Positions 1-64,000 of a stretch of DNA of 64,000 nt are shown one piece after another. Origin of the DNA: Bradyrhizobium sp. 1(2017) (GTDB lineage Bacteria; Pseudomonadota; Alphaproteobacteria; Rhizobiales; Xanthobacteraceae); NCBI RefSeq assembly GCF_011602485.2, contig NZ_CP050022.2:2686001-2750000 (forward strand), written 5' to 3'. The position numbers and the translations under genes are program-made. A model generated the notes under the pieces. That model was not told the DNA's origin. It saw only the letters and a list, made by a program, of their open reading frames with translations, and made no database searches. The number at the start of each line of letters is the position of its first letter. Position 1 is the first letter of the stretch.

Positions 1-25
1 TGCGCAATTGCGCACCTGAGGTCTG

Positions 26-50
26 GTCATTCGGACCATCCCGGAATGAC
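26..50. repeat. Short palindromic repeat (GTCATTCGG/CCGGAATGAC type)
   Basis: The arms gtcattcgg (26-34) and ccggaatgac (41-50) are inverted around a 6-base loop. The arm ends match those of the repeats at 47638-47677 and 57105-57212, so this looks like a short or degenerate member of the same family. A separate perfect 14-base palindrome (TGCGCAATTGCGCA) occupies positions 1-14. No gene was seen before position 162. Confidence 0.55.
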
Positions 51-161
51 GGCCGGGGAGATATGGCGCTTCCGCAATGGGCAGGCACTGCCCGTTGTTA
101 GTGCTTGATCGAGGTCACCAGCGGTGTTCTGCTCAAAAAAGCTGCTGGAGCACCGCACCCC

Positions 162-3100
162 GTGTCGATCTACGTCGCATTACATCACGTCACGCACTAC
201 AAATACGACCGTCCGATCGACCTTGGCCCGCAGACCATCCGCCTGCGGCCGGCGCCGCATACGCGCACGCCGATCCTGAGCTATTCGCTCAAGGTCACCC
301 CATCCAATCACTTCGTGAACTGGCAGCAGGATCCGCAAGGCAACTGGCTCGCGCGCTATGTCTTTCCGGAGAAGACGACCGAGTTGAAGTTCGAGGTCGA
401 TTTCACGGCGCAGATGACGGTGGTCAATCCGTTCGACTTCTTCGTCGAGCCCTACGCCGACAGCTTTCCGTTCGAGTACCCGAAGGATCTGAAGACGGAG
501 CTCGCGCCCTATCTCGAGACCATCAAGCCCGATCGCCTGTTCGCGCAATATCTCGACACGATTCCGCAGGAAGCGCCGAACACCGTCAACTTCCTGGTCG
601 AGCTCAATCGCGAGCTGCAGCAGAAGATCCGCTACATCATCCGCATGGAGCCGGGCGTGCAGACGCCGGAGGAGACGCTCGCCTCCGGCGCTGGCTCCTG
701 CCGCGACTCCGCCTGGCTCTTGATCCAGACGCTGCGTCACCTCGGTCTCGCGGCGCGCTTCGTCTCGGGTTACCTCGTCCAGATCCGTCCCGACATCGAT
801 CCGATCGAGGGACCGCCGGAGGTGGAGAGCGACTTCACCGATCTGCACGCCTGGGCCGAGGTCTATCTGCCGGGCGCAGGGTGGATCGGGTTCGATGCGA
901 CCTCCGGCATGCTCGCGGGCGAGGGACACATCCCGGTCGCGGCAACGCCGCATTATCGTTCCGCGGCGCCGATTTCCGGCGGTGCCGGCTTTGCCGAGGT
1001 CGAGTTCGCCTTCGACATGAGCGTGAAGCGTATCCGCGAGGCGCCGCGCATCACGAGGCCGTTCTCCGACGAATCCTGGGCACGGCTCGACGATCTCGGC
1101 GAGCAGGTCGACGGCGATCTTGCTGCGCAGGATGTGCGGCTCACCATGGGCGGCGAGCCGACCTTCGTCTCGGTCGACGATCTCGAAGCCGGCGAGTGGA
1201 ATACGGAAGCGGTCGGTCCGACCAAGCGTGCGCTCGCTGACGATCTGATCCGCCGATTGCGCACGCGCTTCGCGCCCGGCGGTCTGCTGCATTACGGCCA
1301 GGGCAAATGGTATCCCGGCGAGAGCCTGCCGCGCTGGGCCTTTGGCCTGTACTGGCGCAAGGACGGCGTGCCGATATGGAAGAACGCTGACCTTATTGCC
1401 AAGATCGAGAACCCGCGGCGGCCCGAGGTCAAGGATGCCGAGGCGTTCATGGAAGGCACCGCGGCGCGGCTCGGCGTCGACCTCGGCTACATCATGCCGG
1501 CCTATGAGGATCCCGCCTATTGGCTTCAGAAGGAAGCCGAGCTCCCTGTCAACGTTGACCCCACCGACTCCAAATTATCCGATCCCGAGGCGCGGGTGCG
1601 CATGGCGAGGGTGTTCGACCAGGGCCTGAACACGCCGCGCGGCTTCGTGCTGCCGATCCAGCGCTGGAATGCGCCGCCGCGCTGGCGCAGCGAGCGCTGG
1701 CCGCTCCGTCGCAATCATCTGTTTCTGATGCCGGGCGATTCACCGCTCGGCCTGCGGCTGCCGATCGGCTCGCTCGGCTACGTGCCGCCCAATCAATATC
1801 CTTACATCATCGAGCAGGACCCGATGGAGGCGCGCGCCAAGCTGCCGGTGTTCACGCCGCCGGCGCGGCCGAAATCGCCGCCGCGGGAAGCGCCCGAGAA
1901 GCTCAACACGTCCGTCCCGGTCCGCACCGCGATGTCGATCGAAATCCGCGATGGTGTGATCTGCGCCTTCATGCCGCCGGTGGAGCGTATCGAGGATTAT
2001 CTCGAACTGGTCGCGGCGCTGGAAGCCACTGCCGAGGAGATGCAGCTCCAGGTCCATGTCGAGGGTTATCCGCCGCCGTTCGATCCGCGCATCGAGGTCA
2101 TCAAGGTGACGCCCGATCCCGGTGTGATCGAGATCAACATCCAGCCGGCGAAGAGCTGGCGCGAGGCGGTCGAGATCACGTCAGGGCTCTATGACGACGC
2201 AGCGAAGGTTCGGCTCGGCGCCAACCGCTTCCTGGTCGACGGTCGTCACACCGGCACCGGCGGCGGCAATCACGTCGTGGTCGGCGGCTCCTCGCCGCAG
2301 GATTCACCGTTCCTGCGCCGGCCCGATCTGCTGAAGAGCTTGGTCTTGTACTGGCAGCGGCATCCGTCGCTGTCCTACTTCTTCTCCGGCCTGTTCATCG
2401 GCCCGACCAGCCAGGCGCCGCGTATCGACGAGGCCCGGCACGACAGCATCTACGAACTCGAGATCGCGCTCTCGCACGTGCCGCCGCCGGGCTATCAGAC
2501 GCCGCTGTGGCTGGTCGACCGGCTGTTCCGGCATCTGCTCGTCGACATCACCGGCAACACCCATCGCGCCGAGATCTGCATCGACAAGCTCTATTCGCCG
2601 GAGGGGCCCACGGGGCGCCTCGGCCTCGTCGAATTCCGCGCGCTCGAGATGCCGCCCGATCCGCGCATGTCGCTGGCGCAGCAGCTCCTGATCCGCGCGC
2701 TGATCGCAAAATTCTGGCGCGAGCCGCAACACGGCAAGTTCGTGCGCTGGGGCACCGCGCTGCACGATCGCTTCATGCTGCCTCACTTCATCTGGCAGGA
2801 TTTTCTTGATGTGCTTTCTGAGTTGAAGCAGTCCGGCTATCCCTTTGAGCCGGAATGGTATCTGGCGCAGCTCGAATTCCGCTTCCCCGCCTTCGGCCGG
2901 GTCCATCATGGCGGCGTGACGCTGGAATTGCGCCAGGCGCTGGAGCCCTGGCACGTGCTGGGCGAGGAGGGCTCGGCCGGCGGCACCGTGCGCTATGTCG
3001 ATTCATCGGTCGAGCGGCTCCAGGTCAAGGCGGAGGGCTTCGTCGAGGGTCGCCACATCGTCACCTGCAACGGCCGCCGCCTGCCGATGACCACGACCGG

Positions 3101-3431
3101 CCGTTCGACTGAAGCGGTGGCCGGCGTCCGCTTCAAGGCGTGGCAGCCGGCCTCCGGCCTGCACCCGACCATCCCCGTCCACGCGCCCCTGACCTTCGAT
3201 CTCATCGATAGCTGGAACGGCCGCTCGCTAGGCGGCTGCGTCTATCACGTCGCCCATCCCGGCGGCCGCAACTACGACACCAAGCCGGTCAACACCTATG
3301 AGGCCGAGGCGCGGCGGCTGGCGCGCTTCCAGGACCACGGCCATACGCCGGGTCCGGTGCAGCCGCCGCCCGAGGAACGCACAAATGAGTTTCCGCTGAC
3401 CCTCGACTTGCGGACCTCGCTCCTGCAATGA
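162..3431 (+). CDS. Transglutaminase-like protein fused to DUF2126 putative amidoligase
   Basis: This is a large cytoplasmic two-domain protein of 1089 aa. The N-terminal ~290 residues are a bacterial transglutaminase/protease fold with its N-terminal lobe; the likely triad is Cys180 (GAGSCRDS), His229 (DLHAWAEV) and Asp245 (WIGFDAT). The remainder is DUF2126, annotated in Pfam as a putative amidoligase, and opens with the signature [12 protein letters not shown]. The GTG at 162 is preferred over the ATG at 105 because homology to the family begins at [15 protein letters not shown] and ctggag lies upstream. The gene starts an operon with the ATP-grasp/alpha-E gene 27 bases downstream and a second transglutaminase gene. 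The family was predicted by comparative genomics (Aravind and colleagues) to form or cleave amide bonds in peptides. The substrate is unknown. Confidence 0.9.
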
Positions 3432-3458
3432 GTATGATGGTGGGGCAGGGAGAGGCGC

Positions 3459-5984
3459 ATGGCCGAGGGCGCAGCCGAACAGGACGACAGGGCGGGGCAG
3501 GCGCAAGGCCAGCGTGAAGGCCGGCGCCGCCTGGCGCAATGGGTCCGCGACTATCGCCGCCTGCCCGGCATTCCCGACGAGTTCCTGGGGCCCGACGGCG
3601 CTCCGCGCGCGGTCTGGAGCCGCTTCTTCGATGCCTTCGGCGCGCTTGCACCCGACGAGGCCGAGCGGCGCTTTGCCATGGCGGACCGTCATCTCCGCGA
3701 GGCCGGCGTCACCTACCGCGCGCCCGGCGACAGCGCCGACCGGCCGTGGTCGCTCAGTCATCTGCCGCTTTTGATCGACGAGGCCGACTGGCGGCAACTC
3801 TCCGCCGGCATCACCCAGCGCGCCGAGCTGCTCGAGCTCGTGCTGCGCGACATCTATGGCGAGGGCCGTCTGGTCGCCGAAGGCGCGCTGCCGGCTGCGG
3901 CGATCGCCGGCAGCCCCGAATATCTCCGCCCCGTCTGCGGCGTGCCGCCGCCCGGGGGACGCTATCTGTCGATCTATGCCGCCGATGTCGGCCGCGGGCC
4001 CGACGGCCGCTGGTGGGTGCTCGGCGACCGCACCCAGGCTCCCTCGGGCGCGGGTTATGCGCTGGAGAACCGCCTGGTGCTCTCGCGCGCCTTCTCCGAT
4101 CTCTACAAGTCGATGAACGTGCCGCGCGTCGCGCCGTTCTTCGAGGCGTTCCGCGACAGTCTGCGCGCGCGGGCCGACCGCGACGAGCCGCGCATCGGCG
4201 TGCTCACCCCCGGCAGCTTCAGCGAGACCTATTTCGAGCATGCGACGCTGGCGCGCTATCTCGGCTTCCTCCTGGTCGAGGGCGACGATCTCGCCGTCAG
4301 CGACGGCCGGATCCACATCCGCACCGTCGCCGGCCTCAAGCGGCTCGACGTGCTGCTCCGCCGCGTCGATTCCAACTCGCTCGATCCGCTCGAGCTCGAT
4401 GCCTCCTCGCGGCTCGGCGTGCCCGGCCTGATCGACGTGCTGCGCAAGGACGGCGTCGTCGTCGCCAACATGCCGGGCTCGGGCGTGCCGGAGGCGCGGG
4501 CGCTGCTCGGCTTCCTGCCGGCGCTCAGCCGCCGCCTGCTCGGCGAGGAGCTGAAGATGCCGCACATCGCGACCTGGTGGTGCGGCCAGCGCGCGGCCCG
4601 CGACGAAGTGCTGGCGCGGCTCGACGAGGTCGCGATCGAAGGCGCCTACCGGCGCGGCGTGCCCGGCTTCGACAGCAACGGTCCGGTGCTCGCGAGCGAG
4701 CTCGACGCAAGCGACCGCCAGCGCCTGGTCGAGGCCATCACCACGCGCGGCATGGACTATGTCGGCCAGGAGGTGGTGCGGCTCTCGACCATGCCGGTGT
4801 GGGAGCAGGGCCAGCTCACGCCGCGCCCCTTCGTGCTGCGCGTATTCGCAGCCGCCACGCCCGACGGCTGGGCCATCATGCCCGGCGGCTTCTGCCGGAT
4901 CGCCGAGCAGGCCGATGCACGCGCGGTGTCGATGGGCGACGGCGCCCGTGCCGCCGACGTCTGGGTGGTCTCGGACAAGCAGGTCTCGACGGCGACGCTG
5001 CTGCCGGCGACCGACAAGGTGCGCATCCGCCGCATCGCCGGCGTGCTGCCGAGTCGCGCCGCCGACAATTTGTTCTGGCTCGGCCGCTATCTCGAACGCG
5101 CCGAGGCGACGCTGCGGCTGGTGCGCGCGCTGGGCTCCCCGAGCGGGCCCAACAAGGGCACCGCCGCTTCGCTGCAAGCGGTCGAACGAATCCAGCGCCT
5201 TTTGGTCGCCTGGGGCGCGATCTCGCAGACGTCGCGCACGGGGCCTGGCCGCATCGTTGCCGAAGCCTTGCAGAGTCCCGAGCGTTTCGGCTCGGCACTG
5301 TCGCTGGTACGCGCGGCCCAGCGCACCGCGACCTCGTTGCGCGAGCGCCTGTCACCCGATGCCTGGCAGGTGATCACCGAAATGGCCGAGCGTCTCGCCT
5401 ACGAGGTCGAGGACGACGACAGCGTGGTCAGCGCGGCCGAGCTGACCTTGCAGGAGCTGGCGAGCTTCGCGGGGCTTGCGCAGGAGAACATGAACCGCGC
5501 CGCCGGCTGGCGCTTTCTCGATATCGGCCGCCGCATCGAGCGCGCCATCAACACCACGCGCTTCACGCGCCAATTCGCCTATGACGAGGCCGGCGACGAG
5601 GATCTCGACATCCTGCTGACCCTGGTCGATTGCCAGATCACCTATCGCTCGCGCTATCTGCTGGCGCCGATCCTGGCGCCGGTGCGCGACCTCGCCGTGC
5701 TCGACGGCTATAATCCGCGTTCGGTGGCATTCCAGGTGACGACGCTGAACGAGCACGTCGCCGCCCTGCCGAGCCTGAAGGAGCACGGCCTGATCGAGAA
5801 GCCGCAGCGGCTTGCCGTGGCGATGCAGGCGATGCTTGCAACGGCGGAGGCCGAGAAGCTCGAGATCAAGATTCTGTTCGCGCTGGAGCAGGATCTGCTC
5901 AGCCTCGCCGAGGCGATCGGGCAGCACTATTTCCCGCACGGCCCCAATGCCAGCCGGCCGGAAAAGCTGACGGGGCTGGCGTGA
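3459..5984 (+). CDS. Circularly permuted ATP-grasp / alpha-E fusion protein
   Basis: This 841-aa protein combines a circularly permuted ATP-grasp type 2 ligase (former DUF404/DUF407, residues ~80-520; signatures GRYLSIYAADVGRGPDG, RTQAPSGAGYALENR, LTPGSFSETYFEH) with a C-terminal alpha-E helical domain (former DUF403, from ~residue 528, LPSRAADNLFWLGRYLERAE). The ATP-grasp half should activate a carboxylate with ATP and form an amide or peptide bond. Alpha-E is an all-helical partner domain of unknown role. Start ATG 3459 has agggag upstream. The stop overlaps the GTG of the next gene, which suggests translational coupling. In many proteobacteria the two halves are separate genes; here they are fused. 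Confidence 0.9.
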   Translation: MAEGAAEQDDRAGQAQGQREGRRRLAQWVRDYRRLPGIPDEFLGPDGAPRAVWSRFFDAFGALAPDEAERRFAMADRHLREAGVTYRAPGDSADRPWSLSHLPLLIDEADWRQLSAGITQRAELLELVLRDIYGEGRLVAEGALPAAAIAGSPEYLRPVCGVPPPGGRYLSIYAADVGRGPDGRWWVLGDRTQAPSGAGYALENRLVLSRAFSDLYKSMNVPRVAPFFEAFRDSLRARADRDEPRIGVLTPGSFSETYFEHATLARYLGFLLVEGDDLAVSDGRIHIRTVAGLKRLDVLLRRVDSNSLDPLELDASSRLGVPGLIDVLRKDGVVVANMPGSGVPEARALLGFLPALSRRLLGEELKMPHIATWWCGQRAARDEVLARLDEVAIEGAYRRGVPGFDSNGPVLASELDASDRQRLVEAITTRGMDYVGQEVVRLSTMPVWEQGQLTPRPFVLRVFAAATPDGWAIMPGGFCRIAEQADARAVSMGDGARAADVWVVSDKQVSTATLLPATDKVRIRRIAGVLPSRAADNLFWLGRYLERAEATLRLVRALGSPSGPNKGTAASLQAVERIQRLLVAWGAISQTSRTGPGRIVAEALQSPERFGSALSLVRAAQRTATSLRERLSPDAWQVITEMAERLAYEVEDDDSVVSAAELTLQELASFAGLAQENMNRAAGWRFLDIGRRIERAINTTRFTRQFAYDEAGDEDLDILLTLVDCQITYRSRYLLAPILAPVRDLAVLDGYNPRSVAFQVTTLNEHVAALPSLKEHGLIEKPQRLAVAMQAMLATAEAEKLEIKILFALEQDLLSLAEAIGQHYFPHGPNASRPEKLTGLA

Positions 5985-6859
5985 TCTACGACATCCGTCA
6001 CGTCACGACCTACGAATATGAAAGTCCGGTCAGCTTCGCCCGCTGCACGCTGCGGCTTGAGCCGCGAAGCGGCAACGGCCAGGAACTGATCTCGCGCCGT
6101 GTCGAGATCCGGCCGCGTCCAACCGAGCGCCACGTCCGCCGCGATTTCTTCGGCACGCTCACCGAGAGCGTGGTGATCGAAGCTGCGCATCGCAACTTAC
6201 GGATCGATTCACGCTCGCGTGTATCCGTCTTGCGACAGCCGCCGGCACGTGATGCCTCGAGCCCGCCCTGGGAGAGCATTCGCGACATTGCCTTCGAGGC
6301 CACGAGCCTCGGGCCATCCTCGCCGGTCGGCTACGTCTTTGCGAGCCCGCTGGTGCCGGTGCTGCATCCGGTCAGCGCCTATGCGGCTTTGAGCTTTGCG
6401 CCCGGTGCGGGCATCCTCGCCTGCGCCGTCGATCTCATGCGTCGCATCCGTAGCGAATTTCGCTACGATCCCAAGGCGACGGCGATCTCGACGCCGCTCG
6501 GCGAGGTCTTCGACAAGCGTCACGGCGTCTGCCAGGACTTTGCCCATGTGATGATCGCAGGGCTGCGCGGGCTTGGCCTGCCCGCGGCCTATGTCAGCGG
6601 ATATCTGCGCACCATTCCGCCGCCGGGCCAGGCACGGCTGCAAGGCGCCGACGCCACCCATGCCTGGGTCTCGCTGTGGTGCGGGGCGGAGCTCGGCTGG
6701 ATCGATTTCGATCCCACCAACGATCTCCTGGTCGCGGGCGACCACATCGTGCTCGCTGTGGGGCGTGATTTTTCCGACGTCTCGCCGGTCGACGGCATCA
6801 TCGTCGGCTCGCCGAAACAGAAGCTCGGTGTCGCCGTCGACGTGGTGCTGGTGGAATAG
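5981..6859 (+). CDS. Transglutaminase-like cysteine peptidase family protein
   Basis: This 292-aa protein has the bacterial transglutaminase-like N-terminal domain (MIYDIRHVTTYEYESPV, residues 1-80) and a transglutaminase core. The predicted triad is Cys184 (HGVCQDFAH), His227 (DATHAWVSLW) and Asp244 (WIDFDPTN). No signal peptide is visible. The GTG start at 5981 overlaps the preceding stop by four bases (GTGA). It is the third gene of the amidoligase operon. By family knowledge it probably cleaves or transfers the amide bonds handled by the ligases. A role in peptide maturation or turnover is inferred only from context. Confidence 0.9.
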   Translation: MIYDIRHVTTYEYESPVSFARCTLRLEPRSGNGQELISRRVEIRPRPTERHVRRDFFGTLTESVVIEAAHRNLRIDSRSRVSVLRQPPARDASSPPWESIRDIAFEATSLGPSSPVGYVFASPLVPVLHPVSAYAALSFAPGAGILACAVDLMRRIRSEFRYDPKATAISTPLGEVFDKRHGVCQDFAHVMIAGLRGLGLPAAYVSGYLRTIPPPGQARLQGADATHAWVSLWCGAELGWIDFDPTNDLLVAGDHIVLAVGRDFSDVSPVDGIIVGSPKQKLGVAVDVVLVE

Positions 6860-7066
6860 TCGCAGGTCCCCCCGCGCCGCTCGCCGGCAGGTGTATCGCA
6901 TTGCCACCGCAACCGCGATATCGCGGGGCACAATTCAACATATTTCCGTATTTTCGTTCCGGGGTTTGGCCCATCGGCCGAAGATGGGTTATGCTGCCGT
7001 GCGCCGAGGATAAGTCGAAACATCGGGAGTTGGCGTGGGACACCACCGACGAGCGGGGCTGCATCC

Positions 7067-7894
7067 ATGATGACGTTACCGAGGCTGGCGGCCGAATCCC
7101 TCGAGAAGTTGCTCGGTACGTTCATGCGTCGCCGGTACGACGAGACCTCCGCAAGCATCGTCGAGAGCGCGACCCGGACCGCGATGGAATGCATCGGCAA
7201 CAGCGATGCGCTCTATCACAACATCGAGCATACGATGCTGGTGACGCTGGCCGGTCATTCCATCCTCAGCGGCCGCAGTCTTCACACGCATCTGTCGGCT
7301 GCGGATTACGTCCATGTCCTGATCGCCTGCCTCGCCCACGATATCGGTTATGTGCGCGGCCTGTTCGAGGAGGACGACGTTGACGGCTTCGTGATCGATG
7401 CAACCGACACCAAGATCTCGCTGCCGCGCGGCGCGTCGGATGCGAGCCTGATGATGTATCACGTCGACCGGTCCAAGCTCTATGTGACGCGGCGGCTCCG
7501 CCATATCCCGGGCCTCGATCCGGAGCGTATTGCCCGCGCCATCGAGGGCACGCGGTTTCCGGCCCGCGAAGGCCAAGACTATGACGACGAGGCCTCGATT
7601 CTGCGCGCCGCCGATTTCATCGGCCAGCTCGGCGATCCCAACTATCTGCGCAAGGCCAATGCGCTCTATTACGAGTTCGAGGAGGTCGGCATCAACCGCC
7701 AGCTCGGCTACGACTCGCCCGCCGACATCGTGAACCGCTATCCACAATTCTACTGGAACAGCGTCGCACCGCACATCCAGACCGAGATCGGCTACCTCAA
7801 CAAGACGGAGATCGGCCGGCAGTGGATCGCCAACCTCTACAGCAACGTGTTCCGCGCCGAACGCGACATCGCGCTGTCCGGTCCGCAGAGATAA
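7067..7894 (+). CDS. HD-domain metal-dependent phosphohydrolase family protein
   Basis: This 275-aa soluble protein has the HD-superfamily metal-site pattern: His51 and His55 (YHNIEHTM), then His91-Asp92 (LAHDIGY), with a later Asp in LRAADFIGQLGDPNY. Such proteins hydrolyse phosphoesters, often of cyclic nucleotides or nucleotides, but the motif set does not identify the substrate. The start is one of two tandem ATGs at 7067/7070, with no strong ribosome site. The gene stands alone. A weak sigma-70-like TTGGCC/TATGCT pair with an 18-base spacer lies in the 207-base upstream gap. A palindromic repeat follows the stop. Confidence 0.75.
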   Translation: MMTLPRLAAESLEKLLGTFMRRRYDETSASIVESATRTAMECIGNSDALYHNIEHTMLVTLAGHSILSGRSLHTHLSAADYVHVLIACLAHDIGYVRGLFEEDDVDGFVIDATDTKISLPRGASDASLMMYHVDRSKLYVTRRLRHIPGLDPERIARAIEGTRFPAREGQDYDDEASILRAADFIGQLGDPNYLRKANALYYEFEEVGINRQLGYDSPADIVNRYPQFYWNSVAPHIQTEIGYLNKTEIGRQWIANLYSNVFRAERDIALSGPQR

Positions 7895-7912
7895 GTCGGC
7901 CTCCGCGGTGCC

Positions 7913-7988
7913 GTAGCCCGGATGAGCGAAGCGATATCCGGGGCCGGCAGCTCCGCATCCCGGATGTCGCTTCGCTCATCCGGGCTAC
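7913..7988. repeat. Palindromic repeat (GTAGCCCGGATGAGCGAAGCG type)
   Basis: This is a long inverted repeat with arms gtagcccggatgagcgaagcg and its near-perfect complement ending cttcgctcatccgggctac, separated by about 30 bases. Transcribed, it would form a strong hairpin between two co-directional genes and could act as a terminator or mRNA-stability element for the HD gene. Degenerate relatives are at 33401-33428 and 43725-43761. Confidence 0.85.
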
Positions 7989-8014
7989 GAAAACGCAAAA
8001 TCCCTCGGCAAATC

Positions 8015-8908
8015 ATGCAACAGAAATCCATCACCACCGATGTGCTCGACATCGCCTATCTCGAGGACGGCCCGCCTGACGGCTGGCCCTGCATCATGGG
8101 CCACGGCTTTCCCTACGACGCGAACGCCTATGCCGCGACCGCGCCGATCATTGCAAAAGCCGGCGCCCGGGTGCTGGTGCCCTGGCTGCGTGGCTACGGG
8201 CCGACGCGGTTTCGCTCACCCGGGACGCTGCGCTCCGGCGAGCAGGCGGCGCTCGGTGCCGATCTCCTGGCCTTCATGAACGCGCTCGGAATCGAGCGCG
8301 CGGTCGTCGGCGGCTATGATTGGGGCGGCCGCGCGGCCTGCGTGGTCTCGGCGCTCCATCCGGAGCGCGTGATCGGCCTCGTCTCCGGTAATTCCTACAA
8401 CATCCAGAACATCGCCCGCGCCATGGAGCCGGCCTCGCCGCCGGAGGAGGCCGCGCTCTGGTATCAATATCTGTTCCATAACGAGCGTGGCCGCCGCGCG
8501 CTGGAGCGCAACCGGCGCGGCTTTGCCCGCCAGCTCTGGTCGATGTGGTCGCCGAAATGGGCCTTCGACGACGCCACTTTCGAGCGAAGCGCTGCGTCTT
8601 TTGACAATCCTGATTTCGTCGATGTCGTGATCCATTCCTACCGGCACCGCTATGCGCTGGTCGACGGCGACCCCGCCTATGCCGCGATCGAGGCAAAGCT
8701 TGCCGCGCAGCCGCCGATCCGCGTCCCGACCATCGCCATCGACGGCGACAGCGACGGCGTCAATCCCGGCACCGCCCATCACGCACGCAAGTTCGAGGGC
8801 TTCTTTGAGCGGCGCGTGTTCGCAGGCGCCGGTCACAACCTGCCGCAGGAGCGCCCGGCCGAATGGGCGCGCGCCGTGCTCGACGTTCGGACAACGGCTG
8901 AGCAATAA
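8015..8908 (+). CDS. Alpha/beta hydrolase, epoxide-hydrolase/dehalogenase type
   Basis: This 297-aa hydrolase has the oxyanion motif HGFPYD (residues 30-35). The nucleophile elbow GGYDWGG carries Asp102 rather than Ser, as in soluble epoxide hydrolases and haloalkane or haloacetate dehalogenases. A distal acid lies in IDGDSDG, and the catalytic His is in [11 protein letters not shown]. An attack through a covalent ester intermediate is therefore expected; the substrate cannot be told. The in-frame ATG at 7922 lies inside the palindromic repeat and is rejected. ATG 8015 gives the usual N-terminus ([15 protein letters not shown]), although no good ribosome site precedes it. Confidence 0.82.
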
Positions 8909-8969
8909 GCCGGTCTCGAGGGCAGGCGTCCCATCGACCCTGCCATCCTTCCGATTTTTCCTGATCCTG

Positions 8970-8995
8970 GGAACCTTTTCCGATTGCCGCCGTCC
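8970..8995 (+). promoter_or_regulatory. Possible EcfG-type (general stress sigma) promoter upstream of folE
   Basis: GGAAC at 8970-8974 is followed after 16 bases by CGTCC at 8991. The EcfG consensus of alphaproteobacteria is GGAAC-N16/17-CGTT. The -35 is perfect and the -10 has one mismatch. The position, 50 bases before the folE start, is suitable. This rests on pattern matching alone. Confidence 0.3.
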
Positions 8996-9044
8996 AAGCT
9001 GTGGGGCCGCTTTTGTATGCGGCTCGTTGCAGGGGAGGTTTTCG

Positions 9045-9671
9045 ATGACGTCACAGCCGCGTCGGTTGGAACGTGTTGCGGTTGCGCAGGCACCGAGCGA
9101 ACGGCCTGACAGGGCGGAGGTCGAGCAGGCGATCCGGACCATGATCCGCTGGGCCGGCGATGATCCCGCGCGCGACGGTCTGCGCGAGACGCCGGACCGG
9201 GTCGCCCGTGCCTTCGAGGAATATTTTTCCGGCTATGCGCAGGATCCGACGGAAATCCTGCAAAAGACCTTCGAGGAGATCGAGGGCTACGACGAGATGA
9301 TCGTGCTGCGCGGGGTGCGCTTTGAAAGTCATTGCGAGCACCACATGGCGCCCATCGTCGGTCGCGCCTGGGTTGCCTATATCCCGCAAGGGCGTGTGGT
9401 CGGCATCTCCAAGCTCGCGCGTCTCGTGGACATCTACGCCAAGCGTCTCCAGATCCAGGAGAAGATGACCGCGCAGATCGCCAACACGATCAACGACGTG
9501 CTGAGGCCCGAAGGCGTCGGCGTCATCATCAAGGCGACGCATCACTGCATGACCACGCGCGGCGCGCACAAGCCGGGGACCGATCTCGTCACCAGCCGCA
9601 TGCTCGGCGTGTTCCGTGACAATGCGCTGACACGTCAGGAGCTGCTGGGGCTTGCCAATTCGGACGATTGA
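9045..9671 (+). CDS. folE: GTP cyclohydrolase I
   Basis: The enzyme converts GTP to 7,8-dihydroneopterin triphosphate, the first step of tetrahydrofolate (and some queuosine) synthesis, in the cytoplasm as a homodecamer. The 208-aa protein has the type I zinc site Cys97/His100 ([10 protein letters not shown]) and Cys168 (HHCMTTRG), plus the conserved [21 protein letters not shown] helix. ATG 9045 is chosen because aggggagg lies just upstream and the family homology begins soon after; longer in-frame extensions to 8652 run through the preceding hydrolase gene. The Rieske-flavoprotein gene begins 29 bases downstream, so the two are probably cotranscribed. Confidence 0.97.
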
Positions 9672-9700
9672 TCCCCCGCGAGCCGAAAGGAGACGTCACC

Positions 9701-11224
9701 ATGACCGAGGACAACAAGCCGAGCGGACCCGACCTGACCCAAGGCGTGTCGCTGACCGAATTCAAGGACGGCAAATTGCTCGGCCATGTCGGCGAAGAGG
9801 ATGTTCTCCTGGTCCAGACCGGCGACGAGATCTTCGCGATCGAGCCGTCTTGCAGCCACTACCACGGCCCGCTCGCCGAAGGCCTGGTGGTGGGCGACAC
9901 CATCCGCTGCCCCTGGCATCACGCCTGCTTCGCCTTGCGGACGGGCGAAGCCACTCGCCCGCCGGCATTGACTGCGCTGGCGGTATGGGACGTCTCGCGC
10001 GATCGGGACAAGATCGCCGTCCAGCGCAAGCGAGAATCACCGAAATCGCCAGCTGCACATCGGACCGCGCCGACGGCGGAAAGATTCGTCATCGTCGGCG
10101 GCGGCGCAGCCGGCTTCGCGGCGGCGGAGACGCTTCGGTGCGAGGGCTTCGCCGGGGCCATCACCATGCTCAGCAATGACGGTGCGATGCCGGTCGATCG
10201 GCCGAACCTCTCCAAGGATTACCTCGCCGGCAACGCGCCGGAGGATTGGCTGCCGCTGCGCGGCGAGGACTATTATCAGGATGCAGGCGTCGATCTCAGG
10301 CTGAACGTGAACGTCTCCGCGATCGACCCGAAGGGGCGAAACGTCACGCTGGGCAATGGCGAGAGATTGCCGTTCGACCGGCTGCTGCTTGCGACCGGCG
10401 CCGAGCCGGTCAAGCTGCAGATTCCGGGCGCAGACCAGCCGCATGTCCACACCCTGCGGTCCGTCGCCGACAGCCGCGCCATCATCAAGGCAGCCGGCAG
10501 CGCGAAGCGGGCGCTGGTGATCGGGGCGAGCTTCATCGGCCTCGAAGTCGCCGCGTCCTTGCGGGCGCGCAAGCTGGAGGTCCACGTGGTCGCGCCCGAG
10601 CAGCGGCCGATGCAGAAGGTGCTCGGCGCCGAGATGGGCGATTTCGTCCGGTCGCTGCATGAGGAGAATGGCGTTGTCTTCCATTTGAAGGATACGGTGG
10701 AAAAGCTCGACGGCATGCGCGCGACGCTGAAGAGCGGCGCGGTGATCGAGGCTGACCTCGTCGTGGTCGGCATCGGCGTCAAGCCGCGCCTTGCGCTCGC
10801 CGAGCAGGCGGGGCTCGCGGCCGATCGTGGCGTCAGCGTCACCGAATATCTGGAAACCAGCATAGCCGGCATCTTCGCCGCCGGGGACATCGCGCGCTGG
10901 CCCGATCCGCATTCACGACAAACCATCCGTGTCGAGCACTGGGTGGTGGCGGAGCGGCAGGGCCAGACCGCGGCACGCAACATGCTCGGCAGGCGCGAAC
11001 GCTTCGACGCGGTGCCGTTCTTCTGGTCGCAGCACTATGACGTGCCGATCAACTATGTCGGCCACGCCGAGAGCTTCGACGACGTCGCGATCGACGGCAG
11101 CATCTCCGGCAAGGACTGCCTGCTGAAATACCGCAAGGCCGGACGCGTGCTGGCGGTCGCCTCCATCTATCGCGATCTCGACAACCTGAAGGCCGAGCTC
11201 GAAATGGAGCGGTCGCGGGCTTGA
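9701..11224 (+). CDS. Rieske [2Fe-2S] domain / FAD-dependent oxidoreductase fusion (AIFM3/Nfrl-like)
   Basis: This 507-aa fusion has an N-terminal Rieske domain (residues ~10-105) with ligands Cys51-x-His53 (CSHYHGP) and Cys70-x2-His73 (CPWHHACF). A pyridine nucleotide-disulfide reductase-type flavoprotein follows, with a first Rossmann motif VIVGGGAAGFAAAE and a second, NAD(P)H-binding motif ALVIGASFIGLEVAA. The C-terminal reductase domain contains the FWSQHYD motif typical of ferredoxin reductases of oxygenase systems and of AIFM3. It probably moves electrons from NAD(P)H through FAD to the iron-sulfur centre; the acceptor is unknown. ATG 9701 has gaaaggag at the right spacing. The gene is likely cotranscribed with folE. 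Confidence 0.9.
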   Translation: MTEDNKPSGPDLTQGVSLTEFKDGKLLGHVGEEDVLLVQTGDEIFAIEPSCSHYHGPLAEGLVVGDTIRCPWHHACFALRTGEATRPPALTALAVWDVSRDRDKIAVQRKRESPKSPAAHRTAPTAERFVIVGGGAAGFAAAETLRCEGFAGAITMLSNDGAMPVDRPNLSKDYLAGNAPEDWLPLRGEDYYQDAGVDLRLNVNVSAIDPKGRNVTLGNGERLPFDRLLLATGAEPVKLQIPGADQPHVHTLRSVADSRAIIKAAGSAKRALVIGASFIGLEVAASLRARKLEVHVVAPEQRPMQKVLGAEMGDFVRSLHEENGVVFHLKDTVEKLDGMRATLKSGAVIEADLVVVGIGVKPRLALAEQAGLAADRGVSVTEYLETSIAGIFAAGDIARWPDPHSRQTIRVEHWVVAERQGQTAARNMLGRRERFDAVPFFWSQHYDVPINYVGHAESFDDVAIDGSISGKDCLLKYRKAGRVLAVASIYRDLDNLKAELEMERSRA

Positions 11225-11353
11225 CGCGCCGCATTCGATCCTTGATTTGCGTCAATGTTGCTGCCGGCGAGGGCTGCTTTGCTGGCTGTCGTTCCGGCAC
11301 GGCTCGTGCTATCCTGGCGTGTGCCTCCGGGCTTCGCATGCAGGAGTGGCCTC

Positions 11354-11929
11354 ATGACAACTGCTTCGGATACCCCACAACATCTCGGTCTTGGCTCGGG
11401 CATCGCTGCGCTGCATGCCAAATGGGGCTGGATCGTCGCGCTTGGTGTCGTCTACCTCATTGCCGGCTTCATCGCGCTTGGCAGCGTGATGATGGCGACG
11501 GTGGCGAGCGTGATCGTGGTCGGCGCCATGATGATCGTCGCCGGCGCTACCGAAATCATCGGCGCGTTCCAGATGAAGAGCTGGGGCAAGTTCCTGATCT
11601 GGGCCTTGCTCGGTGTGCTCTATGTCATTGCGGGCTTCCTGACCTTCGAAAACCCGCTGTTCGCGGCAGTGCTGCTGACGCTATTCCTGGGCGCGTCGCT
11701 GATCGCCTCGGGCGCCGTCAGGCTGTTTCTCGCCTTCAGCATGAAGCGTGAAACGCCATGGGTGTGGGTGGCGCTCTCCGGCGCCATCACGCTGCTGCTC
11801 GGTCTGTTGATCGTAGCGCGCTGGCCGGTCAACAGCGTCTACATCCTCGGCCTGTTCCTCGGCATCGATCTGATCATGGCCGGTGCCGGATGGATCAGCC
11901 TGGGCTTCAGCCTGAAGCAACGGCGCTAG
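11354..11929 (+). CDS. HdeD-like integral membrane protein
   Basis: This 191-aa protein has six hydrophobic helices arranged as three similar pairs (first pair around WGWIVALGVVYLIAGFIAL and IVVGAMMIVAGATEIIGAF), as in the HdeD/DUF308 family. In E. coli HdeD belongs to the acid-resistance island; the biochemical function is unknown. Start ATG 11354 follows caggag. A possible longer form from 11255 lacks support. A 74-aa LapA-like membrane protein gene follows after 25 bases. Confidence 0.85.
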   Translation: MTTASDTPQHLGLGSGIAALHAKWGWIVALGVVYLIAGFIALGSVMMATVASVIVVGAMMIVAGATEIIGAFQMKSWGKFLIWALLGVLYVIAGFLTFENPLFAAVLLTLFLGASLIASGAVRLFLAFSMKRETPWVWVALSGAITLLLGLLIVARWPVNSVYILGLFLGIDLIMAGAGWISLGFSLKQRR

Positions 11930-11954
11930 GCCGCCTCGCCGGAGGGAGATCGTC

Positions 11955-12179
11955 ATGCGGTGGTTTCACCTCGCCGTCATCGTGCTACTTGCTGCGGCGA
12001 CGTTGATCTTCGCCGCGCAGAATTTCGATACAGTGACGATCTCCTTCTTCAGGATGAACTTCAGCCTGCCGCTCGCGCTCCAGACGCTGATCGTCTATCT
12101 GCTCGGCGCCGCAACCGGCGGCAGCCTGTTTGCCCTGCTGCGGCGCTCCTACGCGGGCTCGAAGCGAGGTGTCGGGTAA
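11955..12179 (+). CDS. LapA-domain (DUF1049) small membrane protein
   Basis: This 74-aa protein has two membrane helices: residues ~5-22, and ~44-64 beginning LQTLIVYLLGAATGG. The intervening segment AAQNFDTVTISFF carries the N-x(2)-V-x-hydrophobic pattern typical of LapA/YciS (DUF1049). In E. coli LapA works with LapB in lipopolysaccharide assembly; no lapB lies here. ATG 11955 is preceded by ggagggag. It is probably cotranscribed with the HdeD-like gene. Confidence 0.8.
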   Translation: MRWFHLAVIVLLAAATLIFAAQNFDTVTISFFRMNFSLPLALQTLIVYLLGAATGGSLFALLRRSYAGSKRGVG

Positions 12180-12291
12180 ACCAGCAACTCGACGCAAGAC
12201 CATCTTACGGAACTCCGCTGATCTGACGCGCTGACAAAAAGCAGCACGCCGCGTGAGCGCTTCGCGCGGCGATGATCATCGGGGAGAAACC

Positions 12292-13503
12292 ATGAAAGCC
12301 GCTTTGGTCCTGGCCGCAGCGCTGGCTGCCGCCTGCCTGTCCACGCCCGCCGCCGCGCAAAAATCCTACGGTCCCGGCGTCAGCGACACCGAGATCAAGA
12401 TCGGCAACACCATGCCCTATAGCGGGCCGGCTTCTCCGCTCAGCATCACCGGCCGGGTGATCGCGGCCTATTTCGACGACGTCAACGAGAAAGGCGGGGT
12501 CAATGGCCGCAAGCTCAATTTGATCTCGCTGGACGACGCCTTCTCGCCGCCCAAGACCATGGAAGCGGCGCGGCGGCTGGTCGAAGGCGACGGCGTCGCC
12601 TTCATTTTCGCCACCATGGGCACCGCGCCGAGCTCGGCGATCGCAAAGTACCTGAACAGCAACAAGGTGCCGCAGCTGTTCCTGATCAGCTCGGCCTCGA
12701 AGTGGAACGATCCCGCCAACATGCCCTGGTCGATGGCGCTGCCCTGGGCGCCGAACTACACCAGCGAGGCCGCGATCGACGTCGCCTATGCCCGCGCCAA
12801 GAATCCGAATGCGCGCTTTGCGGTGCTCTACCAGAACGACGACGCCGGAAAGGAATATCTGCGCGGCGTCAAGGAGGCGCTCGGGGCGGACGCCGACAAG
12901 GCGATCGCGATGGCCTCCAGCTTCGAGGTCGCCGATCCCACCGTCGATTCCCAGGTGCTGACGCTCGCCAACACCAAGGCCGACGTCTTCATGATCTACT
13001 CGGTGACGCCGCGCGCCTGCGCGCAGGCGATCCGCAAGGCCCACGAGGTCGGCTGGCAGCCGACGCGCTTCCTCGCCAGCGGCTGCGCCAACAAGGCGAC
13101 CGTGATGGTGCCGGCGGGCCTCGACGCCGGCAAGGGCGTGCTCTCGCTCGGCGCGCTCAAGCCGTTTGTGGCGGAGCCGAAGAACGATCCGGCGATGACG
13201 GCCTATATCGAGTTCATGAAGAAGCGCCTGCCCAATGCCGACATCAACAACGTTGCCGGCCTCTACGGCTACACCGTCGCCGAGGCGCTGGTGGTCCTGC
13301 TCAAGCAGTGCAAGGACAATCTGACCCGCGAGAACATCATGGCACAGGCCGCGAACATGAAGAACGTGCCGCTGTCGCTGCTGATGCCCGGCATCACCCT
13401 CAACACCACGCCGCAGGATTTCCGCCCGATCAAGGACGGTTACATGCTCCAGTTCGACGGCAACGACTGGGTCGTGGCGAGCGAGCTCCTGCGCGGGACG
13501 TGA
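12292..13503 (+). CDS. Branched-chain amino acid-type ABC transporter substrate-binding protein
   Basis: This 403-aa periplasmic protein has a Sec signal peptide (residues 1-23, cleavage after STPAAA) and a type I periplasmic binding fold of the Leu/Ile/Val (Peripla_BP_6) class; signatures include DTEIKIGNTMPYSGP and the glycine-containing FAVLYQNDDAGKEY. It would deliver a ligand to a HAAT-family ABC importer, but no permease or ATPase gene is adjacent. Such orphan receptors are numerous in Bradyrhizobium and often bind amino acids, aromatic acids or amides; the ligand cannot be told. ATG 12292 has ggggag upstream; the ATG-like codon at 12253 is discounted because it precedes the signal peptide. 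Confidence 0.9.
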   Translation: MKAALVLAAALAAACLSTPAAAQKSYGPGVSDTEIKIGNTMPYSGPASPLSITGRVIAAYFDDVNEKGGVNGRKLNLISLDDAFSPPKTMEAARRLVEGDGVAFIFATMGTAPSSAIAKYLNSNKVPQLFLISSASKWNDPANMPWSMALPWAPNYTSEAAIDVAYARAKNPNARFAVLYQNDDAGKEYLRGVKEALGADADKAIAMASSFEVADPTVDSQVLTLANTKADVFMIYSVTPRACAQAIRKAHEVGWQPTRFLASGCANKATVMVPAGLDAGKGVLSLGALKPFVAEPKNDPAMTAYIEFMKKRLPNADINNVAGLYGYTVAEALVVLLKQCKDNLTRENIMAQAANMKNVPLSLLMPGITLNTTPQDFRPIKDGYMLQFDGNDWVVASELLRGT

Positions 13504-13545
13504 GGTGAGGGTGAGCCGGCGGCCTCTCTCCGCGAGCTCGGAATC

Positions 13546-13640
13546 GTAGGGTGGGCAAAGGCGCACTTGCGCCGTGCCCACCACCGGTCCAACACAGCAA
13601 CAAAAAGCGGTGGGCACGCTTCGCTTTGCCCACCCCACGA
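13546..13640. repeat. Palindromic repeat (TAGGGTGGGCAAAG type)
   Basis: The arms gtagggtgggcaaag...gtgcccacc (13546-13582) and ggtgggcacgcttcgctttgcccacccca (13609-13637) are inverted copies around a 26-base loop. The left arm contains a nested small palindrome (ggcgcacttgcgcc). The element sits between the binding-protein gene and the acyl-CoA dehydrogenase gene, where it would form a large hairpin. Confidence 0.85.
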
Positions 13641-13675
13641 TACTGGCGCGAAGGTCAGCGAGCGGGAGGACTAAA

Positions 13676-14890
13676 ATGGACTTTCAACATTCCCTCCGTT
13701 CGCTGGAGCTGCAGGACCGTGTTCGCCAGTTCATGCAAGCTCATGTCGAGCCGGTCGAGGATCTCTATTACGAGCAGGTCAAGCCTGAAGCCGTGCGCTA
13801 CAGGACGCCGCCTGTGCTCCAGGACCTCAAGCGGCTGGCACGGGAGCAGGGGCTGTGGAACCTGTTTCTCTCCGGCGAGCACGGGCCCGGGCTCACCAAT
13901 CTCGAATACGCGCCCGTGAAGGAGATCATGGGCCGCATCCTCTGGGCCCCCGAGGTCTTCAATTGCTCGGCCCCCGATGTCGGCAACATGGAGGTGCTGG
14001 CGAACTACGGCACGAAGGCGCAGCAGGAGCGCTGGCTGCAGCCGCTGCTGGAGGGACGTATCCGCTCCGGCTTCTCGATGACGGAGCCGCAGGTCGCCTC
14101 CAGCGATGCCACCAACATCCAGTGCGAGATCCGACGCGACGGCGGCGACTACGTCATCAACGGGCGGAAATGGTTCACGTCAGGCGCGATGAACGAGGAT
14201 TGCGAGATCCTGATCGTGATGGGCAAGACCGCGCCGGATGATCCCGACCGTCATCGCCAGCAATCCATGATCCTGGTGCCGAAAGCGACGCCAGGCGTGC
14301 GCATCGTCCGCGACATGCTCACCTACGGCTATGACGACGCCCCGGTCGGTCACCCCGAGATCGTCTACGAGAATGTCCGCGTGCCCGCCGAGAACATCCT
14401 GCTCGGCGAAGGCCGCGGCTTCGAGATCGCGCAGGGCAGGCTCGGGCCCGGCCGCATCCACCATTGCATGCGGCTGATCGGCTGCGCCCAGCGTGCGCTG
14501 GAATTGATGTGCCGGCGCGCGGTCTCCCGCACAGCCTTCGGCAAGCCGCTGGCCGAGCAGGGCTCGGTGCGCGAGGACATCGCGCATTCCTTCTGCGAGA
14601 TCGCGCAGGCGCGGCTCTTGACCCTGCAAGCCGCCGACAAGATGGACCGTGAGGGCAACAAGGCCGCGCGCGACCTGATCGCCGCCGCCAAGATCGTGGT
14701 GCCCAGCATGGCCGCCCGCGTCATCGATCGTGCGATCCAGATCCATGGCGCCGCCGGCGTCTCGCAGGACACGTTCCTCGCCCGCGGCTACGTCTACGCC
14801 CGCTTCATCCGCATCGGCGACGGCCCCGACCAGGTGCATCTGGCCGCGGTGGGGAAAGAGCTGGTCAAGCGGGGCGGGGTGATGGTGTAG
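13676..14890 (+). CDS. Acyl-CoA dehydrogenase family protein
   Basis: This 404-aa flavoprotein belongs to the acyl-CoA dehydrogenase family, which oxidises acyl-CoA at C2-C3 and passes electrons to ETF. The N-terminal helical domain is followed by the middle beta domain with [16 protein letters not shown], the FAD/substrate loop characteristic of the family. A C-terminal helical domain holds the motif [13 protein letters not shown]. The architecture resembles the ACAD10/11-like group. Substrate chain length cannot be told. ATG 13676 has gggagga seven bases upstream; a longer in-frame reading begins inside the palindromic repeat and is rejected. The gene stands alone. Confidence 0.92.
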
Positions 14891-15067
14891 GGCGGTACGC
14901 CGCCGGGACCGGCAACTCCCACGCGCCGGCCATGAAGTCCTATTGTTTCAGATCATTGTAGTACAATGGTAACTACTCCTGATTGAGAGTGGCGCTGAGC
15001 AGGCTATGGCAGGTTCGCGCAATTGAGAGAGAATGGACCGCTGGAGGAGAAGGCTTCTGCTGATATC

Positions 15068-16573
15068 ATGAGCAGCGGTCACGCCCGCGGTTGGGCGGCA
15101 AGCATCCTCCTCAACACGGGTTTGCGCTGGACGATCGTGGCGGCGATCCTCCTCGTCGTCCTGCTCATTCAGATTCCTGTCGTTCTCAATGCGGATCTGG
15201 CTTGCCTGCTGACTGAAGGTGAGAAAGTTCTCGATGGCCGGAAGCTTGGGGTCGACCTCTTCGAGCTGAATCCGCCGTTGTCGGTCTACCTGTATATGCC
15301 GGCATCGATGCTTGCGCGAGTGACCGGTATTGCGCCTGAGATCATCGTGATCATCCTGGTGATGATCGAGATCGTCGGCGCCCTCTTCATGATCGATCGC
15401 GCCGCTGCCGCGGCGAAGCTGGGAGCCGGAGAAAGAAGCGTTTCGACATACTTGTTCGTATTCCTGTTTGCGATTCTTCCGGTCGGCGTATTCGGGCAAC
15501 GTGAACACATAGCCGTCATTGCACTCGCTCCTTTTGTCGCCATCACTGCGATCCGCTGGCGCGGGCTTGCACCTGGACCCATTGCGGTTTTGGCCGGGCT
15601 GGCTGCCGGCCTGGCCATGAGCATCAAGCCCCAGCTCGCGCTCGTGCTGGGCTTTCCGATCATCCTTGGTGTCTTCCGCCAGCGTTCGGTCAAGCCGTTG
15701 TTCACCCCCGAAGCCTGTGCGGCCGCTGCCGTCGTCATCGGCTATGGGGCGGTGGTCGTTCTCGTCTTTCCCGATTATCTGTTGACCTATGCGCCGATGG
15801 TGACTGCGGCTTATCTGCCGTTGCGGATGAGTTTGGTCGAACTGCTTCCTTTCCCGGTCGCGGTGATAGGCGCTTCGGTCGCGTTTCTGCGCCTCGTGGC
15901 TCCCCAGGACTTCAAGATGGGAGGCGACGCGACGCCGTGGCTGGCCGCAGCGGTCGGCGGAGCCGCGAGCTTCATTCTCCAAGGCAAGCATTGGGGATAC
16001 ACGGCGTTTGCGCTTTGCGTGTTTGCGATTGCTGCGCCGATGCTCCATGCGCACGTCCGGACGTTGCGGATGCCGGTCATCACCGCTGGCCTCGTTGCCG
16101 TCGCGTTCATCGGGTACTGCCTGTCCGTGCAGGTCCGGCCCTTCCCGCCATTGCAGGGGCGTATTCAGGCTCTTGCAAAGCATCCGCGGCTGATCACGAT
16201 CGGTGATCACGTGGCTCTGGGGCATCCTCTCGTTCGTCAGATCGACGGGACGTGGGTGGGCAGCTCTTGTGTGCAATTGCTGGCGGCCGGCGCGATGCTG
16301 CTCCAGAACAGTTCGCAGCCAACTGTGGGCGAACGCGCAAAACTGGACGGCATCATACATTTCGAGCGGCGGCAGTTGTTGGCGGACCTGCGCGCCGGTC
16401 GACCGGACGTCATCCTCGTGGATACCTATCTGCTGAGCTCGTTCCGGTTCGACTGGCTGGCCTGGGCCAACTCCGATCCTGAGCTCCGGACAGAGTTGAG
16501 TCGCTACCGTGAAGTCGAGGACGTCGGCGGTCGCGTTCGGATACTGGTCGCGGAATCCAGTTCGGAACGATAG
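15068..16573 (+). CDS. Polytopic membrane protein, GT-C glycosyltransferase-like
   Basis: This ~501-aa protein has about ten membrane helices. After the first helix comes a loop with the acidic motif GVDLFELNPPLSVYLY, reminiscent of the D/E-x-NPPL motif of GT-C mannosyl/arabinosyl transferases that use polyprenyl-phosphate sugars. A C-terminal soluble domain follows the last helix. The specific substrate is unknown. Codon use and third-position G+C appear less biased than in neighbouring genes, as does the flanking DNA, consistent with horizontal acquisition. The start is uncertain: ATG 15068 lies 18 bases after ggaggag, and a TTG at 15023 is possible. Confidence 0.65.
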   Translation: MSSGHARGWAASILLNTGLRWTIVAAILLVVLLIQIPVVLNADLACLLTEGEKVLDGRKLGVDLFELNPPLSVYLYMPASMLARVTGIAPEIIVIILVMIEIVGALFMIDRAAAAAKLGAGERSVSTYLFVFLFAILPVGVFGQREHIAVIALAPFVAITAIRWRGLAPGPIAVLAGLAAGLAMSIKPQLALVLGFPIILGVFRQRSVKPLFTPEACAAAAVVIGYGAVVVLVFPDYLLTYAPMVTAAYLPLRMSLVELLPFPVAVIGASVAFLRLVAPQDFKMGGDATPWLAAAVGGAASFILQGKHWGYTAFALCVFAIAAPMLHAHVRTLRMPVITAGLVAVAFIGYCLSVQVRPFPPLQGRIQALAKHPRLITIGDHVALGHPLVRQIDGTWVGSSCVQLLAAGAMLLQNSSQPTVGERAKLDGIIHFERRQLLADLRAGRPDVILVDTYLLSSFRFDWLAWANSDPELRTELSRYREVEDVGGRVRILVAESSSER

Positions 16574-16808
16574 TCCCGCCTCGTTCGAGAAAACCGGCGC
16601 GGGCATGGGCAAACCGTAGCCCCGCCACGATGACATCATGCCAGTGTTTTGCCCGACGCGTCAAATGAAATTCGTAAAATCAGCAGTGCCTTTGCGGCGC
16701 CCGCCAAGCCATTGAAAAACCTCCTCCCGTCTACTGTGCATGGGGTTGTTTTTTCATTTTTTGTTTTGGGCGGTCCACCTTGCCGCCTTCGCCGCGGTCA
16801 GCGGTCCG

Positions 16809-18548
16809 TCATCCCGCCCTGGCGATCCTGCCATCCGCCGATCCCGCGCGCAGGTTCTGGAAGAACTTCTCGACCTCGCGCGACAGCGTGTCCGCCGTCT
16901 CGGTCAGGCTGCTCGCCGCCGTCAGCACCGAGGTTGCCGCGGTGTCGGTCTCGCCGATGGCGTCGCGCAGCGACGTGATGTTGGCGACCAGCGTCTCGTT
17001 GCCCTGCGCGGCGCTTTGCGCGTTGGACGAGATCTCGCGTGTCGCCTGGTCCTGCTGGCCGATGGCGCCGGCGATCGCCGAGGTGACCTCGTTGATCTCG
17101 CGCACCGCGCCGCCGATCTCGCGGACGGCGTCGACCGCGTTGCGCGTGGAGGCCTGGATCATCGAGACGTTCTCGCCGATCTCGGCGGTGGCCTTGGCGG
17201 TCTGGCCGGCGAGCGCCTTGACCTCGTGGGCGACGACGGCAAAGCCGCGGCCGGCTTCGCCGGCGCGGGCGGCCTCGATGGTGGCGTTGAGCGCGAGCAA
17301 ATTGGTCTGCTCGGCGATCGCCTGGATCAGGTTGAGCACGCCGTCGATGCGTTGCGTGGCCGCGGCGAGGCTCTCGATCTCGGAGATCGACTTCTCGGTG
17401 CGCTGGCCGGTCTGCTCGACCGCGCCGGCGGATTGCCGCACCTGGCGGCCGATCTCTTCCACCGAGGCCGACAGCTCCTCGGCGGCGCTCGCCACCGCCG
17501 TGACGTTGTGCGAGGCCTGCTCGGTGGCGTTCGCGGCGGTGCCGGCGCGGCTGTTCGCATCCGCGGTGACGCGCGTGATGGTCTGCGCGGTCTCGCGCAT
17601 GGTGGAGGCGTTGTCGCTGAGGCCGCGCATGATGGCGCCGATCGCCTCGCGGAACGCCTCGACCGATGTCTCGATATGGCGGGCGCGCTCCTCGCGCGCG
17701 GCGGAGTCGTTCGAGACCTGAGAGGCGAGATTGCGGTTGCGGCCCATCGCCTCCTGGAAGACCTCGATCGCGCGTGCCAGTGCGCCGATCTCGTCGGCGC
17801 GGTGGCTATAGGGCACCACGACGTCCTCGCTCCCGTCGGCGACCTGCTTGATCGTCGCCGTGATGGCCGAGAGCGGCCGTGCGATCGAGCGGGCGATGAT
17901 GACGATGCCGAGCACGACCAGGACCAGCGCAAGGCCGCCGAGGCAGGTCAGGACGAAAGACAGCGTGCGATTGGTCTCGGTCTGCCGGGCGATCTGCTTG
18001 GCGCGCTCGGCGTAGACCTTCGAGAGGGCTTCGAGATCCTTGTTCAGCGCCGACCGCACGCTGCGATTGGCGTCGTTGTCACCCCATTCGCGGCCGGCGG
18101 CCGCATTGATCTCGACGCCGCGGCGTACCAGCTCCTTGCGGAACTCGACGAACTGCTCGATGCGCTTCTTGAAGGTGGCGAACTGCTCGGCATCGTCGTC
18201 CCTGACGATGGTCTCCCAGCGCCTCACGACGTCGAGGATCTGCGCGTTGAACTTGAGCAGGCCATCGCCGTATTTCTTCACGACGGCGGGCTCCGTCGAC
18301 ATGTAGACGCCGCGCGATTCCATCACGACCGCGTAGACCAGCGAGTTGACGCGCTCGACGTTCAGCGCGGCGGCATTCGCCGTCTCGATCGCGCTGGTCA
18401 GGTCGGCGCTGCGGCGGCTGTTGTAGTCGGACAGCATCGCGATCGCCGCCGTCAGCAGCGCGAACAGTGCGAAGATCGCATAGAGTTTGGCGGCAAGCGT
18501 GAAGCGGCCGGCAAGGCGGGCGGCATTCCCAGATCGGTCAGATGGCAT
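16809..18548 (-). CDS. Methyl-accepting chemotaxis protein
   Basis: This 579-aa transmembrane chemoreceptor has its first membrane helix near residues 18-38 and a helical periplasmic sensor region of ~140 residues, resembling a four-helix bundle. A second helix (~residues 180-202) is followed by a HAMP domain ([18 protein letters not shown]) and a cytoplasmic signalling domain with the hairpin-tip sequence [21 protein letters not shown]. It should control CheA with CheW. No C-terminal CheR-binding pentapeptide is seen; the protein ends [21 protein letters not shown] 18548 is preferred to TTG 18602. It is divergent from eutB, and no che genes are adjacent. Confidence 0.93.
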
Positions 18549-18770
18549 GGTGTTCAAGGAGCCCGAGATGGCCTGGAGCGGCCGGTGAGCACGGTCGTGC
18601 AAATTGATGCAAAACTATGCAGAACGAAGATGGATGCGCCGTTAACGGCCAGGGGTTGGCCCTTCGCCCTTGGCGGAAAGAAAGGTAAGATATTTCAGCG
18701 TCTTGATCTGAAGGTATAGTCTTGGGATCGCGCTGGACTCGGCCGCTGGCCGACGAACCCGGAGGGGCCT

Positions 18771-20153
18771 TTGGTCTACCGCCACACCATCGACGCCACG
18801 ACCTACGCGTTCCCGGACCTGCGCGACCTGCTCGCCAAGGCGACGCCACCGCGCTCCGGCGACCGGCTGGCCGGGGTCGCCGCCGCCAGTGCCGAGCAGA
18901 TGATCGCGGCGCGGATGGCGCTTGCCGATGTCCCGCTCGGACGATTCCTCCAGGAAGCCGTCATCCCCTATGAGGCCGACGAGGTCACCCGCCTCATCAT
19001 CGACAGCCACGATGCCGGGGCCTTTGCGCCGGTGGCCGCGCTCACGGTCGGCGGCTTCCGCGACTGGCTGCTGTCGGATGCCGCCACGGCCGAGGCGTTG
19101 AAGAAGCTCGCGCCCGGCATCACGCCCGAAATGGCGGCGGCGGTCTCGAAACTGATGCGCAACCAGGACTTGATCCTGGCGGCGCGGAAATGCGAGGTCA
19201 CCACCGCCTTCCGCAACACCATCGGGCTGAAGGGGCGGATGAGCACGCGCCTCCAGCCCAACCATCCCTTCGACGATGCCAGGGGCATCACCGCCTCGAT
19301 CCTCGACGGCATCCTGCTGGGCGCCGGCGATGCCTGCATCGGCATCAATCCCGCGAGCGACGATCCCGCGATGATCGCGCAATTGCTGCGGCTGCTCGAC
19401 GAGATCATCGCGCGGCTGAAGATCCCGACCCAAGCTTGCGTGCTGACCCATGTCACGACGACCTTGTCGCTGATCGGGCAGGGCGTGCCGGTCGATCTCG
19501 TCTTCCAGTCGGTCGCGGGCACCGAGGCCGCCAACCGCAGCTTCGGCGTCGACCTCGCGCTTCTGAAGGAAGCGCAGGAGGCCGGGCTGTCGCTGGGGCG
19601 CGGCACGGTCGGCGAGAACGTGATGTATTTTGAGACCGGGCAGGGCTCGGCCTTGTCGGCCAACGCCCATCACGGCGTCGACCAACAGACCTGCGAGGCG
19701 CGCGCCTATGCCGTCGCCCGCGCCTTTGCCCCGCTCCTGGTCAACAGCGTGGTCGGCTTCATTGGCCCGGAATATCTCTATGACGGCAAGGAAATCATCC
19801 GGGCCGGGCTGGAGGATCATTTCTGCGGCAAGCTGCTCGGCCTGCCGCTCGGGGTCGATATCTGCTACACCAACCACGCCGAGGCGGACCAGGACGACAT
19901 GGACAATCTGCTGACGCTGCTCGCCGCCGCCGGCGTCACCTTCATCATGGGCGTCCCCGGCGCCGACGACGTCATGCTGAACTACCAGTCGACGTCTTTT
20001 CACGACGCGCTCTATGTCCGCGACGTCTTCTCCCTGCGCCGCGCGCCCGAATTCGACGACTGGCTGGTGCAGACGGGCATTGCGGGTGCCGACCTCCGCC
20101 TTGCCGGGGATGCAGGCCTGCTGCCCGATTTTGCCTCGCGGCTGATCGCATGA
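18771..20153 (+). CDS. eutB: Ethanolamine ammonia-lyase large subunit
   Basis: EutB is the catalytic TIM-barrel subunit of the adenosylcobalamin-dependent lyase that splits ethanolamine into acetaldehyde and ammonia. The 460-aa protein is of usual length and carries family stretches such as LMRNQDLILAARKCEV, GRMSTRLQPNHPFDD and DACIGINPASDDP. It starts with TTG at 18771, supported by ggaggg at 18761-18766. Unusually, its partner eutC is not adjacent but lies beyond hpnP. No eut microcompartment or regulator genes are present, so this is the simple assimilatory (nitrogen-source) form of the pathway. No cobalamin riboswitch was recognised upstream. Confidence 0.95.
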   Translation: MVYRHTIDATTYAFPDLRDLLAKATPPRSGDRLAGVAAASAEQMIAARMALADVPLGRFLQEAVIPYEADEVTRLIIDSHDAGAFAPVAALTVGGFRDWLLSDAATAEALKKLAPGITPEMAAAVSKLMRNQDLILAARKCEVTTAFRNTIGLKGRMSTRLQPNHPFDDARGITASILDGILLGAGDACIGINPASDDPAMIAQLLRLLDEIIARLKIPTQACVLTHVTTTLSLIGQGVPVDLVFQSVAGTEAANRSFGVDLALLKEAQEAGLSLGRGTVGENVMYFETGQGSALSANAHHGVDQQTCEARAYAVARAFAPLLVNSVVGFIGPEYLYDGKEIIRAGLEDHFCGKLLGLPLGVDICYTNHAEADQDDMDNLLTLLAAAGVTFIMGVPGADDVMLNYQSTSFHDALYVRDVFSLRRAPEFDDWLVQTGIAGADLRLAGDAGLLPDFASRLIA

Positions 20154-20300
20154 CAGAAGCTGCGAGCTTTCAGGAAACCAATGCTTCCTCTTGGAATTAT
20201 GCTTGTGCCACAATATTGAGAAATTCCGGCGACAGCGTTACGCTATGTGTCTGGCTGGCAATTTCCGCACCATTCGGTCGAGCGTGGCGGGGGAGCTTTG

Positions 20301-21887
20301 ATGCGAGCTGAAAGTAACGGTACGTCCCGGCGGATTCTCTGTGTGTTTCCGCGCTACACCTCCTCGTTCGGGACGTTCGAGCATTCCTATCCCCTGACCG
20401 ACGGCGTTCGCGCCTTCATGCCGCCGCAGGGGCTGCTGCTGATCTCCGCCTATCTTCCGAAAGACTGGCAGGTCAAGTTCGTCGACGAGAATCTGCGCCG
20501 CACGACCAGCGAGGAGTTCGAATGGGCGGAAGTGGTCTTCGTCAGCGGGATGCACATCCAGCGCCAGCAGATGAACGACATCTGCCGCCGCGCCCATGAA
20601 TTCGATCTGCCCGTTGCGCTCGGCGGTCCCTCCGTCAGCGCCTGCCCGGATTACTATCCCTCGTTCGACTATCTGCATGTCGGTGAGCTCGGCGATGCCA
20701 CCAACCAGCTGATCGACATCCTGTCGCGCGATACCTCGCGGCCCGAGCAGCAGGTGGTGCTGACCACCAAGGACCGCGTGCCGATGACGGAGTTTCCGAT
20801 CCCGGCCTACGAGCTCGTCGACGTCAAGAAGTACTTCCTCGGCAGCATCCAATATTCCAGCGGCTGTCCCTATCAGTGCGAGTTCTGCGACATCCCCGGC
20901 CTCTACGGGCGCAATCCGCGCATCAAATCGCCGGAGCAGATCATCGCCGAGCTCGACCGCCTGCGCGAATGCGGCATGACCGACACGGTCTATTTCGTCG
21001 ACGACAATTTCATCGGCAACCGCAAGGCTGCAATGGACCTGCTGCCGCATCTGATCGAATGGCAGAAGCGGACCGGCTATGTCGTCCGGCTCGCCTGCGA
21101 GGCCACGCTCAACATCGCCAAGCGGCCCGAGATCCTCGAGAAGATGCGCGAGGCCTATTTCATCACCATCTTCTGCGGCATCGAGACGCCCGATCCCGAT
21201 GCGCTGAAGGCGATGCACAAGGACCACAACATGATGGTCCCGATCCTGGAGGGCGTGCGCACCATCAACTCCTACGGCATGGAGGTCGTGTCCGGCATCA
21301 TCATGGGGCTCGACACCGACAAGCCGAACACGTCAGAGGCGCTGCTCTCGTTCGTCGAGGACTCCCGGATTCCGCTGCTCACGATCAATTTGCTCCAGGC
21401 CCTGCCGAAGACGCCGCTGTGGGACCGGCTGGAGCGCGAGGGGCGCCTGGTCGAGGACGACGGGCGCGATTCCAATGTCGACTTCCTGCTGCCTTACGAC
21501 GAGGTCATCGCATCCTGGAAGCACGCCATGGCGGTCGCTTACGAACCCGAGAAGGTCTATGCGCGCTTCCAGTATCAATGCGACCAGGTCTACGTGCATC
21601 GCCTGAAGATGCCGGTCCCGGACGAGATGAAGACCTGGCGCAACATCAGGCGCGGCCTTGTCATGCTGCGCAACATCTTCTGGAAGGTGGGCGTGCTCGG
21701 CGACTACAGGCGCGTGTTCTGGACGTTCGCGCTGGGACGCATCAAGCGTCGTGACATCGAAGGCCTGATCGGCTGCACGCTGATCGCGCACCATCTCATC
21801 ACCTTTGCGCGCGCGGCCTCCAGCGGCAAGCAGAATGCCTCGAACTATTCGATCCGCCTGCGCGAGGCCGCCGTTCCCGCCGAGTAA
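20301..21887 (+). CDS. hpnP: Hopanoid C-2 methylase (B12-binding radical SAM)
   Basis: HpnP methylates the A ring of hopanoids at C-2 to give 2-methylhopanoids, using S-adenosylmethionine and cobalamin. The 528-aa protein has an N-terminal cobalamin-binding Rossmann domain (residues ~10-150) without the DxHxxG box, then a radical SAM barrel with the cluster motif Cys189-x3-Cys193-x2-Cys196 (CPYQCEFC), and a C-terminal DUF4070-like region. ATG 20301 has gggggag upstream. Identification rests on whole-protein resemblance to class B radical SAM methylases and on the eutB-hpnP-eutC order known from Rhodopseudomonas and Bradyrhizobium. The stop overlaps the eutC start (TAATG). Confidence 0.9.
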
Positions 21888-22678
21888 TGCGAATGCCTGA
21901 TCCGGCTCCGCCGCGCCGTCCGACGCTCGACCTGCGGACGCTCACGCCCGCACGCGTTGCGCTGGGCCGCAGCGGGGCGAGCGTGCCGACGCGCGCGCTG
22001 CTCGATTTCACGCTGGATCATGCCCGCGCCCGCGATGCCGTGCATGCCGCCTTCGATGCGCCAGGTCTGATCGCCGAGCTCGCCGGGCTTGGCCTCGTGG
22101 TCACCGAGGCGAGGAGCAGGGCGGTCGACCGCGCAGACTATCTGCGGCGGCCGGATCTGGGACGGCAGCTCGATGCCGAATCAGTCGAGGCGCTGACCCG
22201 GGTCGCTTCGGCGCCGTGCCAGCTCGCGATCGTGATCGGCGACGGCCTGTCGGCGGCCGCGGTCCACGCTCATGCGGTGGCGCTGCTGACGCGCCTGATG
22301 CCGTGGCTCGCAGCCGGCGATGGTGTCGCGATCGGCCATGTCGTCGTCGCCTCGGGCGCGCGCGTCGCGCTTGGCGACGAGATCGGCGCGATTCTCCATG
22401 CGCGCATGGCCCTGATGCTGATCGGCGAGCGGCCGGGCCTGTCGGCGCCCGACAGTCTCGGCGCCTATCTGACCTTCGGGCCGCAGCCCGGCCGCACCGA
22501 TGCCGAGCGCAATTGCGTGTCGAACATCCACCATGCCGGGTTGAGCTATGACGAGGCCGCCTTCAAGATCGCCTGGCTCCTCCGCGAGGGGCTTGCCCGG
22601 GCAACCACCGGCGTGGCGCTGAAGGACGAGAGCGCGGACCGCGTGCCGCGTCGAATTGGCACATCCGCGCCCGGATGA
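21887..22678 (+). CDS. eutC: Ethanolamine ammonia-lyase small subunit
   Basis: EutC binds EutB and completes the adenosylcobalamin site. The 263-aa protein contains EutC signatures: [14 protein letters not shown] near the N-terminus, [37 protein letters not shown], and [12 protein letters not shown]. Its start overlaps the hpnP stop by one base, so translation is probably coupled to hpnP rather than to eutB. An alternative ATG lies two codons downstream. Confidence 0.95.
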
Positions 22679-22888
22679 CCTGTGGGCAGGCCCCAAAATC
22701 GCCGCATCTTGATCGCTTTGCCCGCACTTCGCCTGCTTGCGAGAAGGGCGATTGACCTGCTAAACCCCGGGCGGCGATTTTCCGCGCATTTTCAAAGGGC
22801 AAGCCTCTCCCATTGGTATGGCGTTTTCAAGCCGTTCGCGGGGCGCAATAAGCTCTCAGACCGAGTCGATCTAGGAACTGGATAAGGC

Positions 22889-25255
22889 ATGCTCGAAAAG
22901 CACAGCGAGAATGAGGTTCATGTCGACAAGGTCGAGCAGGGACCTACGTCCTCGATCGCCTTCGGGCTGGAGCGTCTCGGGCTGATCGCCGTCCGGGCGC
23001 CGATCGTCTCCTGCATCGTCCTGATCGTCCTGATCGTCGGCGCCGTGTTCGGCATCCACCGGATCAAGATCGACGATTCGCTGTCGCAGCTGTTCCGCTC
23101 CGACACCAAGGAATTCAAGCAGTACGAAGAGGTCACCAAGAAGTTCCCGGCGGAGGAGTTCGATGTCCTCGTCGTGGTCGAGGGCAAGACCCTGCTGGCG
23201 CGGAACAACCTCGAGAAGCTGCGCGACTTCGTCACCGACCTGCAGCTGGTCGAAGGCACGCGCGGGCTGGTCTCGCTGTTCTCGGCGCGCCAGGCGCCGG
23301 CCCCGGGCAAGCTGCCTGCGGCGCTGTTCCCGGCCGAGCTGCCCGAGGGCGCGGCCTATGACAAGTTCATCGAGACCGTCAAGAACAACGAGATCATCCG
23401 CGGCAAGCTGTTGTCGGAGGACGGCACGCTGGCCCTGATCGTGCTGTCGCTCGATCCGGAGGTGGTCGGCTCCAACAAGCTGACCAAGACCGTCGGCGAC
23501 ATCCGCGCGCTGATGAAGGAGGACCTTGGCGACACCGGGCTCAACGTGCAGCTCTCCGGCGTGCCGGTGATGCAGCTCGAGATCCGCAACGCGGTCGAGC
23601 GCGACGGACTCACCTACAACATCCTCGGCATCCTCGCCGGCTGCATCATCGCGATCATCTTCTTCCGCAAGATCTCGTTCATGGTTGCCGCGGCGTTCCC
23701 GCCGATGATCGCGATCCTGCTGGCGCTCGGCGCACTCGGCTGGGCCAATTTCAACCTCAACATGTTCCTGAACGTGATGACGCCGCTCATCATGGTCATC
23801 AGCTTCTCGGACTCGATGCAGCTGACCTTCGCCGCGCGCGACCGGCTGATCGCGGGGCAGGACAAGTTCACCGCGTTCAAGAACGCGGTGCTGGTGGTGG
23901 GCCCGGCCTGCGTACTGACGCACGGCACCGCCGGCATTTCCTTCATCGCGCTCCAGTTCTCCGACTCCGACCTGATCCGCAAGTTCGGCGAGGCAGGGCT
24001 TGCCGCCACCATCATCGCGCTGGTCGCGGTGCTGTCGCTGGTGCCGGTGTTCGGCGTGCTGCTGGTGCGCAACGAGAAGGTGTTCGCGGTCAAATTCCAG
24101 GGGGCCGATGCCGGCGTCCAGGCGCTGCGCAATTTCTGCTACTGGATCGCGGTGCGCATGGTCGGCCGTCCCGGCCTGTTCAGCCTGATCGCAGTGCTGT
24201 TCGTCGGCGGCCTCGGTGTCATCTACGCCAATCTGGAGCCGCGCTACCGGCTCGCCGACCAGGTGCCGGACAAGCGTCAGGCGGTCGCCGCCAGCGACCG
24301 GCTCGACGCCAAGCTGACCGGTGCCAATCCGGTCAACGTGCTGATCCAGTTCCCCAAGGGTGAGACGCTCTATTCGCCGGAGACGCTCCAGACCATCGCC
24401 GACGTGCATGCGACCGTGGAGAAGGCGGCCGGCGTCGGCAACGTCTGGTCGCTCGAGACGCTGCGCCGCTGGCTCGCGGAAAAGGCCGGGAGCGCCGACG
24501 TCGCGACGCTGAAGGAATATGTCAACGTCATTCCCGAGCATCTGGTGCGGCGCTTCATCGATGCCAAGCAGGATGCCGTCGTGGTCGCCGGCCGCGTGCC
24601 GGACAAGGATTCCAGCCAGCTGCTGCCGATCGTCGACAAGCTCGACAGCGAGCTCGACGCCGTCCGCAAGAAGCATCCCGGCTACGAGATCGCGGTGACC
24701 GGCCTGGCCGCCATCGCCGCGCGTAATTCGGCCAGCATGATCGAGAAGCTGAACCATGGCCTCACGATCGAATTCGCGCTGGTCGCGATCTTCATCGGGC
24801 TCGCCTTCCGCTCCTGGGTGGTGACGCTCGCCTGTATCCTGCCGGGCATCTTCCCGGTGGTGATGTCGGGAACGGTGCTGTGGGCGATGGGCGAGGGGCT
24901 GCAATTCGCCAGCGTCGTCGCGCTCACCGTCTCGTTCGGCCTGGGCCTCAGCGCCACCATCCATTTCCTCAACCGCTTGCGGCTCGAGAACAAGCCGGGC
25001 GTCGGCTCGGCGCTGGCGGTGGAGCGGGCGACCGTGCTGGTCGGCCCCGCGCTGATTCTGACCACGGTGGTGCTGGCCTGCGGCCTCGTCGTCACCGTGT
25101 TCTCCGACCTGCCGTCGCTGCGGCTGTTCGGCTGGCTCAGCGCCTTCTCGATGGTGATGGCCCTCGTTGCCGACCTCTTCATCCTGCGGCCGACGGCGAT
25201 GTGGCTGATCAACCTGCACGCCAAGCTGCAGGGCCCCGACAAGCCGGCGATCTGA
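22889..25255 (+). CDS. RND-superfamily (MMPL-type) exporter, candidate lipid transporter
   Basis: This 788-aa inner-membrane protein follows the RND/MMPL plan: one helix near residues 37-58, a large periplasmic domain, a five-helix sterol-sensing-like bundle (beginning LTYNILGILAGCIIAIIFF), then a repeat of helix, periplasmic domain and bundle. It shares this plan with HpnN. Its place between hpnP/eutC and the hopanoid operon suggests lipid or hopanoid export, but this is inference. The 210-base upstream gap contains a possible TTGACC -35 at about 22753. A hairpin follows the stop, facing a convergent gene. Confidence 0.82.
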   Translation: MLEKHSENEVHVDKVEQGPTSSIAFGLERLGLIAVRAPIVSCIVLIVLIVGAVFGIHRIKIDDSLSQLFRSDTKEFKQYEEVTKKFPAEEFDVLVVVEGKTLLARNNLEKLRDFVTDLQLVEGTRGLVSLFSARQAPAPGKLPAALFPAELPEGAAYDKFIETVKNNEIIRGKLLSEDGTLALIVLSLDPEVVGSNKLTKTVGDIRALMKEDLGDTGLNVQLSGVPVMQLEIRNAVERDGLTYNILGILAGCIIAIIFFRKISFMVAAAFPPMIAILLALGALGWANFNLNMFLNVMTPLIMVISFSDSMQLTFAARDRLIAGQDKFTAFKNAVLVVGPACVLTHGTAGISFIALQFSDSDLIRKFGEAGLAATIIALVAVLSLVPVFGVLLVRNEKVFAVKFQGADAGVQALRNFCYWIAVRMVGRPGLFSLIAVLFVGGLGVIYANLEPRYRLADQVPDKRQAVAASDRLDAKLTGANPVNVLIQFPKGETLYSPETLQTIADVHATVEKAAGVGNVWSLETLRRWLAEKAGSADVATLKEYVNVIPEHLVRRFIDAKQDAVVVAGRVPDKDSSQLLPIVDKLDSELDAVRKKHPGYEIAVTGLAAIAARNSASMIEKLNHGLTIEFALVAIFIGLAFRSWVVTLACILPGIFPVVMSGTVLWAMGEGLQFASVVALTVSFGLGLSATIHFLNRLRLENKPGVGSALAVERATVLVGPALILTTVVLACGLVVTVFSDLPSLRLFGWLSAFSMVMALVADLFILRPTAMWLINLHAKLQGPDKPAI

Positions 25256-25261
25256 GTGGCG

Positions 25262-25279
25262 GGGCAGCGGAGGCTGCCC
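25262..25279. terminator. Hairpin between convergent genes
   Basis: The stem gggcagc/gctgccc closes a four-base loop in the 31-base gap between the MMPL exporter and the facing secreted-protein gene. No U-tract follows on either strand, so intrinsic termination is only possible. Confidence 0.35.
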
Positions 25280-25286
25280 AGCGCCC

Positions 25287-26120
25287 TCACGCGTCGATAC
25301 GGATGATTCCGTAGGGATTGAACTTGAAGTCGCCCTCGGCGTAATCCTGCTCCCGCGACAATTTGAGCTTGCGGTCGCGCAGCGTCGCCTCGATGCCGCG
25401 CTCGCCCATCGCGTCCGCGACTGCATCCATCAGCTTCACCGCGTCGCGGTCGCTGCCGCGCGATTTCGCCACGTAGATATCCGGCAGCCCGACGAGGTGG
25501 AAGCCGACGCTTTCGTTGTAGGTGTCGCCGCCGAGCGGACGCTTGGCGAAGGCGAGGCGGCAGGTCCGGCCCATGGCCGCCGTCATCGTGAGGCCCTGGT
25601 TCGTGGTCGCTGCGGCCTTGCACTCCCTGGCCAATTGCATCCATCGCGCGAGACCGTGAGCAACGCCCGCGCTTTCGCCCTTCACGGCCGTTGCGCCGGC
25701 CTCGATCATCTCCTCGACGATGCGCAAGGCGGCGGCCGAATAAGCGACCGTCTTCTGCTGCTCCATCGGTGGGCCCAGCACGTAGAGCACCGCCTTGTGG
25801 TTGGCCACGGCGGCTTCGTCCGCCGCGGACCATGCGTTCGGGAAGACCCGGTCCCAGCACACGCCGAACGAGCGCTCCATGTGCGGATCGGGTTTGGCTT
25901 GCGAATAGGTGCGGTCGATCTCGAAGTTGAAATCCGCGATCGTCTTGGCCACCGCCTTCGGCGGTTGCAGCAGGCTGTCGTCCTTGCCGAGGAAGCAGAG
26001 TACGTGACGCGGCTTCACTGACGAAGGCTGCATGTTCGCTCCGGGCCGATCATTGGCGAAGGCGCGCGTGGCCACCAAGATTCCCGCGGCCTTGAGCAGA
26101 TGTCTGCGAATCGGGTCCAT
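25287..26120 (-). CDS. Secreted protein of unknown function with Tat-like signal
   Basis: This 277-aa protein is not confidently recognised. The N-terminus MDPIRRHLLKAAGILV resembles a twin-arginine signal (RRxLLK) with a short hydrophobic stretch. The mature part begins near residue 24 and contains HVLCFLGKDDSLLQ, a conserved-looking Trp/Cys segment (GVCWDRVFPNAWS), and VKGESAGVAHGLARW near the middle. Weak resemblance to DUF4261-type proteins is possible. ATG 26120 is preferred to GTG 26126. It is probably cotranscribed with the upstream small secreted protein gene on the same strand (start at 26694). Confidence 0.6.
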   Translation of the reverse strand: MDPIRRHLLKAAGILVATRAFANDRPGANMQPSSVKPRHVLCFLGKDDSLLQPPKAVAKTIADFNFEIDRTYSQAKPDPHMERSFGVCWDRVFPNAWSAADEAAVANHKAVLYVLGPPMEQQKTVAYSAAALRIVEEMIEAGATAVKGESAGVAHGLARWMQLARECKAAATTNQGLTMTAAMGRTCRLAFAKRPLGGDTYNESVGFHLVGLPDIYVAKSRGSDRDAVKLMDAVADAMGERGIEATLRDRKLKLSREQDYAEGDFKFNPYGIIRIDA

Positions 26121-26196
26121 GTCCACGACACTGTCAGCAAAAAGCCCCCGGCTCGCGAGAACCGGAGGCTGAACTCGTTTCGAAGGGAAGGCCGCC

Positions 26197-26694
26197 TCAG
26201 CCCTTCGTCATCGTGATGTTGACGCCGCGGATCTCGCCCTTGGAGGAGATCTGCACCGTCTGCTTGGTGCCGTTGGTGCGCAGCGACAGATTGGCGGCAA
26301 AGCCGTTGGCCTCGACGAACACGTCGATCTGGCCGCCGCCGGCGGTGCCCTGCAGATTGCCGAAGATGTTGCGGTTGGTTTCGCTCCAATTGCCGGAGAT
26401 CCGCTCGCCCTGGCTCGTCACGTCGCTGGTGAGGTCGAACTTGTAGCTGTCGGACGCGCAGTGCAGGGCCTGCTTGAGGGCGAGGCCGCTGCCGGCGACC
26501 TTGTAGTCCGCCTTGCAGCGGATGCGCTCGGTGGAACCGTCTGACAGCGAGACCGTGCCGGTGCCCGTCCATGCGCCGTCGAAACCGGCAAATGGACCGG
26601 ACGACTGAGCGTGGCCTGCCGAAACCGAAAAGAGCAGCGCAGCCCCGATGCCAGCCGCCTTGATTGCCAGTCCAGAACGCTCAAAAAATGTCAT
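26197..26694 (-). CDS. Small secreted hypothetical protein
   Basis: This 165-aa protein has a Sec signal peptide (residues 1-31, cleavage after VSAGHA). The mature part starts with a Gly/Trp-containing stretch (GAWTGTGTVSLSDG) and is rich in beta-prone, alternating polar/hydrophobic sequence, including two Cys (RCKADYK, LHCASDSYKF) that could pair. The pattern resembles periplasmic lipocalin-like or beta-barrel proteins, but no family is assigned. ATG 26694 is chosen because it begins the signal peptide. Confidence 0.65.
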   Translation of the reverse strand: MTFFERSGLAIKAAGIGAALLFSVSAGHAQSSGPFAGFDGAWTGTGTVSLSDGSTERIRCKADYKVAGSGLALKQALHCASDSYKFDLTSDVTSQGERISGNWSETNRNIFGNLQGTAGGGQIDVFVEANGFAANLSLRTNGTKQTVQISSKGEIRGVNITMTKG

Positions 26695-26748
26695 CTCAAA
26701 TATCCCGTTTTGGAACGACGTTCGCCCAGATCGAGAACGTCTCGCCAC

Positions 26749-27153
26749 ATCGAAAGTTTAGTGCGCCGAGCCAGTGTCAGGTTCAAAGCCCGACGGCCGG
26801 AGAGGGCGGTTCACGGCACCTCGCGTCATGCCTTCGACCGGCGATTTGGCGTGTTTCAGGGTGTTTCCGGCGGGACAAGCAGGGTGAAGAGATGCAGCCC
26901 TGCAACAGGCATGCAGTAAAATGCGGAGCTCCCGAATTATGACGTAGTATCAAGCCCTTACATCTGCGATTGAAGACGCAGGGAAGACCTGATTCGGCGG
27001 GCGCGGCGCCAATTTGGCCGCATTTGCCAGTGCTTGTGCCTTCTCTGAGGCCGCTACTCCCGCGGCGACTTGCCATCAGAACAATCCGTTCCGGCCATCC
27101 GCCCTGTGCAGCCCGGGATCGGTGCGATTCTGCCGTCAGAATGAAGGAATACA
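26749..27153. other. Intergenic region without recognised gene
   Basis: This ~400-base gap lies between divergent genes (secreted protein on minus, cysteine-rich protein on plus). Reading frames here are short and lack ribosome sites or family resemblance. It presumably carries both promoters; no consensus sigma-70 or EcfG element could be picked with confidence. The last bases supply aagga before the ATG at 27154. Confidence 0.5.
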
Positions 27154-27387
27154 ATGCGTAAGCTTCTCGTCGCTCTCACCCTGCTGTCGGCCTCCCTTTC
27201 GACGGCCGCGTTCGCCCAGCAAGGGCGTGGCACGGACGCCGAGCAGAAGGCCTGCACCCGTGATGTGCAGAAGTTCTGCCGTCCGGTCATCGACCAGGGC
27301 GATTTCACCGTCCTGGCCTGCCTCAAGGAGAACCGGGCCAAGATCTCCCAGGCCTGCGACCAGGTCCTGAAGAACCACAATCAGTAA
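27154..27387 (+). CDS. Small secreted cysteine-rich-repeat protein
   Basis: This 77-aa protein has a signal peptide (residues 1-21, cleavage after AAFA) and a ~50-residue mature part. The four cysteines (ACTRDVQKFC, LACLKEN, QACDQVL) are spaced as in the cysteine-rich GLG1 repeat found in many Bradyrhizobium periplasmic proteins. The two pairs could form disulfides. The function is unknown. aagga precedes the ATG. A clear terminator follows, so it is transcribed separately from hpnC. Confidence 0.8.
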   Translation: MRKLLVALTLLSASLSTAAFAQQGRGTDAEQKACTRDVQKFCRPVIDQGDFTVLACLKENRAKISQACDQVLKNHNQ

Positions 27388-27408
27388 GCTCGGCCGTTGG
27401 CCTATGAA

Positions 27409-27431
27409 GGCGGCCCTGGAGGCCGCCTTTT
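27409..27431 (+). terminator. Rho-independent terminator
   Basis: The stem ggcggcc/ggccgcc closes a five-base loop (27409-27427) and is followed directly by TTTT (27428-27431), 22 bases after the stop of the cysteine-rich protein gene. Confidence 0.8.
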
Positions 27432-27579
27432 CGGGCGCAATCCGCCAAGGGCAGCCATCGAGAGACAGGATTGGTTTTGCGGCCGTATTCCCCTATATGG
27501 GGGCCGCGGCGGCACTGCCGGCATGAGCCCGCGCGAGCGAAAAACCCTTCCTGTCCAACCGATTGTAAACCAGCCCTCG

Positions 27580-28464
27580 ATGACCTCTGCGAGCGAATTG
27601 CGATCCGGCAAGGGTGACCGCGACGAGAATTTTCCCGTCGCGTCCTGGATCATTCATCCGCGTCATCGCGCCCTGATCCTGGCGTATTACAATTTCGTCC
27701 GCACCGCCGACGACATTGCCGACCATTCGACGCTGCCGGCCGACCAGAAGCTCGCTTATCTCGATCTGCTCGAGGCGGAACTGCTCGGCAAGGGCGATAC
27801 CCAGGCCGAGGCCGTGACGCTGCGCGGTGCGCTGGCCGAGCGCGGCATGGCGCCGCGTCATGCGCTCGACGTGCTCATCGCCTTCCGCATGGACGTGACC
27901 AAGCTCCGTTACGAGAATTGGGACGAGGTCATCCATTATTGCCGCTATTCGGCGATGCCGGTCGGCCGCTTCATGCTCGACGTTCATGGCGAGAGCACAT
28001 CGACCTGGGCGGCGTCGGATGCGCTCTGCGCGGCGCTCCAGATCAACAACCATCTGCAGGATTGCGGCAAGGATTTCCGCGAGCTCAACCGCGTCTATCT
28101 GCCGCGCGATGCGCTGGCTGCGAGCGGCGCCTCGGTCGAGCAGCTCGGGCTGACGCAGTCGCCGCCGGCGATGCTCGCCTGTCTTCAGGCGCTCGCTGTG
28201 CGCAACGAGGCGCTGCTGAACGAGAGCAAGTCGCTCAGCGCGGAGGTGAAGGATTTCCGCCTCGGCGTCGACATCGCGGTGATCCAGGCCTATGCCGACC
28301 GCATCGTGCGCCTGCTCAGGGTGCGCGATCCCCTGCGCGAGCGCGTGCATCTGAACAAGCTCGAGCTTCTCACCTTCAGCCTCGCCGGCATGATCGGCGA
28401 AGTCGGCCGTCGCGCGATCGGACGCAAGGCCATTTCCAGACCGGGGACTGCACATGACGCTTGA
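27580..28464 (+). CDS. hpnC: Hydroxysqualene synthase HpnC
   Basis: HpnC acts in the three-enzyme HpnCDE route, converting presqualene diphosphate to hydroxysqualene. The 294-aa protein is a trans-isoprenyl diphosphate synthase/squalene-phytoene synthase fold. The first Asp-rich motif is intact (RTADDIADH); the second is altered (NNHLQDCGKD), as usual in HpnC. It opens the hpnC-hpnD-hpnE-shc-hpnG run. ATG 27580 (MTSASELRSGKGDRDENFPVA) gives the usual family N-terminus; ATG 27523 is an alternative, and neither has a good ribosome site. The 3' end overlaps hpnD by 11 bases. Confidence 0.93.
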   Translation: MTSASELRSGKGDRDENFPVASWIIHPRHRALILAYYNFVRTADDIADHSTLPADQKLAYLDLLEAELLGKGDTQAEAVTLRGALAERGMAPRHALDVLIAFRMDVTKLRYENWDEVIHYCRYSAMPVGRFMLDVHGESTSTWAASDALCAALQINNHLQDCGKDFRELNRVYLPRDALAASGASVEQLGLTQSPPAMLACLQALAVRNEALLNESKSLSAEVKDFRLGVDIAVIQAYADRIVRLLRVRDPLRERVHLNKLELLTFSLAGMIGEVGRRAIGRKAISRPGTAHDA

Positions 28465-29293
28465 GGCGACCTCGCCCGGCGCCAATTATGGCTCGACCGC
28501 ATCCGGCAGCTCGTTCTACGCCGCGATGCGCATTCTGCCGCATGACCAGCGCGAAGCGATGTTCCAGATCTACAGCTTCTGCCGCCAGGTCGACGACATC
28601 GCCGATTCCGACGGCCCGCGCGAGGAGCGGCTCGCCGCGCTTCAGCAGTGGCGCAACGACATCGATGCCCTCTACCAGGGCAATCCGCCGCCGCGGCTGA
28701 AGGACTACGTCGCCTCGGTGAAGACCTTCGGGCTGAAGCGCGAGGATTTCCTCGCCATCGTCGACGGCATGGAGATGGACGTGCCGCAGGACATCCGCGC
28801 GCCCGACATGGCCACGCTCGATCTCTATTGCGATCGCGTCGCCAGCGCCGTGGGGCGCCTGTCGGTGCGGGTGTTCGGCCTGCCGGAAGAGGACGGCATC
28901 CTGCTCGCCCATCATCTCGGGCGCGCGCTCCAGCTCACCAACATCCTGCGTGACATCGACGAGGATGCGGGCCTTGGCCGGCTCTATCTGCCGCGGGAGG
29001 CGCTGCTGCACGCCGGCATCACCTCCGATGAGCCCAACCGCGTGATCGTCGAGCGCGCGCTGCCGAAGGTCTGCCAGCCGCTGGCGCAGCGCGCGAAATC
29101 GCATTTCGAGAAGTCGGACGAGATCATGAACCGCAACAAGCGCCGCGCCGTGCGCGCGCCGCGGGTCATGTCGAAATACTACCATTCCATTCTGGACCTC
29201 CTGATCGCGCGCGGTTTCAATGCGCCGCGCGAGCCGGTGCGTGTGTCGAAGGTCACGCGCCTCCTGATCCTGCTCCGTTACGCTTTCATCTGA
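28454..29293 (+). CDS. hpnD: Presqualene diphosphate synthase HpnD
   Basis: HpnD condenses two farnesyl diphosphates into presqualene diphosphate, the first committed step to hopanoids. The 279-aa protein has both Asp-rich motifs of the squalene/phytoene synthase family: QVDDIADSDG near residue 50 and LRDIDEDAGLGR. The latter is canonical, unlike HpnC, which fits the division of labour. The gene overlaps hpnC by 11 bases and hpnE by one base (TGATG), indicating tight coupling. Confidence 0.95.
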   Translation: MTLEATSPGANYGSTASGSSFYAAMRILPHDQREAMFQIYSFCRQVDDIADSDGPREERLAALQQWRNDIDALYQGNPPPRLKDYVASVKTFGLKREDFLAIVDGMEMDVPQDIRAPDMATLDLYCDRVASAVGRLSVRVFGLPEEDGILLAHHLGRALQLTNILRDIDEDAGLGRLYLPREALLHAGITSDEPNRVIVERALPKVCQPLAQRAKSHFEKSDEIMNRNKRRAVRAPRVMSKYYHSILDLLIARGFNAPREPVRVSKVTRLLILLRYAFI

Positions 29294-30549
29294 TGCAAAA
29301 CACAGCTCACATCATCGGCGCCGGAATTTCCGGTCTCTCCGCCGCCGTGCGGCTCGCCAATGCCGGCTTCAAGGTCGCCGTGCACGAGGCGACGCACCAG
29401 GCTGGCGGCCGCTGCCGGTCCTATTTCGACGGCGCCACCAACCTCACCATCGACAACGGCAATCATCTGCTGCTGTCGGGCAACGGTCATGCCCGCGCCT
29501 ATGCGCGCGCGATCGGCACCGAGGCGGGACTGGTCGGCCCCGAGAGCGCGCAGTTTCCCTTCGTCGACATCAAGACCGGGCAGCGCTGGCAGATCGATCT
29601 CGGCACCGGCCGGCTGCCGACCTGGGTGCTCGACGAGAGCCGCCGCGTCCCTGATACGGGTCTCACCGATTATCTGAAGCTGGCGCCGTTGATCTGGGCG
29701 TCGGAGGAGACGCTGGTCGGCAAGTCCATTCCGACCGAGGGCGTGCTCTATCAGCGCCTGGTGCAGCCGCTGCTGCTGGCCGCGCTCAACGTCGATCCGC
29801 CCGAGGGCTCGGCGGGGCTCGCCGGCGCGATCGTGCGCGAGACGCTGCTCGCGGGCGGGCAGGCCTGCCGCCCGTTGATCGCGCGCGACGGGCTCAGCGC
29901 CGTGCTGATCGAGCCCGCGGTGAAGTTTCTGCAGGAGCGTGGCCACAGCGTTCAGCTCGGCCATGAGCTGCGCTCGTTTGCGACCAGTGACGGCAGGACC
30001 AGCGCGCTGAATTTCGGCGGCGAGGACGTGATCGCGCTCGGTGAGGGCGACGTCGTGATCATGGCGGTGCCGCCGCGCGCCGCCGCCAGCCTGTTGCCCG
30101 GCCTGAAGACGCCGACCGAATTCCGCGCCATCGTGAACGCCCATTTCCGCTTCGAGCCGCCGCCGGGCTCGGCGCCGATCCTCGGCGTGATCGGCGGCGT
30201 GGTGGAGTGGCTGTTCGCGTTCCCGAACCGGCTTTCCGTCACCATCAGCAATGGCGACCGTCTGGTCGACATGCCGCGCGAGGAACTCGCGCAGGCGATC
30301 TGGAACGATGTCTGCAAGGCCGGTGGCGTGTCCGGTGAGCTGCCTGCGTGGCAGATCGTCCGTGAGCGCCGTGCCACATTTGCGGCGACGCCTGCGCAGA
30401 ATGCCCTGCGTCCGGGGCCGGTCACTGCGCTGAAAAACCTGTTTCTTGCGGGGGATTGGACTGCTACGGGATTGCCTGCAACCATCGAGGGATCGGTCCG
30501 GTCGGGCGATCGCGCCGCCGATCTGGTTTTGGCCGCAAAGCGGCCCTGA
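29293..30549 (+). CDS. hpnE: Hydroxysqualene dehydroxylase HpnE
   Basis: HpnE is a flavoprotein that reduces hydroxysqualene to squalene. The 418-aa protein starts with a Rossmann FAD motif (HIIGAGISGLSAAVRLA, residues 7-23) followed by VHEATHQAGGRCRS, and ends with the amine-oxidase-type LFLAGDWTATGLPATIEGSVRSG motif. It is related to phytoene desaturases. ATG 29293 overlaps the hpnD stop. Shc follows after 51 bases. Confidence 0.95.
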   Translation: MQNTAHIIGAGISGLSAAVRLANAGFKVAVHEATHQAGGRCRSYFDGATNLTIDNGNHLLLSGNGHARAYARAIGTEAGLVGPESAQFPFVDIKTGQRWQIDLGTGRLPTWVLDESRRVPDTGLTDYLKLAPLIWASEETLVGKSIPTEGVLYQRLVQPLLLAALNVDPPEGSAGLAGAIVRETLLAGGQACRPLIARDGLSAVLIEPAVKFLQERGHSVQLGHELRSFATSDGRTSALNFGGEDVIALGEGDVVIMAVPPRAAASLLPGLKTPTEFRAIVNAHFRFEPPPGSAPILGVIGGVVEWLFAFPNRLSVTISNGDRLVDMPREELAQAIWNDVCKAGGVSGELPAWQIVRERRATFAATPAQNALRPGPVTALKNLFLAGDWTATGLPATIEGSVRSGDRAADLVLAAKRP

Positions 30550-30600
30550 CGGGCCAATGACCCGGTCAATTTCAATCGACTATCGGAGCAATCGAACGAC

Positions 30601-32568
30601 ATGGATTCCGTGAACGCGACCAGCCGCGAAACCTTGGAATCGAAAACCTTGGAATCGAGCATTGCGTCGGCTACGCAAGGCGTCCTCGAATTCCAGCAAT
30701 CCGACGGCCATTGGGTGTTCGAGCTCGAGGCCGATTGCACGATTCCGGCCGAATACATCCTCTTGCGCCACTATCTCGCAGAGCCGGTCGACACCGCGCT
30801 CGAGGCCAAGATCGCCAATTATCTCCGCCGCGTGCAGGGCGCCCATGGCGGCTGGCCGCTGGTGCATGACGGCGAGTTCGACATGAGCGCCAGCGTGAAG
30901 GCGTACTTCGCGCTGAAGATGATCGGCGACTCCGTCGACGCGCCGCACATGGTGCGCGCGCGCGAGGCGATCCATGCCCGTGGCGGCGCCATCAACAGCA
31001 ACGTGTTCACCCGCTTCCTGCTCGCGACGTTCGGCGTCGTGACCTGGCGCGCGGTCCCGGTGCTGCCGATCGAGATCGTGCTGCTCCCGTTCTGGTCGCC
31101 GTTCCACCTCAACAAGATCTCCTATTGGGCGCGCACCACCATGGTGCCGCTGATGGTGATCGCGGCGCTCAAGCCGCGCGCGCGGAATCCGAAGGGCGTC
31201 GGCATCGACGAGCTGTTCCTGCAGGATCCGCGCTCGATCGGCATGACCGCGAAGGCGCCGCACCAGAGCATGGCCTGGTTCGTGCTGTTTCGCTCGCTCG
31301 ATGCCATTCTGCGCGTGATCGAGCCGATGTTTCCCAAGAGCCTGCGCAAGCGCGCCATCGACGCGGCGCTCGCCTTCACCGAAGAGCGCCTCAACGGCGA
31401 GGACGGCATGGGTGCGATCTACCCGCCGATGGCCAACATCGTCATGATGTATGACGCGCTCGGCAAGGACGAGAATTATCCGCCGCGGGCGACGACGCGC
31501 CGCGGCATCGACAAGCTGCTCGTCATCCACGGCGAGGAGGCCTATTGCCAGCCCTGCGTCTCGCCGGTGTGGGACACGACGCTGACCGCCCACGCGCTGC
31601 TGGAAGCCGGCGGCGACAAGGCGGTGCCGGCGGCCAAGCAGGGCCTCGACTGGCTGATCCCCAAGCAGGAGCTCGAGGTGAAGGGCGACTGGGCGGTGAA
31701 GCGGCCCGACGTGCGCCCCGGCGGCTGGGCCTTCCAATACAACAATGCGCATTATCCCGATCTCGACGACACCGCCGTCGTGGTGATGTCGATGGACCGC
31801 ATGCGGCGGGAGCACGGGGTTGCCGGCTACGACGCCGCGATCGCCCGCGGCCGGGAGTGGATCGAGGGCATGCAGAGCCGCGACGGCGGCTGGGCCGCCT
31901 TCGACGTCGACAACCTCGAATATTACCTGAACAACATCCCGTTCTCGGATCACGGCGCGCTGCTCGATCCGCCGACCGAGGATGTCACCGCGCGCTGCAT
32001 CTCGATGCTGGCCCAGCTCGGCGAGACCGAGAAGACCAGCAAGCACGTGGCCGACGGCGTTGCCTATCTCCGCAAGACCCAGCACCCCGAGGGGTCCTGG
32101 TACGGACGCTGGGGCATGAACTTCATCTATGGAACCTGGTCGGTGCTCTGTGCCCTCAACATGGCCGGCGTCGACCACAAGGACCCCATGATTCGCAAGG
32201 CCGCGGGCTGGCTGGCCTCGATCCAGAACGAGGACGGTGGCTGGGGTGAGGACGCCGTCAGCTATCGCCTGGACTACAAGGGCTGGGAGGCTGCGCCCTC
32301 GACCGCCTCGCAAACGGCATGGGCCTTGCTTGCCCTGATGGCGGCAGGCGAGGTCGATCACCCCGCCGTCGCCCGCGGGGTGGAGTACCTGATTGCAACA
32401 CAGAACAAAAAAGGACTGTGGGACGAGCAGCGGTACACCGCCACAGGCTTCCCCCGCGTGTTCTATCTACGTTATCATGGTTATCCAAAGTTCTTTCCGC
32501 TGTGGGCGTTGGCGCGGTATCGGAACTTGCGGAACACCAACAGCAGGGTGGTAGGGGTCGGAATGTGA
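30601..32568 (+). CDS. shc: Squalene-hopene cyclase
   Basis: Shc (also hpnF) cyclises squalene to hopene and hopanol and is a monotopic membrane enzyme. The 655-aa protein has the catalytic DXDD acid at Asp387-Leu-Asp389-Asp390 (YPDLDDTAVV) and repeated QW motifs, for example QSRDGGWAAF, QHPEGSWYGRWG, QNEDGGWGED and QNKKGLWDE. The aromatic cavity segment GTWSVLCALN is also present. The stop overlaps the GTG start of hpnG by four bases. Confidence 0.98.
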   Translation: MDSVNATSRETLESKTLESSIASATQGVLEFQQSDGHWVFELEADCTIPAEYILLRHYLAEPVDTALEAKIANYLRRVQGAHGGWPLVHDGEFDMSASVKAYFALKMIGDSVDAPHMVRAREAIHARGGAINSNVFTRFLLATFGVVTWRAVPVLPIEIVLLPFWSPFHLNKISYWARTTMVPLMVIAALKPRARNPKGVGIDELFLQDPRSIGMTAKAPHQSMAWFVLFRSLDAILRVIEPMFPKSLRKRAIDAALAFTEERLNGEDGMGAIYPPMANIVMMYDALGKDENYPPRATTRRGIDKLLVIHGEEAYCQPCVSPVWDTTLTAHALLEAGGDKAVPAAKQGLDWLIPKQELEVKGDWAVKRPDVRPGGWAFQYNNAHYPDLDDTAVVVMSMDRMRREHGVAGYDAAIARGREWIEGMQSRDGGWAAFDVDNLEYYLNNIPFSDHGALLDPPTEDVTARCISMLAQLGETEKTSKHVADGVAYLRKTQHPEGSWYGRWGMNFIYGTWSVLCALNMAGVDHKDPMIRKAAGWLASIQNEDGGWGEDAVSYRLDYKGWEAAPSTASQTAWALLALMAAGEVDHPAVARGVEYLIATQNKKGLWDEQRYTATGFPRVFYLRYHGYPKFFPLWALARYRNLRNTNSRVVGVGM

Positions 32569-33329
32569 CTTTGGGGACGGGGGACTATTTTTCCGTGGGG
32601 AATACCATCGACCCGCGGCCGATATTGATCGTGACTGGACTGGTTCAGGAGGCCCGCATTGCGGCCGGGCCTGGAATGGCGGTCATCTGTTCATCCAGCA
32701 GCCCGACCCAGTTGCGGGCGCTGCTGACGGTGGTGGATCCCAATACGATTCGCGGCGTGATCTCGTTCGGCGTGGCCGGCGGGCTTGACCCGACGCTGCG
32801 CTCCGGCGACGTCGTGCTGGCGACCGAGGTGCTCTCCGGTGACACCCGCTGGGCCGCCGGGCTGTCGCTCGGCGACGACCTCATCGATCGCCTGACCTCG
32901 GGGCGCCGCCGCGTGGTGCGCGGCAGCCTCGCCGGTGCCGAGGAAGTGGTCACGAAGCGCTCCTGCAAGGCGGCGCTGCATTCCGAGACGGGCGCTGCGG
33001 CGGTCGACATGGAAAGCCACATCGCGGCCGCCTACGCCGCCGAGGCCGGGCTGCCCTTCGCCGCGGTCCGCGTCATCAGCGATCCCGCCCATCGCGCGCT
33101 GCCGGCGCTCGCCCGCGCCGCCATCAAGCCGAACGGCCAGATCGACCTTGCGGCCGTGCTGCGCGGCATCGTCCGCAACCCGGCGACGCTGCATGCACTG
33201 GTCTCGACCGGCATCGACTTCAACCGCGCCCTGCGGTCTTTGCGCGGCTGCCGCGACTACCTGATCGGCACCGAGTTCACCGACAGCGATCTCACCGGCA
33301 GCGACGCCGTGATCTCCAAGGCGGCCTGA
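32565..33329 (+). CDS. hpnG: Adenosylhopane nucleosidase HpnG
   Basis: HpnG removes adenine from adenosylhopane to give ribosylhopane, acting after HpnH. The 254-aa protein has a purine nucleoside phosphorylase/MTA-SAH nucleosidase fold with ISFGVAGGLDPTLRSGDVV and the ribose-binding AAVDMESHIAAAYA motif. The GTG at 32565, overlapping the shc stop (GTGA) with aggggtcgga upstream, is chosen; GTG 32595 is an alternative. Longer frames run inside shc. It ends the plus-strand hopanoid run at a strong terminator. Confidence 0.93.
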   Translation: MTLGTGDYFSVGNTIDPRPILIVTGLVQEARIAAGPGMAVICSSSSPTQLRALLTVVDPNTIRGVISFGVAGGLDPTLRSGDVVLATEVLSGDTRWAAGLSLGDDLIDRLTSGRRRVVRGSLAGAEEVVTKRSCKAALHSETGAAAVDMESHIAAAYAAEAGLPFAAVRVISDPAHRALPALARAAIKPNGQIDLAAVLRGIVRNPATLHALVSTGIDFNRALRSLRGCRDYLIGTEFTDSDLTGSDAVISKAA

Positions 33330-33352
33330 GCGGTTTCGTCCAGCTGACACAG

Positions 33353-33388
33353 AAAAGGCCCGGTCGCCATTGGCGATCGGGCCTTTTT
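33353..33388. terminator. Bidirectional rho-independent terminator
   Basis: AAAA precedes and TTTTT follows a nearly perfect stem ggcccg(g)tcgcc / ggcgatcgggcc with a short loop. The structure works in both directions, ending the hpnG transcript on plus and the ispH-hpnH transcript on minus. A degenerate palindromic repeat lies just beyond it. Confidence 0.9.
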
Positions 33389-33400
33389 CGTTGATGCCGC

Positions 33401-33428
33401 AGCCCGGATGGAGAGTGCGGTCCGGGCT
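33401..33428. repeat. Degenerate palindromic repeat (AGCCCGGA/TCCGGGCT)
   Basis: The arms agcccgga and tccgggct lie 12 bases apart, just downstream of the hpnH stop on the minus strand. It resembles the arm ends of the repeat at 7913-7988. Confidence 0.5.
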
Positions 33429-33444
33429 CCAGGCCGTGTCTCGC

Positions 33445-34605
33445 TTACGCGGCGGTCGAAGCCTTCTGCGCCGCCTTCGCCTGCGCGGCGGCGGCTTCGT
33501 CCTTGCGGATCTCGGAGAGCTTCTTCTGGACCTGCTCGGAGAAGATGTACTGCGCCGGGCGCTGCTTGGACATGTCGATCTCCGGCGCCATCGGGCCCGA
33601 GGTCTTGATGCCGCGCAGCGACACCCACATCGCCTTCAGCGGGTTGTTGAGGGCAGCGGTCGCCGCCGTCGGCTCGTAGCCGCAATGGGCCATACAGTCG
33701 GCGCACTTCTCGTACTTGCCGGTGCCGTAGGTTTCCCAGTCGGTGGTGTCCATCAGCTCCTTGAAGGTCTTGGCGTAGCCTTCACCGAGCAAATAGCAGG
33801 GCTTCTGCCAGCCGAAGATATTGCGCGCGGGCATGCCCCACGGCGTGCACTCGTATTCCTGGTTGCCGGCGAGGAAGTCCAGGAACAGGCCGGAATGCAT
33901 GAAATTCCACTTCTTGCCCTTGCCCATGGCGAAGACGTCGCGGAACAGCTTCTTGGTCTTGGTGCGGTTGAGGAAGTGCTCCTGGTCCGGCGCGCGCTCA
34001 TAGGCGTAGCCCGGCGACATCGAGACGCCGACACCGAGCTCGACAGTCAGGTCGAGGAATTTCGCGATCTCCTCGGCCGGGTGGCCGTCGAAGATGGTGG
34101 CGTTGACGTTGACGGTGAAGCCGCGCGCCTTGGCCGCCTTGATCGCGGACACGGCGCGGTCGAACACGCCCTTCTGCGACACGGCCTTGTCGTGATGGTC
34201 CTTCAGGCCGTCCAGATGCACCGAGAAGAACAAATACGGGGAGGGCGTGAACAGGTCGAGCTTCTTCTCGAGCAGCAGCGCGTTGGTGCAGAGCGAGACG
34301 AACTTCTTACGTTCGACGAGGCCGCGCACGATCTCGCCGATCTCCTTGTGGATCAGCGGTTCGCCGCCGGGGATGGCGACCATCGGCGCGCCGCACTCGT
34401 CGGCCGCGTCCCAGCACTCCTGCGCCGTCATGCGGCGGTTGAGGATCGCATCGGGATAATCGATCTTGCCGCAGCCGACGCAGGCGAGGTTGCAGCGAAA
34501 CAGCGGCTCCAGCATCAGCACGAGCGGATAGCGTTTGCGGCCAAGCATTTTCTGCTTGAGCAAATAGCCGCCGATGCGCATTTCCTTGAAGAAGGGGATA
34601 GCCAT
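33445..34605 (-). CDS. hpnH: Adenosylhopane synthase HpnH (radical SAM)
   Basis: HpnH joins a 5'-deoxyadenosyl radical to hopene, forming adenosylhopane, the precursor of all C35 hopanoids. The 386-aa protein has the radical SAM cluster motif Cys38-x3-Cys42-x2-Cys45 (CNLACVGC), an SAM-binding GGEP, and a C-terminal Cys-containing segment (KYEKCADCMAHCGYEP) as in SPASM-like proteins. The Ala/Lys-rich tail is variable. ATG 34605 follows agaaag. It lies 35 bases downstream of ispH and is probably cotranscribed with it. Confidence 0.96.
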   Translation of the reverse strand: MAIPFFKEMRIGGYLLKQKMLGRKRYPLVLMLEPLFRCNLACVGCGKIDYPDAILNRRMTAQECWDAADECGAPMVAIPGGEPLIHKEIGEIVRGLVERKKFVSLCTNALLLEKKLDLFTPSPYLFFSVHLDGLKDHHDKAVSQKGVFDRAVSAIKAAKARGFTVNVNATIFDGHPAEEIAKFLDLTVELGVGVSMSPGYAYERAPDQEHFLNRTKTKKLFRDVFAMGKGKKWNFMHSGLFLDFLAGNQEYECTPWGMPARNIFGWQKPCYLLGEGYAKTFKELMDTTDWETYGTGKYEKCADCMAHCGYEPTAATAALNNPLKAMWVSLRGIKTSGPMAPEIDMSKQRPAQYIFSEQVQKKLSEIRKDEAAAAQAKAAQKASTAA

Positions 34606-34640
34606 TACAAGTTTCTTTCTGGGATTGGAATTCGGGTGGG

Positions 34641-35567
34641 TCAGCTCGCAGCCAGTTGGGCCGGAAGCCGGAATTCGATGTTTTCCTCGCGTCCCGGCAG
34701 CACCGAGACCTGCACTGGTCCGATTCGCCGCATCGCTTCGATCACGTCATCCACGAGTACCTCGGGCGCCGAAGCGCCGGCCGTGACGCCGACGGTCCTG
34801 GCATCTTTCAACCACTCCGGATTGAGCTCGCTGCCGTCGGCAATCAAATAACTCGCGACCCCGGCTTCAGTGCCGATTTCGCGGAGCCGGTTCGAGTTCG
34901 AGCTGTTGGCAGCGCCCACCACCAAGATCACGTCGACCAGCTTGCTCAGATCCCTTACCGCAGATTGGCGGTTCTGTGTCGCATAGCAGATATCCCGGAT
35001 ATCTGGACCTTGAATATCTGTAAAGCGGGCCTGGAGGGCCGCGATGATGTCCCTGGTGTCGTCGACCGACAGGGTGGTCTGGGTGATGTAGGCCACTGGC
35101 GTATCCGCGGGCAGCGTCAGGGCCTTAACCTCTTCAACGCTTTGAACAAGTAGCACCGGGGCGGGAACCTGGCCCATCGTGCCCTCGACCTCAGGGTGTC
35201 CGGCATGGCCGATCAGGATCAAGATGCGTCCCCTGCTGACGTAGCGCTTCCCCTGATTGTGAACTTTCGTGACCAGCGGGCAGGTGGCATCGAGCACCGG
35301 AAGGTCGCGCGCCGCGGCCTCGTCCTCGACGCTGCGAGCGACGCCATGGGCGCTGAACACCGTCACGGCCTTCGGCGGCACCTCGGACAATTCCTCGACG
35401 AAGATCGCGCCCTTGGTCTTCAGGCTCTCGACCACGTACTTGTTGTGCACGATCTCATGGCGCACGTAGACGGGCGGGCCGTACTTCTCCAGGGCCCGTT
35501 CCACGATCTCGATCGCGCGCACCACGCCCGCGCAGAAGCCGCGCGGCTGCGCCAGATAAACTTCCAT
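34641..35567 (-). CDS. ispH: 4-hydroxy-3-methylbut-2-enyl diphosphate reductase
   Basis: IspH (LytB) reduces HMBPP to IPP and DMAPP, the last MEP-pathway step, which feeds squalene and hopanoid synthesis. The 308-aa protein has its iron-sulfur ligands Cys12 (GFCAGV), Cys96 (DATCPLV) and Cys194 (ICYATQNRQ), and the conserved TQTTLS. Start [12 protein letters not shown] at 35567 is the family's usual N-terminus; the frame extends to 35726 without homology. The gene is first in an operon with hpnH. Alphaproteobacteria often have a second ispH elsewhere; whether this one is the housekeeping copy cannot be seen here. Confidence 0.96.
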
Positions 35568-36026
35568 GGGACGTCCATCACGCAAGTTGCACCAATCCGC
35601 TTCAAGTTCCCGGCAGCACCCCGATACTGACCCGTACGGTGCAATATCCGCACCATCGGTCTCGCACGCGGTAGCCAACCACCCCCGTCGGGCTCCGGCG
35701 CATGGAGGCGCAATGCTTTGTGTCAAAAAATCGGCAGAAAGGGAAGGTGGAATGAACCCGGGGTTCCCAATCCGATCGATTTTACGGTATTATGGTGTGT
35801 GACTTCTGGAAGGCAAGAGGGCGACATTTGTGCTCACCCCTTCGTCACTTTCCCGCCTCAACTCCCCGGCTATACCGACCGCCCCGCATGATTTTGCCAC
35901 GGTCTCCGCCGTTTACCTCGAACCTGCTGGCGGCGAGTGCCACTCAAAACAGCAATAGGTTTCGCCCGGGAACTCCGATAAACAGCGGGCGTTTCCGGCA
36001 AGCTGTTAACCGCAGAAAGAAAAGAA
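35568..36026. other. Divergent promoter region between ispH and hpnN
   Basis: This 459-base gap separates divergently transcribed ispH-hpnH and hpnN, so both promoters should lie here. The stretch at ~35760-35810 is A+T-rich relative to its surroundings and is the likeliest promoter zone. No clear sigma-70, EcfG or operator motif was found. Only short frames without homology are present. Confidence 0.55.
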
Positions 36027-38615
36027 GTGCTGCAAAGCGTAGTCGTTGCCATTGTCAGGGCCTGCACCCGGTTTGCCTCCCTCGTCGTCGTTCTCGGGCT
36101 CCTGCTGTCGGTGGGAGCGAGCTATTACGCTGCGCGCCACTTCGCCATCAACACCGACATCAATTCGCTGATTTCTCAAAATCTCGACTGGCGCAAGCGT
36201 GACCAGCAGTTCGACAAAGCGTTCGATCAGAACGAAACGATCCTCGCCGTGGTCGAGGCCCGGACGCCGGAAATGGCGAGCGCAGCGGCGGACGCGCTCT
36301 ACACCAAGCTGAAGGACGACAAGACCAACTTCCTGTCGCTGCAGCAACTCGGCAGCGGCGAGTTCTTCGAGAAGAACGGCCTGCTGTTCCTGCCGACGGA
36401 GGAAGTCGGCAAGATCACCGGTCAGTTCGAATCCGCCGCGCCCCTGATCGAGATCATGGCTGGCGATCCCTCGATCCGCGGCCTCACCGGCGCGCTGGAG
36501 ACCGGACTTGCCGGCGTCAAGCGCGGCCAGGTCAAGCTCGACAACACCGAGCGTCCGTTCAACCTGATCGCGCAGACGGTCGAAACCGTGCTCAACAAGG
36601 GCAATGCGAGCTTCTCCTGGCGCGAACTCGTCAGCGACGAGCCGCTGAAGGATTCGGACAAGCGCGCTTTCATCGAGTTCAAGCCGATCCTCGACTACAA
36701 CGCGTTGGAGCCCGGCAAGGATGCCACCGACGCGATCCGGAAAGCGGCGGCCGATCTCGATTTTGCAACCAAGTACCAGGCGCGGGTGCGGCTCACCGGC
36801 CCGGTGCCGATCGCCAACGAGGAATACGCGACCGTTCAGGAAGGCGCCGTCGTCAACGGCATCGGCACCATCCTGGTCGTGCTGCTCATCCTGTGGCTGG
36901 CACTGCATTCGGCCAAGATCATTTTCGCAGTGTTCATCAATCTCTTCGTCGGCCTTGCGCTGACGACCGCGGCCGGCCTGATGATGGTCGGATCGTTCAA
37001 TCTGCTGTCGATCGCGTTCGCGGTGCTGTTCGTCGGCCTCGGCGTCGATTTCGGCATCCAGTACAGCGTCCGCTACCGCTCGGAGCGCTACAAGCACAAC
37101 GACCTCTCGGGTGCGCTGGTGCTGGCCGCGAAGCGCTCGGCGGTGCCGCTGTCGCTCGCCGCGATGGCCACGGCGGCCGGCTTCCTCTGCTTCATGCCGA
37201 CCGACTACAAGGGCATCGCGGAGCTCGGTCAGATCGCCGGCGTCGGCATGCTGGTGGCGTTCCTTTCGTCGATCACCGTGCTGCCCGCGCTGCTGAAGCT
37301 GCTGAACCCGCCCGGCGAGATGGAGCCGGTCGGCTATGCCTTCCTGGCGCCGCTCGATCACTTCCTGGAGACACACCGCGTGCTGATCGTGGGCGGCACT
37401 CTGCTGCTGGCGCTCGGCGGCCTGCCGCTGCTGTACTTCATGAAGTTCGACTTCAATCCGATGAATCTGCGCAATCCGCGCGCCGAATCGATCGCGACCT
37501 TCCTCGACCTGCGCAAGGATCCCAACACCGGCGCCAATGCCATCAACGTGATGACGACGTCGGAAGAGCAGGTGAAGCAGATCGAGGCGAGGCTCGAGAA
37601 GGTGCCCGAGGTGCTGCGCGTGATGTCGCTCGACAGCTTCGTGCCGCAAGACCAGCCGCCGAAACTGAAGCTGCTCGCGCAGGGCGCCAAGGTGCTGAAT
37701 CCCGCGCTCAATCCCGACCAGATCGACCCGGCGCCATCGGATCAGGAGAACGTCGAGGCGTTGAAATCCTCGGTCGACAACCTGCGCCGGACCGCGGGCG
37801 ACGCGAAGGGGCCGGGTGCCGTCGCCTCGCGCCGGCTCGCCGACGCGCTCGAGAAGCTCGCCAATGGCGACGAGGCCACGCGCAACAAGGCGCAGGATGT
37901 GTTCGTCGCGCCGATGAAGATCGTGTTCGGCCAGCTCAGGAACGCGATGCAGGCCGAGCCGGTCACGTTGAAGTCACTGCCGCCGGATCTCGTCAGCGCC
38001 TGGAAGAGCAAGGACGGCATCATCCGCGTCGAGGCCTTGCCGAAGGGCGATCCCAATGACAACGACACGCTGCGCAGATTTGCTGCGGCTGTGCTCGAGG
38101 CGGAGCCGACCGCGATCGGCGGCCCGGTCTCGATCCTGAAATCGGGTGACACCGTGGTGAAGGCGTTCATCCACGCCGGCATCTATGCGCTGCTGGTGAT
38201 CGGCCTGCTGTTGTGGATCACGCTCCGCCGCTTCGTCGACGTGCTCATGACGCTGGTGCCGCTCCTGGTGGCCGGCGCGGTGACGCTCGAGATCTGCGTG
38301 CTGATCGGCCTGCCGCTCAACTTCGCCAACATCGTCGCATTCCCGCTGCTGCTCGGCGTCGGCGTCGCCTTCAAGATCTACTATGTCGTGGCCTGGCGCT
38401 CCGGCAGAACGAATCTGCTCCAGACCAGCCTGACACGCGCGATCTTCTTCAGTGCGCTGACCACCGCGACGGCGTTCGGCAGCCTGTGGCTGTCGAGCCA
38501 TCCCGGCACGTCGAGCATGGGCAAGCTGCTCGCACTCTCGCTGGTGACGACGCTTGCCGCCGTGCTGCTGTTTCAGCCGGCCCTAATGGGCAAACCCCGC
38601 AATCTCAGGGAGTAG
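36027..38615 (+). CDS. hpnN: Hopanoid transporter HpnN (RND superfamily)
   Basis: HpnN is an inner-membrane RND protein that moves hopanoids towards the outer membrane. The 862-aa protein has an N-terminal helix (~residues 14-33), periplasmic domain 1 (to ~270), a five-helix bundle containing FVGLGVDFGIQYSVRYRSER, then a helix, periplasmic domain 2 and a second bundle (VLIGLPLNFANIVAFPLLLGVGV). GTG 36027 is preceded by agaaagaaaagaa. The tail overlaps the convergent DUF2147 gene by 33 bases. Confidence 0.93.
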   Translation: MLQSVVVAIVRACTRFASLVVVLGLLLSVGASYYAARHFAINTDINSLISQNLDWRKRDQQFDKAFDQNETILAVVEARTPEMASAAADALYTKLKDDKTNFLSLQQLGSGEFFEKNGLLFLPTEEVGKITGQFESAAPLIEIMAGDPSIRGLTGALETGLAGVKRGQVKLDNTERPFNLIAQTVETVLNKGNASFSWRELVSDEPLKDSDKRAFIEFKPILDYNALEPGKDATDAIRKAAADLDFATKYQARVRLTGPVPIANEEYATVQEGAVVNGIGTILVVLLILWLALHSAKIIFAVFINLFVGLALTTAAGLMMVGSFNLLSIAFAVLFVGLGVDFGIQYSVRYRSERYKHNDLSGALVLAAKRSAVPLSLAAMATAAGFLCFMPTDYKGIAELGQIAGVGMLVAFLSSITVLPALLKLLNPPGEMEPVGYAFLAPLDHFLETHRVLIVGGTLLLALGGLPLLYFMKFDFNPMNLRNPRAESIATFLDLRKDPNTGANAINVMTTSEEQVKQIEARLEKVPEVLRVMSLDSFVPQDQPPKLKLLAQGAKVLNPALNPDQIDPAPSDQENVEALKSSVDNLRRTAGDAKGPGAVASRRLADALEKLANGDEATRNKAQDVFVAPMKIVFGQLRNAMQAEPVTLKSLPPDLVSAWKSKDGIIRVEALPKGDPNDNDTLRRFAAAVLEAEPTAIGGPVSILKSGDTVVKAFIHAGIYALLVIGLLLWITLRRFVDVLMTLVPLLVAGAVTLEICVLIGLPLNFANIVAFPLLLGVGVAFKIYYVVAWRSGRTNLLQTSLTRAIFFSALTTATAFGSLWLSSHPGTSSMGKLLALSLVTTLAAVLLFQPALMGKPRNLRE

Positions 38616-39206
38616 GCAGATGTCGCCGACCTGGTCGGCGCCCTTCTGACCGGGCTTGGCGGCCGCCTTCGGGGCGGCAGGCGCAGGTGCAGGCGCTGTG
38701 GCCCCGGTCGTTGCGGGGGCTTTCGGTGCCGCGCCGGTGGACTTCGGCGCGCCCTTGGCGATGGCGTTGGCGGAGCTCAAGGGAATCGGCGGGCCAACGC
38801 GGGTCCAGGTCTCGCCCCCGCACAGGAAGCCCATCACGCAGCCCTTGATCTCGAGCTGGTCGGGGCCTGCGGGCGTGATGGTCGCGCTATAGAGCTGCCC
38901 GTCCTTCGCGTTGTAGACCTGACCTTCCCACTGATCGACGCCGGGCTTCTTCTTCATGTCGATCAGGGTCGCCATGCCCAGCGTCGGCCTGTTCTTTTTT
39001 GAAGCATCCGGATTGTTCTCGTCGCGGCCGCCGGGCTGTTTTTCCCAGGAAACCGCGCCCCACATGCTGCCACTGCATTGGGCGACACGGATGTTGGCGA
39101 CGCCGTCGGCGACCCGCCAGTCGCCGGTCGGGTCCGCGGCGAGCGCGGGGGTCAGACAGGTGAAACCGCCAGCCAGTATAATTCCGGTGTAAAGGGCTAA
39201 ACGCAT
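38583..39206 (-). CDS. DUF2147 domain secreted protein
   Basis: This 207-aa protein has a signal peptide (residues 1-23, cleavage after PALA) and a DUF2147 domain (DPTGDWRVADGVANIRVAQC, then YNAKDGQLYSATITPAGPDQLEIKGCV, then the GGETWTRV end motif). A Pro/Ala/Lys-rich, low-complexity tail of ~60 residues follows and may span the cell wall. DUF2147 proteins are periplasmic, of unknown function. ATG 39206 has aagga upstream. It converges on hpnN and overlaps its end. Confidence 0.85.
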   Translation of the reverse strand: MRLALYTGIILAGGFTCLTPALAADPTGDWRVADGVANIRVAQCSGSMWGAVSWEKQPGGRDENNPDASKKNRPTLGMATLIDMKKKPGVDQWEGQVYNAKDGQLYSATITPAGPDQLEIKGCVMGFLCGGETWTRVGPPIPLSSANAIAKGAPKSTGAAPKAPATTGATAPAPAPAAPKAAAKPGQKGADQVGDICLLPEIAGFAH

Positions 39207-39347
39207 GGGTGTTCCTTGGCCGTGCAACATGGTCTAAAGCTCTGCTTGCGAAGATGGTCCGAAAAAGGGCAAAAGGCCGCACAGAGCCTTTTCGACGGCG
39301 GTCCGTTTTCAGTTGACGGGACGGCCCTCAACCGAAGTATGTAGCGG

Positions 39348-40739
39348 ATGCACAGTCCAAATCCAGACATGTCTCAGCTGTTCGCGGACCGTCAGGCCCA
39401 GCGCAGCACCCTGCATAACCGATACCTGAACGAGCAGATGGTTCGGGTCCTCAAGACGATCGGCTACGACGTCGGTTTCCAGAAGGGGCAGGGGCAGTAT
39501 CTCTACGACCGCGAGGGGGCGCGCTATCTCGACCTCCTGTCCGGCTTTGGCGTGTTCGCAATCGGGCGCAATCATCCCGTCATGCGCGAGGCGCTCAAGA
39601 GCGTGCTCGATGCCGACCTGCCCAACCTCGTCCAGTTCGACGTCTCGACGCTGGCCGGCGTGCTGGCCGAGCGCCTTCTGAAATACGTCCCTTATCTCGA
39701 CAAGGCGTTCTTCGCCAATTCCGGCGCGGAATGCGTCGAGGCCGCCATCAAGTTCGCGCGCGGCGCGACCGGCCGTCCCGGCATCGTCTATTGCGCCCAC
39801 GGCTATCACGGCCTGACCTATGGCGCGCTGTCGCTGACGGGTGATTCGAACTTCCGCACCGGCTTCGAGCCCCTGCTGCCGGGCTGCACGTCGATCCCGT
39901 TCAACGATCTGGCCGCGCTGGAAAAGGCGCTGGCCTCGCGCGAGGTCGCGGCCTTCGTCGTCGAGCCGATCCAGGGCAAGGGCGTCAACATGCCCAACGA
40001 CGAATTCCTGCCCGGCGCGGCTGCGCTCTGCAAGAAATACGGCACGCTGTTCGTCGCCGACGAGATCCAGACCGGCATGGGCCGTACCGGCCGCTTCCTC
40101 GCGGTCGAGCACTGGAACGTCGAGCCCGACATGGTGCTGCTGTCGAAGTCGCTGTCGGGCGGCCACGTGCCGGTCGGTGCGGTGCTGACGCGCAAGGCCA
40201 TCTTCGACAAGATCTTCAACCAGATGGACCGCGCGGTGGTCCACGGTTCCACCTTCTCCAAGAACGACCTCGCGATGGCCGCAGGCATCGCCACGCTCGA
40301 CGTCATGGAGTCCGAGAAGCTGATCGAGTCCGCCGCCAAGCGCGGCGCCGAGCTGCGCCTCGCCCTGACGCGCATGGTGCCCGGCTACGAGCTGATGAAG
40401 GAAGTGCGCGGCAAGGGCCTGATGATCGGCGTCGAGTTCGGCCCGCCGAAATCGCTCCGCCTGCGCGCCTCCTGGAACGTGCTGGAGACCGCCAACAAGG
40501 GCCTGTTCTGCCAGCTCATCACCGTGCCCCTGTTCAAGGATCACAAGATCCTGACCCAGGTGGCTGGCCACGGCAGCCATACCATCAAGCTCTTGCCGCC
40601 GCTCACGATCACCGAGGAAGATTGCAGCTGGATCGAGAAGGCGTTCGACGACGTCATCGCCGGCAGCCACAAGGTCCCCGGCGCGATCTGGTCGCTCGGC
40701 AAGACCCTGGTGGACAACGCGGTGAGAAGGTCGGCCTGA
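39348..40739 (+). CDS. hpnO: Aminobacteriohopanetriol synthase HpnO (class III aminotransferase)
   Basis: HpnO makes aminobacteriohopanetriol from a ribosylhopane-derived aldehyde. The 463-aa protein is a class III PLP aminotransferase; Asp238 (VADEIQTGMGRTG) contacts the pyridine nitrogen and Lys267 (LLSKSLSGG) forms the Schiff base. A PLP phosphate-binding segment FFANSGAECVEAAIK is also present. Assignment among class III enzymes rests on the neighbouring hpn genes and on whole-protein resemblance. ATG 39348 is used; ATG 39369 (MSQLFADRQ) is possible. Confidence 0.9.
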   Translation: MHSPNPDMSQLFADRQAQRSTLHNRYLNEQMVRVLKTIGYDVGFQKGQGQYLYDREGARYLDLLSGFGVFAIGRNHPVMREALKSVLDADLPNLVQFDVSTLAGVLAERLLKYVPYLDKAFFANSGAECVEAAIKFARGATGRPGIVYCAHGYHGLTYGALSLTGDSNFRTGFEPLLPGCTSIPFNDLAALEKALASREVAAFVVEPIQGKGVNMPNDEFLPGAAALCKKYGTLFVADEIQTGMGRTGRFLAVEHWNVEPDMVLLSKSLSGGHVPVGAVLTRKAIFDKIFNQMDRAVVHGSTFSKNDLAMAAGIATLDVMESEKLIESAAKRGAELRLALTRMVPGYELMKEVRGKGLMIGVEFGPPKSLRLRASWNVLETANKGLFCQLITVPLFKDHKILTQVAGHGSHTIKLLPPLTITEEDCSWIEKAFDDVIAGSHKVPGAIWSLGKTLVDNAVRRSA

Positions 40740-40762
40740 TTTCGCCGAGCATTTTCGACGAT

Positions 40763-40848
40763 CGTCATTGCGAGCGTAGCGAAGCAATCCAGAATGTGTC
40801 TGAGGATGCATTCTGGATTGCTTCGTCGCTTCGCTCCTCGCAATGACG
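40763..40848. repeat. Palindromic repeat (CGTCATTGCGAGCG type)
   Basis: The arms cgtcattgcgagcgtagcgaagcaatccagaatg and the matching complement ending ctcctcgcaatgacg form a long hairpin between convergent hpnO and the anti-sigma gene. This class of element is widespread in Nitrobacteraceae intergenic DNA and could terminate both transcripts. Confidence 0.9.
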
Positions 40849-40858
40849 GTGGAGACCG

Positions 40859-41626
40859 CTACCCCTCCACATTCGCCTTCATCGCCGTCTCGAACTTCGC
40901 GACGAACTCGGCGAGCTCGTCGGCGCCGAGATCGCTGACGGCCCAGAAGTTCAGGCCGCGATTGCCCCAGCGGCGGCAGTTGAAGCCCTGCATGGTCTCG
41001 GTCTTCGGCGCGCGATATTCCGCGTTCGATGTCTGCGATACGAACAGGTTGATGACGTGCTGGCGGCGCTTGTAGACGACGGCGCCGATGGCGCGGGCGT
41101 CGATGTAGTCGAGCCGGCCGCCGACCAGCGTAAAACCTTGCGCGGTGAGGTCGATCACGGGCGGGGCGACGTCGAGCTTGCCATTGAACCAAGGTTTGAC
41201 CGTGTGCTGATCGGTCGAGATCACGTCGGTGAGGTGGCCGGCCTGAAGCGAGCGCAGATGCGCGGAGACGACCTCCGACAGAATGCGCTGCTGGTCGTCC
41301 TGGCGCAGCACCACGGCGACGACGCCGGAGGCCGCGAGCGCAGAGACCGCCGAGCCCATCGCAAAGCCACGCAGCACGGAGCGGCGGGTCGGTTGCCGGC
41401 GCTGCGGCTCAGGCAGCGAGGCTTCGATGCGCGCGCGCAGGCTGGCCGGCGCGGTGTAGCGCAAATTGGTATCTTTGAGGACGCGCTGCATCTCGCGTTG
41501 CGCCGCGAGCTCTGCCGCGCAGTCCGGGCAACCGGCGATATGGGCTTCGACCTCGCGCGCATGGCCGGCATCGAGCTCGTTGTCGAGCAGCGCGTGAAGC
41601 AGGATCCTTGCTTCGTCGCAGGTCAT
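40859..41626 (-). CDS. Anti-sigma factor with zinc-finger (zf-HC2) domain
   Basis: This 255-aa protein has an N-terminal anti-sigma zinc-binding motif (His29-x3-Cys33-x2-Cys36, HIAGCPDC, with upstream Cys3). A single membrane helix (~residues 84-108) follows an RR-containing segment, and the C-terminal ~145 residues form a periplasmic domain with conserved Trp and Tyr/Arg residues. It should hold the co-encoded ECF sigma factor at the membrane until a periplasmic signal arrives. ATG 41626 overlaps the sigma stop by four bases (ATGA), typical of sigma/anti-sigma pairs. Confidence 0.9.
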   Translation of the reverse strand: MTCDEARILLHALLDNELDAGHAREVEAHIAGCPDCAAELAAQREMQRVLKDTNLRYTAPASLRARIEASLPEPQRRQPTRRSVLRGFAMGSAVSALAASGVVAVVLRQDDQQRILSEVVSAHLRSLQAGHLTDVISTDQHTVKPWFNGKLDVAPPVIDLTAQGFTLVGGRLDYIDARAIGAVVYKRRQHVINLFVSQTSNAEYRAPKTETMQGFNCRRWGNRGLNFWAVSDLGADELAEFVAKFETAMKANVEG

Positions 41627-42171
41627 CTCGCTTGCTCCTCTTCCGCCGTCCAGGCCGCGCGCAGCATGGCGCGGGCGCGGGCGAGGCGGGACATCACGGT
41701 GCCGACGGGCGCGCCGACGGCCTCGGCAATTTCACGATAGGACAGGTTGTTGATCTCCCGCAGCACGAAGGTTTCCCTGAACGGTTCGGCGAGTGCGTCG
41801 ATCAGCTTGCGGATCGCGCCGGCATCGCGGCTGCGCAGCACTTCGGTCTCCGGGCTCATCCCAGTCTCCTGCCAGATCGGCGTCTGCTCGGCGGCGCCGG
41901 GCGTATCCTCGATCGCGCTGGGCCTGTGCGCACGCCGCGCATATTCTGCGTTGCAGACGTTGCGCAGGATCGCGAACAGCCAGGGCTTCATCGCCGGTCC
42001 GCGATAGCTGTCGAAGTGCTTCAGGGCGCGCAGATAGCATTCCTGCACCGCATCCTCGGCGTCGGATGGATCGCGCAAGAGATAGCGCGCGAGCGTGTAG
42101 ACGTCGTCGAGATAGGGCAGAGCTGCCTCCCGGAAGCGCTGCGCCTTCTGTACATCGTCGGTGGCCGGCAT
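41623..42171 (-). CDS. ECF-family RNA polymerase sigma factor
   Basis: This 182-aa ECF sigma factor has sigma region 2 (DDVYTLARYLLRDPSDAEDAVQECYLRA, residues ~20-48) and region 4 with a helix-turn-helix (LREINNLSYREIAEAVGAPVGTVMSRLARARAML). ATG 42171 is chosen because gaggagcg lies directly upstream and the protein then has the normal length; longer frames add unrelated residues. It is followed by its anti-sigma factor and preceded by a cupredoxin and a metallophosphoesterase gene, which may be its targets. ECF genes are commonly autoregulated. Confidence 0.94.
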   Translation of the reverse strand: MPATDDVQKAQRFREAALPYLDDVYTLARYLLRDPSDAEDAVQECYLRALKHFDSYRGPAMKPWLFAILRNVCNAEYARRAHRPSAIEDTPGAAEQTPIWQETGMSPETEVLRSRDAGAIRKLIDALAEPFRETFVLREINNLSYREIAEAVGAPVGTVMSRLARARAMLRAAWTAEEEQAR

Positions 42172-42286
42172 CGCTCCTCGCTCTGCCTCTTGCTTTGCTT
42201 CTTCTTTTACCGTGATCGAAGACGCCCGAGCCCGGCCGGCGTGGGACCACCAGCCGGGCAGGACGTTGATGCCTTGGTTGGAGACG

Positions 42287-42622
42287 TTACTCAACCTTGA
42301 TCATCCCCGTCATGTGCGGATGCAACGAACAAAAATATTTGTAGTCGCCCGCATTGGTGAAGGTGAAGGAGAACTTGTCGTCGGTGTCCAGGGTCTTGGA
42401 CCTGAACTTGCCGGCCGAGACGATCGTGTGGGGAATGTCGTCCCGGTTGGTCCAGGTCACGGTAGTGCCGACCTTGATCTTGAGCTCGGCCGGCTGGAAA
42501 ACGAAGTTGTCGATATGGACTTCCATGTCGTCGGCACGGGCGCTCGTTGCGGGCAGCAGGATGGCCGCGGCCAAAGCGAGACCGAGGTCGACACCGAAGT
42601 CGCGGCGATTGAGTGTCTTCAT
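42287..42622 (-). CDS. Amicyanin-like cupredoxin
   Basis: This 111-aa periplasmic type 1 copper protein has a probable Tat signal (NRRDFGVDLGLALAAAI, cleavage after ARA near residue 30). The copper ligands are His65 (IPHTIV), Cys98, His101 and Met104 in CSLHPHM, a ligand loop close to that of amicyanin (Cys-x2-His-x2-Met). It probably carries single electrons, but no methylamine dehydrogenase genes are adjacent, so its partner is unknown. It sits between the phosphoesterase and sigma genes in one direction; the 5' end of the sigma gene lies 115 bases downstream. Confidence 0.92.
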   Translation of the reverse strand: MKTLNRRDFGVDLGLALAAAILLPATSARADDMEVHIDNFVFQPAELKIKVGTTVTWTNRDDIPHTIVSAGKFRSKTLDTDDKFSFTFTNAGDYKYFCSLHPHMTGMIKVE

Positions 42623-42634
42623 GGTCAGTTTCCG

Positions 42635-43579
42635 TCAGCCCTGCAGCGGCGTGTCGATGATCGCGAGCCGCTGCTCGTTCTGCTTGAAGTTGACGCTGGC
42701 GACCCCGAGCATCGAGCGCAGCCTTGCGTCCTCGACGTTCATCGGTCCGGGCGAGGGGGCGGCCCCCGGCGCCGGCTGCGGGAAGGCGGTCGAGCGCGCG
42801 GTGTGGAAGGTGACGTTGCCCTCGACCTTCTGCATCACCTGGTGGATGTGCCCGTTCAGCACGGTGACCGAGCCAAAACCCTTGACGTATTCGAGCGCTC
42901 GGCCACCGTCCTCGGTGCCCCAGCCCCATTCGGGATAGACGGTCCAGAGCGGGATGTGGGCGAACAGCACGATCGGCGTCGACTTGGATTTGCCGCGCAG
43001 ATCGTCCTCGAGCCAGGCGAGCTGCTCGGCGCCGAGATTGCCGAGCCCGCCGGCCTTGAGGTCGACGACGTTGACGAGCCCGATGAAGTGCACGCCGCCG
43101 GCGTCGAACGAGTACCAGCCCGCACCCTTGGTGCCGCGGCCATAGCGCTCGCGATAGAACTTCACCTCCTCGTCGAGGAAATCATGCTCGCCGGGCACGT
43201 AGTGCACGTCGAGCTTGCTCTGCGAGATGATGCGCTCTGCATTGTCGAACTCGGCGGCCTTCGACAGATGCGTGATGTCGCCGGTGTGGATCATGAAGGA
43301 AGGCTTTGCCGGCATCGCGTTGATCTTGTTGACCGCTTCCTCCAGCGTGCCGAGCGCGTTGGGGTTGGCCGGCTTGTCGAAGCCGACATGGCTGTCGCTG
43401 ATCTGGAGGAAGGTCATGCCCGGCGCGGCGGCAGTCTTAGCTTGCGCGGAATCGATGATGCCGAGCGAGCGCGGCACCCCGCCGGTAATGGTCCAGAGCA
43501 CCCCGGTGCCGGCCCAGGTCATGCATTCCAGCACCGTGCGGCGGCTGACGCCGTCGTCCCCGTGATCGTGTCCGCTCAT
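42635..43579 (-). CDS. Tat-exported calcineurin-like metallophosphoesterase
   Basis: This 314-aa protein has a Tat signal (SRRTVLECMTWAGTG, residues ~12-26) and metallophosphoesterase motifs: ISDSHVG, THTGDITH-like IHTGDITH, VPGEHDF, AHIPLW and NGHIHQ. The usual GNHD box reads GEHD, replacing the metal-bridging Asn with Glu. It is probably a periplasmic phosphodiesterase or phosphatase of unknown substrate. It is first in the operon with the cupredoxin, sigma and anti-sigma genes. ATG 43579 has ggaggaaa upstream. Confidence 0.9.
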   Translation of the reverse strand: MSGHDHGDDGVSRRTVLECMTWAGTGVLWTITGGVPRSLGIIDSAQAKTAAAPGMTFLQISDSHVGFDKPANPNALGTLEEAVNKINAMPAKPSFMIHTGDITHLSKAAEFDNAERIISQSKLDVHYVPGEHDFLDEEVKFYRERYGRGTKGAGWYSFDAGGVHFIGLVNVVDLKAGGLGNLGAEQLAWLEDDLRGKSKSTPIVLFAHIPLWTVYPEWGWGTEDGGRALEYVKGFGSVTVLNGHIHQVMQKVEGNVTFHTARSTAFPQPAPGAAPSPGPMNVEDARLRSMLGVASVNFKQNEQRLAIIDTPLQG

Positions 43580-43724
43580 CGCGCATTTCCTCCGGCCCGG
43601 AATTGGGCGTCGTGGAGGTGATTGGGGGAGCGGGGGACTTATTCCCGGATGGGATGACGATTTCGTGAGGTAACGAGAATAGCAGCCGGCATGGCACGAA
43701 GCGGCATGCGGGGCCAGATCTGCG

Positions 43725-43761
43725 ATAGTCCCCGGATTGCGCTTCGTTTGATCCGGGCTAT
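43725..43761. repeat. Degenerate palindromic repeat (ATAGTCCCCGGAT/ATCCGGGCTAT)
   Basis: This inverted repeat, related in its arms to 7913-7988, overlaps the last four bases of the alpha/beta hydrolase gene. It could act as its terminator. Confidence 0.55.
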
Positions 43762-44648
43762 GGACAGGGCTTCGCGAATTCCCGCACAGCCTCCACTACG
43801 CGCGCAGGCACTTCCTGCGCCACACAATGTCCGGCGTCGTCGAAGACGAACGTGCTGACGCGCGGAATCAGCGACACGGCGCGTCGCGCCATCTCCTTGT
43901 AGATCGGCCCCGATTTCGCGGCGGTCGTGACGCGCACGGGGCAATCGATCTCGGCCAGCGAGGCAAACGGATTGCCGCGAGCATCGCCAACGTAAACCTG
44001 CTCCATGGCCTCGTAGATCGGACGCAGGATCGCCGCCTCGATCTCGGGCGTGCAGCAGAGCCGCACCCGGCCATCGTCGAACGCCGTGAAGCCGTGGCGC
44101 ACATAGGCCCGGAGCGAGGTCTCGGTCCAATCCGCGAACGTCGGCGCTGTGCGGTAGCGTTCGAAGACGGCGTCAGCACTGTCGAACTCGGCGCGTCGGC
44201 GCAGTGCGCCCTGCACACGGGACAAGGACTCTTCGTTCAATCCGCCGGAGCGCGCCACGCGCGGGTCCATCACGGTCGGCTCCATCACGAACAGGCGTGT
44301 GAACCGCGCAGGCAAGAGTTTTGCCGCGAGCAGCAGGTCGGTCGCGCCGGCGCTGTGGCCGATGCCGTAGACGGCGCGCAGATCGAGCGCGTCGATCACC
44401 CGGCAGACGTCGTCGGCATAATCCAGGAAGTGATAGGCGCCCGTCTTGTGACTGGCGCCGTGGCCGCGGCGGTCGAGCGCATACACGGTGCAAGTGGAAG
44501 GCAGATCGCGTGCGACCTCGTCCCAGACTTGGGCGACGAACCCGGTGCCGTGCACGAGGAGCGCGGGCGGTTTCCCGCTCTCGCCCCATTGCAGCATGGC
44601 GATTTGCGCGTCGGCCGGGCCGATTGAAAAACCGTGTGCGTTGATCAT
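43758..44648 (-). CDS. Alpha/beta hydrolase, serine-nucleophile type
   Basis: This 296-aa alpha/beta hydrolase has an oxyanion motif LLVHGTGF, the nucleophile elbow GIGHSAGA (Ser), and a late catalytic His in FDDAGHCVAQE. The substrate is unknown. Two starts are possible: ATG 44648 (MINAHGFSIGPAD), used here, and ATG 44672, which overlaps the GMC oxidoreductase stop. GGAGG directly abuts the latter, which is too close for normal initiation. It is probably cotranscribed with the GMC gene upstream. Confidence 0.82.
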   Translation of the reverse strand: MINAHGFSIGPADAQIAMLQWGESGKPPALLVHGTGFVAQVWDEVARDLPSTCTVYALDRRGHGASHKTGAYHFLDYADDVCRVIDALDLRAVYGIGHSAGATDLLLAAKLLPARFTRLFVMEPTVMDPRVARSGGLNEESLSRVQGALRRRAEFDSADAVFERYRTAPTFADWTETSLRAYVRHGFTAFDDGRVRLCCTPEIEAAILRPIYEAMEQVYVGDARGNPFASLAEIDCPVRVTTAAKSGPIYKEMARRAVSLIPRVSTFVFDDAGHCVAQEVPARVVEAVREFAKPCP

Positions 44649-44661
44649 AGGGAAAGGGATG

Positions 44662-46281
44662 CTACCTTGCATCCTCCAGGATCATCGTCGCGCCCTTCTC
44701 GGCAATCATCGCCGTCGGCGTGTTGGTGTTGCCGGAGGTGATCGTCGGCATGATCGAGGCATCGACGATGCGCAGGCCGTCGAGCCCGTAGAAGCGCAAT
44801 CGCTCGTCCACCACCGCCATCGGATCGTTCGCCGTGCCCATCTTCGCCGTGCCGACGGGATGGAAGATGGTGGTGCCGATATCGCCGGCGGCCTTGGCGA
44901 GCGAGGCATCGTCGTCGCCGACCGTGGGTCCGGGCAGATATTCGATCGGGCGATATCTTGCCAGCGCCTTCTGCTGCATCAGGCGGCGCGTGGTGCGGAT
45001 AGCGTCGGCGCCGACCTGGCGGTCGTCGTCGGTCGACAGATAGTTCGGCGCGATGATCGGCTTTTCGTCCGGGCCCGCCGAGCGCAGGCGCACCGTGCCG
45101 CGCGAGGTCGGCTGGAGATTGCAGGCGCTCACCGTGATGGCGGGAAAGCGATGCAGGGGATCGCCGAACTTGTCGAGCGACAGCGGCTGCACGTGGAACT
45201 GGATGTTGGCCCGCGCGCGCGTCGCATCGGAGCGCGTGAAGATGCCGAGCTGCGATGGCGCCATGGTCAGCGGGCCGCGACGGCGGAAGGCATAGTCGAG
45301 CCCCATCAGGCCGCGGCGGAACAGGTTGTAATAGGTCTCGTTCAGCGTGCGCACGCCTTCGACCTTGTAGATCGCGCGCTGCTGCAGATGGTCCTGGAGG
45401 TTGCGACCCACGCCGGGCTTGTCCATCACGATGTCGATGCCGAGCGGCGACAGCCAGTCGGCCGGGCCAATGCCGGAGCGATGCAGCACCTGCACCGAGC
45501 CGATCGAGCCGGCCGAGAGGATCACCTCGCGCTTCGCCCGCGCCTCGATGATCTCGCCGTTCTGGATGAAGCGCACGCCCACCGCGCGGCCCTGCTCGAT
45601 GATGAGACGGTCGACCAGCACATGCTTCTCGAGCCGCAGGTTCGGACGGTTCAGCGCGGGCTTGAGGAATCCGCGTGCCGACGACCAGCGCCGGCCACGC
45701 TTCTGGTTGACGTGGAAATAGCTGGTGCCTTCGTTGTCGCCGGTGTTGAAATCGGGGATGCGCTTGATGCCCATCTCCGCGGCGGCATCGCCCACGGCGT
45801 CGAGAATGTCCCACGACAGCCGCGGCGCCTCGATGCGCCAGCCTCCGCCGGCGCCGTGATGCTCGCTCGCGCCCAGGAAGTGATCCTCCAGCCGCTTGAA
45901 CAGCGGCAGCACATCGTCATAGCCCCAGCCGGTCATGCCGAGCTGGCGCCAATGATCGTAATCGGCGGCCTGGCCGCGCATCGAGATCATGGCGTTGATT
46001 GCGGAGCAGCCTCCGATCACCTTGCCGCGAGGGTAGGCGAGCGACCGGCCATTCAAGCCCGGCTCGGCCTCGGTCTTGAACATCCAGTCCGAGCGCGGAT
46101 TGCCGATGGCGAAGAGGTAGCCGACGGGGATGTGGAACCAGATCCAATTGTCGTCGCCGCCGGCTTCGAGGATGAGGACGCGGTTGTTGCGGTCGGCCGA
46201 CAGCCGGTTCGCAACGATGCAGCCAGCCGTGCCGGCCCCGACGACAATGTAGTCGAACTCACCTTCGAGCCGTCTCGGCAT
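44662..46281 (-). CDS. GMC-family FAD oxidoreductase (choline dehydrogenase-like)
   Basis: This 539-aa flavoprotein has the N-terminal FAD motif YIVVGAGTAGCIVANRLS, the GMC signature RGKVIGGCSAINAM, and the catalytic end region FHPVGTAKMG with the active-site His. These enzymes oxidise alcohols such as choline or polyethylene glycol, passing electrons to a quinone or other acceptor. No betaine-aldehyde dehydrogenase is adjacent, so choline specificity is not supported. ATG 46281 is used. An inverted repeat lies just upstream on the plus strand. Confidence 0.92.
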   Translation of the reverse strand: MPRRLEGEFDYIVVGAGTAGCIVANRLSADRNNRVLILEAGGDDNWIWFHIPVGYLFAIGNPRSDWMFKTEAEPGLNGRSLAYPRGKVIGGCSAINAMISMRGQAADYDHWRQLGMTGWGYDDVLPLFKRLEDHFLGASEHHGAGGGWRIEAPRLSWDILDAVGDAAAEMGIKRIPDFNTGDNEGTSYFHVNQKRGRRWSSARGFLKPALNRPNLRLEKHVLVDRLIIEQGRAVGVRFIQNGEIIEARAKREVILSAGSIGSVQVLHRSGIGPADWLSPLGIDIVMDKPGVGRNLQDHLQQRAIYKVEGVRTLNETYYNLFRRGLMGLDYAFRRRGPLTMAPSQLGIFTRSDATRARANIQFHVQPLSLDKFGDPLHRFPAITVSACNLQPTSRGTVRLRSAGPDEKPIIAPNYLSTDDDRQVGADAIRTTRRLMQQKALARYRPIEYLPGPTVGDDDASLAKAAGDIGTTIFHPVGTAKMGTANDPMAVVDERLRFYGLDGLRIVDASIMPTITSGNTNTPTAMIAEKGATMILEDAR

Positions 46282-46333
46282 TCGTTTCCCCGGATCGTCA
46301 CTTAACGTTCCGTTCTAATAGGCAGACGCAGCG

Positions 46334-46352
46334 GGCCGGGACAAGCCCGGCC
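46334..46352. repeat. Inverted repeat (GGCCGGG/CCCGGCC)
   Basis: The arms ggccggg and cccggcc lie around acaag in the region upstream of the GMC gene; the outer bases ...ccatgac match arm ends of the repeat at 58106-58189. It is probably a short member of that family. Confidence 0.55.
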
Positions 46353-46453
46353 ATGACGAGAGCACAGGGCTACCCTCGATCCGCGGGAGTTAGGTGGACC
46401 GGCGCTTGCATGGTAGACAGTCCTGCATTCTCAAACACAGCTCGAGAGCCTTC

Positions 46454-47626
46454 ATGCCCATCGTGAACCGCGTCGCCGACCTCCAACCCGATATTCAGGC
46501 CTGGCGCCGGGACATCCACCAGCATCCGGAACTGCTGTACGATGTACACCGCACCGCAGCATTCGTTGCGGACCGCTTGCGCGAATTCGGCTGCGACGAG
46601 GTCGTGACCGGGCTCGGCCAGACCGGTGTGGTCGGCGTGATCAAGGGCAGCAAGCCGGCCGGCGAGGGGCTCAAGACGATCGGCCTGCGCGCCGACATGG
46701 ACGCGCTTCCGGTCGAGGAGCAGACCAACCTGCCTTACGCATCCAAGAATCCCGGCAAGATGCACGCCTGCGGTCATGACGGCCACACCGCGATGCTGTT
46801 GGGAGCGGCCCGCTACCTCGCCGAGACCCGCAACTTCGCCGGCGACGCCGTGGTGATCTTCCAGCCCGCCGAGGAAGGCGGCGCCGGCGGCGCGGCCATG
46901 GTCAAGGATGGCCTGATGGAGCGCTTCGGCATCGAGCAGGTTTACGGCATGCATAACGGTCCGGGCATCCCGATCGGCTCGTTCGCGATCCGGCCGGGCC
47001 CGATCATGGCGGCAACCGACGAGGTCGACATCATGATCGAGGGACTCGGCGGCCACGCCGCGCGTCCGCACAAATGCGTCGATTCCGTGTTGGTCGGTGC
47101 GCAGGTCATCACGGCGCTGCAGTCGATCGTCGCGCGCAGCGTCGATCCGCTGGAATCGGCGGTGATCTCGATCTGCGAATTCCACGCCGGCAACGCCCGC
47201 AACGTCATTCCGCAGACCGCGACGCTGAGGGGCACCATCCGCACGCTGTCGCCGGAGGTGCGCAAGCTGATCGAGAAGCGCGTGCACGAAGTGGTCGCGG
47301 GCGTGGCCCAGATCACCGGCGCCAAGATCGATCTCCATTACAAGCGCAACTATCCCGTGGTGAACAACCACGCCGCGGAGACCGAGGTGGCGCGGCGGAT
47401 TGCGAGGCAAGTCGCGGGCGAGACCAACGTGCACGAGATGCCGCCGCTGATGGGCGGCGAGGACTTCGCCTATATGCTGGAAGCGCGCCCCGGCGCCTTC
47501 ATCTTCTGCGGCAACGGCGACAGCGCCGGCCTGCATCACCCCGCCTACAATTTCAACGACGAGGCGATCGTGTTCGGCACGTCCTACTGGGTCAAGCTGG
47601 TCGAGGAATCGCTGGCGGCATCGTAA
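46454..47626 (+). CDS. M20-family amidohydrolase (hippurate-hydrolase-like)
   Basis: This 390-aa metallopeptidase/amidohydrolase of the M20D class (HipO/AbgA-like) hydrolyses N-acyl amino acids such as hippurate, or related amides. Metal ligands are visible in MHACGHDGHTAM, and a catalytic Glu pair in FQPAEEGGAGG. The dimerisation domain begins after AARPHKCVDSV, and the C-terminal motif is GGEDFAYMLEARPGAF. ATG 46454 (MPIVNRVADLQPDIQAWRRDIHQHPE) is the usual family start; the ATG at 46394 is discounted. No signal peptide is seen. The gene stands alone between repeats. Confidence 0.92.
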   Translation: MPIVNRVADLQPDIQAWRRDIHQHPELLYDVHRTAAFVADRLREFGCDEVVTGLGQTGVVGVIKGSKPAGEGLKTIGLRADMDALPVEEQTNLPYASKNPGKMHACGHDGHTAMLLGAARYLAETRNFAGDAVVIFQPAEEGGAGGAAMVKDGLMERFGIEQVYGMHNGPGIPIGSFAIRPGPIMAATDEVDIMIEGLGGHAARPHKCVDSVLVGAQVITALQSIVARSVDPLESAVISICEFHAGNARNVIPQTATLRGTIRTLSPEVRKLIEKRVHEVVAGVAQITGAKIDLHYKRNYPVVNNHAAETEVARRIARQVAGETNVHEMPPLMGGEDFAYMLEARPGAFIFCGNGDSAGLHHPAYNFNDEAIVFGTSYWVKLVEESLAAS

Positions 47627-47637
47627 GAGCTTCCGTC

Positions 47638-47677
47638 GTCATTCCGGGTTCGGCTCTTCGATTCGCCCCGGAATGAC
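47638..47677. repeat. Palindromic repeat (GTCATTCCGGG/CCCGGAATGAC)
   Basis: The arms gtcattccgggt and ccccggaatgac lie close together, just after the M20 gene stop. They are the same arms as in the long element inserted in dnaE2 (57105-57212), and the hairpin may terminate this gene. Confidence 0.8.
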
Positions 47678-47690
47678 AACCTCGAATGCA

Positions 47691-47715
47691 AATGGCCGGG
47701 ACGAGCCCGGCCATT
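47691..47715. repeat. Palindromic repeat (AATGGCCGGG/CCCGGCCATT)
   Basis: This perfect 10-base inverted repeat has a five-base loop and lies between the M20 gene and the convergent phosphate transporter gene. It belongs to the GGCCGGG family at 46334 and 58106. Confidence 0.7.
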
Positions 47716-47739
47716 CGCGTTGATGGAGCGTCGTTCCTC

Positions 47740-49368
47740 TCAGAAGATTCGCGAGAAGATCACGTAGAGCGTGGCCGACAGCATGATCGCGCAAGGCAGG
47801 GTCAGCACCCAGGCCATCAGCAGGTTGCGAATCGTCGACCATTGCAGGCCCGAACCATTCGCCGCCATGGTGCCGGCGACGCCCGACGACAGCACGTGGG
47901 TGGTCGAGACCGGCAGGCCAAACACGTCGGCGGCGCCGATCGTGGCGGCGGCCACGAGCTCGGCCGAGGCGCCTTGTGCGTAGGTGAGATGGCTCTTGCC
48001 GATCTTCTCGCCCACGGTGATGACGATGCGCTTCCAGCCGACCATGGTGCCGAGGCCGAGCGCGATGGCGACCGCGATCTTCACCCAGGTCGGGATGAAC
48101 TTCGTGGCGGCGTCGAGCGAGCCCTTGTAGGCGTTGAGGGTCGCGACCTCCTCGTTGTTGAGATCGTTCTCCTTGTCCTTCATCAGGAAGCGGATCGCTT
48201 CCGAGGTCAGGTACATGTCGTTGCGGGTGTTGCCGACGACTTCGGCCGGCACCTTGTTCAGCGTGCCGTATTTGGCGACCTGATCGCCGACGTCCTTCAC
48301 CAGCACCGCGAGCGAGGGATAGGTGCCCTCGTTGATGTGGCGCTGCGTGATGTATTGCGTCACCGCCGGACGGGGATCGCCGATGATGCTGTGGCCGGCG
48401 CCTTTCGCCGAGATCACCTTGGCGGCGGCCTCCGAGGTCGTCTGGAACTGAGCCACCTGGGATTCCGGCAGCGCGCGGTTGAGCGCGTAGGCCGTCGGCA
48501 CGGTGCCGATCAGGATCAGCATGATCAGGCCCATGCCCTTCTGGCCGTCGTTCGAGCCGTGCGCGAAGCTGACGCCGGTGCATGTTGCGATCAGCAGGCC
48601 GCGGATCCAGAGCGGCGGCGCCTTGTTGCCTTCGGGCGCGGCATAGAGCGCCGGGTTGCGCACGACGAACTTGAGCAGCAGCAACAGCGTGGCCGCGCAG
48701 ATGAAGCCGAACAGCGGCGACAGCAGCAGCGCGTAGCCGATCTCGGTCGCCTTGGTCCAGTCGACGCCGGAGGTGCCGTCGCGGCCGCGCATCACGGCGT
48801 TGGCGACGCCGACGCCAATGATCGAGCCGATCAGCGTGTGCGAGGAGGAGGCGGGCAGGCCGAAGAACCAGGTGCCGAGATTCCACAGGATCGCGGCGAT
48901 CAGCAGCGCGAAGACCATGGCGAAGCCGGCGCTGGAGCCGACCTGGAGGATCAGCTCGACCGGCAGCAGCGAGACGATGCCGAACGCGACCGCGCCCGAG
49001 GAGAGCAGCACGCCGAGGAAGTTGAAGAAGCCCGACCACATCACCGCAACTTCGGCCGGCAGCGAATGGGTGTAGATCACGGTCGCCACCGCATTGGCGG
49101 TGTCGTGGAAGCCGTTGACGAATTCGAAGCCGAGCGCGATCAGCAGCGCGACGAACAGGAGGATGTAGGGCAGGTAGGTCGTCACCCGCATGCCGGTGGC
49201 GTTGACGTCGGCATAGATGCTGTAGGCGACGAACAGCAGGCCCGCGGCGAGGATGCCGAAGAACAGGATCATCGTCAGCGGGTTGAAGCCCTTGTCGAGA
49301 TTGGGCCGGGAAGCCGGCTGGACGGGCGTCGGATCGCCTACCGCACGGTCGAATGCAACGTCTGTCAT
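47740..49368 (-). CDS. Inorganic phosphate transporter, PiT family
   Basis: This 542-aa permease has ~10 helices, with the PiT signature GFEFVNGFHDTANAVAT near the N-terminus and its repeat (KGMGLIMLILIG) after the loop. The GLPASSSHTLIGS and VSTTHVLSSGVAGTMAANGSGL motifs mark the two half-repeats. It imports phosphate (usually as a metal-phosphate) by proton symport. A soluble loop of ~170 residues lies between the halves. ATG 49368 has aagggg upstream. No phoU/DUF47 gene is beside it. Confidence 0.93.
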   Translation of the reverse strand: MTDVAFDRAVGDPTPVQPASRPNLDKGFNPLTMILFFGILAAGLLFVAYSIYADVNATGMRVTTYLPYILLFVALLIALGFEFVNGFHDTANAVATVIYTHSLPAEVAVMWSGFFNFLGVLLSSGAVAFGIVSLLPVELILQVGSSAGFAMVFALLIAAILWNLGTWFFGLPASSSHTLIGSIIGVGVANAVMRGRDGTSGVDWTKATEIGYALLLSPLFGFICAATLLLLLKFVVRNPALYAAPEGNKAPPLWIRGLLIATCTGVSFAHGSNDGQKGMGLIMLILIGTVPTAYALNRALPESQVAQFQTTSEAAAKVISAKGAGHSIIGDPRPAVTQYITQRHINEGTYPSLAVLVKDVGDQVAKYGTLNKVPAEVVGNTRNDMYLTSEAIRFLMKDKENDLNNEEVATLNAYKGSLDAATKFIPTWVKIAVAIALGLGTMVGWKRIVITVGEKIGKSHLTYAQGASAELVAAATIGAADVFGLPVSTTHVLSSGVAGTMAANGSGLQWSTIRNLLMAWVLTLPCAIMLSATLYVIFSRIF

Positions 49369-49466
49369 GTCTGGACGCCCCTTAACTTTCAGGTAAGGGT
49401 ATTGTCCGCGATGCATTTGAAGGCTGCATGACAACCGGGACGTGAAAGCCGTTTCCCACCCGCTAT

Positions 49467-50909
49467 CTAGGCGGCCCTCACCGCTTTCTTCTGCATGCCG
49501 GCGGCGATCTTTAGATCTTCGACAAAGCGCTGATACTCCAACACCTTGGCTTCCGGATCGGGCAGCCGCAGCAGATAAGACGGGTGCACCGTCACGAGAG
49601 CCTTGCGTCCGTCGGGGAGGTCGATGAGCCGTCCGCGGGTCTTGCCGATGGGCGTGATCTTGCCGAACACGCTTTGCGCGGCGGTGGCGCCCATCGCCAC
49701 GACGAGATCGGGCTGAACGGCCGCCAGCTCCCGCTCATACCATTGCCGGCACGCCCGGATCTCCGGCGTATTCGGCTTCTGGTGCAGGCGGATCTTTCCA
49801 CGCGGCACGAATTTGAAGTGTTTGACCGCGTTGGTGACATAGACCTTCTTGCGATCGACGCCGGCTTCCTCCAGCGCGCGGTCGAGCATCTGGCCCGCCG
49901 GACCGACGAAGGGATGGCCGGCGAGATCTTCCTTGTCGCCGGGCTGCTCGCCGACCAGCATGATGTTGGCGGATCGCGGTCCCTCGCCGAACACCGTTTG
50001 GGTCGCGTCCTTGTAGAGATGACAGGCGCGGCACTGCGCGGCTTCTTCGCGGAGCGCTTCGAGATCGTCGGCGGCGGTCTTGCGCTTCATGGGAGCCTCC
50101 GGCCGCTTCTGAGGCTTGTGCGGATCGGTTGCGGCATTGGCGATCATGGCGCCGGTCATGCGCTCGGCGTCCTCGATCAGAGGCTTAATGATCGAGGCCT
50201 CTGGCAGGTTCCTCCAGTATTTCTTCGGCATCTCGGCCTGCATCGCCTTCACCTTGAGCCGGGCCGGATTGAAGATGCTGGCGTAGTAGCGCCGCCAGGT
50301 TTCCTCCAGCCGGTCTTCGCTCGGCGCCTCGCTCTTGCTGACGCCCGGTGTGAACGAGAGCGCGTGGCCATCCCAATGTGCGCAGAGGTCCGGGGTCAGG
50401 ATCGACCAGGGCATGTCGGCGAAGCGCTTGGCGAAGAACGGCGCGGCGAGCTCGACGATGTGATGCTCCGGCTCGAACCAGGCGACGTAATGCGCCTCGC
50501 GTTCCCTGCCGATCTCGCGGAAGCGCACGAAGGCGTGCATCTTGTGCTCGTCGCGATGGACCGCTTTCGCCATCGCCGTGACCTGCGCGACGTCAGGGTC
50601 GGTCGCGACCTCGATAAGATCGTGATTGTCCTTCAGTCGAAACAGCAGGCGATAGAGAATCGCAAACCGCTCGCCGTCGCGATGCAGGACCGCGGCCTTG
50701 GCGAGCGCGACGAATTTTGCCGGCACGTTGAAGGTGCCATCATTCGCTTCGAGCATCGGAGAGGGCGAGGGCGCTGCGAACAAATCGGCTTCGCCGCCCT
50801 GCACGGTCCAGGTGACATCGCGCGGCTCCACGTGACGCAGCACGAGCGATCGCGCGGCTTTGCGCCAGCCGTCGAAATCGGATTCGGTGTCCAGGGTGAT
50901 ATATTGCAT
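49467..50909 (-). CDS. UdgX-family uracil-DNA binding/glycosylase protein fused to DUF4130 domain
   Basis: This 480-aa fusion has an N-terminal DUF4130/SAM-link domain (residues ~1-235, MQYITLDTESDFDGWRKAARS) and a C-terminal type-4-like UDG of the UdgX group (~270-480). The UDG part has GEQPGDKED, PFVGPAGQMLD, VTNAVKHFKF and HPSYLLR. The UdgX loop reads KIRLH rather than the classical KRRIH; the crosslinking His would be His376. UdgX binds uracil in DNA covalently. Start ATG 50909 overlaps the stop of the upstream radical SAM gene (TGATG), and the two form one operon. The pairing of UdgX with this radical SAM family is known from annotation, but its chemistry is not. Confidence 0.9.
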   Translation of the reverse strand: MQYITLDTESDFDGWRKAARSLVLRHVEPRDVTWTVQGGEADLFAAPSPSPMLEANDGTFNVPAKFVALAKAAVLHRDGERFAILYRLLFRLKDNHDLIEVATDPDVAQVTAMAKAVHRDEHKMHAFVRFREIGREREAHYVAWFEPEHHIVELAAPFFAKRFADMPWSILTPDLCAHWDGHALSFTPGVSKSEAPSEDRLEETWRRYYASIFNPARLKVKAMQAEMPKKYWRNLPEASIIKPLIEDAERMTGAMIANAATDPHKPQKRPEAPMKRKTAADDLEALREEAAQCRACHLYKDATQTVFGEGPRSANIMLVGEQPGDKEDLAGHPFVGPAGQMLDRALEEAGVDRKKVYVTNAVKHFKFVPRGKIRLHQKPNTPEIRACRQWYERELAAVQPDLVVAMGATAAQSVFGKITPIGKTRGRLIDLPDGRKALVTVHPSYLLRLPDPEAKVLEYQRFVEDLKIAAGMQKKAVRAA

Positions 50910-52144
50910 CAGAAGCCAAATCCCAATTGCGTTGCCTTCGGCTTGAACCGTTCGATCAGCCGCGCCTCGTCGAGGCGATGCGGCGTCGGCCGGTGATCGC
51001 TGAGGACGATGAACGGCATCGCCTTGTTCCTGGGGACGTGCAGCCGCGCGAGATCGGCGAGGCGGATCGTTGTCGTGCGCCGCGTCGCGATGATACGTTC
51101 GACGGTCTTGGTGCCGAAGCCGGGCACGCGTAGCAATTCCTCGCGGCTGGCGCGGTTGACGTCGAGCGGGAAACGGTCGCGGTGGCGCAACGCCCAGGCG
51201 AGCTTCGGATCGATGTCGAGCGGCAGCATCGCGCTGTCGTCGACGATCTCCGCAACGTCGAAGCCGTAGAACCGCATCAGCCAGTCGGCCTGGTAGAGCC
51301 GATGCTCGCGCAGCAAGGGCGGCTGGACCAGAGGCAAGGCGCGGCTCGCATCCGGGATCGGGCTGAAGGCGGAGTAGTAGACACGCCGGAGCCGGTAGGC
51401 GCCGTAGAGATTGGCGCTGGTGTGGAGAATTGTCTGATCGGAGGCCGCGTCGGCACCGACGATCATCTGCGTGCTTTGGCCGGCGGGCGCGAAGCGCTGC
51501 GGCTTCGCTTTCGTTTTGGCGCTGCGGTCTTCCTCGGCCTCGTCGAGCTTTAGCCGCAGCCGGCCCATGGTGCGGCGGATCGCGCGCACGTCCTTCTCCG
51601 GCGCGAATTGCTGCAGGCTCGTCTCCTCTGGCATCTCGATGTTGATGGAGAGACGGTCGGCATATTTGCCGGCCTCCGCGATCAGCGCATCGTCGGCCTC
51701 CGGAATGGTCTTCAGATGGATGTAGCCGCGGAAGCGATGCTCCTCGCGCAGTTTTCGCGCGACACTGACCACTTGCTCCATCGTATAGTCGGGGCTGCGG
51801 ATGATGCCGGAGGAGAGGAACAGGCCCTCGATGTAATTGCGTCGGTAGAAGTCGAGCGTCAGCTTGACGATCTCGTCGATGGTGAAGCGGGCGCGCGGCA
51901 CGTTCGAGGAAGCGCGGTTGACGCAATAGAGGCAGTCGTAATTGCAGGCATTGGTCAGCAGCACCTTGAGCAACGAGATGCAGCGCCCGTCCGGCGCGTA
52001 GGAATGGCAGATCCCCATGCCGGGCGCGGTCGAGCCCATGCCCTTGCCGTCGCTGGAATCCCGCTTCTCGGTGCCGCTGGAGGCGCAGGACGCGTCGTAC
52101 TTGGCGGCGTCTGCCAGGATTTCCAGCTTGCGTTGTACGTCCAT
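50909..52144 (-). CDS. Putative DNA modification/repair radical SAM protein
   Basis: This 411-aa protein belongs to the radical SAM family linked to UdgX-DUF4130. The cluster motif Cys67-x3-Cys71-x2-Cys74 (CNYDCLYC) is present. Further Cys/His in the N-terminus (DASCASSG, GICHSYAPDGRC) may bind a second cluster or metal. The C-terminal helix-hairpin-helix motif (RVPGFGTKTVERIIATRR) suggests DNA contact. The 3' end overlaps the UdgX gene by one base. ATG 52144 is used; longer frames cross the promoter. It is transcribed from the region holding the LexA box and is probably SOS-controlled. Confidence 0.9.
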   Translation of the reverse strand: MDVQRKLEILADAAKYDASCASSGTEKRDSSDGKGMGSTAPGMGICHSYAPDGRCISLLKVLLTNACNYDCLYCVNRASSNVPRARFTIDEIVKLTLDFYRRNYIEGLFLSSGIIRSPDYTMEQVVSVARKLREEHRFRGYIHLKTIPEADDALIAEAGKYADRLSINIEMPEETSLQQFAPEKDVRAIRRTMGRLRLKLDEAEEDRSAKTKAKPQRFAPAGQSTQMIVGADAASDQTILHTSANLYGAYRLRRVYYSAFSPIPDASRALPLVQPPLLREHRLYQADWLMRFYGFDVAEIVDDSAMLPLDIDPKLAWALRHRDRFPLDVNRASREELLRVPGFGTKTVERIIATRRTTTIRLADLARLHVPRNKAMPFIVLSDHRPTPHRLDEARLIERFKPKATQLGFGF

Positions 52145-52226
52145 GTTTGAATCCCGTTGATTCCGCTCATGAATCCGACGGAGCGCCAATTCGGTTGACT
52201 CAAGGCATCCCGTTAGCTTTATATTA

Positions 52227-52241
52227 GAACATATCATGAAC
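52227..52241. promoter_or_regulatory. LexA (SOS) box GAAC-N7-GAAC
   Basis: GAAC at 52227-52230 and at 52238-52241 are separated by exactly seven bases; on the other strand this reads GTTC-N7-GTTC, the alphaproteobacterial LexA operator. It lies in the 165-base gap between the divergent radical SAM-UdgX genes and imuA-imuB-dnaE2, so one site could repress both transcripts. Confidence 0.87.
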
Positions 52242-52309
52242 AAATGAGCCAGCCGTTGGTTCTTCTTTTTGAAGACCACCCGGCACCAATCTCTGAAGGA
52301 GCGACGAGC

Positions 52310-53095
52310 ATGAGCGGCGCACGTATGAGCGCGCTTGCGACCTTGCGCGGCCAGATCGAGCGCATCGAGGCGGCGGAGGTCGTGCATCAGCGCGATCGCG
52401 TCGCGCTCGGCCATGACGAGGTCGACAGCGCGCTGAAGGGCGGGCTCGCGCGCGCGGCGATCCATGAGGTGTTTTGCGAAGGGCGGCAGGGCGCCGCCGC
52501 GACGGGTTTTGTCATGGGGCTTGCGGGCCGCGTGACGGCCCGCAAGCCGCTGCTGTGGGTGCGACAGGATTTTTCGGCGCTCGAAACCGGCGCGCTGTCG
52601 ATGAGCGGGCTTGCCGAGCTTGGCCTCGATCCACGCCGCGTGGTGATGGTGCGCGCCGCCGATGTCGAGAGCGCATTGCGCACCTCGGCGGACGCGCTCG
52701 CATGCGATGCGCTCGGCGCCGTCGTGCTCGAGCTCTGGGGCGAGACCAGGCAGTTCGATCTGGTGGCGAGCCGCAAGCTGACGCTTGCCGCGCAATCTTC
52801 CGGCGTCACCGGGCTGCTCCTGCGCATGGCCGCGCAACCTTTGCCGTCGACTGCGGAGACCAGATGGATGCTGCGCGCGGCGCATTCGCCGCCGGGGGCG
52901 GCTTGGAGTGCCTGGGGGGCGCCAGTGTTCGATGCCGAGCTCTTGCGCAATCGTCATGGCCCGTGTGGCCGGTGGATCATGGAATGGAATTGTGATGAGT
53001 GCCAGTTCAGTGAACCGTCGACGTATTCTCAGTCTGTGGCTGCCGCGCCTGCCCATCGACCGGATTCAGCGGTTCTTCAACGCCGGGCCGGGTAA
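52310..53095 (+). CDS. imuA: Mutasome accessory protein ImuA
   Basis: ImuA (RecA/SulA-like) works with ImuB and DnaE2 in error-prone translesion synthesis after DNA damage. The 261-aa protein has the RecA-like core, including LWVRQDFSALETG, DALGAVVLELWG, and GVTGLLLRMAAQPLPS near the end. ATG 52310 follows gaagga; the ATG at 52244 starts three bases after the LexA box, and the transcript probably begins downstream of it. The tail overlaps imuB by about 100 bases in another frame. Confidence 0.88.
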   Translation: MSGARMSALATLRGQIERIEAAEVVHQRDRVALGHDEVDSALKGGLARAAIHEVFCEGRQGAAATGFVMGLAGRVTARKPLLWVRQDFSALETGALSMSGLAELGLDPRRVVMVRAADVESALRTSADALACDALGAVVLELWGETRQFDLVASRKLTLAAQSSGVTGLLLRMAAQPLPSTAETRWMLRAAHSPPGAAWSAWGAPVFDAELLRNRHGPCGRWIMEWNCDECQFSEPSTYSQSVAAAPAHRPDSAVLQRRAG

Positions 53096-54581
53096 CACCA
53101 ATGACCCCAGCATCGTCGTCCTCAAGGACAACAATGCGCTGGTGATTCATGCGCTGGACGAGGCTGCCGAGCGCCTCGGCCTGTATATCGGCCAACCGCT
53201 GGCCAATGCGCGGGCGATGTGCCCGGACTTGCGTGTGTTCGACGCCGATACCGTCGCCGACGCGAAGACGCTCAGCGACATCGCCGACTGGTGCGACCGC
53301 TTCACGCCGCTGGTGGCGCTCGATCCGCCGCACGGCCTGTTCCTCGACATCACCGGCTGCGCGCATCTGTTCGGCGGCGAGGCTGCGCTGTTGCGGACGC
53401 TGGTCCGTGCATTGGCCCGGCAGGGTTTTGTCGTCAGCGCAGCGATCGCCGGCACCTCGATCTGCGCGCGCACGCTGACGCGGCAGGCCACGGGCACCAT
53501 CGTGGCCGATGGAGCGGAGGCGGAAGCGATCAGCCGGTTTCCGATCTCCGCGCTCGGTGCCGGCGAGACCGTCACCACCGGCCTGCGCCGCGCCGGCTTG
53601 AAGACCATCGGCGATGTCGCCTCGCGCGCGCCGAGCGAGATCACGGCGCGCTTCGGCGCGCGCTTCTCCACGCTGCTCGCGCATGCGCTGGGGCAGGGCG
53701 ATGCGCCGATCAACCCGCGAAAGCCGCTGCCCGATTATATCGTCGAGAGGCGCTTTGCCGAGCCGATCGCGACCGACACCATGATCGCGATGACGTTGTC
53801 GCGGCTTGCCGACACGTTGATCGTATCCATGGAGAAGCAGGGCAAGGGGGCCCGCCGCCTGGAAGCCGCGTTCTTCCGCACCGACGGCGTGGTGCGCGCG
53901 ATCACGGTCGAGACCGGACGCCCGGTGACGCGAAGCGCGGTGATCGACCGCCTGTTTCGCGAACGTCTCGATGCGCTCGCCGATCCCCTCGATCCCGGTT
54001 TCGGTTTCGACATGGTGCGGCTGTCGGCGAGCCGCACCGAGATCGTGGTGCAGGAGCAGCGCGATCTCGACGCCCATGTTCACGACAATGACGAGCTTGC
54101 CGCGCTGATCGACCGCATCGCCGCGCGCATCGGGGGAAAACGCGTCGTCGTTCACTTGCCGCAGGACACCCATATCCCCGAGCAAGCGGTGCTGGCCGCG
54201 CCGGCGCAGCATCATCTCGCTGCTGCCGTGCAGGCCGAATGGCCGGCACGGGTCGAGAGCGAGCCGCCGCTGCGCCCCCTGCGGCTGTTCGACAAGCCGG
54301 AACTGGTCGCGGTACCGTTCGCGACCGTGCCCGACGGCCCGCCGCATCAATTCACCTGGCGCCGCGCGCTGCATGCCGTGATGCGGGTGGAAGGACCCGA
54401 GCGTGTCGCGATGGAGTGGTGGCGGCAGGACGGCAGGCAATTGACGCGGGACTATTTCCGCATCGAGGATGCCGAGGGCCTGCGCTTCTGGATCTTTCGC
54501 GACGGTCTCTATGACGAGCTGATTGACGCTGAGGGCAAATCCATTCCCGCGAAATGGTATGTACACGGTCTCTTCGCATGA
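52995..54581 (+). CDS. imuB: Y-family polymerase-like protein ImuB
   Basis: ImuB is the adapter of the mutasome: a Y-family fold without polymerase acids that binds the beta clamp and recruits DnaE2. The 528-aa protein starts RRILSLWLPRLPIDRIQ, where active Y-family enzymes have their first metal-binding Asp. The C-terminus has the family sequence VEGPERVAMEWW, DYFRIEDAEGLRFWIFRDG and ends HGLFA. The segment PLRLFDKPE is a typical ImuB element near the clamp-binding region. ATG 52995 overlaps imuA by 101 bases. The stop overlaps the dnaE2 start (ATGA). Confidence 0.93.
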   Translation: MSASSVNRRRILSLWLPRLPIDRIQRFFNAGPGNTNDPSIVVLKDNNALVIHALDEAAERLGLYIGQPLANARAMCPDLRVFDADTVADAKTLSDIADWCDRFTPLVALDPPHGLFLDITGCAHLFGGEAALLRTLVRALARQGFVVSAAIAGTSICARTLTRQATGTIVADGAEAEAISRFPISALGAGETVTTGLRRAGLKTIGDVASRAPSEITARFGARFSTLLAHALGQGDAPINPRKPLPDYIVERRFAEPIATDTMIAMTLSRLADTLIVSMEKQGKGARRLEAAFFRTDGVVRAITVETGRPVTRSAVIDRLFRERLDALADPLDPGFGFDMVRLSASRTEIVVQEQRDLDAHVHDNDELAALIDRIAARIGGKRVVVHLPQDTHIPEQAVLAAPAQHHLAAAVQAEWPARVESEPPLRPLRLFDKPELVAVPFATVPDGPPHQFTWRRALHAVMRVEGPERVAMEWWRQDGRQLTRDYFRIEDAEGLRFWIFRDGLYDELIDAEGKSIPAKWYVHGLFA

Positions 54582-57500
54582 TCACGCCTGCCTATGCCGA
54601 GATCGGCATCACCACCAATTTTTCCTTTCTGCGCGGTGGCTCTGATCCGCGCGCCTATGTGCATCAGGCGAGCAAGCTCGGCATTCCCGCAATCGGCATC
54701 GCCGATCACAACACGCTCGCCGGCGTGGTGCGCGCCTACAAGGAGCTCGACAATGACAAGGTGCTGCAGAAGCCGAAGCTTTTGATCGGCGCACGCATCG
54801 TCCTCGTCGACGGCACGCCCGACATCCTGGTCTATCCGCGCGATCGCGCGGCCTATGGCCGGCTGTGCCAGCTTCTCACCAGGGGCAAGCGCGGCGACGA
54901 CATCACGCGGATCGAGAAGGGCGAATGCCGTCTCACCTTCGCCGATCTGCTGGAGTTTGCCGAAGGCCAATTGCTGGTCCTGACGCTGCCGCATCGCTTC
55001 GAGTCCGCGCAGGTACTGGATGTCCTGGCAAAGCTCAGGGACAGCCGCGCCGCGGGCGTGTGGCTGGCGGCGAGCCTGGTCTATCGCGGCGACGACCGGC
55101 GCCGTCTGGCGCGGCTCGATGATCTCGCGATGAAAGCGAAGGTCCCGCTGCTCGCGACCAACGAGGTGCTCTATCACGATCCCGCACGCCGTCCTCTCCA
55201 GGACGTGCTGACCTGCATCCGGGAAAAGACCACGATCGAAGCGATCGGGCGGAAGCTCGAAGCCAATGCCGAGCGCTTCCTGAAGACGCCGCGCGAGATG
55301 GCGCGGCTGTTCCGCGATGTCCCTGATGCGATCGCGGAGACCATGCGCTTTACGGACAAGATCGTTTTCTCGCTCGACCAGCTCAAATACCAATATCCGG
55401 ACGAGCCGGTGCCGCCGGGCAAGACCGCGCAAGGACATCTGGAGGATCTGACCTGGGCGGGTGTCGACAAATATTTCGGCGGCGAGATCGACGACAAGTT
55501 GCGCGCCACGCTCAAGAAGGAGCTCGCGCTGATCGCCGAGCTGAAATACGCGCATTACTTCCTCACCGTGCACGACATCGTGCATTACGCGCGCAGCCAG
55601 AACATTTTGTGCCAGGGCCGGGGATCGGCGGCGAATTCGGCCGTGTGTTACGTGCTCGGCGTTACCTCGGTTGATCCGACCAAGGTCGATCTGCTGTTCG
55701 AGCGCTTCATCTCCAAGGAGCGGCTGGAGCCGCCCGACATCGACGTCGATTTCGAGCATTCGCGGCGCGAGGAGGTGATGCAATATGTCTATCGCCGCTA
55801 CGGCCGCCACCGCGCCGCGATCATCGCCACCGTGATCCATTATCGCCCGCGCAGCGCCATCCGCGACGTCGGCAAGGCGCTGGGCCTGACCGAGGACGTC
55901 ACCGCCGCGCTCGCCGACACCGTCTGGGGAAGCTGGGGCAAGGGCCTCAACGACATGCAGGTCAGGCAGGCCGGGCTCGATCCCGACAATCCCATGATCA
56001 ACCTCGCGGTCGAGCTTGCGACCGAGCTAATCGAATTCCCGCGCCATCTCTCCCAGCATGTCGGCGGCTACGTGCTCACCCAGGACCGGCTCGACACCTA
56101 TGTGCCGATCGGCAACGCCGCGATGGACGACCGCACCTTCATCGAATGGGACAAGGACGACGTCGACGCGCTTCATATGATGAAGGTCGACGTGCTGGCG
56201 CTGGGCATGCTGACCTGCATCAGGAAATGTTTCGACTTGATCGCGGGCCACAAGGGGGAGCGCTGGGTACTGGCAAGCGTCCCGCAGGACGATCCTCATG
56301 TCTATGACATGCTATGCCGCGGAGAATCGCTTGGCGTGTTTCAGGTCGAAAGCCGCGCGCAGATGAACATGCTGCCGCGCCTGAAGCCGCGGACGTTCTA
56401 CGATCTCGTCATCGAGGTCGCGATCGTGCGGCCGGGACCGATCCAGGGGGACATGGTGCATCCTTATCTGAGGCGGCGGAACGGGCTCGAGAAGGTGAGC
56501 TATCCCTCGCCGTCGCCTGAGCATGGCCCCGCGGACGAACTCTACAAGGTGCTCCACAAGACAAAGGGTGTTCCCCTGTTTCAAGAACAGGCGATGCGCA
56601 TTGCGATCGAAGCGGCAAAATTCACCTCCGAGGAAGCCAACGGTCTGCGCCGCTCGATGGCGACTTTCCGCAATGTCGGCACCATCGGCCAGTACGAGGA
56701 GAAGCTGATCGGCAACATGGTCGCGCGTGGCTACGATCCCAATTTCGCCAGAAGCTGCTTTGACCAGATCAAGGGCTTTGGCTCCTACGGTTTTCCGGAG
56801 AGCCATGCCGCGAGCTTCGCGCAGCTCGTCTACATCTCGTCATGGTTGAAGCATTATCACCCCGACGCCTTCTGCTGCGGTCTTTTGAACTCGCAGCCGA
56901 TGGGCTTTTACGCGCCTGCGCAAATCGTCGGCGATGCCCGCAACAACGGCGTCGAGGTGCGCGACATCGACGTATCGTTCAGCTTTGCGCAGAACACGCT
57001 GGAGGAGGGGAGCGGTAAGTATTGCGCCGTGCGCCTCGGCTTCCGCCAGATCGATGGTTTCAACTGGATCGATCCGGATGAGGAGAGGCTAAAGCGCTCT
57101 CAGCTGTCACTCCGGGGCGCGCCACCTGGCGCGGGCCCGGAATCCATTGGGCCGCATTCACCTGGAGACATGGATTCCGGGCTCGCCGCTGACGCGACGC
57201 CCCGGAATGACAAGAGAGAGGACTGGGCCGATCGCATCGTCGCCGCTCGCAACCGCCGTCCCTTCACCTCGCTCGAAGATTTTGCGCGCGATACCGGTTT
57301 GCCCAAACGCGCACTGATCCTGCTGGCGGATGCCGACGCGTTCCGCTCGCTCGGGCTCGACCGCCGCGAGGCGCTATGGCAGGTGCGGCGGCTGCCCGAC
57401 GATGTGCCGCTGCCGCTGTTCGAGGCGGCGACCGCGCGCGAGCAGCCGGATGAAGGCGCAAAACCACTGCCTGTGATGCCGCGCGCGGAGCAAGTGGTCG

Positions 57501-58033
57501 CCGATTACCAGACTATCCGCCTGTCGCTGAAGGGGCATCCGATGGAATTCTTGCGCGAGATGTTCTCGCGGGAGCGCGTCGTCGCCTGCAAGGATGTCAA
57601 CCATGAGAACGAGCGGCGCCGCGTCCGCTGTGCCGGTGTAGTCCTGGTGCGGCAGCGGCCGGGCAGCGCCAGCGGCGTCGTGTTCATGACACTGGAGGAC
57701 GAGACCGGCATCGCCAATGTCGTGGTCTGGCCCAAGATCATGGAGCAATACCGCAAGGAGGTGATGGGCGCGCGCCTCATCCTGGTCGAAGGCTACATCC
57801 AGAGCAGCCCGGAAAAGGTGACGCATCTCATCGCCCAGCGCATGATCGACCGCTCGCACGATCTGGTCGGCCTCGCGGGCGATGCTTTGAGCCGCAAGCA
57901 TCCGGTGCCGGCAGGCGCCACCGTGGTCGAGCCGCTCAACGAAGACCCCCGCGCCCTCGCGGACATGCCGGCGCAGAAAGTCCGTCACCCCCGCAACGTT
58001 CGCATCCTGCCGCCATCGCGGGATTTTCATTGA
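54578..58033 (+). CDS. dnaE2: Error-prone DNA polymerase DnaE2
   Basis: DnaE2 is a C-family polymerase for damage-induced translesion synthesis. The 1151-aa protein has a PHP domain with a degenerate metal site (TTNFSFLRGGSDP), the palm acids Asp387/Asp389/Asp391 (PDIDVDFEH), fingers (VESRAQMNMLPRLKPR), an HhH region and a C-terminal OB domain (GVVFMTLEDETGIANVVVWP). Residues 843-878 (LSLRGAPPGAG to ATPRND) are encoded by an inserted palindromic repeat and are probably absent from relatives. ATG 54578 overlaps the imuB stop. The operon imuA-imuB-dnaE2 is under the LexA box. Confidence 0.96.
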   Translation: MITPAYAEIGITTNFSFLRGGSDPRAYVHQASKLGIPAIGIADHNTLAGVVRAYKELDNDKVLQKPKLLIGARIVLVDGTPDILVYPRDRAAYGRLCQLLTRGKRGDDITRIEKGECRLTFADLLEFAEGQLLVLTLPHRFESAQVLDVLAKLRDSRAAGVWLAASLVYRGDDRRRLARLDDLAMKAKVPLLATNEVLYHDPARRPLQDVLTCIREKTTIEAIGRKLEANAERFLKTPREMARLFRDVPDAIAETMRFTDKIVFSLDQLKYQYPDEPVPPGKTAQGHLEDLTWAGVDKYFGGEIDDKLRATLKKELALIAELKYAHYFLTVHDIVHYARSQNILCQGRGSAANSAVCYVLGVTSVDPTKVDLLFERFISKERLEPPDIDVDFEHSRREEVMQYVYRRYGRHRAAIIATVIHYRPRSAIRDVGKALGLTEDVTAALADTVWGSWGKGLNDMQVRQAGLDPDNPMINLAVELATELIEFPRHLSQHVGGYVLTQDRLDTYVPIGNAAMDDRTFIEWDKDDVDALHMMKVDVLALGMLTCIRKCFDLIAGHKGERWVLASVPQDDPHVYDMLCRGESLGVFQVESRAQMNMLPRLKPRTFYDLVIEVAIVRPGPIQGDMVHPYLRRRNGLEKVSYPSPSPEHGPADELYKVLHKTKGVPLFQEQAMRIAIEAAKFTSEEANGLRRSMATFRNVGTIGQYEEKLIGNMVARGYDPNFARSCFDQIKGFGSYGFPESHAASFAQLVYISSWLKHYHPDAFCCGLLNSQPMGFYAPAQIVGDARNNGVEVRDIDVSFSFAQNTLEEGSGKYCAVRLGFRQIDGFNWIDPDEERLKRSQLSLRGAPPGAGPESIGPHSPGDMDSGLAADATPRNDKREDWADRIVAARNRRPFTSLEDFARDTGLPKRALILLADADAFRSLGLDRREALWQVRRLPDDVPLPLFEAATAREQPDEGAKPLPVMPRAEQVVADYQTIRLSLKGHPMEFLREMFSRERVVACKDVNHENERRRVRCAGVVLVRQRPGSASGVVFMTLEDETGIANVVVWPKIMEQYRKEVMGARLILVEGYIQSSPEKVTHLIAQRMIDRSHDLVGLAGDALSRKHPVPAGATVVEPLNEDPRALADMPAQKVRHPRNVRILPPSRDFH
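57105..57212. repeat. Palindromic repeat inserted in frame in dnaE2
   Basis: The arms tgtcactccggggcgcg...cccggaatcca and tggattccggg...cgccccggaatgaca are near-complete inverted copies (~42 bases each) around a ~24-base centre. The element spans 108 bases, exactly 36 codons, with no stop in frame, and interrupts the HhH-OB linker of dnaE2. It shares arm ends with 26-50 and 47638-47677. Confidence 0.85.
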
Positions 58034-58105
58034 GGTCTGGCGCGGGGCGCCGTGGACCCGTTGGCTCGCAATGACAGATCTGCTGAGAGACTGCGCGCCA
58101 CAGTC

Positions 58106-58189
58106 GTCATGCCCGGGCTTGACCCGGGCATCCACATCTTTCCGAGTGCGCAGTGGCGGGTGGATGGCCGGATCAAGCCCGGCCATGAC
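58106..58189. repeat. Palindromic repeat (GTCATG-CCGGG-CTTGA type)
   Basis: The arms gtcatgcccgggcttgacccgggcatccac and gtggatggccggatcaagcccggccatgac are near-complete inverted copies around a short centre. The element lies between the convergent dnaE2 and SDR genes and could end both transcripts. Confidence 0.88.
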
Positions 58190-58214
58190 GGCGGAGGGAG
58201 CCTGAACGAACGTC

Positions 58215-58985
58215 CTAGAAATTCACCCGGTTCGAGATCGCCCCATCCACGACGAGGTTCGATCCCGTGGTGAACCCCGACACCGGGCTCGCCAAAAACA
58301 CGGCCGCGCTCGCGATTTCCTGCGGCGTGGCCATGCGGCCGGTCGGGTTGCGCTTCATCGCGTCGTTGTAACGCTCGGGCATGTTCTGCTCGATCATGTT
58401 CCAGACGCCGCCTTTGAAATAGACGGTGCCGGGCGAGACCACGTTGACGCGAATCTTCTTCTTCGCGTATTGCCGCGCCAGGCCCTTGGCCATGTGGATC
58501 AGCGCCGCCTTGATCGGGCCGTAGGAGCTGTCCGTGTCCGCCTGCGCCGCGGAGATCGACGAGATGATCACAAAGGCCGCATCGCCGCTTCTGGCGCCGT
58601 TCGCTTCGAGGAACGGCCGGGCGGCATCGAACGCATGCACGGCGCCGAGCACGTCGAGCCGAAAATTCTGCTCCCACGATGCGGGATCGCCGCCCTGCGC
58701 CATCGCGCCGGCATTGGAGAACAGCAGATCGATGCCGCCGAGTTCCTTTGCCGCGCCTTCGATCCAGCTTTTCAGCGCAGCGCCGTCGGTGACGTCGACC
58801 GTGCCGCCAGTCGCGTTGACGCCGCTCGCCTTCAATTCAGTGACGGTCGCCGCAACCTGATCGGCGTTGCGCGCGCATACCGCGACATTGGCGCCTTCGC
58901 CGGCCAGCGTCGCCGCGATCGCCCGCCCGATGCCGCGCGTGCCGCCGAGCACGATGGCGTTCCTTCCTTTGAGGCCGAGATCCAT
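58215..58985 (-). CDS. SDR-family NAD(P)-dependent oxidoreductase
   Basis: This 256-aa classical short-chain dehydrogenase has the cofactor motif GGTRGIGRAI (residues 14-23, with an unusual Gly-Gly-Thr start), NAG (LLFSNAGAMAQ), the catalytic Ser in IISSISA and the YxxxK motif in SSYGPIKAAL. The end TGSNLVVDGAISNRVNF is typical of the family. Alcohol/ketone interconversion is expected; the substrate is unknown. ATG 58985 has aagga upstream. Confidence 0.92.
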   Translation of the reverse strand: MDLGLKGRNAIVLGGTRGIGRAIAATLAGEGANVAVCARNADQVAATVTELKASGVNATGGTVDVTDGAALKSWIEGAAKELGGIDLLFSNAGAMAQGGDPASWEQNFRLDVLGAVHAFDAARPFLEANGARSGDAAFVIISSISAAQADTDSSYGPIKAALIHMAKGLARQYAKKKIRVNVVSPGTVYFKGGVWNMIEQNMPERYNDAMKRNPTGRMATPQEIASAAVFLASPVSGFTTGSNLVVDGAISNRVNF

Positions 58986-59035
58986 TGTCTGGTTTTCCTT
59001 TTTGTTGCGCGAATGAGACGGAGTGCCTCTCCAAT

Positions 59036-59157
59036 GTCATCCTGGCGAAAGCCAGGACCCATTACCACAAATCTCTGTTGTTGCGACGATGTCGTGGCCA
59101 ATGTGCATGTCAACGACATTCGCCGGGGTCATGGGTCCTGGCTTTCGCCAAGACGAC
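59036..59157. repeat. Palindromic repeat (GTCATCCTGGCGAAAGCCAGG type)
   Basis: The arms gtcatcctggcgaaagccaggacccat (from 59036) and atgggtcctggctttcgccaagacgac (to 59157) are inverted around ~65 bases. Each arm holds its own small hairpin (cctggc/gccagg). It lies upstream of the SDR gene. Confidence 0.85.
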
Positions 59158-59183
59158 ACCGCGTGTGTCGTTGACAGCGAGGC

Positions 59184-59471
59184 TCACTCCGGCGCCGCGC
59201 CCACCGGTGGGCCGCCGGGCGGACGATGCAGGAAGGTCAGCGAAGCGTAGGCGCCGGCCCAGGACCCGATTGCCGCGAAGGCGACATAGAAGGGGTTATC
59301 GGTGTAGCTGATCACCGCGTAGGAGGACAGCATGTACCAGATCGCGCTCCAGTTCGCCGCCGGGATGCGCTTGCGCGCGATCACGGCCGAGGTGAACATG
59401 ACATAGACCGCGTCGGTGGCAGCCGTTGCGATGAATACGGCGCCCGCGGTGAGGGGATCGATGGCGGCCAT
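59184..59471 (-). CDS. Small membrane protein of unknown function
   Basis: This 95-aa protein has three predicted helices: residues ~6-25 (TAGAVFIATAATDAVYVM), ~42-58 (WYMLSSYAVISY) and ~61-80 (FYVAFAAIGSWAGAYASL). A Pro/Gly-rich tail ends PPGGPPVGAAPE. It is not recognised as a named family. The frame extends upstream to 60203 on the minus strand but overlaps the divergent CoA-transferase gene there; GAAAGG precedes the ATG at 59471, supporting that start. Confidence 0.7.
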   Translation of the reverse strand: MAAIDPLTAGAVFIATAATDAVYVMFTSAVIARKRIPAANWSAIWYMLSSYAVISYTDNPFYVAFAAIGSWAGAYASLTFLHRPPGGPPVGAAPE

Positions 59472-59578
59472 TGCAATCCTTTCTGCGATCGTGGGAAGGT
59501 GAAAATTAGAGCATGATCCGGAAAAGTCTGCAGTGGTTTTCCGAGTACAATGCGCATCCGAACGGGAGAGAAGCGGCC

Positions 59579-60991
59579 ATGCTAAGCCCCGCCGACATTC
59601 TCGAGGACATCTGGACCTCCGCAGGCGGTGACGCGGCCGCCCTCGGCCACGTGCGGCTGACGGGTGAGGAGCCCCAGATCCCGTCCTCGTTTCGCGTCGC
59701 GGTTGCCGGGCAGACGACGATTGCCGCCGCTGGTCTCGCCGCCGCCGAAATCTGGCGAATGCGCGGCGGCGAGGTGCAGGACGTCTCCGTCGACATGCGC
59801 CACGCCGTCGCCGAATGCCGCTCGGAGCGCTATTTGCGCCTCGACGACAAGCCGCCGCCACCGGCCTGGGACGCCATCGCCGGCGTCTACAGGACCGGCG
59901 ACAATCGCTTCGTGCGCTGTCACACCAACTTTCCGCACCACCGTGACGCAGTCTGCAAGGTGCTGGCTTGCGAGCCGGAGCGCGAGAAGGTGCAAACCGT
60001 GCTGATGCAATGGAAGGGCGAGGATTTCGAGACCGCGGCTTACGCGGCGGGCGGTGTCGTTGCCCTGATGCGCAGCTACGACGAATGGTCTGCATTGCCG
60101 CAGGCGCGTGCGCTCGCGCAACTACCGCTGATCTCGATCGAGAAGATCGGCGAGGCCCCGCCAAAGCTGTGGCCGCAAAGATCATCGAACGGTGACCGTC
60201 CACTCGCAGGTCTTCGCGTGCTCGATCTCTCCCGCGTCATCGCGGGTCCCGTCGCTGGCCGCACGCTCGCCGCGCATGGCGCCGATGTGCTGCTCGTCTC
60301 AGGACCGGAGCTGCCCGCGATCGACTGGCTGACCATCGACACCGGCCGCGGCAAGCTCAGCACCTTCATCGAACTGAAGAGCGAGACAGGCAGGGCGCAG
60401 CTGCGCGAGATGTTGAAGGACGCAGACATCTTTTCGCAAGGCTATCGCCCGCGGGCGCTAGCGGCTCTTGGCTTCTCACCTGAAGACGCCGCGAAAATCA
60501 ATCCGGGCATCGTCTACGTGACCTTGTCAGCCTACGGCCATGCCGGTCCCTGGGCCGAGCGGCGAGGTTTCGACTCGCTGGTGCAGACCGCGACGGGCTT
60601 CAACCATGCCGAGGGACAGGCTGCAGGTATTGACGGTCCCAAGGAATTGCCGGCGCAGATGCTCGACCATGCCACCGGTTATCTGATGGCGTTCGGCGCC
60701 ATGATGGCCAAGGCACGCCAGGCCCGCGAAGGCGGCAGCTGGCACGTGCGCGTGTCGCTGGCGCAAACCGGGCGATGGCTGTGGAATCTCGGCCGGCTCG
60801 ACGGCGGACTGAACACCCCGGATCTTACGGGCGAGGCCGTACATACTGCGTTCATGGAAAGCATGCCATCTGGCTTCGGCATGTTGAAGGCAGTGCGCCA
60901 TTCGGCGCTGCTGTCGACGACGCCGGTACAATGGAGCCGTCCGGCAATGCCGCTGGGCAGTCATCCGGCACAGTGGCCGGTGCGAAGCTGA
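59579..60991 (+). CDS. Family III CoA-transferase (CaiB/BaiF-like), apparently circularly permuted
   Basis: This 470-aa protein is related to CaiB/BaiF CoA-transferases, which move CoA between carboxylic acids. The usual N-terminal signature (LAGLRVLDLSRVIAGPVAGRTLAAHGADV) lies at residues ~208-236, followed by the domain-like DADIFSQGYRPRALAALGFS and VTLSAYGHAGPWAERRGFDSLVQ. The segment normally found near the C-terminus (YRTGDNRFVRCHTNFPHH, then SYDEWSALPQARALAQLPL) occurs at ~100-190. The order is therefore permuted. ATG 59579 has gggagag upstream. The substrate is unknown. Confidence 0.8.
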   Translation: MLSPADILEDIWTSAGGDAAALGHVRLTGEEPQIPSSFRVAVAGQTTIAAAGLAAAEIWRMRGGEVQDVSVDMRHAVAECRSERYLRLDDKPPPPAWDAIAGVYRTGDNRFVRCHTNFPHHRDAVCKVLACEPEREKVQTVLMQWKGEDFETAAYAAGGVVALMRSYDEWSALPQARALAQLPLISIEKIGEAPPKLWPQRSSNGDRPLAGLRVLDLSRVIAGPVAGRTLAAHGADVLLVSGPELPAIDWLTIDTGRGKLSTFIELKSETGRAQLREMLKDADIFSQGYRPRALAALGFSPEDAAKINPGIVYVTLSAYGHAGPWAERRGFDSLVQTATGFNHAEGQAAGIDGPKELPAQMLDHATGYLMAFGAMMAKARQAREGGSWHVRVSLAQTGRWLWNLGRLDGGLNTPDLTGEAVHTAFMESMPSGFGMLKAVRHSALLSTTPVQWSRPAMPLGSHPAQWPVRS

Positions 60992-61027
60992 CATGAAGCT
61001 TACACGTCGCAAACTTTTAACGCCAAC

Positions 61028-61049
61028 CGCAAGGCGTCCTGCGCTTTTT
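61028..61049 (+). terminator. Probable rho-independent terminator
   Basis: The stem cgcaagg/cctgcg with a 3-base loop and one bulged A (61028-61043) is followed by TTTTT (61045-61049), 37 bases after the CoA-transferase stop. Confidence 0.5.
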
Positions 61050-61136
61050 AGGTTGTCTGAAATCAGAATTCGGCACTATTAGCGCGACCGATGAGGCAAT
61101 CATTTGCCGAGATCGTCGCAGAAACGACCGGGCTCA

Positions 61137-62381
61137 ATGGTAGTTGAAAATACCAAGCGATTGCAGGTATTTACAAAACGACGGATGATCACCTCCGTAG
61201 TTTTACTTGCGCTTGCCGGTGCCGGTGCCTACGGCTTCCCGTATTCGGGAGCCAAGCAAAAGAAGCATTCCGAGCTCTCGAGCCAGTCGCGCAAGAATGC
61301 GCAGAGCTTCACGCCGACGCCGTCCGAATGGGCGACGCTGACGATCGAGCCGGTCAAGGCCAAGAGCTTCCGGGCAGAGTATGTCACCGAAGGCAAGGTC
61401 GCGGTCGACGAGGACCGCTCGACGCCGGTGTTCTCCCCTTATGCAGGTCGGGTCACCAAGCTGCTCGCCAAGGCGGGCGAGATGTTGAAGCAAGGCCAAC
61501 CACTGTTCACGATCGAAGCCGCCGACACGGTGCAGGCCCAGAACGATTTCATCGCCGCGATGACCTCGCAGAACAAGGCGAGGTCGGCGCTCGAGCTCTC
61601 CGATATCCAGTTCAAGCGCGCAAAGGACCTCTATGAGGGCCACGCCATTCCGCTGAAGGACTATCAGCAGGCGGAAGCGACCCAGGTCCAGGCGCGTAAC
61701 GACATGCGCTCCTCGGGAACGGCGCTGGAAGCCGCGCGCAACAAGCTGCGCATCCTCGGCTTTACCGACGAGACCATCTCTGCGTTTCAGGAGAAGGGCG
61801 TCATCAACCCGGAAATCACGATCTATTCGCCGATCTCGGGCACCGTCGTGCAGCGCAAGATCGGCCCCGGCCAGTATGTCAACTCCGGGGCCAGCGATCC
61901 GGTCTTCGTGATCGGCGACCTCTCCACGGTCTGGCTCACTGCGTTCGTGCGCGAAAGCGATGCGGCGGCGATCTGCATCGGCCAGGACATCACCGTCAAC
62001 GTCATGGCACTGCCGGGTCGGCCGCTGTCCGCCCGTATCAACTACGTCGCCGCTGCGATCGATCCCGGCACCCGCCGTCTCCTGGTCCGCGCCACCATCG
62101 ACAACAAGGACGGCCTGCTCAAGCCGGAGATGTTCGCCAACGTCACGATCTACTCGGCCGGCGACCGCGCCGCACCAGCGGTGCCGAAACAGGCTTTGAT
62201 CTATGAAGCCGACAAGGTCCGCATCTGGGTCGCGCGCGACGACAAATCGGTCGAGCTGCGCCAGATCAAGACCGGCCTCATCAACGGCAACCTTGTCGAG
62301 GTCACCAGCAATCTGAACCCCGGCGAGCAGATCGTCACCAAAGGCAGCCTGTTCATCGACCGCGCGGCGTCCGGCAGCTGA
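61137..62381 (+). CDS. RND efflux periplasmic adaptor (CusB/CzcB-like)
   Basis: This 414-aa membrane-fusion protein has an N-terminal signal/anchor (~residues 17-35, ITSVVLLALAGAGAYG) and a lipoyl/barrel-sandwich half (VFSPYAGRVTKLLAKAGEMLKQGQPLF). A helical hairpin (~140-200), the second lipoyl half (IYSPISGTVVQRKIGPGQYVNSG) and a beta-barrel and membrane-proximal domain follow. It joins the inner-membrane RND pump to an outer-membrane channel. ATG 61137 is used; TTG 61104 and ATG 61185 are possible. The permease gene follows after 28 bases. No outer-membrane factor gene is seen before the window ends. Confidence 0.9.
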   Translation: MVVENTKRLQVFTKRRMITSVVLLALAGAGAYGFPYSGAKQKKHSELSSQSRKNAQSFTPTPSEWATLTIEPVKAKSFRAEYVTEGKVAVDEDRSTPVFSPYAGRVTKLLAKAGEMLKQGQPLFTIEAADTVQAQNDFIAAMTSQNKARSALELSDIQFKRAKDLYEGHAIPLKDYQQAEATQVQARNDMRSSGTALEAARNKLRILGFTDETISAFQEKGVINPEITIYSPISGTVVQRKIGPGQYVNSGASDPVFVIGDLSTVWLTAFVRESDAAAICIGQDITVNVMALPGRPLSARINYVAAAIDPGTRRLLVRATIDNKDGLLKPEMFANVTIYSAGDRAAPAVPKQALIYEADKVRIWVARDDKSVELRQIKTGLINGNLVEVTSNLNPGEQIVTKGSLFIDRAASGS

Positions 62382-62409
62382 TCGACGACCCAAGAAATTG
62401 AAGACCTGA

Positions 62410-64000
62410 ATGGATCGTCTCGTCGCTCTTGCCGTCAACCGGCGCTTCCTGATGGTCGGCATGTTCGTCGCTGTCTTGATCGGCGGCCTGATCGCGTTCA
62501 ACCAGCTCAACATCGAGGCCTATCCCGACCCGACCCCGCCCATGGTCGACATCGTGACGCAGAGTCCCGGCCTGTCGGCGGAGGAGATCGAGCGCTACAT
62601 CACGATCCCGATCGAGACCCAGGTCGCAGGTCTGAAGAACATCACGACCATCCGTACCATCTCGCTGTACGGCCTTTCCGACGTCAAAATCCAGTTCTCC
62701 TTCGCCTACACCTATGACGAGGCCCAGCAGCAGGTCTTGAACCGGCTGGCGCAGCTTTCGCCGCTGCCGGGCAATGTGCAGCCGCAGATCTCGCCGCTCA
62801 GCCCGATCGGCGAGATCTTCCGCTATCGTCTGGTGGGCCCGCCGAACTACAGCGTGCTCGACCTCAAGACCATCCAGGACTGGATCCTCCAGCGTCGTTT
62901 CCGCGCCGTGCCCGGCGTGATCGACGTCACCGGGTGGGGCGGCAGGAGCAAGACCTACGAGATCCAGGTCGACTTCAACAAGCTGGTCGCCAACGGTCTG
63001 ACGCTGCCGCAATTGCTCCAGGCGGTTGGCAACTCCAACGTCAACGTCGGCGGCAACACCGTCAATATCGGCCAGCAATCGGCCGTGGTGCGCGGTGTCG
63101 GCCTGATCCGCTCGATCGACGATCTCGCGAACACCATGGTGGCGCAGAGCGGCGGCAATCCCGTGCTTGTCAAGGATGTCGCAACGGTCACGGTCGGCCA
63201 AAATCCGCGTCTCGGCATCGCCGGTCTCAACGATTCCGACGACATCGTGCAGGGCATCGTCCTGATGCGCCGCGGCGAGCAGAGCACGCCCACCATCAAG
63301 CGGGTCGAACAACTCGTCCAGCAGATCAACAATTCCTCCATCCTGCCGCCGGGCGTGCGCATCGAGCGCATCTACGACCGCAAGGACCTGATCGACCTCA
63401 CCACCCACACCGTGCTGCACAACATGGTCGTCGGCATTCTGCTGATCGTGCTGCTGCAGTGGATGTTCCTCGGCGATCTCCGCAGCGCTTTGATCGTCGG
63501 CGCCACCATTCCGTTCGCGCTGTTCTTCGCGGTGATCATCCTGGTGCTGCGCGGGGAATCGGCCAATTTGCTGTCGGTCGGCGCGATCGATTTCGGTCTG
63601 ATCGTGGACGCCACCGTCATCATGGTGGAGGCGATCTTCCGCCGCCTGACGCAGACGACGCCGATGTCGGAGACCGAGCAGATGTCGCCCGAGACGCTGT
63701 TCGGCATGAAGAGCCACGCCATCCTGAGCGCGGCCGCCGACGTCTCGCGATCGATCTTCTTCGCCGCGGCGATCATCATCGCGGCCTTTCTGCCGCTGTT
63801 CACGCTCTCCGGCGTCGAGGGCAACATCTTCGGGCCGATGGCCCGAACCTACGCCTATGCGCTGGCCGGCGGGCTGCTCGCGACGTTCACCGTTACGCCG
63901 GCGCTGTCCGCGATCATCCTGCCGGCACATGTGGAGGAGACCGAGACCAGGGTCATGCGGTTCCTGCACCGGGTGTATTCGCCGTTGCTACATTGGGCGG
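62410..64000 (+). CDS. RND efflux permease, heavy-metal/HAE type (partial, runs off the window)
   Basis: The first 530 residues of an AcrB/CusA-family inner-membrane pump are present; the 3' end is outside the window. The N-terminal helix (FLMVGMFVAVLIGGLIAF) is followed by IEAYPDPTPPMVDIVTQSPGLSAEEIERYIT, typical of the family, then a porter domain and helices. The segment SVGAIDFGLIVDATVIMVE in TM4 matches the heavy-metal (CusA/CzcA) pattern. It could export metal cations or another substrate, using proton motive force. Confidence 0.92.
   Translation, partial: MDRLVALAVNRRFLMVGMFVAVLIGGLIAFNQLNIEAYPDPTPPMVDIVTQSPGLSAEEIERYITIPIETQVAGLKNITTIRTISLYGLSDVKIQFSFAYTYDEAQQQVLNRLAQLSPLPGNVQPQISPLSPIGEIFRYRLVGPPNYSVLDLKTIQDWILQRRFRAVPGVIDVTGWGGRSKTYEIQVDFNKLVANGLTLPQLLQAVGNSNVNVGGNTVNIGQQSAVVRGVGLIRSIDDLANTMVAQSGGNPVLVKDVATVTVGQNPRLGIAGLNDSDDIVQGIVLMRRGEQSTPTIKRVEQLVQQINNSSILPPGVRIERIYDRKDLIDLTTHTVLHNMVVGILLIVLLQWMFLGDLRSALIVGATIPFALFFAVIILVLRGESANLLSVGAIDFGLIVDATVIMVEAIFRRLTQTTPMSETEQMSPETLFGMKSHAILSAAADVSRSIFFAAAIIIAAFLPLFTLSGVEGNIFGPMARTYAYALAGGLLATFTVTPALSAIILPAHVEETETRVMRFLHRVYSPLLHWA

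Follow-up and report, generated by a model that had tools for sequence, protein, structure and literature searches.

The three genes at 162..6859 of the window (the whole 64,000-nt stretch analyzed, positions 2,686,001-2,750,000 of the 7.86 Mb single-contig genome of Bradyrhizobium sp. 1(2017)) appear to be the DUF2126 module of a circularly permuted (CP) ATP-grasp/Alpha-E/transglutaminase-like (TG) amidoligase system. We propose that they encode a DUF2126-TG synthetase-amidase, a non-catalytic ATP-grasp/Alpha-E partner, and a second papain-fold enzyme, and that this module relies on an intact core encoded separately. This proposal has about an even chance of being right. The domains, the triads, the loss of the ATP-grasp site, and the co-occurrence with the intact type were computed directly. 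As the product, we infer a small amide or peptide conjugate. More than a quarter of the Pseudomonadota genomes sampled (84/299) had DUF2126. With a likely catalytic ligase and a companion core named, a loose prediction becomes a set of defined experiments. The features of the locus are as follows.

162..3431, + strand: gene 1, TG-fold (papain-like) domain and DUF2126 putative amidoligase; 1089 aa, GTG start
567..899, + strand: Transglut_core of gene 1; triad codons C180 (699-701), H229 (846-848), D245 (894-896)
993..3413, + strand: DUF2126 domain of gene 1, predicted glutamine-synthetase fold; Pfam 1337.6 bits
3459..5984, + strand: gene 2, CP ATP-grasp fused to Alpha-E; 841 aa
3765..4904, + strand: CP_ATPgrasp domain of gene 2, D-type, canonical ATP/Mg residues replaced
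4023-4025: G189 of gene 2, in place of Glu
4029-4031: R191 of gene 2, in place of Asn
4638-4640: E394 of gene 2, in place of Lys
to about 4679: Gly-rich loop, not kept in gene 2
4929-4931: S491 of gene 2, in place of the Asn of VNSSQGGG
4953-4955: A499 of gene 2, in place of Lys
5046..5933, + strand: Alpha-E domain of gene 2; ER motifs with E546 nearly invariant and E694 invariant
5981..6859, + strand: gene 3, stand-alone TG-fold protein, 292 aa; triad C184 (6530-6532), H227 (6659-6661), D244 (6710-6712)

All three proteins gave Pfam matches well over the cut-offs: Bact_transglu_N, Transglut_core, and DUF2126 for gene 1; CP_ATPgrasp_1/_2 (292.6/465.9 bits) and Alpha-E (228.2 bits) for gene 2; Bact_transglu_N and Transglut_core for gene 3. 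Genes 1 and 2 are separated by 27 bp, and genes 2 and 3 overlap by 4 bp. The first-pass annotation had described a tightly spaced, partly overlapping three-gene cluster, and its coordinates were right. Comparison loci, taken from species genomes, were the best 80 of at least 566 confirmed relatives; by record title, almost all of the 80 were from Alphaproteobacteria. All three genes were matched in order in 73 of the 80 loci, indicating that the gene order is not due to chance; four loci stop at a contig edge, and three (L044, L045, and L069) are without the partners. Two of the 73 (L015 and L080) have an interrupted gene 2 reading frame, and 33 of the 73 share the 4-bp overlap. A downstream HD gene and an upstream altronate dehydratase-like gene were limited to Bradyrhizobium and near kin, indicating that they are neighbours and not components. 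Among the best 120 protein relatives listed, the organism was Bradyrhizobium wherever it was named.

Structure models of gene 1 predicted a papain/TG fold and, for DUF2126, the glutamine-synthetase-like fold of carboxylate-amine ligases; Foldseek alone matched glutamine synthetase at just E 0.09. The TG-fold N-terminal domain (PF08379 and PF01841) is fused to PF09899 in the same chain, as in the DUF2126/TG amidoligase family. The Cys-His-Asp triad of papain-fold, transglutaminase-like peptidases, which had been reported as intact in both TG-like proteins, is indeed present and is conserved in relatives. In gene 1, C180/H229/D245 was invariant in a 63-sequence alignment. For gene 3, 75 sequences (the 73 loci, the window, and the TG of the own-genome Anbu operon) had Cys in 75/75, His in 75/75, and Asp in 74, with one gap. 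DUF2126 residues E332, K355, K382, E387, E657, N659, H704, H801, R802, E804, D808, K809, E824, and R826 were conserved to ≥98.5% over 125 aligned rows, and all 14 of these polar residues were retained in the most divergent row (L147). This is the pattern expected of an active enzyme.

By analogy with glutathionylspermidine synthetase/amidase, gene 1 most likely combines ligation and cleavage. ATP would activate a carboxylate in the glutamine-synthetase-fold domain, and the carboxylate would then be joined to an amine. The amide so formed would most likely be cut or transferred by the fused papain-fold domain. Gene 3 would act as a second papain-fold amidase or transpeptidase. Glutathionylspermidine synthetase/amidase also pairs a ligase and an amidase in one chain, with folds other than those of gene 1. 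Compared with this enzyme and with trypanothione synthetase/amidase, the predicted gene 1 ligase has a glutamine-synthetase fold and not an ATP-grasp, so the analogy is one of working principle only. In the available text on the Pseudomonas rim and rlo loci (RimK-RimB; RloABC, PMC12239564), an ATP-grasp ligase is likewise opposed by a peptidase, and rlo contains a TG-like domain. These loci differ in their aspartic peptidases, inactive membrane TG, and RimK-like ATP-grasp, and they also serve as an analogy only.

Gene 2 had been counted as a second amide-bond-forming fold. Both folds are present in the Pfam matches and the models, but the canonical ATP/Mg residues of gene 2 are gone. Its model resembled a glutathione-synthetase-like ATP-grasp, with the overall fold of an active CP ATP-grasp, and it matched 2io7 and 2vob (GspSA/trypanothione synthetase). 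Gene 2 was aligned directly with the solved structure 3n6x. The alignment gave vlgdrtqaps against vlednlrtps at the LEDN motif, aiegayrrgvpgf against vvkevqgsggygm at the Lys/Gly loop, and vsmgdgaraadvw against vnssqgggtkdtw in the VNSSQGGG region. With the ATP-grasp of the own-genome Anbu operon as a second reference, the same canonical residues were missing in gene 2. In lacking the Glu-x-Asn site, the Lys, and the Gly-rich loop, gene 2 departs from the active CP ATP-grasp ligases of the 3n6x or Anbu-operon type.

We surveyed 129 ATP-grasp copies, some of them of the same genome or close relatives, and typed each by the better-matching of two seeds. The Glu-Asn pair was found in 0 of the 113 D-type copies: Asn was replaced by Arg in 111, Glu was kept in 2, and Gln was conserved as a replacing residue in 103. 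No D-type copy had the Lys with all three glycines (7 copies had Lys in that column), and 2 had Asn at the second Asn position. The 16 intact (Anbu-operon-type) copies all had the Glu, Asn, Lys, three glycines, and second Asn; in one of them, the last Lys was Gln. Of the intact-type copies fetched afterwards, a set that overlaps this one, 36/36 retained all three motifs. The 16 intact copies formed a single clade (support 1.0). With types labeled by best-matching seed, the ATP-grasp tree (38 and 40 copies) and the Alpha-E tree (37 and 39 copies) were each split into two clades by type with support 1.0, and the TG protein tree was split almost completely, the gene 3 group having support 0.61.

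The loss of canonical Mg/ATP residues in every D-type copy examined suggests that gene 2 probably does not serve as a second ligase, although site loss alone is no proof of inactivity. The simplest reading of the sequences would be a duplicated cassette in which one ATP-grasp copy was retained after losing its site. The degenerate ATP-grasp and Alpha-E were probably kept as a scaffold, substrate binder, or regulator. Loss of ATP-binding or triad residues across homologues, which would count against the first-pass annotation, was found in part: the triads were kept, and the gene 2 ATP-grasp residues were lost in all D-type copies. The first-pass interpretation is partly supported. The make-and-trim cycle proposed from paired ligase and peptidase functions retains the DUF2126-TG fusion of gene 1, but gene 2, with 113/113 copies of its type lacking Glu-Asn, is probably not one of its ligases.

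An ATP-grasp of the intact type was matched in the same genomes. Co-occurrence was counted in 299 evenly sampled Pseudomonadota genomes, and the counts are not corrected for phylogeny. DUF2126 was present in 84 genomes from 42 genera, and the intact ATP-grasp query was matched in 156. All 84 DUF2126 genomes had an intact-type ATP-grasp match, with best E values of ≤4.9e-141. Cross-type matches reached about 1e-75 only, indicating that the matches in DUF2126 genomes were of the intact type by score. Motifs were read in fetched copies, and the remaining genomes were typed by score; for seven genomes (G006, G030, G057, G061, G093, G105, and G177), the match was a genome-level E (6.3e-150 to 4.9e-141) without a listed position. 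In 32 of the 77 genomes with listed positions, the intact ATP-grasp was ≤15 kb from DUF2126. The own-genome core (ATP-grasp, Alpha-E, TG, and Anbu) is located at C1:5208498-5214545, 2.5 Mb from the trio, and two further ORFs separate its TG from Anbu. In other genomes, trio-type and core cassettes lie side by side.

Fifteen stretches around the intact ATP-grasp were analyzed in DUF2126 genomes without Anbu. The ATP-grasp was intact in 15/15, with an intact-type Alpha-E in 14 and an intact-type TG in 8. These counts suggested that the core consists of the intact ATP-grasp and Alpha-E, with TG, Anbu, and DUF2126 as additions whose presence varies. From the computed co-occurrence, we infer that the DUF2126 module relies on this core, often with a TG and sometimes with Anbu. 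In the available text of PMC6376114, an ATP-grasp of the Anbu operon frees phosphate from ATP. The link between gene 2 and DUF2126 is not a strict one. Eight genomes had the degenerate ATP-grasp-Alpha-E and TG without DUF2126, and all eight matched the intact type; G126 (intact copy adjacent) and G114 (ambiguous) were less clean cases. Conversely, L136-L138 had DUF2126 and Anbu with just the intact ATP-grasp type nearby.

Anbu was found in 102/299 genomes, and 101 of these also matched the intact ATP-grasp (the exception was G094). It was present in 51 of the 84 DUF2126 genomes, where 28.7 would be expected (Fisher p 2.9e-9, without correction for kinship). In 15 of the 16 genomes with Anbu ≤15 kb from DUF2126, the two matches share a strand and lie no more than 1 kb apart; in G170, the distance was 7.3 kb. 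The Bradyrhizobium genome has a single Anbu match, at C1:5213745, 2.5 Mb off the trio, and comparison with solved Anbu sequences confirmed it. The trio has homologs of the ATP-grasp, Alpha-E, and TG of the Anbu operon. It was rejected as an Anbu operon because there is no Anbu gene in the cluster; it also differs in having DUF2126 and a fused, degenerate ATP-grasp-Alpha-E.

The TG-fold plus carboxylate-amine ligase architecture was described by Iyer et al. 2008 (PMC2588565, Rv2566), and the peptide-synthesis idea for amidoligase operons is credited to Iyer et al. 2009 in the citing papers (PMC5666114 and PMC6376114). In the available text of these sources, the family is an in silico prediction of 2008-09, in agreement with the first-pass annotation. 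The trio shares the domain architecture of the 2008 family and, according to the citing papers, the partner gene kinds of the 2009 operons; among the flanking families listed, no Pup-like ORF was found near it. The present analysis adds that its companion ATP-grasp is degenerate and that the module co-occurs with the intact type in 84/84 genomes. This kind of cluster was already known, and the ATP-grasp degeneration is an added family feature that is possibly unreported. The accessible portions of the literature searched, including that on inactive ATP-grasps, had no mention of D-type degeneration. Those on DUF2126, Alpha-E/TG/ATP-grasp, and amidoligases named no product or substrate for the system, consistent with the earlier statement that no substrate is established.

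Flanks were compared in 84 loci (the 80 plus L005-L008), grouped into 24 clades by DUF2126 identity, using ORFs of ≥25 aa and blastp at E 1e-4. Among the 32 families listed, the sole widely shared family on a single strand was a Peptidase_Mx zinc peptidase, with 9 members in 5 clades and a mostly upstream position, accompanied by its antisense shadow ORFs. A family of three members was also confined to one strand. Some short ORFs recurred in 4-5 clades, on both strands and in varied places. No small ORF of constant strand and place beside DUF2126 was found among these first 32 families, a screen that very short or divergent tags could escape. This result weakened the idea of a peptide or protein tag.

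The related explanation of protein tagging and degradation, in which the ligases add a tag and Anbu or a zinc peptidase removes or degrades it, is quite unlikely. It has been put forward in papers citing Iyer 2009 (PMC6376114 and PMC5666114, from their available text), and it would fit the 16 genomes with Anbu close to DUF2126, the 9 with Peptidase_Mx near DUF2126, and the 3 with Peptidase_Mx beside Anbu. However, 33 of the 84 DUF2126 genomes had no Anbu match, the listed families contained no small ORF in a constant place, and Anbu showed no peptidase activity in the accessible part of PMC6376114. A lineage-specific small-molecule pathway, with a biosynthetic cluster and variable tailoring, is highly improbable. 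Flanking genes do vary by lineage, but the trio itself is constant in 73/80 loci, and the listed families included no tailoring or export gene in a constant place; ABC-transporter genes recurred in 8/24 clades, on both strands and at varied distances.

Two other explanations concern the chemistry of gene 2. We consider it very unlikely that the trio has two active ligase folds making a peptide for the TG proteins to trim. Both folds are present and gene 2 is matched in 73/80 loci, but its type lacks both the Glu-Asn pair and the Lys with the Gly loop in 113/113 copies, and the 3n6x comparison agrees. The conserved replacing residues (R in 111/113 and Q in 103/113) could instead form an R/Q pocket that binds another ligand or catalyzes ATP-independent acyl transfer, and the two-gene D module does persist without DUF2126 in eight genomes. 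As conserved replacements are equally expected of a structural pseudoenzyme, such new chemistry is unlikely.

For the proposed DUF2126 module and its core, a link to nitrogen limitation may be drawn by analogy with relatives in the literature. In the available text, an ntrC mutant of B. cenocepacia showed changes of -6.0 to -9.4 for I35_5080-5083 (DUF404/407, DUF403, TG, and large TG; PMC5491218), P. putida PP_2685 and PP_2688 were up on nitrate versus ammonium (PMC8050072), and marine metagenomes showed an association with urea domains (PMC3597751). As described there, ATP-grasp and Alpha-E of the Burkholderia cluster are separate genes, as in the intact core, and so give no support for gene 2. 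In Caballeronia L008, DUF2126 adjoins an intact ATP-grasp and Alpha-E, and the D-type ATP-grasp is present as fragments only, downstream. This layout suggests that the nitrogen evidence bears on the core and DUF2126 and not on gene 2. A scan of the 19 kb surrounding the trio (L005), allowing up to 1 mismatch, gave no sigma54-like site. Of 82 upstream regions of relatives, 3 had a site with ≤2 mismatches, against about 1 expected and 1 on the opposite strand, indicating little enrichment.

A wider reading, which we regard as unlikely, is that the degenerate and intact ATP-grasp-Alpha-E proteins form an obligate active/pseudo pair. The ATP-grasp and glutamine-synthetase-fold chemistries would then be joined in one assembly line for an amide or peptide of nitrogen stress, with Anbu, the papain-fold proteins, and Peptidase_Mx as alternative trimmers. 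Peptidase_Mx was found in 46/299 genomes, three of them by partial or broken matches alone (G200, G217, and G287), and DUF2126 or Anbu was present in 44 of the 46 (41/43 minus the three partials). Where it directly adjoined Anbu, 24-57 bp lay between the match edges. The Bradyrhizobium genome has two full-length Peptidase_Mx genes and one partial match, distant from both cassettes.

In a Pseudooceanicola locus, an Anbu quartet (ATP-grasp, Alpha-E, TG and Anbu) and a complete DUF2126 trio were found side by side:
L052:4657-15793, Anbu quartet and DUF2126 trio, head-to-head
As the two adjoin, one locus holds both intact and degenerate ATP-grasps. The degenerate ATP-grasp-Alpha-E and TG genes were also found as a two-gene module with DUF2126 absent in eight genomes (L196-L203). 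In Caballeronia, an intact DUF2126 gene is followed by two fragments:
L008:12570-13281, both D-type (degenerate) ATP-grasp-like
No CDS was annotated over them, and they look like a decayed D module. A highly divergent DUF2126 relative was located at another compared locus:
L147:6721-9712, DUF2126 relative, 33% identity
No ATP-grasp, Alpha-E or stand-alone TG match was detected in 17 kb around this gene.

The window's genome encodes two full-length Peptidase_Mx zinc peptidases (PF15887 + PF10005):
L148:6921-7976, minus strand, Peptidase_Mx
L149:6569-7540, plus strand, Peptidase_Mx
Among 299 sampled Pseudomonadota genomes, 46 matched Peptidase_Mx (three by partial or broken matches only), and 44 of these also contained DUF2126 or Anbu. 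In some genomes, Peptidase_Mx immediately adjoins one or the other.

Downstream of the trio lies a further gene:
7067-7894, HD-domain protein
It matched profile NF045583 (Npun_R2479_HDIG) below cut-off (276 versus 400 bits), and adjoins the trio in Bradyrhizobium only, among the loci compared.

The M. tuberculosis cluster includes Rv2569c, a protein with the TG fold. PMC11081392 describes it as a serine protease from inhibitor evidence, whereas the cysteine was invariant across 75 aligned gene-3-like TG-family sequences.
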